Under the pieces are notes generated by a model, which did no database searches, was not told the origin of the DNA, and saw only the letters and a program-made list of their open reading frames with translations. Made by a program: the position numbers and the translations under genes. 43,487 bases of DNA from an uncultured Lentisphaerota bacterium (lineage in GTDB: Bacteria > Verrucomicrobiota > Kiritimatiellia > RFP12 > UBA1067), in the NCBI GenBank assembly GCA_900320225.1, contig ONRL01000017.1, forward strand, positions 1-43,487, in the 5' to 3' direction. This document shows, one piece after another, positions 1 through 43,487 of this stretch; positions within the stretch are counted from its first letter, which is position 1, and every line of letters starts with the position of its first letter.

Positions 1-267
1 CTTCCAGTCGTCGGGGATGCCGCGCGGCGTGCGCTTGAGGTTGTTGTCGTGGAACATGATGCCCACGCCGTCCGCCGTCACGCGGCAGTCGCACTCGAGC
101 GCGGAGCCGTTGCCCCAGCACCAGAGGAACGTCTCGAGCGTGTTGTCGGGGCGCTCCAGCTTGCCGCCGCCGCGGTGCACGTGCGAGATGTAGAGGCCGT
201 CCTCGCGTTCGCCCGCCTGGACGACTGCGACGGCCGCGCAGATCGCCAGCATGATTTTCATCTTCAT
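1..267 (-). CDS. Glycerophosphodiester phosphodiesterase family protein, N-terminal part
   Basis: The first 89 codons of a secreted GDPD-family TIM-barrel phosphodiesterase; the gene runs off the left edge. A signal peptide (MKMKIMLAICAAVAVVQAG) is followed by the family's first active-site block, HRGGGKLERPDNTLETF, which corresponds to the HRG...ENT motif. Next come ECDCRVTADG and FHD, equivalent to the metal-binding E-x-D and the catalytic HD. The family hydrolyses glycerophosphodiesters to glycerol-3-phosphate and an alcohol; export points to use of extracellular lipid headgroups. The start is the first of three in-frame ATGs (codons 1, 3 and 6); AGGA lies about eight bases upstream. The gene follows the C69/GH5 fusion gene but has its own promoter overlapping that gene's stop codon. 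Confidence 0.85.
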   Translation of the reverse strand, partial: MKMKIMLAICAAVAVVQAGEREDGLYISHVHRGGGKLERPDNTLETFLWCWGNGSALECDCRVTADGVGIMFHDNNLKRTPRGIPDDWK

Positions 268-300
268 TTTCGTTCCTCGTGGTTTGTTCATGTGCGGCAT

Positions 301-330
301 AGTATACCATCCTCACGGCAGACGTGTCTA
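301..330 (-). promoter_or_regulatory. Promoter for the GDPD gene
   Basis: On the minus strand TAGACA (330-325) is followed after 18 bases by TATACT (306-301), with TGG directly ahead of the -10. The -35 overlaps the stop codon of the upstream gene. The ATG is about 33 bases downstream of the -10. Confidence 0.55.
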
Positions 331-3300
331 GCGGGCAATCTCGTAGAGCATCTGCGCGCCGGCGGAGCCTTTGACATCTGCGGTGAAGACGAGACGCCCG
401 TCCGTAACGGCGGCGGGAACCTTCGCCAGGCGGCGACCCGTCGTGTCGAGAGCCCACACCGCGTAGGACGCGGGAGCGTTGAGCGCCAGCGACACCTTCG
501 CCTGGCCCGCGCGCACGACGGGCGGGTAGGTGCCCCACTTCAGGAGGATCCGCTTGTCGCGGTCGGCGTAGACGTTGCCGTCCGCCTGTACGTCCGTGAG
601 GTGCGTCACGAGGATGCGCGACGACTGCGCGATCGGCTTGCCGTCGAGCGAGCTCGCCCACACCGTGGCCGCCACGTCGCCCACGTCGAACGCGACGGAG
701 CCTGCGCGGAGCGACCCCTTGGGCGTGAAGCCGCCGGCCGTGCGCGGCGTGATGATGCCGAAGCTGCCGACCGTGCGGTCGAAGGCGATGGCGGGATTCG
801 CCGCGAGCGAAACGGGGGCCGCCTCCTTCGCAAGCTCCTTGCCGAGGTTGAACGTCTTCACGCCGGCGGGCGCGGGCGCGACGGCGGTCGCCACCTGCGT
901 CTGCCAGGCGGCGTCGCGCCACTTCGGCACCACGCCCGTCGGACGTCCGTCTGCGGGCATGAACGTGTCGGGCGTCACGGCGAGGGCCAGCTTGTCCGCG
1001 AGCGGCGCCATGTCGCCGCGCAGGAAGAGGCACACGCTCGCGCGGTCGGAGGCCTGTCCGAGCGGGTCGCCCGCCACGTCAAAGTAACCCGGGAAGCCCT
1101 TCCGGTCGCGGAGGCCGTCCTCGTTGTGCGAGTAGGCGAAGCGCCAGAGTCCGTCCCAGTCCTGGAGCGCGCCCATCGCGCCGGTCATGATGCCGCCCAC
1201 GCCGCGGAACATCCCGGGGCCTGAGAAGTTCCACTCCGTGATGCAGAACGGCTTGGAGGGCATGCGCGTGTAGGCGCACGCGACGGGCGGCAGGCTCGTG
1301 GAGAACACGGGGTTCGCGTTCGGGCACTTGGACGGCAGGCTCCACGGACGCATGAGGAACTGCGGATGGTCCACGTAGAAGTGGTCGTCCACGTAGTCGT
1401 AGCGCTCCTCGCGCATCGCCATGAGCGGCGTGTAGTGTCCGCCGCAGTTCTGGCTCGTGAGCAGCGCCTTCACGCCGAGCGAACGCAGGAACGCGCGCTG
1501 GCGCCGCGAGAGATCGCCCTCCACGTCCGCCATGAAGGCGATGAGCGCGGCGCTGTTCCAGGCGGGGACCTTCTCGGCGTCGTCGGAAACACCTTTCGCG
1601 AACGCGGGGTCAGCGGCGCGCTTCGCGTCGAGCCACTTCTTCCACGCGGCCTTCATCGGCGCCTCGCTCTTGATCGCGTCCCAGCACCACGTGAGGTGGC
1701 CTTCGTTGATAAGGGAGATGAGCGGCAGCCCCGGCTCGTCCTTGTACGCGCGGCCCGTGTACGGGTTCACGTGCGTGAGCAGGTTACGGGAGAACGTCTT
1801 CCAGTTCTCGAACGCGGGCGCGTGGACGCCGATGAGGTTCTTGTACACCTGCTGCGGGACCTGCCCGTCGCGGTCGATGCCGACGTCGCGCCACATCACG
1901 GGACGCGACGTGAAGAGGTCGGTCGTCACGTAGATGCCCTTCTCCATCGCGCGGTAGAGCAGGTAGTCGAGGCGCTTCGTCCATTCCTCGTTGAACGTGA
2001 GGCGGTCCTTCGACCCCTTGATCACGCCGTCCCAGTTCTCGTAGTGGTGGATGCGCACGGTGTTGTAGCCGAGGCGCACGAGACGCGTCACGAGTTCGTC
2101 GGCGAGCGCCTGATCAGGGAAACTCGCAGAAAAACAAAGGTTCACGCCGTAGAACCGCTGATGGACGCCGGGGCGTTTCTCGAACTCGAAGTGGCCGTCG
2201 GCGTTGCGCAGCCAGCCGTACTTGCCGGCGGGGGCGTCCTGAAGGCCCATGCCGGAGAAGTCGAGGGCGCTGCCCGCCTCGATGTTCTTGCGGTAGTCGA
2301 GAGGGATCCATTCCGGCCCGCGCGCGACGACGACGGGCTGGTCAATGGAGACGTCCACGCCATCGGGCGAGGAGATGAAGCAGAGAAACGTGCGCACGTC
2401 GCCCTTCGGGAACGCGCGCCGCCCGCGCGGGGAGATGCGTAGGGTGAACGTCGGCACCCACTTCCGGTCATCCTGCAGCATCAGGTTCGCCTTTTCGGGG
2501 AAGGTGAGCGTGACGGGGCGTCCGGTGGCGGGGTTCTCGAACGTGAAGGACGTGGTAGTGCCGGAGTAGACGCACATCCTCTTGTCGCTGAACTCCTTCG
2601 GGAACGTGCCGGACTTGCCGGAGCCGTCGGACCAGGCGCGTCCGGCGGCAACATCGGACTTCAGCGAGAGCGAGAGGACGAGCGACTCGGGGGTCTGGTC
2701 AAGCAGCGACTCGACGGTGGCGGAGAGCACGGCGCGGCGGTCGGCGGTGGCGACGAGCGTCGCGCGCGCCGACGCGCAGACAGTCTTGCCGTCCGCGAGG
2801 TCGAACGTCGCGGTGCCGGTCTTCGGATCGGGAAAGGTCCAGTCCCCCTTCACGCCGGAAGCCGTGCCGTTCCAACCCTCGCGGTGGAGGGTCATGGAGA
2901 GTTTCGGTCCGTCGGGCCCCAGCCGCACGTCGCCGTTCAGGGCGAGCGAGACATCCAGCGGCGCGGCCGCTCGCCCCTCGGCTGGCGGCAGTTCGTGGTT
3001 CACGAGGCGCGCGACGGCCTTCTCGCCGAACGCGGTGTCGGCGGGCAGAACGCCGCCGAACGGACGATAGACGCCGTATTTCACCTCGCAGGGACGGCCG
3101 ACGGTCAGGTGCATCGTCGTTTCCTTCGGATTCGGGCTCATCTCGCACACCAGCGACTGGACGGTCGTGTTGCGGCAGATCGGCTCAATGATCTTGGGAT
3201 TCTTCGAGGGATGCCGCGCCTTGACCTCGTAGGGACGCCCCTCGTAGTGCGTGCGCAGGCCCCGCTTGATGTCGTCGGCGGAAATTGGATGCGCCGGCCG

Positions 3301-4095
3301 GACCGAGAACGGATACTCCGCACCGGGTTCCAGTTCGACACCGGCGGCGATCCTGTACATTTCCTTCCACCGGTAGAGGTTGTACGGCGATTTCCACGTC
3401 CGCGGCCCCTGGTAGAAGCCGATGATGTCGAAGTCCGGTCCTTTTGCCTTGATGTTCTCCGATGCGAGGTCGTCCGGGTGAAGCTTGTTGAAGACGAGGC
3501 AGTTGGGGTACACGACGACCTCATCGTCAGGTACGCGCCGCGCCACGTAGCGGCGTCCTTTCAGGACTTCGAGGATCCAGGACTCCTCCGCGTCCGCCAC
3601 GAGAAAATTCCGCGAATACTGGTTGTAGCCGTGCTCCTTGACGAGGGCGATCATGATCTCGATGCACTCCCGCGCCGTATGCGCGCGCTCAACCGCCCGG
3701 AAACGCAGGTCGTAGCCGATCCCCTTCCCGGAGAGCGCCGAATACGACCCTTCGTCCGGCAGCGAAAAGGTCTCCCCGTCCCACTCCTGCATGACGCCGC
3801 CGTTGTTCGAGACCACGAACACGCCGCGCTCGCTGTAGACGCACGCCCCCACCTGATCGCCGCCCTCATACTTCTTGGCCTCCGACCAGAACACGGCCGC
3901 CTTACCGTCACCCGGCGGCAGCATCGCGTGGCGCATGAACATGCCGGTGCCGTCCTCGTTGTGCCCGATGAGCACATGCCCCGTCGCGCTCGCCTTCTTC
4001 CCGACGACGATGGCCGTGCAGGCGTCGGCGGTCAACGCCGCCATGGAGAGTAGTAGTGCCGCGGCACCGATGAATTTATTTATTTTCAATTGCAT
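328..4095 (-). CDS. Secreted fusion: C69-type Ntn-hydrolase plus GH5-like glycosidase domain
   Basis: A 1255-residue exported protein. The signal peptide (about residues 1-25) ends directly before Cys26 in DACTAIVVGKKASATGH, the layout of C69 (dipeptidase A-type) N-terminal-nucleophile hydrolases, in which cleavage exposes the catalytic Cys. This domain spans roughly residues 26-370 and is followed by a beta-rich linker (about 380-600). From about 640 a TIM barrel of the GH5/clan GH-A type follows: RFYGVNL near 647, RIHHYENWD, a likely acid/base Glu798 in LISLINEGH, and a likely nucleophile Glu954 in ITEWN. A beta-rich tail ends the protein. The start at 4095 was chosen because a signal peptide follows at once and GAGGAG lies upstream; the frame is open further upstream but without signal features. 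Family functions are known; the joint substrate is not. The reading frame is uninterrupted. Confidence 0.75.
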   Translation of the reverse strand: MQLKINKFIGAAALLLSMAALTADACTAIVVGKKASATGHVLIGHNEDGTGMFMRHAMLPPGDGKAAVFWSEAKKYEGGDQVGACVYSERGVFVVSNNGGVMQEWDGETFSLPDEGSYSALSGKGIGYDLRFRAVERAHTARECIEIMIALVKEHGYNQYSRNFLVADAEESWILEVLKGRRYVARRVPDDEVVVYPNCLVFNKLHPDDLASENIKAKGPDFDIIGFYQGPRTWKSPYNLYRWKEMYRIAAGVELEPGAEYPFSVRPAHPISADDIKRGLRTHYEGRPYEVKARHPSKNPKIIEPICRNTTVQSLVCEMSPNPKETTMHLTVGRPCEVKYGVYRPFGGVLPADTAFGEKAVARLVNHELPPAEGRAAAPLDVSLALNGDVRLGPDGPKLSMTLHREGWNGTASGVKGDWTFPDPKTGTATFDLADGKTVCASARATLVATADRRAVLSATVESLLDQTPESLVLSLSLKSDVAAGRAWSDGSGKSGTFPKEFSDKRMCVYSGTTTSFTFENPATGRPVTLTFPEKANLMLQDDRKWVPTFTLRISPRGRRAFPKGDVRTFLCFISSPDGVDVSIDQPVVVARGPEWIPLDYRKNIEAGSALDFSGMGLQDAPAGKYGWLRNADGHFEFEKRPGVHQRFYGVNLCFSASFPDQALADELVTRLVRLGYNTVRIHHYENWDGVIKGSKDRLTFNEEWTKRLDYLLYRAMEKGIYVTTDLFTSRPVMWRDVGIDRDGQVPQQVYKNLIGVHAPAFENWKTFSRNLLTHVNPYTGRAYKDEPGLPLISLINEGHLTWCWDAIKSEAPMKAAWKKWLDAKRAADPAFAKGVSDDAEKVPAWNSAALIAFMADVEGDLSRRQRAFLRSLGVKALLTSQNCGGHYTPLMAMREERYDYVDDHFYVDHPQFLMRPWSLPSKCPNANPVFSTSLPPVACAYTRMPSKPFCITEWNFSGPGMFRGVGGIMTGAMGALQDWDGLWRFAYSHNEDGLRDRKGFPGYFDVAGDPLGQASDRASVCLFLRGDMAPLADKLALAVTPDTFMPADGRPTGVVPKWRDAAWQTQVATAVAPAPAGVKTFNLGKELAKEAAPVSLAANPAIAFDRTVGSFGIITPRTAGGFTPKGSLRAGSVAFDVGDVAATVWASSLDGKPIAQSSRILVTHLTDVQADGNVYADRDKRILLKWGTYPPVVRAGQAKVSLALNAPASYAVWALDTTGRRLAKVPAAVTDGRLVFTADVKGSAGAQMLYEIAR

Positions 4096-4116
4096 GGAAC
4101 GGTCTCCTCGGCGATA

Positions 4117-4146
4117 AGTATACCAAAGGATGCGCCCGTCGGTCAA
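4117..4146 (-). promoter_or_regulatory. Promoter for the C69/GH5 fusion gene
   Basis: Minus strand: TTGACC (4146-4141), an 18-base spacer ending in TGG, then TATACT (4122-4117). It is one of the best-matching sigma-70-type promoters here and lies about 22 bases ahead of the ATG. Confidence 0.65.
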
Positions 4147-4203
4147 TTCGCGCGGGACCTCGACCATCTCAGGATGAGGGATTGAATCCCCCGTCTTGGC
4201 GCT

Positions 4204-5784
4204 TCACGGATTGGCACCGTAGAGGTACATCGCGCCGTACGTCCAATTCGGCTTCGGCATGCCCGGGAAGTTCTGTCGGTCCATCGTGAGCAGGATGTAC
4301 CTGTACGGATATCCCTCCGGCATCTCCGCAAAGGCCGTGAAGATGCGGCCGTTGGAGCACTCTTCGTTGTAAGGCTCGAAGTCGAGGCGCAGCTCGCCCA
4401 CGTACTGCAGCGACGGATACTCGTAGACGGGTCTCTTGCGCTTCGCGTTCGCCGTCATCACGTACGTGCGCCCGCCGAAATCCATGATCTCGCAGCCGGT
4501 GGAGTCGAATGGGACGGGACCCGCAATCTGCGCGTAGGGTCCGTCCCAGCGGTCGGACTCCCACAGGCACGCGCGCAGCCCCTTGCCGGTGAAGGAGGAC
4601 GTCGCGAGACGCCATTTGTTCGTGGTCGGATCGAAGGTGGTGTAGGGATCCTCGCTCTTGAGGCCGTCGCCGACCACGAGCGGCTTCGCCCGCAGCACGT
4701 GGATGCCGTGCAGCGGGTTCACGCGCGACTCGCAGGCGACGAGGCCACTCCCCTTCCGCGAACCAGGGCTGAGGTCGTGCTTCGTCGTGGACCAGCCGAC
4801 GGCGATCGCCTTCCAGATGCCATCCGAGTCGCGGAACACGTGGCCGACGCCGTCGTTGCGCAGCAGCGGATCGTCGTCGCCGTAGCTCGTGAGGAGGATG
4901 CCCTCCATGCGGAAGTCGAAGACGGACGGATTGAAGCTCGCCACGGACTTCGTGTACTTCAGGCCGGCGCGCGCGGAAAAAGTGCAGAAGATGCGCCCGT
5001 TTTCCATGTACGGGCGGCAGCTGGGTCCGTCGGTGACGATGCGGAAGTCGGCCTGCCCCACGCCCGCCGTGAGCGTGACCGCCGCGCGCGTGAGCGACGC
5101 CGTACCGCCGGGCGGCAGGGACGCGCCCGCCGCGCACTTGAGCCAGCCCGCGAAATCGCGCCGCCGGATGTCGGGATCCTCCACGAGCGCGACGGATCCG
5201 AGGTAGCGCACGTCGCCGTCCTTGCGCACCGCGATGAGGATCGTCGGCCCCGCCACGACCGCCGAGAGACGGAACGGCGGCGCAGGTACGATTTGCGGAT
5301 TGTCCAGCTTCGCATCCAGCTTCTTCCCCTCGAAGGACTGCTCGAACGCGACGGGTTTCCCCGGCTCGGCGCGCACGCACGCGCGGAACGAGCCGTCGTA
5401 CGGCGCAATGCACAGCACGGCGGCGGAACCTTCGGAGAGCGATTGCACGTCCGCCGAGAAATGGACACCCGGATGGAACGCGCCCACGAAGAGCACGCCC
5501 TCCGCCGCCGCGCCGGCGGGCGCGGAGAGCGTCACCGCGCCCTTCCCGTAGGCGAGCTTCGGGAGCGGGGCCGCACAGTAGGGCATAAGCGGGTTCTGGA
5601 GGCTCGGGCGGGCCGATTCGCCCGGTACGAACTCGGAGAGCATCACCTCGTTGTCGAGCATGAACCGCCGCGTCGCGAGCAGCTTGAACTCGAGCTTCGT
5701 GGGATCGCACCCGGCATCGGCGGCGTATAACGCCCCGCCCGCCGCAACCATCGCGGACATCAGAATCAGTTTCGATTTTCTCAT
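4204..5784 (-). CDS. Secreted beta-propeller glycoside-hydrolase-like protein
   Basis: A 526-residue exported protein with a signal peptide (MRKSKLILMSAMVAAGGALYA). The N-terminal half is beta-rich. From about residue 240 come blade-like segments such as RPYMENGRIFCTFSARAG, GVGHVFRDSDGIWKAIAVGW, DPYTTFDPTTNKWRLATSS and LWESDRWDGPYAQI, typical of five-bladed propeller glycosidases and phosphorylases (GH32/GH43/GH130-like). I cannot assign a family or substrate; a catalytic acidic triad is not certain by eye. Four ATG codons stand in tandem (5793-5784). GAGGG lies one base before the first, so one of the last two (5787 or 5784) fits ribosome spacing better. The gene starts 13 bases after the upstream TIM-barrel gene ends, so the two are probably cotranscribed. 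Confidence 0.65.
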   Translation of the reverse strand: MRKSKLILMSAMVAAGGALYAADAGCDPTKLEFKLLATRRFMLDNEVMLSEFVPGESARPSLQNPLMPYCAAPLPKLAYGKGAVTLSAPAGAAAEGVLFVGAFHPGVHFSADVQSLSEGSAAVLCIAPYDGSFRACVRAEPGKPVAFEQSFEGKKLDAKLDNPQIVPAPPFRLSAVVAGPTILIAVRKDGDVRYLGSVALVEDPDIRRRDFAGWLKCAAGASLPPGGTASLTRAAVTLTAGVGQADFRIVTDGPSCRPYMENGRIFCTFSARAGLKYTKSVASFNPSVFDFRMEGILLTSYGDDDPLLRNDGVGHVFRDSDGIWKAIAVGWSTTKHDLSPGSRKGSGLVACESRVNPLHGIHVLRAKPLVVGDGLKSEDPYTTFDPTTNKWRLATSSFTGKGLRACLWESDRWDGPYAQIAGPVPFDSTGCEIMDFGGRTYVMTANAKRKRPVYEYPSLQYVGELRLDFEPYNEECSNGRIFTAFAEMPEGYPYRYILLTMDRQNFPGMPKPNWTYGAMYLYGANP

Positions 5785-5797
5785 CATCATCATACCC

Positions 5798-8194
5798 TCA
5801 ACGAACGGATGCATCCACAACGACCTCCCGCGCCAACACGACGCGTTCAAGCGGTGCCAGCGTGAAGGAAACGTTCCCTTCGGACAGCTTCAGTCCGTCC
5901 GGCGTGCCGTGCAGCACGCGCGTACCTGCGAACGGAAGCGAAACCGTCGCCGCCTTGTCACGCGCGTTGACCGCCACGAGACGACGTTCCGAGCCGAGCG
6001 TCCAGACCATCGCGTAGACACCGTCGGCGTCCTCCGCCAGCAACTCGCCCTTCCCGTCCAGCACGAACGGCACCATGTCGCGCATCTCGGCAGGAAACGC
6101 CTTCACCGCCTCCAGCAGGTCCGGCGCCTGGCGGATGTCGAAGGAGCCGTCATAGTAGGTGTAGTAGATGATTCCCTTCGCGCCGGCCATCAAGGCAAGG
6201 TAGCTCATTCCGCGGAACTCGCGCGCATCGGGCCACCGCGGCCACGAACCTTTTTTGTCGTACTTCTGTCCGCCAAACGCCTGCCCCACGGCCCACAACG
6301 CGGTATCCACCTTGTTGGCCGCCGCCTTCGCCTCCTTGAACCGACGGTACACGTCGTCAACCGGACGGCGTGGCACCGGGTACGGATCGGGCGCGAGTAC
6401 GTCCGTGCCCGCCGCGTAGTTGGCGTACTGGCTCGGCACGCAGATCACCGTGTAGGCGATGTGGTCGGGGTCGATCTGCTTGAAGGTGTCGTAGCGGCGG
6501 AACATCTCCTGCGGCGTAATCCCCTTCGGCGCCGGCTCGTCGCCGGGATTCCACCCCATCACGGCGGCCTTCCCGCGATACTTGCGGACAACCGATTCGG
6601 CCCTGCCTATGTCAAACTCGGTGATCACGCGGATGCCGAGTTTCGCGCACTCGTCGAGGAACGCGCCGTACCCGTCGCCGTCGTACTCGTCGCCGCGCAT
6701 GCCCACGTGGACGGCATTGTAGCCCCACTTCGCCACGTCCCGCGCCATCGCGAGACGCTCCTCGGCAGGGATCCTCCAAGAAACGTTGTAAAAGCCGAAT
6801 GGGAAGAACGGCTTGCCGTTCTCCAGCAGCACGTGGTCGTCGCGCATCCGGTACTTCGGCTCGGGATGCATGAAAAAATGAACCTCCTCACCCTCGCCCC
6901 AGTCGAACAGGTTGCGCTCGGCCGCGATCAGCGACTCGAGGAACCCGGGCTTGTAGCAGAGCTTCACGCGGAACACGTGTTTGCCGGCAGCAAGTCCATC
7001 CACCGGAATCGTCCAGTCGCCATCCTTCACCGCGCGCATCTGCCAATCACCGCCGTCAATCTGCCACGCCGCCCCTTCCAGCGAGGGCCGCGCTCCTGCG
7101 CGGCCAGGTTCGGCAAACGCCATCTTCGCCACCAACGCATTCCCCGGATACAAATGCTTGCGCTTCAGCCTCAGCCCCACCGCGCGCGGCGTCGTCTCAT
7201 CCCAATCGCAGGAAAGCAGCACCCCACCGTCCGCCCGCAGCTCCAGCTGCGACTCCACCTTGCCGCTCCGCACGACCGCACACGCAACCTCCAACGTCAC
7301 CTCCCCGCTCGCGGGCACGGAAACGGACGTCGTCTCACGCGCCGTCGCCGAGGCCCCCTTCCAAGACGCATTGCGCGCGGACAGCGTCGCCGACAGTTCA
7401 CGCACGCGCCCGGGTTCGACTTTCATTCGAACCCGCACCATGCGTCTGCCGGGACCTCCGCCGTCGAGGTTCGGTTCGAACGAGACGATCTCCACGCCCT
7501 TCTCGCGCAACTTGCGGTGTTCCGCCACGTTCTCCAAAAGTGCCCGTGCGATCGGACTGTTCTTCAGCGACGCCGCGCTCGTCAGCACCACCAAACCTTT
7601 TCCCCATCTGCGGTAAGCGAGAATCGGCGCGCCGTCCACGCAGGTGACCGGCTTGTGCCACGCCGCGTCGAGCTTCGTCAGATGCGTCCACTGGTGGTAG
7701 TTGTCGCGGACAAGGCTCCCGAGCGGCTTCGGACAGTCCGCAAGCGGGTCGGGATGGACGGTCAGCACGCGCGTCCCGTCCGAGGGCTTCGTATGCGCGG
7801 AACACGAGGCGCATCCGCACGCGAACTCGGGCCCGAACGCCCCCACCCAGGTTCCCAGCACGGAACCGTAGTTCGCGTCCGTGATGATCAGCGCGCCACC
7901 TTCGGCAAGCCACTTCCGCCATGCGGCCGCGTACGGTCCCATCTTCACCGTCTGCGTATAGTTGGCGACCGAGGCGGCGATGACGAACTGGTACGCGCCG
8001 AGCTTTTCGGTCAGTTCGGGGAGGCGCGTGTTCTGGTACTTGTCGAATGCCCATCCAAGTGCCTTCAGGTGCTTGTCGTACTCGGTGGCGAACGAATTCT
8101 TCGACCAGTCGCTGTACACGACGGCCGCGCGTTCCGCGACCGCGCCCGATGTCAAGCCGGCGACCAGCGCCAAAAGGGCGATCTTGTTTCTCAT
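5798..8194 (-). CDS. Secreted protein with ThuA/amidotransferase-like N-terminus and glycosidase-like TIM barrel
   Basis: A 798-residue exported protein (signal MRNKIALLALVAGLTSGAVA). Residues about 20-230 resemble a class I glutamine-amidotransferase or ThuA-like flavodoxin fold: a VVYSDW start, WLAEGGALIITDANYG, then a return of ILAYRRWGKGLVVLTS. A beta-sandwich segment (about 230-440) carries a typical CBM/Ig-like pattern. The C-terminal part looks like a clan GH-A barrel: RDDHVLLENGKPFFPFGFYN, WGYNAVHVGMRG, VMGWNPGDEPAP and GAKGIIYYTYYDG. The DEP segment is a plausible acid/base site. Substrate unknown. ATG 8194 was chosen over the in-frame ATG at 8218 because GGAG stands at correct spacing and the upstream ATG almost touches the -10 box. 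It is the first gene of a likely three-gene run reading leftward. Confidence 0.65.
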   Translation of the reverse strand: MRNKIALLALVAGLTSGAVAERAAVVYSDWSKNSFATEYDKHLKALGWAFDKYQNTRLPELTEKLGAYQFVIAASVANYTQTVKMGPYAAAWRKWLAEGGALIITDANYGSVLGTWVGAFGPEFACGCASCSAHTKPSDGTRVLTVHPDPLADCPKPLGSLVRDNYHQWTHLTKLDAAWHKPVTCVDGAPILAYRRWGKGLVVLTSAASLKNSPIARALLENVAEHRKLREKGVEIVSFEPNLDGGGPGRRMVRVRMKVEPGRVRELSATLSARNASWKGASATARETTSVSVPASGEVTLEVACAVVRSGKVESQLELRADGGVLLSCDWDETTPRAVGLRLKRKHLYPGNALVAKMAFAEPGRAGARPSLEGAAWQIDGGDWQMRAVKDGDWTIPVDGLAAGKHVFRVKLCYKPGFLESLIAAERNLFDWGEGEEVHFFMHPEPKYRMRDDHVLLENGKPFFPFGFYNVSWRIPAEERLAMARDVAKWGYNAVHVGMRGDEYDGDGYGAFLDECAKLGIRVITEFDIGRAESVVRKYRGKAAVMGWNPGDEPAPKGITPQEMFRRYDTFKQIDPDHIAYTVICVPSQYANYAAGTDVLAPDPYPVPRRPVDDVYRRFKEAKAAANKVDTALWAVGQAFGGQKYDKKGSWPRWPDAREFRGMSYLALMAGAKGIIYYTYYDGSFDIRQAPDLLEAVKAFPAEMRDMVPFVLDGKGELLAEDADGVYAMVWTLGSERRLVAVNARDKAATVSLPFAGTRVLHGTPDGLKLSEGNVSFTLAPLERVVLAREVVVDASVR

Positions 8195-8225
8195 GCGATT
8201 TCTCCGCTTCTTTCCCATGCCGAAG

Positions 8226-8234
8226 ATTATACCA
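8226..8234 (-). promoter_or_regulatory. Extended -10 promoter, leftward
   Basis: TGG-TATAAT on the minus strand (8234-8226), preceded by an A/T-rich stretch. Only a weak -35 (CTTCCA at 16 bases) is seen. It serves the 798-residue secreted protein gene and is arranged divergently with the promoter at 8247-8275. Confidence 0.6.
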
Positions 8235-8246
8235 AATTTTCCCCCA

Positions 8247-8275
8247 TTGGAAGCGGCGAAGAATTGTGATATACT
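8247..8275 (+). promoter_or_regulatory. Promoter for the EEP-family gene
   Basis: TTGGAA (8247-8252), a 17-base spacer ending in TGA, then TATACT (8270-8275). The ATG follows 27 bases later with AAGGAAAG as ribosome-binding sequence. Confidence 0.65.
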
Positions 8276-8302
8276 TCCCCGGTCAACCACAAGGAAAGCA
8301 AA

Positions 8303-9277
8303 ATGAAAAAACTCGTCCTGTCCGTCGCCCTCGCCGTCGCCCTTCTGCAGATCGGTTGCGCGACTTCTTCCCAGACCTCCGTGCCGTTGCGCGTGGGCTC
8401 CTACAACATCCGCCTCTCGACCGGCGACAAGGGCACGCCCAACGCCTGGGCGAACCGCAAGAACGACCTTGTCGCCCACCTCCGCAGCCTCGACCTCGAC
8501 GCGTTCGGCCTGCAGGAGGTCAAGCCCGACCAGGCCGAGTTCCTCGACAGGAACTTCCCCGACTACGCGAAGTACGGCGAGCACCGCGGCGCGGACCGCA
8601 AGAGCGACGAGGCGTCGTCGATCTACTTCCGCACGAACCGCTTCGAGTGCGTCAAGGGCGGCACGTTCTGGCTTTCCGAAACGCCCGACGTGCCCGGGCT
8701 CAAGGGCTGGGGCGCGGCCTGCCCGCGCGTCTGCAGCTGGGCTCTCCTCAAGGACCGCCGCACCGGCAAGCAGTTCTGCTTCGCGAACACGCACACGGAC
8801 CACGTGTCGGCCCTTGCGCGCAAGGAGGGCATGCTGCTCATCATCAAGCGCATGAAGGAATTCGCGCCGGCCGGCACGCCCATCGTTTTCACCGGCGACC
8901 ACAACTGCCGCGAGACGGAGGAGCCGGCGCAGGCCGTCTCGAAGATCCTGAAGAACGCGCTGTACTGCGCGCCGAAGTCGAAGGTCACGGGTCCGTGGCG
9001 CACGTTCTCCGGCTGGAAGTGGCGCGACAGCGAGTACGCTGCCGTCGACGCGATGAAGCTGCCGCCGAACGTCCGCAACGCGCGCAAGGGTTCGCCCGAT
9101 GCCGACAAGAAGACGAACGGCGGGTACGTGTGGGAGGACTGCGGCGCGCGCATCGACTACATCTACGTGTCCCCCGGCGTGAAGGTGAACAGCTACGCCA
9201 CGCACGCGGATCCGCGTCCCGGCACGCAGCTCTACCACTCGGACCACTTCCCCATCACGGCCGAGATCGAGCTCTAG
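8303..9277 (+). CDS. Endonuclease/exonuclease/phosphatase family protein, exported
   Basis: A 324-residue metal-dependent phosphodiesterase or phosphatase fold (DNase I-like). The N-terminus is a hydrophobic signal ending in LQIGCAT, compatible with a lipoprotein although the -3 residue (Q) is atypical. Family motifs: VGSYNIRL at the first strand, GLQEV (catalytic Glu), NTHTDH, FTGDHNCRE (Asp/Asn pair) and the closing YHSDHFPITAEI (Asp-His pair), so the active site looks complete. Members act on DNA, phosphoinositides, sphingomyelin or other phosphoesters; the substrate cannot be told here. The gene stands alone on the plus strand with its own promoter. Its TAG stop overlaps the TAG stop of the convergent DUF975 gene within one CTAG. 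Confidence 0.8.
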   Translation: MKKLVLSVALAVALLQIGCATSSQTSVPLRVGSYNIRLSTGDKGTPNAWANRKNDLVAHLRSLDLDAFGLQEVKPDQAEFLDRNFPDYAKYGEHRGADRKSDEASSIYFRTNRFECVKGGTFWLSETPDVPGLKGWGAACPRVCSWALLKDRRTGKQFCFANTHTDHVSALARKEGMLLIIKRMKEFAPAGTPIVFTGDHNCRETEEPAQAVSKILKNALYCAPKSKVTGPWRTFSGWKWRDSEYAAVDAMKLPPNVRNARKGSPDADKKTNGGYVWEDCGARIDYIYVSPGVKVNSYATHADPRPGTQLYHSDHFPITAEIEL

Positions 9278-9999
9278 TTGCCGGTCCGGTCGAGCAGGTC
9301 CTCGTAGAACGCGGCGTTCGCCGTCGCAAAATAGGGCGTGACGAACAGGCCCGCAAAGCCGAACGTCACGACCACGAGCAGGAACCATCCGATGAAGGAG
9401 GCGTCGAGGCAGGCGAGCCGCCAGCGGTGGCCGCGCATCAGCCGCTTCGACTCCTGAATCGCCCGCCACGGCGACCAGTCGGGATGGTCCGCGAGCAGGA
9501 GAAAAGCCATTCGGTAGGAGTAGGACGCGCAGATTCCCGGAACGAGGAACAGGAGCGACCACAGGAAAACCAACAGCGCGCGCAGGAGTCCCAGCGCCGC
9601 CGTGCGGATCGGCCAACGGAATCCGGAAAACGCCTGGAAGGCCGTTGCGCCGCCGCGCATGACGGCAATGGCGAGGACGGCGCCGCCGAATGCGAGAACG
9701 CCTTCCCACATCGCGTGCGCGACGGCGGCGGCGAGCCGGTAGCCGGGTTCCACGTACGGAATGGTCGCCGTGGCCAGGAGCTGCTCCATTTCGGGTTCGT
9801 ACGCGACGCCCATCTGGTCAAGGAAGTCGAGAAGCGGCATGTTCCAGATCCAGCCCTGCCATATGCCGAATCGGCGGATCGCCGTTTCGGCAAGCGCCCC
9901 CAGCAGGAAGACCAGCGCGAAGCCGGCCAGTACGGGCCAAAAGCCGCCTTCCTTCATCCGGCGCCACGCGACGGCGCGCATCTCGCATGCCTTCGGCAT
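9274..9999 (-). CDS. DUF975 family integral membrane protein
   Basis: A 241-residue protein with about five hydrophobic segments, matching the DUF975 pattern: a WPVLAGFALVFLLGAL first helix, FLVPGICASYSYRMAFLLLADHP, AIQESKRLMRGHRWRLACLDASFIGWFLL, and a closing helix ending PYFATANAAFYEDL. The function of the family is unknown. ATG 9999 is preferred because GGAG lies six bases upstream; an in-frame TTG at 10011 is an alternative. The ATG is next to the pyrB stop (TGA at 10003-10001), so it is translationally coupled and last in the gltA-xseA-PP2C-pyrB run. Confidence 0.8.
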   Translation of the reverse strand: MPKACEMRAVAWRRMKEGGFWPVLAGFALVFLLGALAETAIRRFGIWQGWIWNMPLLDFLDQMGVAYEPEMEQLLATATIPYVEPGYRLAAAVAHAMWEGVLAFGGAVLAIAVMRGGATAFQAFSGFRWPIRTAALGLLRALLVFLWSLLFLVPGICASYSYRMAFLLLADHPDWSPWRAIQESKRLMRGHRWRLACLDASFIGWFLLVVVTFGFAGLFVTPYFATANAAFYEDLLDRTGN

Positions 10000-10000
10000 C

Positions 10001-11077
10001 TCACGCTCCAAAGCACATGATCTGCTTTTCGAACCCGAAGGTCATCGCGATCAGCGCGGACCGCACCCACATGCCGTTGCGCATCTGGCGCCAGTACATC
10101 GCGCGCGGATCGTGGTCGCAGCACGTGGCGATCTCGTCGCGGCGCGGCAGCGGATGCATGATCACGCCGTCCTTCGGCAGGAGCGCGAGCTCCTCCGCGC
10201 CGAACTTGAAGAGGTGCGTGTCGATCCGCGCGCTCTCGCCTTTCGACTCGTCCCACTCGTCCTGGATGCGCGTCATGTAGACGGCGTCGGAGACCTTCAC
10301 GGCGGCGCGGAGGTCGTCCGACACCTCGTACTTGACGCCCTTCTCGTCGAGGATCGCGAGCACGTCCGCCGGCACCTGCAGCTGCGGCGGCGCCACGAAC
10401 ACCTGGCGGATGTCGTCGAAGTCCGTGAGGAGATAGCTGAGCGAGCGCACGGTGCGCCCGCGCAGGAGGTCGCCGCAGAACGTGACCGTGCGGCCGCACA
10501 GGCCGCCCTTCGTCTCGAAGGAACGGAGGAGCGTGTAGATGTCGAGCAGGGCCTGCGTGGGATGCTGGTCCTTGCCGGAGCCCGCGTTGATGATCGGGAT
10601 CGGGCGCGAGGAGTTCGAGAGCTCCCACGCCATGTGCTCCGCGAGGCCCTTCTCCGGCGTGCGCATGATGATCATGTCGAAGTAGCTGGAGAAGGTGCGG
10701 ATGGAGTCCTCGCGCGACTCGCCCTTGAACTCGCTTGACGTGGCCGCGTCGCGCACGCTGCCCGTCGTGAGGCCGAGGATCTGGCAGGCGGCGAGATGGC
10801 TCAGGAACGTGCGGGAGCTGGGCTGCGAGAAGTAGAGCATCGCGCGCTTGTGCGGCAGGAGCGACTTCAGGTAGAGAGCGCCCTCCTTGCTCTTCGCCAT
10901 GAAGCGGATCCGGTTCGCGAGGGCCGCGAGCCGCACAAGCAGGTCGCGGTCGAACTGCTGGGCGAACAGCGTGTGGTACGGCGTATTCGGGAGGACGCCG
11001 TTCTCGAGGTACGGTCGCTTCGACTCGAGGGGCAGGTTCTTGAAATCCTCCCACGAGATGTCAGTCAGTTTTGCCAT
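10001..11077 (-). CDS. pyrB: Aspartate carbamoyltransferase
   Basis: A 358-residue enzyme for the first committed step of pyrimidine synthesis: carbamoyl phosphate + aspartate to N-carbamoyl-aspartate. Motifs seen: the carbamoyl-phosphate loop YFSQPSSRTFLSHLAACQ (S-x-R-T core), GSGKDQHPTQALLDIYT, GDLLRGRTVRSLSYLL (the ATCase form rather than OTCase) and MHPLPRRDEI. It is somewhat longer than the usual ~310 residues, mainly through N-terminal and inter-motif additions, and the phosphate loop departs from the common FEPSTRTR form. The start has AGAGGA seven bases upstream. It lies 26 bases after the PP2C gene; no regulatory pyrI gene is adjacent. An ornithine- or acetylornithine-type transcarbamylase is less likely given GDLLRGRT and HPLPRRDEI. 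Confidence 0.9.
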   Translation of the reverse strand: MAKLTDISWEDFKNLPLESKRPYLENGVLPNTPYHTLFAQQFDRDLLVRLAALANRIRFMAKSKEGALYLKSLLPHKRAMLYFSQPSSRTFLSHLAACQILGLTTGSVRDAATSSEFKGESREDSIRTFSSYFDMIIMRTPEKGLAEHMAWELSNSSRPIPIINAGSGKDQHPTQALLDIYTLLRSFETKGGLCGRTVTFCGDLLRGRTVRSLSYLLTDFDDIRQVFVAPPQLQVPADVLAILDEKGVKYEVSDDLRAAVKVSDAVYMTRIQDEWDESKGESARIDTHLFKFGAEELALLPKDGVIMHPLPRRDEIATCCDHDPRAMYWRQMRNGMWVRSALIAMTFGFEKQIMCFGA

Positions 11078-11103
11078 AATCGTTCCTCTTGGAGTGGTGG
11101 CTG

Positions 11104-11913
11104 TCAGCCGTTTGAGACGAATGCGCAAATGAGCGTGTAATTGTCGGGCGCGCCGCCCGCGATCACGTCGCGCGCGAACGCCTTCACCGCGTCGGCCGGC
11201 GTCTTCGCGCGGCCGAGGAGCTTGGAGACCTGCGCGGTGCTCAGCACGTCGTGCACGCCGTCCGTGCAGAGCAGGTAGCGGTCGCCGGCGCGGAAATCGA
11301 CTTTCCGCCAGTCCGGACGCACCCTGAATCCCGTGCCGACGGCGCGCGTGAGGATGTGCGAGAGCGGGTTTTTCCGGCTCTTCAGGTCCTCCGCGCGGGC
11401 ACCGTTCACAAGCGCGCGGCCGAGTTCGTCGCCCACGGTGTGGTCGCGCGTGAGCAACGTGCCGACCCCTTTCCGCCAACGGTAGATGCGGCTGTCGCCC
11501 ACATGCGCGATCGCCCCCCGCGCCGTGCGCAACGGATCGGCCATCAGCAACGCCGCCGTGGACCCCATCATCTTGATGCCGCGCTCCTTCATGTACGCGC
11601 GGATGCGCGTGTTGGCGGCCGCAAGCGCCGCACCGGCCTTGGCCAGACGTTCGCGGAAGGACACGGGCGGCAACTCCAGCAGCTTCGTGAACTCCTCGCA
11701 GATCCACGCGCTCGCGAGCGCGCCGTCCGCGCCGCCGCCCATGCCGTCCGCGACGGCGAGGAAGAATTCTCCGGGACGCATCAAATAGGAGTCCTGGTTG
11801 TCCGCCCGCACGAGTCCGCGGTCGCTCGCCGCCGCCACGTCAAAGCGCAGCGGACCCTGCGGCGCGTCCGCGCCGCGCCTGAAAAGCGAAGCGAACCATG
11901 CGAACGGATTCAT
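11104..11913 (-). CDS. PP2C-family serine/threonine protein phosphatase
   Basis: A 269-residue cytosolic phosphatase with the full set of bacterial PP2C (Stp-type) motifs: SDRGLVRADNQDSY, FFLAVADGMGGG (metal-binding Asp-Gly), GSTAALL, AHVGDSRIYRW, LTRDHT, YLLCTDGVHD and GGAPDNYT. It removes phosphate from Ser/Thr of target proteins, usually opposing Hanks-type kinases; no kinase gene is in the window. The ATG overlaps the xseA stop as ATGA, so the two are translationally coupled. Placement between a DNA-repair nuclease and pyrB looks like operon packing rather than a shared pathway. Confidence 0.9.
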   Translation of the reverse strand: MNPFAWFASLFRRGADAPQGPLRFDVAAASDRGLVRADNQDSYLMRPGEFFLAVADGMGGGADGALASAWICEEFTKLLELPPVSFRERLAKAGAALAAANTRIRAYMKERGIKMMGSTAALLMADPLRTARGAIAHVGDSRIYRWRKGVGTLLTRDHTVGDELGRALVNGARAEDLKSRKNPLSHILTRAVGTGFRVRPDWRKVDFRAGDRYLLCTDGVHDVLSTAQVSKLLGRAKTPADAVKAFARDVIAGGAPDNYTLICAFVSNG

Positions 11914-13196
11914 GCCGCCGTTCCCTCCTGGCTGACCGCCTCGACAACGGAATCCACCGATCCGCCCGCGAGGCGCGTGGTGAGCCGCGCGCCCGGCGCA
12001 AGGCCTTCCACGCCGCGCACGACGCGCCCCTCGGCGTTGAGCGTGATTGAATAGCCGCGCTCGAGCACGCCGTACGGGGAGAGGTGGCGCAGGCCGGTCG
12101 CGGCCGTCTTCAGACGGCTTTCCGCGCGTTGGTAAACGGCAGAAATCACGGGCTCAAGCCGGAGGGCCATGCGCTGCAACCGGTTCTCGAACGCGGTCGA
12201 AACCTCTTTCAAGTGCGCGCCGAGGCGGAAGGAAAGGTCGTCAATGCGCTGCACGAGCGCCTCGTACGCCTGCTGAGGGGCCTTCTCCAGCCGGGCCGCG
12301 AGATCGCACACGCGCGCCACAAGCTCCGCCTTCACGGGCACGGCGCGCTCGGCGGCGATGGACGGCGTGCCGGCGCGGAAGTCCGCCACGTAATCGCACA
12401 GCGTCGTGTCGGACTCGTGCCCGACGGCGCTGATGACGGGGATCCGCGACCTCGCAACGGCGTACACGACGGGTGCCTCGTTGAACGGCCAGAGGTCCTC
12501 CACAGACCCGCCGCCGCGCCCGACGATCAGCACGTCTGGCACCCACGCGCTCGTGTTGAAGAACTCGATTCCGCCCACGATCTCCGCCGCCGCGCCCTCG
12601 CCCTGCACCTTCACGGGGAAGAGGCGGATCTCGAGGTTGGGGAAACGGCGCGTGAGGACCGTGCACATGTCGTGGATCACGGCGCCGGAAAGCGACGTGA
12701 CGATGGCGATCCGGTGCGGCAGGAACGGCAGGGGGCGCCGGAGGTTGGGGTGGTCGAGCTTGTTGAGCCCCTCCGCCTCCAACTTTGCCTTCAGCGCGTT
12801 GAACGCGGCCATCTTGTCGCCCTGTCCGGCAATGCGCAGACGCTTCACCTTGAAGGAGTACTGTCCGCGCCCCATATTGAGGTCGAGTTCGCCCTGCGCC
12901 TGCACCTTCAGGCCGTTGACGGCCGCCTCGCCCTGCTTGAGCGCGGCGAGGAACCCCTCGTCGCAGTTGCCGACGTTGAAGGCGAACAACACGCAGGAGA
13001 TCGTGGCGTTTGCGTCCTTCAACGCGAAATAGCGGTGCCCGGAGCCGTAGATCTTGTTGCCCGACACCTCGCCCTCGATCCACACGCCGGCGAGTTTCTC
13101 GTTGTTTGACAACAAGTTCTTGCGAATGGACTGGGTCAGCGCCGTGACGGAAAAGACCCGTCCCGGTGGCGTTCCGCCCTCGGCGGGAGCACTCAC
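11910..13196 (-). CDS. xseA: Exodeoxyribonuclease VII large subunit
   Basis: A 428-residue large subunit of exonuclease VII, which degrades single-stranded DNA. An N-terminal OB-fold (FSVTALTQSIRKNLLSNN, LAGVWIEGEVSG, GHRYFALKD) is followed by the catalytic region (IAIVTSLSGAVIHDM, VLIVGRGGGSVEDLWPFNE, SAVGHESDTTLCDYVADFRA, TPSIAAE) and a long helical tail. The start is GTG at 13196, overlapping the gltA stop as GTGA, with GGAGG seven bases upstream inside gltA. The small subunit gene xseB is not adjacent. Length is normal for the family. Confidence 0.92.
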   Translation of the reverse strand: MSAPAEGGTPPGRVFSVTALTQSIRKNLLSNNEKLAGVWIEGEVSGNKIYGSGHRYFALKDANATISCVLFAFNVGNCDEGFLAALKQGEAAVNGLKVQAQGELDLNMGRGQYSFKVKRLRIAGQGDKMAAFNALKAKLEAEGLNKLDHPNLRRPLPFLPHRIAIVTSLSGAVIHDMCTVLTRRFPNLEIRLFPVKVQGEGAAAEIVGGIEFFNTSAWVPDVLIVGRGGGSVEDLWPFNEAPVVYAVARSRIPVISAVGHESDTTLCDYVADFRAGTPSIAAERAVPVKAELVARVCDLAARLEKAPQQAYEALVQRIDDLSFRLGAHLKEVSTAFENRLQRMALRLEPVISAVYQRAESRLKTAATGLRHLSPYGVLERGYSITLNAEGRVVRGVEGLAPGARLTTRLAGGSVDSVVEAVSQEGTAA

Positions 13197-14545
13197 CCGC
13201 GCGCCTCCAACGGTTCGTAGGGACGCGCCCGCTTGTAGACGGGCTTGTAGGCGGGACGGATGATGGGGCCGCCGTTCACGAGCTCCTCCATGCGGTGCGC
13301 GCACCAGCCGACGACGCGGCCCACCGCGAAGAGCGGCGTGTAGAGGTCTTGCGGGATGCCGAGCATGTCGTACACGAACCCGCTGTAGAGGTCCACGTTC
13401 GCGCAGACGTCGCGCGCGCCGGGGTGAACCTGCTGGATGATGCCGGGGCCGAGCGTCTCGATCGCGTCGTAAAGCGCGAACTCGTCCATGCGGTCGTTCG
13501 CCTCGGCGAGCATCTTCGCCTTCTCCTTGAGGAGCTGGGCGCGCGGGTCGGAGATCGTGTAGACGGCGTGGCCGAGGCCGTAGACGAGGCCCGTGCCGTC
13601 GCCCGCCTCGCGGCGCACGATCTTCGTGAGGTAGTCGGCAACCTCGCCGGAATCGGTCCACGAGCGGATGTTCCGCTTCATCTCGGCCATCTGGCGCATC
13701 GTGCGGAGGTTCGCGCCGCCGTGGCGGCTTCCCTTGAGGGAGAGCGTGGCGGCGGCGACGGTGGAGTACATGTCCGAAAACGAGGAGGTGATGACGTGCG
13801 TCACGAAGCTCGAGTTGTTGCCGCCGCCGTGCTCGGCGTGGAGGATCAGCGCGAGGTCGAGCGTCTCGGCCTCGAGCTGCGTGTAGCTGCCGCTCTCGCG
13901 GATGAGGGTGAGGATGTTCTCCGCCGTGCCGTGCGTGGGGTCGGGGTAGCGCATCATGAGCGCGCGCCCGAGGTGGTAGTGGGCCTTGGCCTGGTAGGCG
14001 TAGGCGGCGATCGTGGGGAAACCCGCGATCAGCTCCACGGCCTGGCGGAGGTTCGTCTCGATGTCGAGGAGGTCCGGCGTGGTGTCGTAGGTGTAGGCGG
14101 TCAGCACGGCGCGGGCGATGGAGTTCATGAGGTCCATGCCCGGCGCGTGCACGATCGCCTTCTCCTTGAAGCCGTCGGGAAGACGACGGTGCTCGGCCAG
14201 AAGCTCCTGCCACTCCGCAAGCTGCACCGCCGTGGGCAGCTCGCCGAAGAGCAGCAGGTAGGCGCATTCCTCGAACCCGAAGCGCTTCTCGCGTTCACAG
14301 GCGCGGACGAGGTCGACCACGTCGATGCCCCGGTAGAAGAGCTGGCCGGGGACGGCCTGCTTCTCCCCTTCCGAGACGACGTAGCCGTGGACGTTGCCGA
14401 TGGTCGTCAAGCCCACCAGCACGCCCGTGCCGTCCGTGTTGCGAAGCCCGCGCTTCACGTTGTACTTCTGGTACAACGCGGGGTCGATCGCGTCCACGCG
14501 CCACACGTCTTCGGCGCGCGCCTTCAGCCAAACCGATTCAATCAT
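13193..14545 (-). CDS. gltA: Citrate synthase
   Basis: A 450-residue citrate synthase (acetyl-CoA + oxaloacetate to citrate), the entry step of the TCA cycle. Key blocks: LFYRGIDVVDLV, ILHAEHGGGNNSSFVTHVI (first catalytic His region), SLKGSRHGGAN, GLGHAVYTISDPRA (second catalytic His) and ANVDLYSGFVYDMLG (catalytic Asp). The HAEHGGGNNSSF form is the divergent type found in various anaerobes rather than the proteobacterial type; a 2-methylcitrate or Re-type activity cannot be excluded. GGAAG stands just upstream of the ATG. It heads a coupled series gltA-xseA-PP2C-pyrB-DUF975 and lies 44 bases after the Gfo/Idh/MocA gene. Confidence 0.9.
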   Translation of the reverse strand: MIESVWLKARAEDVWRVDAIDPALYQKYNVKRGLRNTDGTGVLVGLTTIGNVHGYVVSEGEKQAVPGQLFYRGIDVVDLVRACEREKRFGFEECAYLLLFGELPTAVQLAEWQELLAEHRRLPDGFKEKAIVHAPGMDLMNSIARAVLTAYTYDTTPDLLDIETNLRQAVELIAGFPTIAAYAYQAKAHYHLGRALMMRYPDPTHGTAENILTLIRESGSYTQLEAETLDLALILHAEHGGGNNSSFVTHVITSSFSDMYSTVAAATLSLKGSRHGGANLRTMRQMAEMKRNIRSWTDSGEVADYLTKIVRREAGDGTGLVYGLGHAVYTISDPRAQLLKEKAKMLAEANDRMDEFALYDAIETLGPGIIQQVHPGARDVCANVDLYSGFVYDMLGIPQDLYTPLFAVGRVVGWCAHRMEELVNGGPIIRPAYKPVYKRARPYEPLEARG

Positions 14546-14553
14546 CTTCCTTT

Positions 14554-14586
14554 CTCAACTCTCAACTATTTCATTCGTCATTCGTC
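14554..14586. repeat. Tandem heptamers between two co-directional genes
   Basis: CTCAACT occurs twice in tandem (14554-14567) and ATTCGTC twice (14573-14586), filling the short gap between the Gfo/Idh/MocA gene and gltA. Confidence 0.7.
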
Positions 14587-14589
14587 ATT

Positions 14590-15990
14590 TCACACGCGAT
14601 ACCCCAGCGGTGCGTCCTGCGTGGCCTTGTCGGACGTCGGCAGGTCCTTCGGCAGGTCGCGCCACGGCTTGCCGGGAAGCGCCCACTCGTTGTCGCCGCA
14701 CGTCGGCATCGCCACGTCGCCGTCCTTCTCGAAGTCCTCGGGCGTGGGCGTGCAGGCGAAGTTGTACCAGGGGCTCTTCTCGTTCGAGAGGAGCTGGTTC
14801 AGCGCCACCATCTGGCCGGTGTAGGCGGAGATGCGGATCATCACGCCGCACGCGGTGGAGATTGCGCACGCCTCGCCCTCGTTGTAGTAGGGGCCGCAGC
14901 CGAGGATCGACTTCAGCATGTCAATGTGCTCCACCACGTAGGGGCTCTCGCCGCGGAAGTTGGCTTCGTCAAGCTCGATGCGCTTGCCGTCGGGCGTCTT
15001 CGCGGTGGTGCCGGTGAGGACAGCCTTCTCGGTGCGGAAGAGCTCGCTCACGTTGCTCGCGCAGGCCTCGACCTGGCGGCACATGGAGTGGATGTGCACG
15101 CCGTCGCCGTAGTCGAAGTCGCCGCTGAAGCAGTCGTACTGGTTGCCGCTCACGCGGCGGGCACGCGCGCCAAAGGCCACGACGGTCTTCGGATAGCGGC
15201 CGAGGAACCAGTTCGCCACGTCAATGTTGTGGACGTGCTGCTCGCAGATGTGGTCGCCGGAGAGCTCGGCGAAGTTGAGCCAGTTGTTGCAGAGGTAGTC
15301 CTTGTTCGTCTGGCCCGGCTGGCGCGCGCGCACCCACGGCACGCGGCCGTTCCAGTACACCTCGCCGCCGAGGATCGTGCCGAGCTTGCCCTCGTCGAGG
15401 GCCTTCTTCACCATCAGGTAGCCCTTCTGGTGGCGGCGCTGCGTGCCGCACACGATTGTGAGCTTCTTCTGCTCGGCGAGCTTCGACGCTGCGATCATGA
15501 GGCGCACGCCCGGACCGTCCACGGCCACGCCCTTCTCGGCGAACACGTGCTTGCCGGCCTGGATGGCCGCCATCGTGTGAATCGGACGGAAGTTGAGGGG
15601 CGTCGTGAGGATCACCACGTCCACCTCGGGCATCGCCATGATCTGCTTGTAGCCGTTGGCGCCGCCGAACGCGAACTTCTCGTCCACGCCGAACTTCTTC
15701 GCGGCGCCCTTCGCCTTCTCGAGGAAGTAGTCCGCGAAGGCGACCGGCTTCACGGTCACGTTCACGCCCTCTTCGCGGAGGATCTTCGCCGCCTGCAGCA
15801 GATTGCCGAGCGCGCCCTGGCGGTAGGTGTCCTGCTCGTTGAGGGCCTTGTAGCCGCCGCCCGTGCCGCGTCCGCCGCAGCCGACCACCGCGACCTTGAT
15901 CTCGCGCCCCGCGCCCTGCGCGTGCACGCCCTGCGCCGCAGCTGCAACCGCCGCCACCGCGCCCGTCTTGATGAAGTCTCTTCTGTTCAT
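14590..15990 (-). CDS. Tat-exported Gfo/Idh/MocA family oxidoreductase
   Basis: A 466-residue NAD(P)-dependent sugar or inositol oxidoreductase-like protein. The N-terminus MNRRDFIKTGAVAAVAAAAQ is a twin-arginine signal, so the protein is exported folded, presumably with its nucleotide bound. The Rossmann motif is IKVAVVGCGGRGTGGG; the second strand region carries VVILTTPLNFRPIHTMAAIQAGKHVFAEK, the family's EK motif. The C-terminal domain has GDHICEQHVHNIDVANWFLG with the conserved H-x-x-D. This Tat-exported subgroup is common in Planctomycetes, Verrucomicrobia and Lentisphaerae. The substrate is unknown. ATG 15990 has AAGGAAAA upstream. The preceding gene is another Tat-exported sugar enzyme, so the two may act together. 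Confidence 0.88.
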   Translation of the reverse strand: MNRRDFIKTGAVAAVAAAAQGVHAQGAGREIKVAVVGCGGRGTGGGYKALNEQDTYRQGALGNLLQAAKILREEGVNVTVKPVAFADYFLEKAKGAAKKFGVDEKFAFGGANGYKQIMAMPEVDVVILTTPLNFRPIHTMAAIQAGKHVFAEKGVAVDGPGVRLMIAASKLAEQKKLTIVCGTQRRHQKGYLMVKKALDEGKLGTILGGEVYWNGRVPWVRARQPGQTNKDYLCNNWLNFAELSGDHICEQHVHNIDVANWFLGRYPKTVVAFGARARRVSGNQYDCFSGDFDYGDGVHIHSMCRQVEACASNVSELFRTEKAVLTGTTAKTPDGKRIELDEANFRGESPYVVEHIDMLKSILGCGPYYNEGEACAISTACGVMIRISAYTGQMVALNQLLSNEKSPWYNFACTPTPEDFEKDGDVAMPTCGDNEWALPGKPWRDLPKDLPTSDKATQDAPLGYRV

Positions 15991-16028
15991 TGTTTTTCCT
16001 TGTTGGTTTTCAAATTTTTTAGGACACA

Positions 16029-16096
16029 AGACAAAGGACGTCAGACAAAGGCTGGAACAGCAAACCTTTGTCCTTTGTCTTACGTCCTCCGTCCTT
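16029..16096. repeat. Inverted repeat built of tandem heptamers
   Basis: The arms 16036-16051 and 16072-16087 are inverted copies with 15 of 16 matches (left arm GGACGTCAGACAAAGG). An alternative perfect 12-base pairing joins 16029-16040 with 16070-16081. The right side consists of heptamers: CCTTTGT twice (16065-16078) and CGTCCTC/CGTCCTT (16083-16096). It could fold in mRNA between the two Tat-enzyme genes, but no T-tract follows on the minus strand. Confidence 0.65.
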
Positions 16097-16112
16097 CCTC
16101 ATCGGTCTTTCC

Positions 16113-17069
16113 TCACGCCTCCGCCCACTGCTGGCGCAGGAGCTTGACCATGTTCTGGATGAGCGCGTGGCGCTCGGCCTCGTTGGGCATGATCGGCTTC
16201 CCCTTGACGTCCTTGCCCTTGGCCGGGAATCCGCACTCCATCGACACCGCGCCGCGGTAGCCGATGAACTTGAGCCCCTTGAAGCCGTCCACGTAGTTGT
16301 CGAGCGCGCCGTCCGTGCCGGGCACCTTGCGGTTGCCGAGCGAGGCGATGTGCACGTGCGTGAGCAGCTTTCCGGCCGCGACGAACGCGGCGAAGTAGCT
16401 CGGCTCCTCCCACATCATGTGCCAGAAGTCGCCCATCACCGTGCAGCCCTTGCCGATCTCCTGCGCCATCTTGGCGGCGTCGGCCACCTGGCGCATGAAC
16501 GGCGTCTCGCCACGGCGTAGGGGCTCCAGCACGATGGACGTGCCGCACGCGGCCGCCTTCTCGGCAAGGCGCTTGCCGGTGTTCGTCACGAAGTCCTCGC
16601 GCAGCTCCTTGAGGCCCACCTCGGGCTTGCCGCGCGCGGGGCAGATGATGAGGCCCACGCTCTTCATCTGGCCGAGGATCTCGAGGACCGGCATGAACTT
16701 CTCGACCTCGGCGTCGTTCTTCGCCTTGTCGGCGTAGTCGAACCGGGACGGTCCGCAGGCCGTCGTAAGGAAGAGCTTGCGCCCCTTGAGCGCATCGACG
16801 AGTTTCGGGCCCTGCTCCTGCAGCCACTCGAGCTTGGAGGTGATCTCCACCGCCTGGAAATCGTTCGACTCAAGGTAGTCGAGCTTCGCGTTGATGTCGT
16901 CCTTCGTGGGAATGAGCCACCACTGGAGGCAGAGGTTCAGCTGGGCCGGCTGGGCGGGCGGCGTCAGCTTCGGCATGCCGTTCCCGCAGCAGCCCTCGCC
17001 GCGCGCGGACAAGCAGGCGGCGGCCATTCCGGCCACGGCTCCGCCCTTCAGAAAATCTCGTCTGTTCAT
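16113..17069 (-). CDS. Tat-exported sugar-phosphate isomerase/epimerase-like TIM barrel
   Basis: A 318-residue protein of the xylose isomerase-like TIM-barrel superfamily (hydroxypyruvate isomerase/AP endonuclease 2 fold). It opens with a twin-arginine signal, MNRRDFLKGGAVAGMAAACL. Barrel features: LNLCLQWWLIP, YLESNDFQAVEIT, GTSIVLEPLRRGE with a likely metal-binding Glu, TVMGDFWHMMWEEPSY (metal-type Asp and His), LTHVHIASLGNRK, and YRGAVSMECGF with the last acidic ligand. The reaction is unknown; related Tat-exported genes usually sit beside Gfo/Idh/MocA oxidoreductases, as here. AGGAG lies ahead of the ATG, and the promoter upstream contains a palindrome over the -10. Confidence 0.82.
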   Translation of the reverse strand: MNRRDFLKGGAVAGMAAACLSARGEGCCGNGMPKLTPPAQPAQLNLCLQWWLIPTKDDINAKLDYLESNDFQAVEITSKLEWLQEQGPKLVDALKGRKLFLTTACGPSRFDYADKAKNDAEVEKFMPVLEILGQMKSVGLIICPARGKPEVGLKELREDFVTNTGKRLAEKAAACGTSIVLEPLRRGETPFMRQVADAAKMAQEIGKGCTVMGDFWHMMWEEPSYFAAFVAAGKLLTHVHIASLGNRKVPGTDGALDNYVDGFKGLKFIGYRGAVSMECGFPAKGKDVKGKPIMPNEAERHALIQNMVKLLRQQWAEA

Positions 17070-17096
17070 TCAGTCTCCTATTAAGGTGTTTGCAAG

Positions 17097-17111
17097 CGTG
17101 TATTATACACG
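17097..17111 (-). promoter_or_regulatory. -10 element inside a perfect palindrome
   Basis: CGTGTAT-A-ATACACG is a perfect inverted repeat with a one-base centre, and it contains TATAAT (minus strand 17107-17102). It is the likely promoter of the Tat isomerase gene with a built-in operator; the -35 is weak. Confidence 0.5.
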
Positions 17112-17118
17112 AAATGAC

Positions 17119-17158
17119 GGAAAAAATCTAGCCCCCCGCGCATTTTTGTGGGAGGGCC
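17119..17158 (-). terminator. Rho-independent terminator after clpB
   Basis: Reading the minus strand, GGCCCTCCC (17158-17150) pairs with GGGGGGC (17137-17131), allowing G-T pairs, around a loop containing AAAAATG. TAGATTTTTT follows. It separates clpB from the sugar isomerase promoter. Confidence 0.6.
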
Positions 17159-17161
17159 AGG

Positions 17162-17191
17162 TTTGGGCTTTTAGCTTTGGGCTTTGAGCTT

Positions 17192-17196
<5 letters not shown>
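17162..17196. repeat. Five tandem degenerate heptamers after clpB
   Basis: Units TTTGGGC, TTTTAGC, TTTGGGC, TTTGAGC and TTTTAGG lie head to tail; the last overlaps the clpB stop codon. Confidence 0.75.
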
Positions 17197-19717
<2,521 letters not shown>

Positions 19718-19891
19718 TGTTATGTCTCCTTTTTCCGGCATCAAATCCAGCAGAATCCATGCCAAGGCGCAGTTGCCGGCCGCGACGAAGCGCGTACCTC
19801 GTAATCTTGCCGAAACAAAAGCAACGAACGTGTGTCAATTGTGTCGTTTGTCCGTTGCGATGTGCCATTCTGTCACCTCTGTCGCATTCGC

Positions 19892-22327
19892 TCACTTCAA
19901 GTCCGACCAGTCAAGGGACCAGTAGCGGCGGTCGGTGGCGTAGGGATCGACAGGGCACTTCCGCGGATCGGCGTCCATCGGCAGAATGCCGTAGCGCTTC
20001 ATCTCACGGAGATATTCGGGGTTGGGACAGAACTGCGGCATGTCGAAGCGCGGGTCGGCGTCGAGGACGGACTTCGCGTCGGCGACGAGCGCGAGCAGGG
20101 TCTTGTAGTCGGGATCGTCTGTGCTCGCGAACACGGCCTTCCCGAGCGCGTTCGTGCAGAGGCCGAGTCCACCCGCCTCCTTCGCAAGCGGCGCCTTCAG
20201 GTAGAGCGACTTCTCCGGACGCGTGAGGTTGAAGATGTAGTGCCGCCCGAACTTCCACATGCGGCGGTTTCGCGGATCGGCCTTGTTGTGGAAGTGGATG
20301 GGGGCGCTGTTGCCGAGGTTCCCCGGCGTTGCGTGACACGCCGCGCAGCGCTTCTTCGCGGCTTTCTGCGCAGGACCGTTGACCGCGCGGCCCGCCATGG
20401 GGTTGTAGGGTTCGCGCGACTTGGTGCCGCCCACGAACCCGCAGCCGAGCGCCGCATAGGTACCCGCGTACGGCGCCGAGGCGTCGAGCCATTGCATGAT
20501 CATCCGGCGGTCACGCTCGCTCACCTTCACGCCGTGGTGCGAGCCGTCGATTTTCTTCATGAGCGGACTCCCCCCGCTCCCGCGCGCGTACGGCGGCCAG
20601 TCGCTGTCGGCGAGGTTCCGCCCGTCCAGGACCTGGCCCCACAGGAGCAGTCCGAGGTAGCCCATCGAGTACATCGGCCCATGGTCGCCGCAGAGGTCAA
20701 GTCCGCCCTTCCGCACGTCCGGGTTGTGGCACTTCACGCACGCGCGGTCGAGGACCGGCTGGACGTCGCGCGGGAAGTCCGCCACGTCGAAGAGCCGTCC
20801 CGCGGGGTCGATCTCGCTCGGCTTGCGCGACAGCGCCTGCGAGACGGACTTCGTCCGCCGCACCGTGTTCGCCGTCTTGCGCTCGTGGCAGCCCACGCAC
20901 CCCTGGCGCTCGCCCGGCATCACCTGCGTGAAGCTCTGCATGCGTTTCACGGCGCGCCCCTCGGCGTCCACGGCCACGAAAAAGAGCGCCCGCAGCGCGG
21001 GAGCCGTGAAGTAGGCGCTGCCGTCCGGCTCCACGGGCACCCAGCCGAGCAGGCGCGGCAGGGCGAACGACCCGCCGTACGTGAGCGGCTCCATGCCGCC
21101 GGAGAAGTTGACGGGCTTGGGCAGCACCTCGAACACCATCAGCCGCTTCACCGTGCCGGGCTTCACGCCCTGCATGCTGCGGCTCTCGAGCACGTTCTCC
21201 AGGTAGAATTCGCCCGTCTTCTGCGAGAGGTCCGTGCGGTCGGCGAGGACGCGCTCGCGCGCATGCGGCTGGAGCGGACGCGGCTCGTAGAGCATCACGC
21301 CCGGCGTGGCGCCGCCGAACTCGGGCGGCAGCTTGAACAGCGTCTCCCTCTTCCCCGCGCGGTCGCAGAGCAGGACGCCCTTCCCGTCCGAGAACATGAA
21401 GAGGTCGCGCCCGAACGCCCACGGGTCGTAGAAGTTCCCCTTCGCGACGGCCTTGACGTTCGCCCGGTCGTCGGGGCCGCCCTTCACGGAGAGGACGCTC
21501 ACGATGCCGCCGTGATCGCGGCGGCCGTGTCCCGGCGAGTCGATGAGCACCACGTCCTCCGTGCCGGGGATGGGCTTCGCGTCGATGTACACGCTGCCGG
21601 GATAGGTGTTCCCCTGGTAGACCTGGTGCTGCGTGCCGTCGGGGTTCATCGTCCAGAGGTGGTGGAACGTCACCTGACGGCGATCCACGTACTCCCAGCG
21701 CATGTAGAGGATGCGCCCGTCGGGCAGCACCCAGGGCGTGTTGTCGTGCTCGGTGTTCGCGGAGATCATGCGGATCCCGGAGCCGTCGGGCTTCATACGG
21801 TAGAGCGTGGCCACCTGCGTCATCCAGCAGTTCACCCAGCGCCGGCAGCGCGTCGAGACGAAGGCGATGTCGCCGTCGGGGAGCCACGTGGGCTCGAAGT
21901 CGTCGTATTCGCCGAACGTGAGCTGGCGGAGGTTCGTGCCGTCGGCGTTGATCGTGTAGAGGTGGTAGGAGCCGGTGCCGCCCGGACGGTACGAGAAGAG
22001 GATCGTCTTGCCGTCGTAGTGCACGGCCGGGTCGCGCACGCTGCCGGACGGGTTGACGAGCAGCGCGCGGAACTTGCCGGTCTTGAGGTTGTAGGCGAGG
22101 AGCCGCCCTTCCGTGCTGTAGGCGGGCGCGTTCGTAGACTTGCAGAAGTAGGAGATGTTCGCGTACCAGTGCGGATCCTGGCTGACCGTGCGCGTGGCGA
22201 AAATGATCTCGTCGAAGGCGCCGTATGCGCCCGACGCGAGCCGCTCCCGCAGCTGCGGCGCGGGTGCCGCGACCACCGACGCGACGACCGTGAAAAATGC
22301 AATGCGGAACAGCGGCACACGGGCCAT
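19892..22327 (-). CDS. HzsA-related multihaem protein with beta-propeller and three CxxCH sites
   Basis: An 811-residue exported protein. After a signal peptide (MARVPLFRIAFFTVVASVVA), residues about 40-320 are TolB/WD-like propeller blades (LYTINADGTNLRQLTFGEYDD, YRMKPDGSG, LWTMNPDGT). Residues about 340-470 resemble the hydrazine synthase alpha-subunit middle domain. The C-terminal part is cytochrome c-like with haem motifs at 477-481 (CVGCH), 530-534 (CVKCH) and 661-665 (CAACH). HzsA-related proteins of unknown function are common in Planctomycetes and Verrucomicrobia; this is not evidence for anammox, as no HzsB/C partners are present. The ATG starts two bases after the stop of the 83-residue gene, with GAGG upstream, so it is coupled to the DUF3791/DUF3990 cassette. 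Confidence 0.82.
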   Translation of the reverse strand: MARVPLFRIAFFTVVASVVAAPAPQLRERLASGAYGAFDEIIFATRTVSQDPHWYANISYFCKSTNAPAYSTEGRLLAYNLKTGKFRALLVNPSGSVRDPAVHYDGKTILFSYRPGGTGSYHLYTINADGTNLRQLTFGEYDDFEPTWLPDGDIAFVSTRCRRWVNCWMTQVATLYRMKPDGSGIRMISANTEHDNTPWVLPDGRILYMRWEYVDRRQVTFHHLWTMNPDGTQHQVYQGNTYPGSVYIDAKPIPGTEDVVLIDSPGHGRRDHGGIVSVLSVKGGPDDRANVKAVAKGNFYDPWAFGRDLFMFSDGKGVLLCDRAGKRETLFKLPPEFGGATPGVMLYEPRPLQPHARERVLADRTDLSQKTGEFYLENVLESRSMQGVKPGTVKRLMVFEVLPKPVNFSGGMEPLTYGGSFALPRLLGWVPVEPDGSAYFTAPALRALFFVAVDAEGRAVKRMQSFTQVMPGERQGCVGCHERKTANTVRRTKSVSQALSRKPSEIDPAGRLFDVADFPRDVQPVLDRACVKCHNPDVRKGGLDLCGDHGPMYSMGYLGLLLWGQVLDGRNLADSDWPPYARGSGGSPLMKKIDGSHHGVKVSERDRRMIMQWLDASAPYAGTYAALGCGFVGGTKSREPYNPMAGRAVNGPAQKAAKKRCAACHATPGNLGNSAPIHFHNKADPRNRRMWKFGRHYIFNLTRPEKSLYLKAPLAKEAGGLGLCTNALGKAVFASTDDPDYKTLLALVADAKSVLDADPRFDMPQFCPNPEYLREMKRYGILPMDADPRKCPVDPYATDRRYWSLDWSDLK

Positions 22328-22329
22328 GG

Positions 22330-22581
22330 CTACACCTCGGGTTTTATGGTGGCGTACAACGCATCGACCCCACGCTCTCGTTCAATGTCAAGACACATGC
22401 AAAGATATTCGTTTGGTTCTAGAAAAAGCCTTGTATCTGGATTTGAAAGCAACTTGAAGGTCTCTGTTGAACAGAGTTTTCGATAGGCGTCATCCTGGGC
22501 GAGCCCCTCAACTGCCATGATATGACGCGTGAGACCTACAGCACAAGCCGCAATCGCAGTCTGAATTTTCTGATCTGTCAC
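22330..22581 (-). CDS. Small protein of the DUF3990 cassette, unknown function
   Basis: An 83-residue, probably cytosolic, helix-rich protein (TDQKIQTAIAACAVGLTRHI ... EYLCMCLDIERERGVDALY). Its size and layout recall DUF3791-type partners of DUF3990, but I cannot assign it to that family with confidence. GTG 22581 overlaps the DUF3990 stop (GTGA) and has GGAGG eight bases upstream. The stop lies two bases before the HzsA-related start. By position it could be an antitoxin or accessory protein for the ADP-ribosyltransferase-like product. Confidence 0.65.
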   Translation of the reverse strand: MTDQKIQTAIAACAVGLTRHIMAVEGLAQDDAYRKLCSTETFKLLSNPDTRLFLEPNEYLCMCLDIERERGVDALYATIKPEV

Positions 22582-23138
22582 GGCATCGTCCTCCAGTCGA
22601 CCTCCTCCATGCTCGCCACGACGCGATCCGCCACCGACTGCTTCCCGACATGACACTGGACTCCAAGATTTTCCGTTTCCAACACCTGAAGCAATAGGCT
22701 TTTTGCCGTGGCGGAACCGGGCATGCCGTACGCCCCGTCACGGTAGAACTTCAAAGCCATCATTGTATCGTCATCGGCCGTCGGTCCGACAACGAGATCG
22801 TAGTCATGCGGAACGCCCTCCGATGCACGGCACATGAGAATGAAGTCAAGCCATTCCATGTCGGCAGCGGCAAAGGTCTTGACTTTGAGCGTGTCGACGA
22901 CTTCCGGCTTGAGCCGAATGCGATAAAGCGTCTTTTGAAAATCGGAAGCCCGAGCATCCCGCCGCCGGCTCAAAGCCTCTCGGAACTTCTTGTGCATCAT
23001 GCCTATGGCTTGGCCTGCGGACACGGCCATGTAGAAGCCGCGGCCAAAGTCCCGGCGTCCCTTTCCCCGGGAGACGTCAATCCGCTTGAAGGGAATAATT
23101 GTTCCGTGATACAATGGCTCAAACAGAATGTGCAACAT
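22578..23138 (-). CDS. DUF3990 protein, ADP-ribosyltransferase-like
   Basis: A 186-residue protein matching DUF3990 from memory of the family pattern: LYHGT near residues 9-13, DFGRGFYMA near 30-38, and YDLVVGPTADDDTMM around 120. His11 and Tyr36 sit where PARP-like ADP-ribosyltransferases carry the H and Y of their NAD site (HG[ST] and G-x-G-[IF]-Y-x-A). The third catalytic position is unclear. ADP-ribosylation activity is therefore plausible but unproven. ATG 23138 overlaps the end of the DUF3791 gene by 20 bases and has GAGG upstream; its stop overlaps the next start. Such overlapping DUF3791-DUF3990-small-gene sets resemble toxin-antitoxin operons. Export signals are absent. Confidence 0.78.
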   Translation of the reverse strand: MLHILFEPLYHGTIIPFKRIDVSRGKGRRDFGRGFYMAVSAGQAIGMMHKKFREALSRRRDARASDFQKTLYRIRLKPEVVDTLKVKTFAAADMEWLDFILMCRASEGVPHDYDLVVGPTADDDTMMALKFYRDGAYGMPGSATAKSLLLQVLETENLGVQCHVGKQSVADRVVASMEEVDWRTMP

Positions 23139-23334
23139 ATTGGTCTACCTCGTCGGCCATTTCAGGCTCAGTCATCGAGTCAAACACGTCAGGGCATTCC
23201 GAAATGAAATGAAGAATGTGAAAATGGCTGTCACGGTCCAAGAACTCGTCGTTCGTGAGACCGTGCCGCCGCTTGTATGCATTCGCCGCCAAATGCATCA
23301 GGAAAATCGAATTGTTCAAACGTCTCTCAGTCAT
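23119..23334 (-). CDS. DUF3791 protein, likely partner of DUF3990
   Basis: A 71-residue cytosolic helical protein (FLMHLAANAYKRRHGLTNDEFLDRDSHFHILHFISECPDVFDSM) fitting the DUF3791 outline: an opening helix followed by a short helical body ending in a motif near the C-terminus. It is the first gene of the cassette, 28 bases downstream of a strong -10. No clear Shine-Dalgarno precedes ATG 23334. As the first and smallest gene overlapping a putative transferase, it is a candidate antitoxin. Confidence 0.7.
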   Translation of the reverse strand: MTERRLNNSIFLMHLAANAYKRRHGLTNDEFLDRDSHFHILHFISECPDVFDSMTEPEMADEVDQYVAHSV

Positions 23335-23362
23335 GTCTTTGACACACTTTCGTCACACGAGT

Positions 23363-23371
23363 ATTATACCA
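23363..23371 (-). promoter_or_regulatory. Extended -10 promoter of the DUF3791/DUF3990/HzsA operon
   Basis: TGG-TATAAT on the minus strand (23371-23363). A short hairpin, TGCGC-loop-GCGCA, lies just upstream (23385-23398). No convincing -35 was found. Confidence 0.6.
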
Positions 23372-23419
23372 CATTTCGCCCTTATGCGCCCAAGCGCAAC
23401 ACTTCTCATCCCACCACTC

Positions 23420-26400
23420 TCACCGCAAGAAGATCGTCGTGCCGATGCTGGCGAAGAAGCCGGAGAGCACCGCCCCGCCTTCGTCGTTCGCGCCCGGCTC
23501 GTACGCGAACGTGAACGCCATCGCGCCCGAACCGGAGAAATGAACGTCATGGACGCCCTGCGCGTACGTGCCGAACGCCTCGCCGTCCTTCATGACGGTG
23601 AGCGTGCCCGTGCCGGTCACGTTCACCTGGAAGGAACACGGGCAGTTCATGTTCTGCCGCGGCGCAGGCGTCCAGGTGAGTGCCAAACTGCCGGACGGAA
23701 TCTCGACCAGCCCGTCGTGATTCTCGAAGACGGCGTTGTCCGCCTCCGTCACGACGAGGTTCTTCGGTCCGAGATCCTGCGCGAATTGCGGCAGCCAGTC
23801 GAACTCGAACGCGCCTGCGTCCACGCCGCCGCCCAGGCCGCGCCGCACGCCGTTCAGGCCCGTCTCGCCCGTCAGGTTCGTGACCGCGTACTCGAAACGG
23901 CTCGCGTCGATCGCCACCGACCCGTGACGCGGCATGCCATCGGGACCGAGGGCGATCTCCTCCTGGCTGGCGATGACGTTGTCCGCGCCCTCCAGGACGT
24001 CGAAGCGCATCGCGTCCAAGAACACGTTGTGGTAGGCGTTGGACAGGACCTGCGCCTCGCTGCGGTTATATGGCATGGCCACCACGTTGTTCCAGAACTT
24101 GTAACCCTTGACCTGCCCCACCGTGAGGCGGCAATCCTCCGTCCGTCCTGCCATCGTGCCAAGTCCGTTGTCCGCTGCAAAGGTACAACCGACAACATCG
24201 TAGTGATACTGCACGAGACCGCTGTAGAAACCGCCGTCCCGCGCAAGGTTGCCGGCCACGTAGCATCCGTAGAGCGCCACTTGGCGTCCTGCGGGGGAGT
24301 TGCCGGTCACGTGGTTGCCAACAATGCGGCAGCGCCTGAACGTGACGCAGGCTCCCGCCGCGCCGCGATGGGAGGCGCAGTTGGTGATGACGCAATCCGC
24401 CACCTCCGTCTCGGTAGCGGAACGCCCCAACACGCCACCGCCCCAGTTGATATCGTCCATTGAGTTCTGCATGTCCGTATGGCCGCCTCGAATCGTGAAT
24501 CCCCTCACCTTTGACCCGTTGTTCAGGTACACGCACCGTTTGGCGCCGAGTCCAAGGCCGTACTCATTTGCCGCCTCCGGATCCGGCTCGCCCTGGATCA
24601 CCGTCTCGTCCGCCGCCCCTTCCGCGACAAGCGTCACGTTCGTCTGGACCACGACGCGCGACGGAATCACCACGTCCGTATAGGCGATCGTCTCGGCCGT
24701 GCGGTAGGGATTGTCCTGCACCATAGTGCCCGTGTCGTACACGCCGGGCAGCGCGTGAACCGTGTCGCCCGCCCAGGCGTGCGACATCGCGCCGGCGAGC
24801 GTCTTCTTCGCGGACGCCGCGTCCCAGCCCGTATTGGCGTCATTGCCGTTAACCGCGTCCGCCCACCAGTCGGTGTTGTAGATGGGCTTCACGGTGAACG
24901 ACGTGAAGTCCGCCACCTGGTCCGCCGTGAGCGTCACGGACGTACCCGCCACCGTCTGCGTCGCGCCGTTCACCTCATAGCCCAGCAGCTGGCGGTCGGC
25001 ACGCGTGGCCGTGACCGTGACGGGAAACTCCGCCACGACCCCCTCGACGTCGGTTCCGCCGGGAACGGGCGACACGACCTTCACGGAGGGGACGAGGTCG
25101 CTCACAGCACCCGCCGTGATCCGCCCGTTCGGTCCGATCGGAAAAGGTTTCCCGTTGAAATCGGCAAAGCATCCGCCGTCCGCGAAGACGTCGGCATTGC
25201 CGAAGTACGTCCCGGCGGATGCCGCGTAGGGACGGAAGTCGCCGTTGAGGTAGTCCGCGAACAGCGTCGTCTCCTTCACGCAGTTCGGCGGGTTGGAAGA
25301 CGCCTTTGCGAAGACGCAGAAACCAATGCCCGCGGAGTGTTCGGCGTCGTTGCCCTTCGCGTTCGCGGCGAACACCGTGTTGGACGCGCAATCGGCGACC
25401 GAGACAAGCTGCGCGGTCGGGCAGTAGTTGCTCACCACCGTGCAGTTGCGCGCCTTCGTGTTCTGTCCGACAATCCCGTTGCCCGAATAGTTGCGCGTGA
25501 GGACGCAGCTCCGCGCGGTGCCCGTGCGCGTGATGGCGTTTCCGCCCGACGCGACCCGGTTCTCCACGAGCAGGCAGCGCTCGACGTAACCGCCGAAGAA
25601 CACGGCGCCGCGACTCGCGGCGCAGTTCGACACCACGCAGTCCAGCAGCGCGGAGCTGAAGGTGCTGTTGTCGGACGTCGACTGCGCCATCATCGCGCCG
25701 CCGCGCACGGCCTTGCTGTCCGAACCGTTCGCGTTGACCGAGGAACGTCCGCCCGTGAGCGTGAACCCTTGGACAGAGTGGCTGGAGGAGAGGAAGGCCA
25801 CGCACCGTACCGCGTTCGGCCCGAGGCCGCAGTCGTTCGCCACGGCCGGCGCGGGATCCTCCGCGCCGACGATAAAGGTATTCGACGGGCCTTCGAGCGC
25901 CTTCAGGCGCACGTTCTTCGACGCGGCGAACACCACGCGGTTGGACGTTCCGTGCGCGACGGCGCCGCCCTCGTCGTAGCGGCCGGGGTGGGCATACACG
26001 ACCGCGTTGGCGACAGAGTCTCGCACGAGGCCGTCCATCGCGCCCTGGAGCGTCCGCCAAGGCGCCTCCGCCGTACCGGCGGCCGTGTCGTCGCCGCTTG
26101 GCGAGACGTACCGCGCATCGCCGACAACAGGTACGACCGTTGCGCTTCCCGAGGCGGGCGGCAGCACGTAATAGACCTCGTCCGCCGTGGGCCAGCGGGA
26201 ATACCCCGCATACTGGTAGCAGACGAGTCCCTTGCCGGCGTTCGGCGCGAACGTGACGGCATAGGCGCGTGGCCAAGGTGCGGCGTAGGCGTAGGTGCTC
26301 GATCGCATCGGCACGCCGTCCACATACATTGTACCGCCGGAGGCCGCGCTGAACGAGAGATAGCCGCTCCCTTCGCACGAGACGGTCTCCTGCACGGCGC

Positions 26401-27430
26401 CGCAGTAGCCGTCGGCAAGTGGATTCTGGGTCACCGCCGCACCCTCGGCGCGAAGACGGAAGTCGCCCGCCGCCGGCGCCACGAACAAGCGGGAAGTGCT
26501 CTCGTTCACGTAGAGGCAGCCGTTGGGTTTTCCGGTAACGTCTGTGATGCAGGTGTAGATGTTCTGTTCAATGCCGCATCCGCCGTTGGCCACGGCGACG
26601 CAGTTGCTCGCGAATCTGGCCGACGAACCATCGATGTTGGAAAATGCGTTCACCGTGTCGTTGTATGCAAACGTGCAGTTCACGGCGGAGTAACCGTATG
26701 CCATCACGCCGACGCCGGCGCTCCCCAACGTGCTGTTGCGGTAGATGACACATCCTTCCAGACAGCACTCGCGCGCCGCCGCGCCGAAGTTAGAAGCCCT
26801 GTTTCCCGTAAACGTGCAATTCACCGCCGTGACGCCGTAAATGCCGCCGCCGCGCGTGCCCGTGTTGTCGCGAATCACGCAATCGCGCACGACGATGTAG
26901 CCCGCGGCCGTCACGCCCGGCTGGGCCTGGACGTTGAGGACGCCTGCACCGCGCACGGGGGCGGAGTCGCTGCCGAACGCCGTCGCACCGTCGCGGATGG
27001 TGAAGCCCTCGATCTTCACGTTTGTGACACCAGTCGCCACCGCAATGCAGCGGATGGCGCCGGGCCCCATGCCCCACGGAGAGGCGTTCGTCGCCACGTT
27101 GGTATCCTTTGCGCCGACGATGTGCGTGACGGCCGCGCCGTCGCGCGAGCGGAGCGTAAGGTTCTTCAGGATGTACACGCGGTTCGACGACACCACCGAG
27201 CTGGCGGTGAACGTATTGCCGCCCTCGTCGTAGACGCCCGGCAGGACGGTCACCACGTCCCCGGCCGACGCCGCGCTCACCGCCGCCTGGATGGTCCGCT
27301 TCGCGGTGGCGACGGACGTGCCGTTGCCGCTGTCGTCGGAGCGCGTGCGATCCACGAACCATTCGGTGGCGGGCAGGCTGAAGGCCACGGTCGCTGCGGC
27401 CGCGAGAATCCAGTTGCGCGTTTGTTTCAT
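23420..27430 (-). CDS. Giant secreted right-handed beta-helix protein
   Basis: A 1336-residue exported protein (signal MKQTRNWILAAAATVAFSLP). It contains three copies of a pectate-lyase-like unit. Each opens with a V/YVSP-type strand and a D-x-G-x-GT segment, then AKRTIQAAVSAASAGDVVTV-type and LPGVYDEGG-type strands, followed by turns rich in CVI.N/NCTF..N repeats typical of parallel beta-helices. Units begin near residues 24, 440 and 855. Such proteins bind or cleave polysaccharides; no catalytic site could be identified. The C-terminus ends in a hydrophobic tail closing GTTIFLR, resembling those of the two LamG proteins here. ATG 27430 has AGGAG six bases upstream. It starts 48 bases after the LamG gene and is probably cotranscribed with it. 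Confidence 0.82.
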   Translation of the reverse strand: MKQTRNWILAAAATVAFSLPATEWFVDRTRSDDSGNGTSVATAKRTIQAAVSAASAGDVVTVLPGVYDEGGNTFTASSVVSSNRVYILKNLTLRSRDGAAVTHIVGAKDTNVATNASPWGMGPGAIRCIAVATGVTNVKIEGFTIRDGATAFGSDSAPVRGAGVLNVQAQPGVTAAGYIVVRDCVIRDNTGTRGGGIYGVTAVNCTFTGNRASNFGAAARECCLEGCVIYRNSTLGSAGVGVMAYGYSAVNCTFAYNDTVNAFSNIDGSSARFASNCVAVANGGCGIEQNIYTCITDVTGKPNGCLYVNESTSRLFVAPAAGDFRLRAEGAAVTQNPLADGYCGAVQETVSCEGSGYLSFSAASGGTMYVDGVPMRSSTYAYAAPWPRAYAVTFAPNAGKGLVCYQYAGYSRWPTADEVYYVLPPASGSATVVPVVGDARYVSPSGDDTAAGTAEAPWRTLQGAMDGLVRDSVANAVVYAHPGRYDEGGAVAHGTSNRVVFAASKNVRLKALEGPSNTFIVGAEDPAPAVANDCGLGPNAVRCVAFLSSSHSVQGFTLTGGRSSVNANGSDSKAVRGGAMMAQSTSDNSTFSSALLDCVVSNCAASRGAVFFGGYVERCLLVENRVASGGNAITRTGTARSCVLTRNYSGNGIVGQNTKARNCTVVSNYCPTAQLVSVADCASNTVFAANAKGNDAEHSAGIGFCVFAKASSNPPNCVKETTLFADYLNGDFRPYAASAGTYFGNADVFADGGCFADFNGKPFPIGPNGRITAGAVSDLVPSVKVVSPVPGGTDVEGVVAEFPVTVTATRADRQLLGYEVNGATQTVAGTSVTLTADQVADFTSFTVKPIYNTDWWADAVNGNDANTGWDAASAKKTLAGAMSHAWAGDTVHALPGVYDTGTMVQDNPYRTAETIAYTDVVIPSRVVVQTNVTLVAEGAADETVIQGEPDPEAANEYGLGLGAKRCVYLNNGSKVRGFTIRGGHTDMQNSMDDINWGGGVLGRSATETEVADCVITNCASHRGAAGACVTFRRCRIVGNHVTGNSPAGRQVALYGCYVAGNLARDGGFYSGLVQYHYDVVGCTFAADNGLGTMAGRTEDCRLTVGQVKGYKFWNNVVAMPYNRSEAQVLSNAYHNVFLDAMRFDVLEGADNVIASQEEIALGPDGMPRHGSVAIDASRFEYAVTNLTGETGLNGVRRGLGGGVDAGAFEFDWLPQFAQDLGPKNLVVTEADNAVFENHDGLVEIPSGSLALTWTPAPRQNMNCPCSFQVNVTGTGTLTVMKDGEAFGTYAQGVHDVHFSGSGAMAFTFAYEPGANDEGGAVLSGFFASIGTTIFLR

Positions 27431-27478
27431 GTGATGCTCCTGACTTGTGTCGTGACGATGCGTTCCCGCGCGATGCGG

Positions 27479-29206
27479 TTACCGGACGAAGAGGAAGGTG
27501 GCGTCAGTGGGGCGGATCGGTTCGAGGACGATCGCGTCGAAGCCGAAGTAGTACGCCTTGTTGTCGCCGAGGTTCGGCGAGGCGTTCATGAAGACGATGT
27601 GGTTGAGGCCCGCCGGCATGTCCTCGGGCTCCACCTCGAACGCGAACTTGTCGCCCCGCGTCACGCTCTGCACGATCACGTTGCGGCCGTTGAAGTCCAC
27701 GCGCATCGGCAGCTTGCCGCCAGGCACTAGGCTAGTCGGCGGATACACGCCGCCCGTGATCGCCCCGTGGATGCGCCAGCGGCAGGCCGACGCCAGTTCG
27801 GCAGGCATGTGGAAATGCACGTTCAGGTTCGTCACGGAGGGGGACCGCCCCGTCTGCAACACGCGGCTCAGGTCGCGCAGGTTGCCGCTCGCCGCGTAGT
27901 AGTCGCGCCCCGTCGACCACTCCTGCCCGTACTCGGAATAGCCGCCGTCGAGCTTGCCGAGCTGCCAGCCGCCGCCGAACGCGACCGTGTCCGGCACGAT
28001 CGCCCCCGCGCCCGCGTCGGTGCGCGTGACGGTGAGCGTGTTCGTCGCGGCCCGGAGCGCGTTCGTGGGCACATAGAAGTAGCTCCATTTCCCCGGCAAG
28101 GCGTTCCGGGTTTCCAGCGTGCGGCCGTTCACGACGAGCTGGAGGCGTCCTTGCGCCGACCCCTCGACCGACTTCCAGCGGAGGAACTGCGGCAGGGCCG
28201 TCTCGTAGAGGTTCTCCAGCGGGAACTTGAACGTGACGGACTGCCGGGCGGCGAGGCCGTCCTTGAGCGGCCATGCGGTGCCGTCCACGTCGAAGCCGTC
28301 CGCCGGGCGCGTGCCTTCGAAGTCCGGACCCGCCTGGCCGTCCTGCACGCCCACGCGCCAGCGGTCCGTGTTCGGCCAGCCGAGCGCGCGGTACACCTCC
28401 TCGGTGGAGAGCGAGCGCCGCCACGCGGCGACTTGCGCGATGCTCCCGCGGAAGCACTTGAGGGAGTTGTCGTTCGCGCCCATCGGATAGGGACGTGCGC
28501 CCGTCGCCGTCGCCTCCGCGCCGAGAAGAATATTCGCGCCGTTGGGCGTGAGCTCCCGCTGGACCGGAATCGTGATGGTCTTGACCTGCGTCGCGCCCGT
28601 CGTCTCGCCCGTCTGCCTCCAGTCGCGCATGAGCATGCACGTGAGCTTGCGCCCGTTGGCGATCATCGCGATGTCGCACCAGCCGTTCGTGCAGAGGATG
28701 TTGCCGAAATCGACGCCCGTTCCGCCGACGTAGCCGGTAAGCTTGCGCGAATGGGCGGTGCCGGTGCCGTTGAAGCCGAACATCAGGCCCTTACCGGCTC
28801 CGTGCGCGAACTGGACGAGCCACTGCGAGCCGTAACAGGGCGTCGTCCAGTCGGGACGCACGCGCAGGATCAGCGTGTAGTGGTCGTCGAAGCCCGTCAG
28901 CGCATTCTGTATCTGATAGGTGGATGGATAGGCGCGCCCGGCCGTCTGCGCCTCGTTCGTGTACTCGATCGGCTGGGGGAAGTAGAGCGTGTTCATCTGG
29001 CGCGCGGCGTTGCGTCCGGGCATGCGCACGAGCTCGTTCGTGAACACCGGCTTGTGGTCGGCGTGGCTGTAGGCCTTGACCTTGATATCCGTCCGTCCGA
29101 GGAAGTCGCGTCCCTCGCTCAGGGCGTCGTCCACGAGGCCGTTCCCGTTGAGGTCGCCGCTGAAGTCGTGGATCCAGAACGCCGCGTCCGCCATCACGGA
29201 CGGCAA
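27479..29206 (-). CDS. LamG protein, C-terminal part (after an apparent frameshift)
   Basis: About 575 residues that continue the LamG gene starting at 30907. The segment opens with an EF-hand or dockerin-like DLNGNGLVDD, then a concanavalin A-like LamG domain (DDHYTLILRVRPDW ... CFRGSIAQVAAWRRSLSTEEVYRALGWPN). A beta-sandwich follows, recalling carbohydrate-binding or lyase accessory domains, and the tail ends ATFLFVR. There is no convincing start: the first possible codon is TTG without a ribosome site, and the protein joins smoothly to the preceding reading frame if one base is corrected near 29205. I therefore read it as the C-terminal part of one interrupted gene rather than a separate gene. 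Confidence 0.7.
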   Translation of the reverse strand: MPSVMADAAFWIHDFSGDLNGNGLVDDALSEGRDFLGRTDIKVKAYSHADHKPVFTNELVRMPGRNAARQMNTLYFPQPIEYTNEAQTAGRAYPSTYQIQNALTGFDDHYTLILRVRPDWTTPCYGSQWLVQFAHGAGKGLMFGFNGTGTAHSRKLTGYVGGTGVDFGNILCTNGWCDIAMIANGRKLTCMLMRDWRQTGETTGATQVKTITIPVQRELTPNGANILLGAEATATGARPYPMGANDNSLKCFRGSIAQVAAWRRSLSTEEVYRALGWPNTDRWRVGVQDGQAGPDFEGTRPADGFDVDGTAWPLKDGLAARQSVTFKFPLENLYETALPQFLRWKSVEGSAQGRLQLVVNGRTLETRNALPGKWSYFYVPTNALRAATNTLTVTRTDAGAGAIVPDTVAFGGGWQLGKLDGGYSEYGQEWSTGRDYYAASGNLRDLSRVLQTGRSPSVTNLNVHFHMPAELASACRWRIHGAITGGVYPPTSLVPGGKLPMRVDFNGRNVIVQSVTRGDKFAFEVEPEDMPAGLNHIVFMNASPNLGDNKAYYFGFDAIVLEPIRPTDATFLFVR

Positions 29207-30907
29207 GCGCCGTCGGCGCGTCGAGGCGTCCGCCGGGGATGAACTGCGAGACGTAGTTCGTGACGCCGTTACCGAACGTCGCGCCGGTCACGGCGTCGCG
29301 CATCCGCGCCTCGCCGTTCACGACGCAGGGCGAGTACGTGCGCGCCGCGATGCCGTTCGTCTGGACGGACGCGCCGTACAGCTCGGCGTAGGCGAAGTTG
29401 TAAAAAAGCCCGTTCTTCGCCTTGGAGGCCAGGATTCCGAGCGTCACGTTGCCGATCTTCGTGCAGTTCGTCGCGACTCGGGTATCCGACGAAAGCGCCA
29501 CCGAAAGGACCTGCTGTCCGTCGTGGCTGACGGTGTAGCGGTCGTTCGGACAGTCGAGCGTGACCTGCGTGCGGTGGTCCAACGACGGCTTGAGCGTCGT
29601 GCCCGTCCAGTTGCCCGTGTCGTCCATCGCGGACCAGGCCCAGAGGCCGCTGCCGTTGATGTAGGCGGCCAGCGTGAAGAGGCTGTTGTCCACGCCGAAC
29701 GCGCGCTGCTGCACGTCCAGCGCGAGCAGGCGGAAGTCCGCCGAGATGCACACGTTCGTGCCGGCGAGGATGCCCGTGTCGATGCAGTGGCGTCCGTCGC
29801 CCCGGATGTAGGCGCAGTCGTAGGAGCCGCCGGACGGCAGCACGAAGATCCGGCCTTTCGAGAATCCCTTCGCGCTGGGCGGCAGATGGTAGCGCCCGTA
29901 CGTCGCGTTGGCGGCGAGCGTGCCGATGCGCTCGTTGCGCGCCCACGCGGCGAACGTCGTGCCCTTGTCCGTCTCGTCCCAGACGTACCACACCTCGCGC
30001 GCGGAGGACGACGGGGCGAAGGAGACGTCGATCGTGCCGACGTCCACGTCCGAACGGTAGCAGGACGTCACCGCGACGGGGGCGGCCGCGACGGCGGCGG
30101 ACGTCTCGCTCGCCACGGTTCCCGAAGGCGGCGCGCCGAGGAGCATGTTTCCGGCGGTGCGCGGGAAGAACTTGCCCGTCACCGCGTCGCGCATGCCCAC
30201 GACGCCGTGATTCACGTACGGCCTGAAGTCGTGCGCCAGCGTGCCGTTGTGCGAGATGGTGAACGAATAGTACTTCGCGTTGAGGCGCTGGTCGACGTTC
30301 GGAGCCGATGCGGCGATGTTGAGCGGCGTGGTGGCCGTGCCCGTGCGATTGGCGGCCGTGACGGAGCCGGAGATGGTCATCGTCTTCTTCTGCACGCCGT
30401 CGATCGTAAGCGTGTACTTGTCGGTGTAGCCATCCAGCAGAATCTGCGTGCGTTTCAACTCGACGTTGATGCCGCTCGTCGTCCAGTTGCCGGCGTTGCT
30501 GTAGCTCCACGACCAGAGACCGCTGCCGTTGATGTAGGCGTGGACGGTGAGACCAAATCCGGTCGCCGTGCCGAACACGCGCTGCTGGTAGGGCGAGACG
30601 CTTTTCGGCTGGAAGTCGACGGTGATCGCCGTGTCGGCCGGACCGGGATAGTAGTCGGTCTGGATGTACTGCGTACCGTCCGTCTCGATGTAGTCGAGCT
30701 GCTGGTTGTCCGGCACGAGGAAGAAGCGCATGTACGCCGCCGAGAGCGCGGCGGGCGGAGCACGGCGCGGTCGGCGTTCGCCGCCGAGTAGGAGAGCGTC
30801 ACGTCGCATGCCGTGGCGCTGGTACGGTGGAACTTCTCCACCGTCAGCGCACCCGATGTGAGCGCCGCCAATGTCACCAAAATGCAACACAGACTGTTCT
30901 TTTTCAT
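29190..30907 (-). CDS. LamG protein, N-terminal part (two apparent frameshifts)
   Basis: It begins with a signal peptide, MKKNSLCCILVTLAALTSGA, and VTLSYSAANADRAVL. The frame then breaks near 30755-30765. In the next frame come two related LamG-like modules: LDYIETDGTQYIQTDYYPG ... AYINGSGLWSWSYSNAGNW, and CAYIRGDGRHCIDTGI ... AYINGSGLWAWSAMDDTGNW. Near 29205 the frame returns to the original one, entering the C-terminal part. The whole span (30907 to 27479) is an exact multiple of three, so the two changes compensate. It is probably a surface carbohydrate-binding protein when intact. ATG 30907 has AGGTGG upstream, with a promoter at 31012-31041. Sequencing error, pseudogene formation and programmed shifts are all possible. 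Confidence 0.65.
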
Positions 30908-31011
30908 ATGATCCACCTGTCCTACCTCTCGCCCATGTCGTCCTCGGGAAAGGCCACACGGCCCCTTGAAGCCCGCCGAACGTCCACATATTGAGAGATT
31001 CGCACGAAATC

Positions 31012-31041
31012 ATCATACCAAATTTTCCCGCACACGCGCAA
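31012..31041 (-). promoter_or_regulatory. Promoter of the frameshifted LamG gene
   Basis: Minus strand: TTGCGC (31041-31036), an 18-base spacer ending TTTGG, then TATGAT (31017-31012). A leader of about 100 bases follows before the ATG. Confidence 0.5.
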
Positions 31042-31094
31042 GGGCTTTCTTAAAACACGCAAATCGCCGAGAGCAAGAAACTTTGATCACCCCC

Positions 31095-31123
31095 TTGCAA
31101 TGTGACCATAAAAGGTCTATAAT
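31095..31123 (+). promoter_or_regulatory. Promoter of the toxin-antitoxin operon with possible operator
   Basis: TTGCAA (31095-31100), a 17-base spacer, then TATAAT (31118-31123). The inverted pair CCATA (31106-31110) and TATGG (31123-31127) flanks the -10 and could be the autoregulatory operator. The expected start of transcription falls on the ATG at 31130. Confidence 0.65.
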
Positions 31124-31129
31124 ATGGAC

Positions 31130-31384
31130 ATGATTGAACAGGTAAATACGGCCACTTTGAAGCAGCAGCTCTGCCACTACCTTGGTTTGGCCCGCCAGGG
31201 GAAAGAGGTGCTGATTACGAGCCACAAGCGGATTATCGCCCGCCTGTTGGGTCGAGACGAGAGCGGGAACCGTCTTCCGCTGCGTGAACCCACGGCATCG
31301 CCGGCGACCCTGCTGGAAATCGGCGGCTTTGGTTTCGCGAACGATCCGCTGACAGACCTCCTCAAGGAAAGGAAAGCGCGATGA
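31130..31384 (+). CDS. Phd/YefM-type antitoxin
   Basis: An 84-residue antitoxin-like protein. The N-terminal block VNTATLKQQLCHYLGLARQG, followed by KEVLITSHKRIIARLL, is the DNA-binding Phd/YefM fold; the C-terminal part (FGFANDPLTDLLKERKAR) is the kind of tail that docks on the toxin. Two in-frame ATGs exist. The one at 31124 abuts the -10 box and would lie upstream of the transcript start, so 31130 is chosen; the message would then be leaderless. The stop overlaps the toxin start (ATGA). It likely represses its own promoter, as known for this family. Confidence 0.82.
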   Translation: MIEQVNTATLKQQLCHYLGLARQGKEVLITSHKRIIARLLGRDESGNRLPLREPTASPATLLEIGGFGFANDPLTDLLKERKAR

Positions 31385-31830
31385 ACGTCTACCTTGATTC
31401 GTCCTTCGTGATTCGTCAGCTGCTCGGCGTGCGCCCAGAATGTCCGTTCTGGGGCAAATGGGAGAAGGCTTACGCCAGCACGCTGATGCGCGCCGAATGT
31501 TTCCGCGCGGCGAACCTCCTGCGCCTGAGCGGAAAAATCGACGACGCGCAGCGCGCGCGTCTCGGCGCGTGGATCGAGAAAGTGGTCTCGACGGTCACGC
31601 AGGTGCCAGTGACGGACGCCATCCTCCGCCGCGCGGCCGAGACGTTCCCCGTCGCGGTCGGCACGCTGCAGGGCATCCACCTGGCCTCCCTCCTCGAGCT
31701 CCAGTCGGCCCACGGCATCACCTGCTCGATCGCAACGGACGACCCGCAGCTTCTCCAGGCCGCCACGGCCCTGGGCTTCGCCGAAGCCACGGCCGAACAG
31801 GCCGCCCCCGCCGCCGAACCGGAAAAATGA
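31381..31830 (+). CDS. PIN-domain toxin-like ribonuclease
   Basis: A 149-residue PIN-domain protein (VapC-like), expected to be a metal-dependent RNase neutralised by the upstream antitoxin. Acidic positions: Asp6 in VYLDSSFV, Glu39 in MRAECFRAA, and Asp120/Asp121 in SIATDDPQLLQAA. In the usual LDAIHLA motif the Asp is replaced: here TLQGIHLA has Gln97. This could weaken or abolish nuclease activity. The Ala/Glu/Pro-rich C-terminal tail (about 133-149) is unusual. The ATG overlaps the antitoxin stop, and its own stop overlaps the DUF445 start, so all three genes are coupled. Confidence 0.8.
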   Translation: MNVYLDSSFVIRQLLGVRPECPFWGKWEKAYASTLMRAECFRAANLLRLSGKIDDAQRARLGAWIEKVVSTVTQVPVTDAILRRAAETFPVAVGTLQGIHLASLLELQSAHGITCSIATDDPQLLQAATALGFAEATAEQAAPAAEPEK

Positions 31831-32654
31831 CGTTCCTCGCCCAGGCACTGATTCAGGGCGCCGTCGGCTTCGCGGTCGGCGCAGGTACGAACGACTTGGC
31901 GATTCGCTGGATATTCCGGACGATCTACCGGAAGAAGCTCGTACTCGGCAAGGCGATTCAAGACGTCATCAGCACCGAACTGATGTCGCCTGAGCGAATC
32001 ATCGCCCGGCTCTCGGCTCCGGACGTCCGCGAAATGATCGAGCGGAACATCCGCGAGGCGATCGACCGGCACTGTCTCGTCGACTACCCCTCGCCCAATG
32101 ACCTGGTCAATGGCAATCCGGTGGCCGAGAATGCGCTCGCCGACGGCGTGGAACGGCTGTCCACGCGCCTCGCGGACGATTTCGTGCGCTACTACACCCA
32201 ACAGGACGCCCGCGTCCTGTTCGTGCGGAACGTGTTCGGAAAGATCCGCGGGGTGCTCGGCCCCCTTATGCCGGACCTTCTCGGCCTGGTCGTGCGCATG
32301 CCCGAGCTGCACGCGCGCGTCCAAGCCGAAATCGCCCGCGTGCTGCGGGGGTTCACGGCGCATCCGATCGGACGCGTCAACCGCATCGTCGACCCCAGCG
32401 TGCGAGTCTACCTTGCCTCGATCTGCGCGGACGCGTTTGCTGGCTACTTGGCAAAGAACCTTCCGGTGCTTCTGCGGCAGCTGAAGATCTGGGACGTCAT
32501 CCAAGACACCATCGCCGGCTTTGACATGCAGCGAATCGAATGCGTCACGCGCCGGGTCATCAACGCGGAACTGCGCGGCGTCACGCTTTGGGGCGGCGTG
32601 ATCGGGTTGATCGTGGGAATCAGCCAGAGCATCGTTCTCTGGCTGTTGAAGTAA
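31827..32654 (+). CDS. DUF445 family membrane protein
   Basis: A 275-residue protein with hydrophobic helices at both ends (ALIQGAVGFAVGAGTNDLAI and WGGVIGLIVGISQSIVLWLL) and a long amphipathic helical middle. The motif GAGTNDLAIRWIFRTIYRKK matches the DUF445/YheB-type signature GxGTNxLAIxxLF. The function of the family is not established. ATG 31827 overlaps the PIN-domain gene stop (ATGA); only a weak GGAAAA precedes it, so translation probably depends on the upstream gene. It converges with the sialidase-like gene, six bases apart. Confidence 0.8.
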   Translation: MTFLAQALIQGAVGFAVGAGTNDLAIRWIFRTIYRKKLVLGKAIQDVISTELMSPERIIARLSAPDVREMIERNIREAIDRHCLVDYPSPNDLVNGNPVAENALADGVERLSTRLADDFVRYYTQQDARVLFVRNVFGKIRGVLGPLMPDLLGLVVRMPELHARVQAEIARVLRGFTAHPIGRVNRIVDPSVRVYLASICADAFAGYLAKNLPVLLRQLKIWDVIQDTIAGFDMQRIECVTRRVINAELRGVTLWGGVIGLIVGISQSIVLWLLK

Positions 32655-32660
32655 CGGACG

Positions 32661-34178
32661 TCACGGGCGCACGGTCGCCACGTACACCGTCGTGTCGGCA
32701 TGCGTGCCGCTGTAGTAGGCGAGGCAGTGCCGCCCGCCGAAGGCGACGGCGTTCACGTTCCCGGCGTCATGCGGACGCTCCTCGTCGCCGACGGCCACGG
32801 CTTCGCCGTCCGGCCATGCGAGCGGATCGCTCCATACGTCATCCACGCGCGCCACGCGCCGCTTGATCACCTTGCGTCCGCGTTCGTAGTAGTAGTTGTA
32901 GACGATCCCTTTCTCCGCGTCGTAGATGAGGCTCGGCGTGGAGGCCTGCACGTCGCGGATGTTCGTGCGCACGCGCGTCCAGGTGGCGCCGTCGTCCGTG
33001 GACGCCAGCTGGAACTGCGACGCCGTCGACGCGCCGCCGTCTTCCGTACGCGCGAGCGCGAGGATGCGTCCATTGCCGAGATAGACCGCCGACTGCTCGG
33101 TGGGCAGCTCGCCCTTCTCAAGCCCTTCCTCCACGGTCTTCTGTTCCCAGGTACGGCCGTTGTCCACGCTCGTGAGCGTGCCCCACGAGCTCGACTTCTC
33201 GCCTTGCTTGTAGTTGGTGGCAAACCAGAGCGACATCAGCTTTCCGCCCGGCAGCTTGAACACGTCGGTGATCTGCATCGGGAACGGGTCGAGCACGGGC
33301 TCGGCGATCTTCTCGAACGCCACGCCGTCGGTCGTCCGGTAGAGGTCGTGGTGCGCGCGCGGACGTCCCATGCACCGCACCCAGAACAGCGCCGCGCCGT
33401 CATTGTCCACGCCCTTCCCGATCATCACCTCACCCACCTGCGGGTCGGCCGCGAATTTCACCTCGGGCGACCATGTGCGCCCGCCGTCCGTCGAGACGCG
33501 CGCGTAGGCGTCGCGCGCGCCCTCGTTGATCGTGTGCGCGCTTCCGCGGCTGTACGTGCAGATGAGACGGTCGCCGACGGACTGGATCATCGGCCAGGAG
33601 TTGTAGCCCTTCACGTCCTGCACCACAAACGCCGGCGCAGGCGGATCGAGCGGCGTGACCGTGGCCGAAAGGAGCCCGGCGGGCTTCACGAACGTGTCGC
33701 CGGAGTCGTCCGGCTCGCGCTGGATGCGGATGGAAAGCGGCAGTCCCGGCTTCACCTTGCGGTACGATTCCAGCACGACCGTGCGCACCTTTCCCGGCGC
33801 GGACAGGCGCGTGCGCACGGGCTTGCCGCCCACCGCGCCAAAGTTGAGGGGTTGACCGTCGGCCACCTGCGCAATGTGCGCGCAGTAGACATCGGTAAAA
33901 GAGTTCGTCGCAGAGGCATCTTCGTTCACCACCTGGATCGCCACGCGCACCGCCGTGCAGTCCGCGGGAAGCGGCGGCGTGAGCGCCGCGATGGACTGCC
34001 CCTCCGTCCGGCCCGAGAGAGACCACACCGGCACGTACACGGATCCCTTCGCCCACGTCACGAGCGAGGGGTTCCCCGTCGCCCGCACGAAATCCGTCGC
34101 CGAAAGACGGATCGGCGCCCCGCCATACGCCACCGCGCATGCGGCGACCGCACAATAAACAATCATCTTCATTTTCAT
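32661..34178 (-). CDS. Secreted sialidase-like BNR-repeat protein
   Basis: A 505-residue exported protein (signal MKMKMIVYCAVAACAVAYGG). An N-terminal beta-sandwich (about 20-190) is followed by a six-bladed-propeller-type region with Asp boxes: STDGGRTWSPE, SVDNGRTWEQ and STDDGATWTR. The pattern is that of exo-alpha-sialidases and related BNR glycosidases; the Arg triad could not be placed, so substrate specificity is open. ATG 34178 overlaps the stop of the NapG-like gene as ATGA; ATG 34172 is an alternative. It is the last gene of the aldo/keto reductase-NapH-NapG operon, an unexpected companion for redox proteins. Confidence 0.75.
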   Translation of the reverse strand: MKMKMIVYCAVAACAVAYGGAPIRLSATDFVRATGNPSLVTWAKGSVYVPVWSLSGRTEGQSIAALTPPLPADCTAVRVAIQVVNEDASATNSFTDVYCAHIAQVADGQPLNFGAVGGKPVRTRLSAPGKVRTVVLESYRKVKPGLPLSIRIQREPDDSGDTFVKPAGLLSATVTPLDPPAPAFVVQDVKGYNSWPMIQSVGDRLICTYSRGSAHTINEGARDAYARVSTDGGRTWSPEVKFAADPQVGEVMIGKGVDNDGAALFWVRCMGRPRAHHDLYRTTDGVAFEKIAEPVLDPFPMQITDVFKLPGGKLMSLWFATNYKQGEKSSSWGTLTSVDNGRTWEQKTVEEGLEKGELPTEQSAVYLGNGRILALARTEDGGASTASQFQLASTDDGATWTRVRTNIRDVQASTPSLIYDAEKGIVYNYYYERGRKVIKRRVARVDDVWSDPLAWPDGEAVAVGDEERPHDAGNVNAVAFGGRHCLAYYSGTHADTTVYVATVRP

Positions 34179-34789
34179 AAGCCCTGGATGGCGAGCGCGT
34201 GCGCGGGACAGACGTGCGCGCAGGCACCGCAGCCAACGCATTTGTCCGGATCCACCTTCGGCAAGCGAACTTTCTTCTTGCGTGCCTTCCCTTCGCCCGA
34301 CTTCTCCTCGACTTCCTCCTCGACGACCTTCACGGCCGCATACGGACAATGTTTCTCGCACAGCGCACAGGGGTGTCCGTCCTTGAATGCCAGGCACAGC
34401 CCCTTCCAGCCTTCAACCAGCTCGGCGTGCCCGATCTTCGTCTTCGACTTCTCCTCCTTCGTCAAACGGCGAATCGCGCCCGTCGGGCACACCTCGCCGC
34501 AGAGCATGCAGTCCTTTTCACAGTACCCGCGTGAAAAATCCATCACCGGCATCATCGTGCCCGCTAGACCGTATTCGAGAGTCGCCGCCTTCAGTACCTT
34601 TGTCGGGCATTTCGCCACGCACAAATTGCACCCCGTGCAGCGCGTGCGCAGACGCTTTCCGCCGTCCGATCCCGGCGGCGCAATCACCGCAGGAGGGACG
34701 CGCTCCCGCGCGTCCTCGGCCTCTCCGCCCACCGCCGCACACGCCCCAGCAACGGCCCCGATCAGGAATCCCCGCCGCCTCATTTCCAT
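34175..34789 (-). CDS. NapG/MauM-like exported ferredoxin with four 4Fe-4S sites
   Basis: A 204-residue iron-sulfur protein. MRRRGFLIGAVAGACAAVGG is a twin-arginine signal, so it is exported folded with its clusters. Four cysteine motifs are seen: CTGCNLCVAKCP, CEKDCMLCGEVCP, CALCEKHCP and CVGCGACAHVCP. A charged Lys/Glu-rich insert separates the third and fourth. This is the NapG arrangement, which passes electrons from NapH-type quinol-linked membrane proteins to periplasmic reductases; no nitrate reductase gene is present. ATG 34789 is preferred because AAGGAGG lies seven bases upstream; it overlaps the NapH-like gene's end. Confidence 0.85.
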   Translation of the reverse strand: MEMRRRGFLIGAVAGACAAVGGEAEDARERVPPAVIAPPGSDGGKRLRTRCTGCNLCVAKCPTKVLKAATLEYGLAGTMMPVMDFSRGYCEKDCMLCGEVCPTGAIRRLTKEEKSKTKIGHAELVEGWKGLCLAFKDGHPCALCEKHCPYAAVKVVEEEVEEKSGEGKARKKKVRLPKVDPDKCVGCGACAHVCPAHALAIQGL

Positions 34790-35577
34790 GACAGCGCCTC
34801 CTTCTTACAGGTCCCCAGACAGTTGAAACACCTCACGCACCGGCTCTGGTCGACCGTTCCGTTCGCCACGTCGATGCACTCCGCCTTGCACGCCTTCGCG
34901 CAGAGACCGCATTTCACGCACTTCGCCGCGTCGAGCCGTATCTTGAACGGCGCCTTCGCCGACAACAGGCCGAGCACCGCGCCCACGGGGCAGACCGTGT
35001 TGCAGAAGAGGCGTCCCCGCCACGCCGCCAAGACCGTCAGCGCCGCAAACGAGATGCCCGCCACGCCCAACGCGGACCATCCGCGCACGAAGATCTCGCT
35101 TTTCAGGATGCATGGATGCCCGCCGCGCGCGGCAAGATCCGCCGCCGCGTTGGCGCACATCGCGGCCAGCGGCTCGAAGAGATGCGTCGCGAACCGGCCG
35201 TAGGCGCCGTACGGTTCAATCAACCCGGCGAGCGCGGCGCAGCCGCACAACGCAAGCACAACAAACACAACCGCGAACACGGCGCGCATGACTGGATGTC
35301 CGCGATGGTAGCTGAAACTCTGCCGGGCAAACAGTTTCCGCAACCGCAGCACGATGTCCTGGAAGATGCCAAGCGGACACACCACCGAGCAGTAGATGCG
35401 CCCCATGAGCAACGTCACGCCCGCCACCACGCCGATCACGATGAAGTTGAATGCCAGGCACGCCGGCGCGAACTGGATCTGCGCGAGGCATCCCGACCCT
35501 TCCGCGAAGCCGAAGAAAAACAGATTGAGCCCAATGAATACGGCCAACGCCGCGACAATCCGCATCGCCCTCAGCAT
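34780..35577 (-). CDS. NapH/MauN-like membrane polyferredoxin
   Basis: A 265-residue inner-membrane protein with four to five transmembrane segments (AALAVFIGLNLFFFGFAEG; FNFIVIGVVAGVTLLMG; AVFAVVFVVLALCGCAALAG; ALGVAGISFAALTVLAAW). The NapH-family cysteine pairs IYCSVVCPLG and LFCNTVCPVGA lie at the membrane edges. Two C-terminal 4Fe-4S motifs follow: CVKCGLCAKACKAEC and CVRCFNCLGTCKKE. NapH proteins draw electrons from menaquinol and hand them to NapG. ATG 35577 has AGGGGG upstream and overlaps the stop of the aldo/keto reductase gene by a few bases. Confidence 0.87.
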   Translation of the reverse strand: MLRAMRIVAALAVFIGLNLFFFGFAEGSGCLAQIQFAPACLAFNFIVIGVVAGVTLLMGRIYCSVVCPLGIFQDIVLRLRKLFARQSFSYHRGHPVMRAVFAVVFVVLALCGCAALAGLIEPYGAYGRFATHLFEPLAAMCANAAADLAARGGHPCILKSEIFVRGWSALGVAGISFAALTVLAAWRGRLFCNTVCPVGAVLGLLSAKAPFKIRLDAAKCVKCGLCAKACKAECIDVANGTVDQSRCVRCFNCLGTCKKEALSWK

Positions 35578-36935
35578 GGCAACACCCCCTTCCCGTGAAG
35601 TCGCCCGCCGCGCGAGAGGTAGACCTCCCGCACGTGCGCGACGGTCTCCGCGATCTTCTCCATCTCCGTGTAGATGCGGAACACCCACTGCGGGCACCCT
35701 TCCTTGCATTTCTTGCACCCCGTGCACCGGTCCGCCCGCGCATGCGCGGGGATCGCGTTGTAGTAGCTCACGAGGAATTCGCGGCGGAGTTCCTGCGAGT
35801 CGTTCGGTCCGCCGTCATCAGCGGGGAGCCGTCCCTCGCCCTGGAACGAATTCCACCAGGCGAACACCTCGGGGATCTGGATTCCGTACGGACACTCGCA
35901 GTAGCGGCAGTTCGTGCAGGCGACGGGCTTGTACTTGTTGTAGAGGTCGATCGCCTCGCGGTAGACGGCGATGTCGGGCTCGGCCAGCTTCTCGAACCGT
36001 TCGCGCGAGAACGTGCGCACGTTTTCGACGGCCTGTTCGACCTGCGACATGCCGCTCAGCACGGTCTGCATGCCCTCGAAAGACGCCGCGTAGCGCATGC
36101 CCCACTCGGCCGGCGTCACGCCCGGCTTCGCCGCCGCGAGATGCCGCCGCGCGGGCGTGTTGAGGTGCGCGAGGCGTCCGCCGCCGAGCGGGCTCATCAC
36201 GAAAATCGGTATCTTCTTCGCGGCCAGTACCTGCCGGTTCGGCTCGCCCTTCGGCTCCGCCCCGTTGAACGGGATGAGCGTCAGCGCCCAAGGGTGCTCT
36301 TCCACCAGCTCCTCGAGGAACTTGTACGTGCCGTGGTAGGAGAAGCCGAGTCGCTTGATCTTACCCTCCGCAATCATGTCCTTGAGGTAGTTGAGCACGC
36401 CGAGCTTGCGGTACACGGCGTCGTACTGCCCTTTGTTCGAGATGGAGTGGAGCATGTACACGTCGAAGTAGCCAAGCGCCGCCGTGCGCTCGCACTGCTC
36501 CTTGAAGATGCGCTTCGCGTCGTCGAGCGTCTTCACGTGCCACGTCGGCATCTTGTCGGTGAAGAAGAAACTCTCGCGTGGGTACTTCGAGAGCGTCTCG
36601 TTGAGGAACACCTCGCTGTCGCCGCCGTGGTAGACGTAGCCCGTGTCGAAGAAATTGACGCCGTGCCGGTAGCAGTAGTCGAAGATCTTCGCGGCGAGCT
36701 CACGGTCGATCTTGTTCTGGTTGTTGCGCTCCACGCAGAGGCGCACGCCGCCGCATCCGAGCAGTGACACCTCCCGCGAGGGGTCCGAGCCGAACGGGCG
36801 TCGCAGAACGTGGAAGTTCTCGGGCTCCGCCTCGTCGCGTTTGAAGAAATCCAGCCAGTCCGCCCGCGTGCGCAGGCAACTGAGCGCCGCCACGCCCGCC
36901 ACGAAACCTCGTCTATTCAATGCTCCGATTTGCAT
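35571..36935 (-). CDS. Exported aldo/keto reductase with C-terminal ferredoxin clusters
   Basis: A 454-residue protein. Residues 1-26 form a twin-arginine-type signal (LNRRGFVAGVAALSCLR). The aldo/keto reductase barrel (about 45-320) has a complete catalytic tetrad: Asp97 and Tyr102 in FFDTGYVYHGG, Lys128 in FFFTDKMP and His163 in DVYMLHS. The tail carries two cysteine groups, Cys340/343/346/348 (CTNCRYCECP) and Cys404/407/410/414 (CTGCKKCKEGCP), typical of ferredoxin-tailed aldo/keto reductases. It would link a sugar or aldehyde redox reaction outside the cytoplasm to the NapH/NapG-like proteins encoded next. ATG 36935 lies exactly six bases after a TATACT box without a ribosome site, so the mRNA may be leaderless. 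Confidence 0.85.
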   Translation of the reverse strand: MQIGALNRRGFVAGVAALSCLRTRADWLDFFKRDEAEPENFHVLRRPFGSDPSREVSLLGCGGVRLCVERNNQNKIDRELAAKIFDYCYRHGVNFFDTGYVYHGGDSEVFLNETLSKYPRESFFFTDKMPTWHVKTLDDAKRIFKEQCERTAALGYFDVYMLHSISNKGQYDAVYRKLGVLNYLKDMIAEGKIKRLGFSYHGTYKFLEELVEEHPWALTLIPFNGAEPKGEPNRQVLAAKKIPIFVMSPLGGGRLAHLNTPARRHLAAAKPGVTPAEWGMRYAASFEGMQTVLSGMSQVEQAVENVRTFSRERFEKLAEPDIAVYREAIDLYNKYKPVACTNCRYCECPYGIQIPEVFAWWNSFQGEGRLPADDGGPNDSQELRREFLVSYYNAIPAHARADRCTGCKKCKEGCPQWVFRIYTEMEKIAETVAHVREVYLSRGGRLHGKGVLPC

Positions 36936-36941
36936 GGCAAT

Positions 36942-36950
36942 AGTATACCA
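36942..36950 (-). promoter_or_regulatory. Extended -10 promoter of the aldo/keto reductase operon
   Basis: TGG-TATACT (36950-36942, minus strand) without a recognisable -35. The predicted transcript start coincides with the ATG at 36935. Confidence 0.6.
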
Positions 36951-36993
36951 CAATCCGCCCGCCCCGCACGGCCCTGCTGTTTCTTCCTCCTCT

Positions 36994-39900
36994 TTACCGG
37001 AAGAGAATGAACATGCCGGCCGGTGGCGCGAAGAGGAGATCCTCCGGCGCGAATGCGACCGTGCTCACGCGCCACATGTCCACGGCGGCGGAAAGCGGAC
37101 TTCACCTTGCTGCCGACCTGCTTCCCTTCCACGTACAACGTCCACGAGCCCACGCCGTCGTTCGAGTCGTAGGCGATGGCCACGTGCGACCATGTGCCAA
37201 TTAGGGACGTGAGGTCGGCGTCAAACGCGCCGTCCACGTACGGCGTGCAGGGCCACGCGCCGCGTGCGAACACGCGCAGCTTCGGCGTCTCGCCGGACTT
37301 GTCGAAGAAGATGCGCAGACCGCCGTTGGCGGAGAGCGCGTCGCCCACGGTGATGAGGTCTTCGTCCGCCGTTCCCTCGGCCGGCGTCCACTTGAGCCAC
37401 CCTTCCACGGTGAACGGCTTCGGCCCCGCCATCTCGAACCCGATGCTCGCCGTGAGCGCGGTCTTGTTGGGAATCGAGAGACGCGCGGGCTCGGACTGCC
37501 CCGCCGCCGTGCCGTCTGCCTCCAGCGGATAGTCCGCGTCGGCAAGGTTCGCGAGACCCGGCTGCACCGAGTCGATCGGCCAGTAGCCGACGGTCGGTTC
37601 GGGCTTCGTTGACGGTGCGGGCGCGGCGCAAAGGAACTCTGACGGATCGAGCGCGCGGTTGCTCAGTCGCACCGACGAGAGGTTGCCGATGACGGAATTC
37701 TTGTCGGTCCAGTAGCGCCCGCCTACGTACAGCATGGTGCACCCGTAGGCATGGCCGTTGTATGCCTTGGACGCCGTCCCTTTCAAGCTGCCGTCCAGAT
37801 AGATGCGCCACACCGAACTTGCTTCGTCGTTGATCGTCTCAATGGAGTGCACGAGCGCAACATGGTACCAGCGATCGTATTCAAGGTCGTTGTCACTCGT
37901 GCCGGTTATAAGCGTGTCGGCGAGAGCCGACGTCGTATTCAGGTTCTCCCAGATGTAGAATCCGTCCGTCTTGCGAAAGAACCTGATTCTCGCGGTCGTG
38001 CCGCTTGTTGACGGGCAGAAGAACACCTCCTGGTATCCACTGGCGCTCGCCGTCCGCCGCCGATGATACCAATAACATTCGAACGTGAAGTTCCTGCCTC
38101 CCGTCACGGCAGACAACGCTTCCGTACTGCCAGTCATGAACGTGGCGCGGTGGTTGTCGGTGGCGGCGTCTGGATTGCGGAAGCGGACGCTCCCGTTCAC
38201 CTTGGACGGATCGCCACGGAAGGTCGGTGTTTTGGCGGGGTTGGTAATCGTCGGCGCATTGTCCGGATCGGCCGTCGCGAGCGTCTGGTCGTAGTAAGTC
38301 TCCCGCCCGGCGAAATGGTTGTTCTTGCCCGAGACGTCGCGCAGGTCGGGATAGGCGCCGTTCTCCACGTTCAGCGGCCAGAGGCCTACCACGTCCGTCG
38401 CGGCCTGAGGATTGCTGGTGGCGTTGAGGAACTGGTTGGGGGACAGTACAGTCGCGCAGACGCGCGCGCAGTCAATCTTTCCCTGGAAACTATGCTCGGC
38501 CTTTGACGTTCGCCCACCCAGGGTGAATGGGCGCGCATCCGCGATGGCGACGGGGGCGCGCGGATTTCCCATCTCCCCGCATTGCTCGCCGTCGATGTAA
38601 AGAGTCCACAACCCGTAGCCGTTCGTGCCGCCTGTCGCATTGTACGTAAGCGCCACATGCCGCCACTTGTCGTACCAAGAGTTCATGTCGAAATCACCGG
38701 CGAACACCACGTTGTTGCGAAGAACCCCCGAACCATCCACGCAGTATAGATCAAATTGGAATTTGTCTATTCCAGTCGCACGGTACTGGAGAACCCAACC
38801 CTTGTTGGCATCAGGGCGCGTGCCCAGGAGATAGCAGCACGCCTCCTGCGACGGATTCTTTGACGCGCGCTCGCAGATGCGGGGGCAAAACCACCCTTCC
38901 ACCGTGAAGTTGCTCGTCACGTTGAGGACGGCGCCAACGGCGCTCTGCTCCAGGCAGGCATACGAGTCACTGCCCTGAAGACATCCGACATTCCCTCCTG
39001 GAAGCGTCACGGTGGAATTGGGCGGATTGCCCGCGAATGCGCAATCCTCGTCTGGCGCCATGCGGGTCGCCGCGTACACCGTCTTGTAAAACCCTCCCGA
39101 GAGCGGCGAATTGCCGACCGCGTCGCGGCAGTCGATGCCGCCCGTCTCCGTCACGCCGAGCGGCCAGTACGACACCGTGGAACTCGCCGCCGGCGCGGAC
39201 GTGCCGGAACTGTCGCCGGCGCAGAGGAATTCCGATGGTTCGAGGACCTTGTCCGAAATGCGCCAGTAGTCGAAAGCCGCCGCAATATGGTTGTCACTCT
39301 GCGACAGGCGTGCGCCGAGCTCGAACCGCGGCGTGCTGTCGGAGGCCGCCTGCTTGCCGTTCTGCGACTCGCCTGCAAGCGCGCCGTTCAGGTAGAGTTT
39401 CCACCGATCCGACCCTGCAGACACGGGTTCGTGGACGAGGGCGACGTGCATCCACGTGTTCGTGATGGCATAGGACGCCTCCTCGTCCGCATAGCGGTAG
39501 AGCACGGTGTCCGACGTGCCAACCCCCCACAGGATCCAACTGCAGGCGTAGTCCTCATCCGGCCGCCGCCGTAGCGAGAGCATCCAGCGATTGCGGTTGG
39601 TGTCCGTGTAATCCTTCCCGTATGCGCCGACGATGAAAGCCCACTTGTTGCTTTCCGGCAATTCATAGACCTTGATGTAGCCTTCGACCGTGAAGCTTTT
39701 GTCGCGCCTCATGTAGACGCCGCTGTAGTTGTTGTACAGGAAGCCGTTTTCCGTGCCGGAAAGCGACTCGCGCACGGCGGAGCGGTTGACCGGCTCGAAG
39801 GGATGGCGGCCGGCATCGGGATTGGGCGGAAGCTCCCACTGGGCCTCGGCCCCGCCATTCACGAAATGCGACGCGATTTTGCCGAGGTCGTTCTTGGGAT

Positions 39901-40012
39901 TGACCACGCAGCGCAGATCGTCGGTCTCCAGCGGCCACAGCGCCACCGTCTTAGCCTGTGCGGACAGGGACAGCAGCGCCAGCGCGCCCACGAGCATTTT
40001 AAGCGGCTTCAT
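36994..40012 (-). CDS. Secreted four-module LamG protein with a frameshift near its C-terminus
   Basis: About 1005 residues when one base is corrected; signal peptide MKPLKMLVGALALLSLSAQA. Four concanavalin A-like LamG modules follow, each opening with a [WY]WP[LI]-type strand (ALWPLETDD, SYWPLGVTE, GLWPLNVEN, GYWPIDSVQ) and closing with a PSEFLCA-like segment. Near 37095-37105 an extra base shifts the frame. In the uncorrected frame the end is a basic tail with no LamG character. In the corrected frame it reads VDMWRVSTVAFAPEDLLFAP, then ends GMFILFR at 36994, matching the other modules' ends. Without correction the frame would stop at 36917. ATG 40012 has AGGAAAGAG upstream. It is probably a surface carbohydrate-binding protein; no catalytic domain is visible. 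Confidence 0.78.
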
Positions 40013-40058
40013 CGTCTCTTTCCTCTCTTCCTCAAATCGTTCAAGCGAACTTGTAGAC

Positions 40059-40067
40059 ATTTTACCA
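40059..40067 (-). promoter_or_regulatory. Extended -10 promoter of the LamG gene
   Basis: TGG-TAAAAT (40067-40059, minus strand), about 47 bases before the ATG. No clear -35; a palindrome lies where the -35 would be. Confidence 0.5.
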
Positions 40068-40089
40068 CAATCCGGCACACGCGGCCGAA

Positions 40090-40101
40090 TGGTCTAGACC
40101 A
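40090..40101. promoter_or_regulatory. Perfect palindrome, candidate operator
   Basis: TGGTCTAGACCA is a perfect 12-base palindrome just upstream of the LamG promoter and 40 bases after the GntR/LacI-type regulator gene. Its GTC/GAC half-sites resemble those known for GntR-family regulators. Confidence 0.5.
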
Positions 40102-40141
40102 CTTTTTACCATGTAGCCCGCCGCCTGAGGTAATTTGGCGG

Positions 40142-41188
40142 TCATTTGCGGGACGACGTGGAGTCCCGCGCGACAAGCGGGGCGTTGAGGAGAATCGTGC
40201 GCGGCGTGCGGTCGGGCGAGGCCGTGCGCGCGAGCAGGGCCTCGAACGCGGCGCGCGCGATCTCCGCGCACGGCTGGCGGACGGTCGTGAGCGGCGGCGA
40301 GACGAGCGTCGCGTACCTCACGTCGTCGAAGCCCGTCAGCAGGATGTCGTTCGGCACGGAGACGCCCAGCCCGCCGAGCGTCTTCAGCACCTGCGCGGCG
40401 TAGGCGTCGTACCCGCACGCGAGCGCGTCGGGACGATGACGCTTCAGCGCCTTGCGAAGCGCCGCCGCATTGTCGGGTTCCATCTGCAAGATGTTGCAGT
40501 CCATGCGGCTGCGCACGCCCTCGTAGCGAAACTGGTTGCTGGGCGGCGCGTAGGAGCGCGTGAGGAAAAGGCAACGGCGCGCGCCCCGCGCGAGCAGGTG
40601 TTCGGCGAGCGCCTGCCCGCAGCGGAAGTTGTCCACGCCGACCACGTCCGCCGCGCCCAGACCGTCCGGCCAGCCGCTGTCCAGCAGCACCACGGGGACG
40701 TTGGCCGCCGCGAAGAGGTCGCGCATCTCGGCGTTGAGCGCCGTCGCGTTCTCCATAAAGCCGATCGGCTGGAGGATCACGCCGCTCACGCGCTGCGCCA
40801 CGAAGTCGCGCGCGAAGCGGCGCGCCTGCTCCGCGCGGGCCGTGTAGTCGAGGGCGGACACGTCGCCGAACAGCAGCTCCAGACCGCGCGCGCGGCACAG
40901 ACGGCCGATCTCGGCGCAGATGGGCGCGAAGATTTCCGCGTAGGAGAGCACGATGAGGCCGATGCGGCCCGGCACCTGGCGCGCCCGCTTGGAGGGGAAC
41001 GTCCCCTTCCCGACCTGACGCACCACCAGTCCCTCCGCCTGCAGCTCGGCAAGCGCGCGGCGCACGGTTTCCCGCGCCGCGTCGAAACGGCGCATCAGCG
41101 CGCGTTCGCTGGGAAGCGCGCGCATACCCTGTAGCTCGCGCCGCAGGGCCTCGCAGATCGTCTTTGCCTTGGTGGTTTCGTTGGACAC
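40142..41188 (-). CDS. GntR/LacI-type sugar-responsive transcriptional regulator
   Basis: A 348-residue regulator with the AraR-like arrangement. An N-terminal GntR winged helix (about 10-75: LPSERALMRRFDAARETVRR, ALAELQAEGLVVRQVGKGTF) is fused to a periplasmic-binding-protein-like ligand domain of the LacI type (IGLIVLSYAEIFAPICAEI, FVAQRVSGVILQPIGF, VVLLDSGWPDG, ADVVGVDNFRCGQALAEHLL, SVPNDILLTGFDDVRYATLVSPPLTTV). The ligand is probably a sugar. The start is GTG 41188, with GAGG eight bases upstream; GTG 41197 is also in frame but touches that site. The palindrome downstream, ahead of the LamG gene, is a candidate binding site. Confidence 0.85.
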   Translation of the reverse strand: MSNETTKAKTICEALRRELQGMRALPSERALMRRFDAARETVRRALAELQAEGLVVRQVGKGTFPSKRARQVPGRIGLIVLSYAEIFAPICAEIGRLCRARGLELLFGDVSALDYTARAEQARRFARDFVAQRVSGVILQPIGFMENATALNAEMRDLFAAANVPVVLLDSGWPDGLGAADVVGVDNFRCGQALAEHLLARGARRCLFLTRSYAPPSNQFRYEGVRSRMDCNILQMEPDNAAALRKALKRHRPDALACGYDAYAAQVLKTLGGLGVSVPNDILLTGFDDVRYATLVSPPLTTVRQPCAEIARAAFEALLARTASPDRTPRTILLNAPLVARDSTSSRK

Positions 41189-41221
41189 GTCCAGCACCTC
41201 ATCAAAAATGTTTTGGCTACC

Positions 41222-41257
41222 TTTGCAATCTTTGCGTTCTTTGCGTTCTTTGCGGCA
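41222..41257. repeat. Four tandem degenerate nonamers
   Basis: Units TTTGCAATC, TTTGCGTTC, TTTGCGTTC and TTTGCGGCA lie head to tail between the regulator gene and the gene ending at 41264. Confidence 0.75.
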
Positions 41258-41263
41258 AGATTC

Positions 41264-42176
41264 TTACTGTCCGCGACGCAAGTGGCCGTGCTCTGAAATC
41301 CACTTCCGCGCGGCGAGGACCGCAGGATACTGCCTGTTGCAGATCGACGAGCAGAGGAACACGAAGCCTTCCAGCGTGCCGTCCTTCCAGCCGTCCAAGG
41401 CAAACTTCAGCTGCATCTCCATCATCTCCAGCGGCATCTCCTTGTGACTCCCGAAATCCCAGAGATAGATTCCAAGGTAGATCGGCTTGCCCGGCGCGAG
41501 CTTGCGCAGTTTCGCGAGATGCGTGGGGATGCCGGGGATGTTCTTCGCCTTCCAAGTCCAATACGTGATGGCATCAACAAGGTCGAGCGACGGTTTCAGG
41601 TCGCCGGGATTCTCCCGGTTGTCGAGAAGTTCGTCGTATGTCACGACACGCAACTCCAGCGGACGCGGGTACATGGAAAGACGTTTGCGCAGTTCGACGA
41701 GCTGTTCGTACGGAAAACGCGTCGGACACGACGGCATGGGTCCTGTGGCCGTCTGCACGGTCACGGACTTTCCTCTCGCGATGAAGAAATCGTCGAGGTC
41801 GAAACCCGTCACGTTCGGCATCTCGTCCGCAGCCGCGAAGCACCAGTCCGCCAACGCGTCGTACGTGTAGTTCTTCTCCGTCTTGTTGCCGCTGATCGGC
41901 CACGTGACGCGCTTCAGCGGCTTCAGCGAATCGCGGAAGGACTTGTCCGGCTTGTCCCAGCGGATCGCGTTCAGGTTGTGGATGCCGGACGTCAAGCAAC
42001 CAGCCGTTGTTCGCGCCGTCCACCTGCCCCGTCTCGTGTCCCCACAGCCAGCAATGGTCCCGCAGTTCGTCGGCATACTTCGGGACTCCGCCGTACGCGC
42101 AAGACGCGCGTGTGGAGCAGCAGACAACGAGCGCAAAGGACAACAGGAGTGACTTTGCCAATTTTTTGTCATTCAT
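41264..42176 (-). CDS. Small secreted TIM-barrel-like protein with an apparent frameshift
   Basis: About 303 residues if one base is corrected. The start MNDKKLAKSLLLSFALVVCC is a signal peptide with AAGGAAAA upstream of ATG 42176. The first frame reads YADELRDHCWLWGHETGQVD, then GANNGWLL. Near 41990-42001 it shifts to TSGIHNLNAIRWDKPDKSF, continuing with VTGFDLDDFFIARGK, LELRVVTYDELLD, LDLVDAITYWTWKAKNIPGI and PIYLGIYLWDFGSHKEMP. Alternating strands and helices with aromatic and acidic strand ends suggest a glycosidase-like barrel, but I do not recognise the family. The span is a multiple of three plus one, consistent with a single inserted base. It precedes the sugar regulator gene on the same strand. 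Confidence 0.6.
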
Positions 42177-42207
42177 GGGTTTTCCTTGGTAAGACAGTGG
42201 AGCAAGT

Positions 42208-42213
42208 ATTATA
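42208..42213 (-). promoter_or_regulatory. -10 element upstream of the frameshifted secreted gene
   Basis: TATAAT on the minus strand (42213-42208), about 31 bases before ATG 42176. A plus-strand TATAAT overlaps it (42210-42215). Confidence 0.45.
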
Positions 42214-42263
42214 ATCGAATTTCCCGTCTCTGCCAATGCCCTTCTCGCATCTCCCAAAGAACG

Positions 42264-42440
42264 AACGTCAACTACAGGGTGCACGTCCTATTTGACGAAC
42301 CGGGAACAAACGTCAACTACAGGGTGCATGTCCTACTTGACGAACCGGGAACAAACGTCAACTATAGGGTGCACGTCCTACTTGCCGAACCGGGGAACAA
42401 ACGTCAACTATAGGGTGCACGTCCTATTTGACGAACCGGG
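42264..42440. repeat. Four tandem copies of a 45-bp repeat
   Basis: Units start at 42264, 42309, 42354 and 42400; the third is 46 bp and the last is incomplete. Each contains CGTCAA and TTGACG as an inverted pair about 26 bases apart, and GTGCAC in between. Copies differ at only a few positions. Read in one plus-strand frame the unit would encode NVNYRVHVLLDEPGT, but there is no ribosome site and the extra base breaks the frame. Confidence 0.9.
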
Positions 42441-42510
42441 TATCCACATGAACATTCCCGTGCGAAGCGAGGGCGGCGCGCTGACCGATTTGCTTTTTAG
42501 CCATGTCAGC

Positions 42511-42585
42511 TCGTTCATATACTCCTTGTCCATATACTCCTTGTCCATGTACCCCTTGTCCATGTACCCCTTGTTCATGTGCCCC
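42511..42585. repeat. Five tandem copies of a 15-bp repeat
   Basis: Units begin at 42511, 42526, 42541, 42556 and 42571 (form TTGTCCATGTACCCC), with a partial sixth. On the minus strand every unit carries AAGGAG or AAGGGG three bases before an ATG, all in one frame. Confidence 0.9.
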
Positions 42586-42845
42586 TTGTCATTGAGAAAC
42601 GCAGTGACATGATTGCTCCCCAACCGCTGTCCTCGTCCGTTACGGCCAGGCCAACCAGGATTTCCTCCCCCGTTCCGCACCGTAATCGCGCAATTCCCGC
42701 CCCACCCTACCTCCCACCGTTCCGCACCGTAATCGCACGCGGGGCACCCCCGGCAAAGATCGGAGATGTCGCAATTCCAATACAATTCTTTTACATTTCC
42801 TATACAATTCTGTGAGTTTACCATCTAGTTTCCGAACGGCGGACA
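42586..42845. other. Gene-free spacer with a 20-bp direct repeat
   Basis: A 20-base direct repeat (CCGTTCCGCACCGTAATCGC) occurs at 42670-42689 and 42717-42736. Further on, ATACAATTCT recurs at about 42780 and 42802. Minus-strand open frames crossing this spacer lack a ribosome site and recognisable domains, so I call no gene here. Confidence 0.65.
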
Positions 42846-42854
42846 TGGTAAGAT
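42846..42854 (+). promoter_or_regulatory. Possible extended -10 for the partial gene
   Basis: TGG-TAAGAT, 30 bases ahead of ATG 42885, fits the extended -10 pattern used by other genes here. The -35 is weak. Confidence 0.4.
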
Positions 42855-42884
42855 TACGGCGTCGGACCAAACAAGGAGGAACAC

Positions 42885-43487
42885 ATGCGAAAAGCCGTCG
42901 AAGAGTATCTGGAAGGCCGGGGCTGCCGCGTCATGCGGCCGCCGGCGGAGCCCGCGCCGCCCACGCTCGAGAGCTTGGTCGACGGTTTCCTCGTCCACGT
43001 GCTGCGGCTCGACCCGGAGAGCTACCGGCGGGCGTTCTGGCACGAGGCGTACAGGAACGGCCACACCCTCGGACACGTCCCGCGCACGTTCGGGGCGTTC
43101 TTCAGGCGCAACGCGCGCACGTTCGAGCAGAAGGTGTCCCTGCTCCTGGCCCTGGCCGCGCTCTTCGGCGTCTACACGATGGCGACGCTCCTCTACAGGA
43201 GGCTCTCGCTCCTTGTCAAGAGGCTCCGGCGCCCGACGTACTACGAGCGGGAGCGCGAGCGGCGCCGGAAGCTCGCCGAGGCGCGGCGCGAGATCCGCAG
43301 GCACCATACGCTGAACCCGAAGCCGACCTTCGACGCGATCCGCGCGGCGCTCCGCGTCGCGCACGGCTCGCCCGAGGACGCGATCCGCCTCGGCTCGCTC
43401 CTGGAGGACCTCGAGTGCTTCGTGGACAACACCCTCATCCACGACGTGCAGGGGCAGATCGTGGGGCGCCGGGGCGGCATCAAGCGC
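42885..43487 (+). CDS. Unrecognised membrane protein, N-terminal part
   Basis: The first 201 codons of a gene that runs off the right edge. It starts with a strong Shine-Dalgarno (AAGGAGGA, four bases before ATG). The first 85 residues are probably cytosolic and contain aromatic and His residues (SYRRAFWHEAYRNGHTLGHV). A single transmembrane segment, VSLLLALAALFGVYTMATLL, sits near residues 85-106. A very basic helical stretch follows (YYERERERRRKLAEARREIR), then a helical domain with AIRAALRVAHGSPEDAIRLG and LEDLECFVDNTLIHD. I recognise no family. Arg/Glu-rich composition and position behind a repeat-filled spacer set it apart from neighbouring genes. Confidence 0.65.
   Translation, partial: MRKAVEEYLEGRGCRVMRPPAEPAPPTLESLVDGFLVHVLRLDPESYRRAFWHEAYRNGHTLGHVPRTFGAFFRRNARTFEQKVSLLLALAALFGVYTMATLLYRRLSLLVKRLRRPTYYERERERRRKLAEARREIRRHHTLNPKPTFDAIRAALRVAHGSPEDAIRLGSLLEDLECFVDNTLIHDVQGQIVGRRGGIKR

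Follow-up and report, generated by a model that had tools for sequence, protein, structure and literature searches.

The window, a stretch of 43,487 nucleotides from an uncultured Lentisphaerota bacterium, carries four consecutive genes on the minus strand. A1 (23119..23334) encodes an upstream DUF3791-like small protein of 71 aa, a putative antitoxin of the PDC-M13A type; ART (22578..23138) encodes a DUF3990 ADP-ribosyltransferase-fold protein of 186 aa, a putative toxin of the PDC-M13B type; A2 (22330..22581) encodes a downstream DUF3791-related, all-helical small protein of 83 aa, a PDC-M13C-like putative antitoxin; and HZS (19892..22327) encodes an exported tri-haem HzsA-related protein of 811 aa, a neighbour that is judged to lie outside the module formed by the other three genes. 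The gene coordinates bear out the tight spacing described in the original prediction for this locus: the reading frames of A1 and ART overlap by 20 bases and those of ART and A2 by 4 bases (GTGA, with GTG as the start codon of A2), and HZS begins 2 bases past A2. Overlapping frames of small co-encoded genes, as in the first two junctions, are a trait of type II toxin-antitoxin systems. The identical four-gene order is found in one sister species (G005), with cassette proteins that are 98-100% identical, so the arrangement is not an assembly artefact.

The single extended -10 promoter that had been proposed to drive these genes is also in place; TGTGGTATAAT matches exactly at 23363..23373 on the minus strand, and this is the sole exact match in the window (with up to one mismatch there are 4 matches, against 0.03 expected). 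TGnTATAAT, again with up to one mismatch, occurs within 330 bp upstream of ART in 26 of 52 cassettes compared with 12% of control stretches; this enrichment suggests that the promoter is part of the cassette and travels with it.

Pfam assigns the ART protein to DUF3990 (92 bits, where the cut-off is 32; E = 3e-26) and to no other family, and the PADLOC PDC-M13 model matches it with E = 5e-26; NCBIfam provides no name for A1, ART, or A2. DUF3990 has been placed in the Pfam ADP-ribosyltransferase clan (PMC7955679). An AlphaFold2 model built from a 21-protein alignment has a pLDDT of 93 and a pTM of 0.87. Comparison of this model with solved structures by Foldseek alone gives nothing at E ≤ 0.001, the best match being ParT at E = 0.039; a second aligner puts ParT (Z 8.8), ExoA (Z 8.1), and Xre-RES (Z 8.0) on top, followed at lower rank by NatT (Z 7.2), diphtheria toxin, and tankyrases, and nearly all named entries in its list belong to the ADP-ribosyltransferase superfamily, with the proviso that a Z near 8 can reflect merely a common arrangement. 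Since Foldseek alone is weak, the fold call draws on the Z of about 8-9 together with the Pfam clan and the sequence motifs. No meaningful match to solved structures was obtained with sequence profiles of ART or A2.

Residues H11, Y36, W96, R104, and Q161 of ART are invariant in the 21-sequence alignments, with Q161 on a late strand; the numbering originally given for His11 and Tyr36 is right. The H-Y-Q combination fits the active-site pattern of the H-Y-[EDQ] clade, a recognised clade of ADP-ribosyltransferases (PMC9503650). Model and sequence together support the DUF3990 protein as an ADP-ribosyltransferase-fold enzyme with predicted activity, in agreement with the ADP-ribosyltransferase-like label it had received. 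The objection that its structure might lack an NAD pocket fails, as far as the model can tell, because the structural neighbours are almost wholly ADP-ribosyltransferases, the family belongs to that clan, and the key residues are invariant. Membership in the RES family (ParT/NatT) was considered and rejected; Pfam gives DUF3990 only, and sequence identity to the RES structures is 11-13%. Close relatives of ART were not found on plasmids, and on phages there is one partial match.

The small proteins on either side of ART are more divergent. A1 matches Pfam DUF3791 with 21.5 bits (E = 2e-4), below the curated cut-off of 25 bits, and homologues of A1 hold the same position in Eubacteriaceae, Treponema, and Verrucomicrobia. 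Pfam finds nothing in A2, whose matches to the PADLOC PDC-M13 models are weak (PDC-M13C, E = 7e-4); relatives with 34-46% identity to A2 lie directly behind the nearest ARTs. The structure model of A2 consists of five helices (pLDDT 92), for which the best match in the PDB has a Z of 4.5, a value that is uninformative for a small helical protein. A1-type proteins (U, encoded by the small gene upstream of the DUF3990 gene) and A2-type proteins (D, encoded by the small gene downstream) are related to each other in a profile comparison (E = 8.5e-6, probability 83%).

A survey of DUF3791/DUF3990 neighbours across genomes, which had been put forward as a check on the locus, finds that the triad recurs, and does so in two gene orders. 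Among DUF3990 genes of the taxonomic order, U and D alongside are the rule and 4-base overlaps are frequent. The nearest ART relatives beyond the genus (51-56% identity over the full alignment) are found in one Eubacteriaceae genome, in spirochaetes, and in one Verrucomicrobia genome, each with A1 and A2 homologues in place, although A1 is truncated in one; relatives are also present on viral contigs. Within 13 congeneric genomes (G000-G012) complete triads are nearly obligatory, with about 24 in the order U-ART-D and about 10 in the order ART-D-U. Of the DUF3791 matches, 53 in all, 41 have a DUF3990 match no more than 600 bp away. The second order was recognised with profiles built for this analysis; genes first thought to lack U thus carry it behind D.

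The 15 ARTs without U or D in these genomes all belong to a longer class with open frames of at least 215 aa. Eleven of them are followed by a protein of 211-247 aa of one recognisable kind and the other four by a protein of 141-146 aa. Pfam detects an Xre-type helix-turn-helix (HTH) in one of the eleven (the G000 copy), and the remaining ten are assigned an HTH by resemblance only. A long DUF3990 gene with an HTH partner is laid out like a classical type II pair. The idea that U- or D-like domains reside within this HTH partner was set aside, as profile scores are weak and the hhalign probability is 12%.

PADLOC already catalogues this trio of genes, in this order, as the candidate phage-defence system PDC-M13 (DUF3791 - DUF3990 - DUF3791), so the view of the locus as a new unit was too strong. 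The window triad has the PDC-M13 layout, with a DUF3990 gene between two DUF3791-type genes in the order A-B-C, and close relatives match the models clearly. It is divergent, however: models M13A, M13B, and M13C match L126, a typical member, with E = 6e-32, 5e-59, and 1e-30, whereas the small proteins of the window reach only about 1e-3, and some relatives in this group have the ART-D-U order instead. PDC-M13 is frequent in the rumen, with 3324 occurrences among 6530 rumen genomes, as predicted systems (PMC13356809). Judged by sequence, A1-ART-A2 is a divergent member of this catalogued, uncharacterised module, which is common in gut bacteria.

Decay of the module is asymmetric. Loci of G000-G012 were classified when found by DUF3990-anchored and DUF3791-anchored searches, and the handful decayed in more than one gene were left out of the count. 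At 11 loci ART is deleted or truncated while U and D remain full length (G001:C339, G005:C27, G006:C567, G007:C72, G011:C75, G007:C48, G000:C257, G011:C12, G011:C91, G011:C54, and G011:C1); all are in draft assemblies, two are at contig edges (G007:C48 and G011:C91), G011:C54 is recombinant, and some are related cassettes. The remnants have differing deletion end points and include internal deletions that stay in frame and, in G007:C72 and G011:C75, fusions of U to D. In the reverse direction there is at most one locus, G009:C263, where U is damaged at a contig edge. The binomial p is 0.001 for 11:0, 0.006 for 11:1, and 0.02 for 9:1, values that assume targets of similar size and independent loci, the latter only partly true. 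The comparison was devised after the first truncated copies had been seen, and its outcome therefore counts as a comparative indication, not as that of a test planned in advance. With this proviso, the asymmetry suggests that ART is the costly gene and that the U- and D-type small proteins are its antidote. Preferential loss of the toxin is a further type II toxin-antitoxin trait, an indication here and not a defining proof. It also gives an initial pointer to the toxin among the PDC-M13 genes and makes direct testing straightforward.

We consider it probable (about 70%) that A1-ART-A2 is a self-contained, mobile module of the toxin-antitoxin type with its own promoter and the PDC-M13 arrangement, and that HZS is a passenger. 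The toxin-antitoxin reading of the locus gains support from the ART fold, from the small partners on both sides, and from the comparative decay, and the earlier suggestion of a selfish cassette inserted ahead of HZS comes close to it. Small ADP-ribosyltransferase toxins are able to act either by modifying macromolecules or by depleting NAD (PMC9503650, PMC11535050). ART, as a member of the H-Y-[EDQ] clade, would either use NAD to modify a cellular target or consume it, and the cell would be harmed; A1 and A2, small helical DUF3791-type proteins encoded in overlapping frames, would jointly restrain it; and stress, phage takeover, or loss of the module would set ART free. Transcription from the cassette promoter may run on into HZS, which the gap of only 2 bases allows. 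Toxicity, neutralisation by A1 and A2, target, trigger, and co-transcription are thus what we infer for this module; in the literature searched there is no toxicity or neutralisation experiment and no functional study for the DUF3990/PDC-M13 family. At about even odds, the module stands for a tripartite class in which two homologous DUF3791 proteins together neutralise an H-Y-Q ADP-ribosyltransferase, with two permuted gene orders and with the antitoxin pair, sometimes fused, kept after deletion of the toxin.

Besides PDC-M13, the closest known systems for such a module are ParST, Xre-RES, and NatRT, whose RES-domain ADP-ribosyltransferases are among the nearest solved folds to ART and are likewise small toxins with an antitoxin gene beside them; NAD depletion is the action of NatT (PMC11535050). 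RES proteins form a divergent R-S-E clade (PMC9503650), in contrast to the H-Y-Q of DUF3990. The RES systems have one Xre-type antitoxin, whereas the window module has two DUF3791-type proteins without an HTH.

Among the alternatives, the one that survives best is a specific role in abortive infection against phage, as the PDC-M13 label implies, with ART released on phage infection. In its favour, the three genes have a candidate-defence entry in PADLOC, and DarTG is an example of an ADP-ribosyltransferase toxin-antitoxin system that acts on phage (PMC9503650), but the PDC label is itself a prediction, no defence genes have been established around the window cassette, and the occurrence of relatives on viral contigs is also what general addiction modules display. 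A specifically antiviral role is therefore a tentative reading, somewhat short of an even chance.

A second alternative is that the module is an addiction element stabilising a mobile block, with HZS as its cargo. Blast synteny between the window and G005:C77 delimits a common block of 11 kb (19892..30855) that contains the cassette and HZS, ending at the HZS stop codon on one side and near 30855 on the other; the window DNA flanking it maps to other G005 contigs, so that the block lies in a different genomic setting in the sister species. Cassette DNA is about 99% identical between the window and G005, and dS is 0.024 for A1, 0.049 for ART, and 0.017 for A2, against 0.284 for HZS and 0.464 for the upstream gene. 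Against an addiction role for the block, a shallow search identified no integrase, repeat, or other mobility gene at its ends, and the cassette family occurs in many other settings without the block; the reading is unlikely. The dS contrast is not read as a sign that the cassette by itself moved recently between G000 and G005, and no transfer history is drawn from it, because identity is likewise high (about 97%) for the gene at 27.5-30.8 kb and the G000-G005 baseline is uneven, ranging over 71-89% elsewhere in the window and reaching 95.5% at one HZS paralogue.

Less likely still is a harmless role for the DUF3990 protein, as a modifying enzyme for which the small proteins act as cofactors; such a role would sit well with the lack of an experimental demonstration of toxicity, but repeated loss of ART with its partners kept, including U-D fusions, is hard to explain for mere support proteins.

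The remaining question is the relation of HZS to the cassette. The HZS protein contains an HZS_alpha domain (71 bits, Pfam), a PD40 propeller, and three CXXCH motifs at residues 477, 530, and 661. It shares the HZS_alpha middle domain, the propeller, and the c-type haem motifs with the anammox hydrazine synthase subunit alpha (HzsA), but differs in its three CXXCH, in its large paralogue family, and in failing the equivalog test for true HzsA (56 bits against a cut-off of 800). The label HzsA-related is thus apt; hydrazine synthase is not implied, given a score so far under the cut-off, and hydrazine chemistry was dropped as its function.

HZS orthologues with 78-85% protein identity occur without the cassette. 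It is absent from all eight same-genus orthologues with adequate upstream sequence (a ninth, in G013, is cut by a contig end), and these represent five contexts. In G003 and G004, HZS follows a pyridine-nucleotide/4Fe-4S oxidoreductase gene at a distance of about 18 nt; in G009 and G011, an in-frame fusion places it behind an Lcl_C-like domain; and there is one further context each for G010 with G015, for G012, and for G008. Conversely, among 52 DUF3990 loci a high-identity HZS adjoins the cassette only in the window and in G005, on the one common block, and one further locus has a 30% HZS relative nearby. HZS is thereby ruled out as a regular cassette partner, and its link to the cassette is essentially refuted because orthologues are cassette-free and the adjacency is confined to a single block. 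Of the finding named beforehand as fatal to such a link, HZS genes with their own promoter and free of the cassette, the second part is observed and an own promoter is only suggested. On these comparisons, the position of HZS right behind the cassette is a coincidence. That the cassette controls the redox protein, with ADP-ribosylation by ART, set by the small proteins, tuning the synthesis or activity of HZS, is accordingly very improbable: the 2-base gap, the lack of an evident sigma-70 promoter in front of the window HZS, and the repetition of the four-gene order in one sister species favour it, but the cassette-free orthologues, the other cassettes without HZS beside them, and the export of HZS, when ART has no visible signal peptide, all speak against it.

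The HZS neighbourhoods serve as a warning that tight gene spacing does not equal function in this genus, where several unrelated genes have HZS a short distance behind them or fused to them. HZS paralogues are numerous, commonly 9-18 per genome in the genus. Ahead of HZS in G012, a TATGCTAAAAT-like sequence was read by eye.

Between the window and the sister species that shares the same four-gene order (G005), the A1-ART-A2 cassette is nearly identical. It is enclosed by the exported tri-haem HzsA-related gene (HZS; 19892-22327, minus strand) and, upstream, by a 1336-aa gene; for these two, over window positions 19892-27430, the identity is patchy, at about 57-96% per 100 bases. This patchiness beside the cassette suggests recombination or fast change. 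Farther along, the window copy of a 1206-aa gene of the sister species (G005:C77:11283-14903) looks frameshifted, for a biological or an assembly reason, because that gene matches window positions 27479-31016 as two overlapping pieces whose frames differ near 29193-29230.

HZS-like genes form a large family in the window's genome and its relatives; matches commonly number 9-18 per genome in the genus and reach 22 in the family. The 5' end of the HZS body varies between species, and two orthologues (L068, G011:C132:10156-13230; L011, on G009:C279) are in-frame fusions to a preceding domain whose Lcl_C match is sub-threshold.

The window's own genome contains further DUF3990 loci. At L074 (G000:C212:6223-9416) two complete triads flank a gene whose encoded protein carries the P-loop-like motif GGSTGKGKS; the arrangement is possibly a mobile element. 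At L075 (G000:C260:3485-4772) the gene for a DUF3990 protein of the longer class precedes one whose product carries a C-terminal HTH_3 domain, a layout like that of classical toxin-antitoxin pairs.
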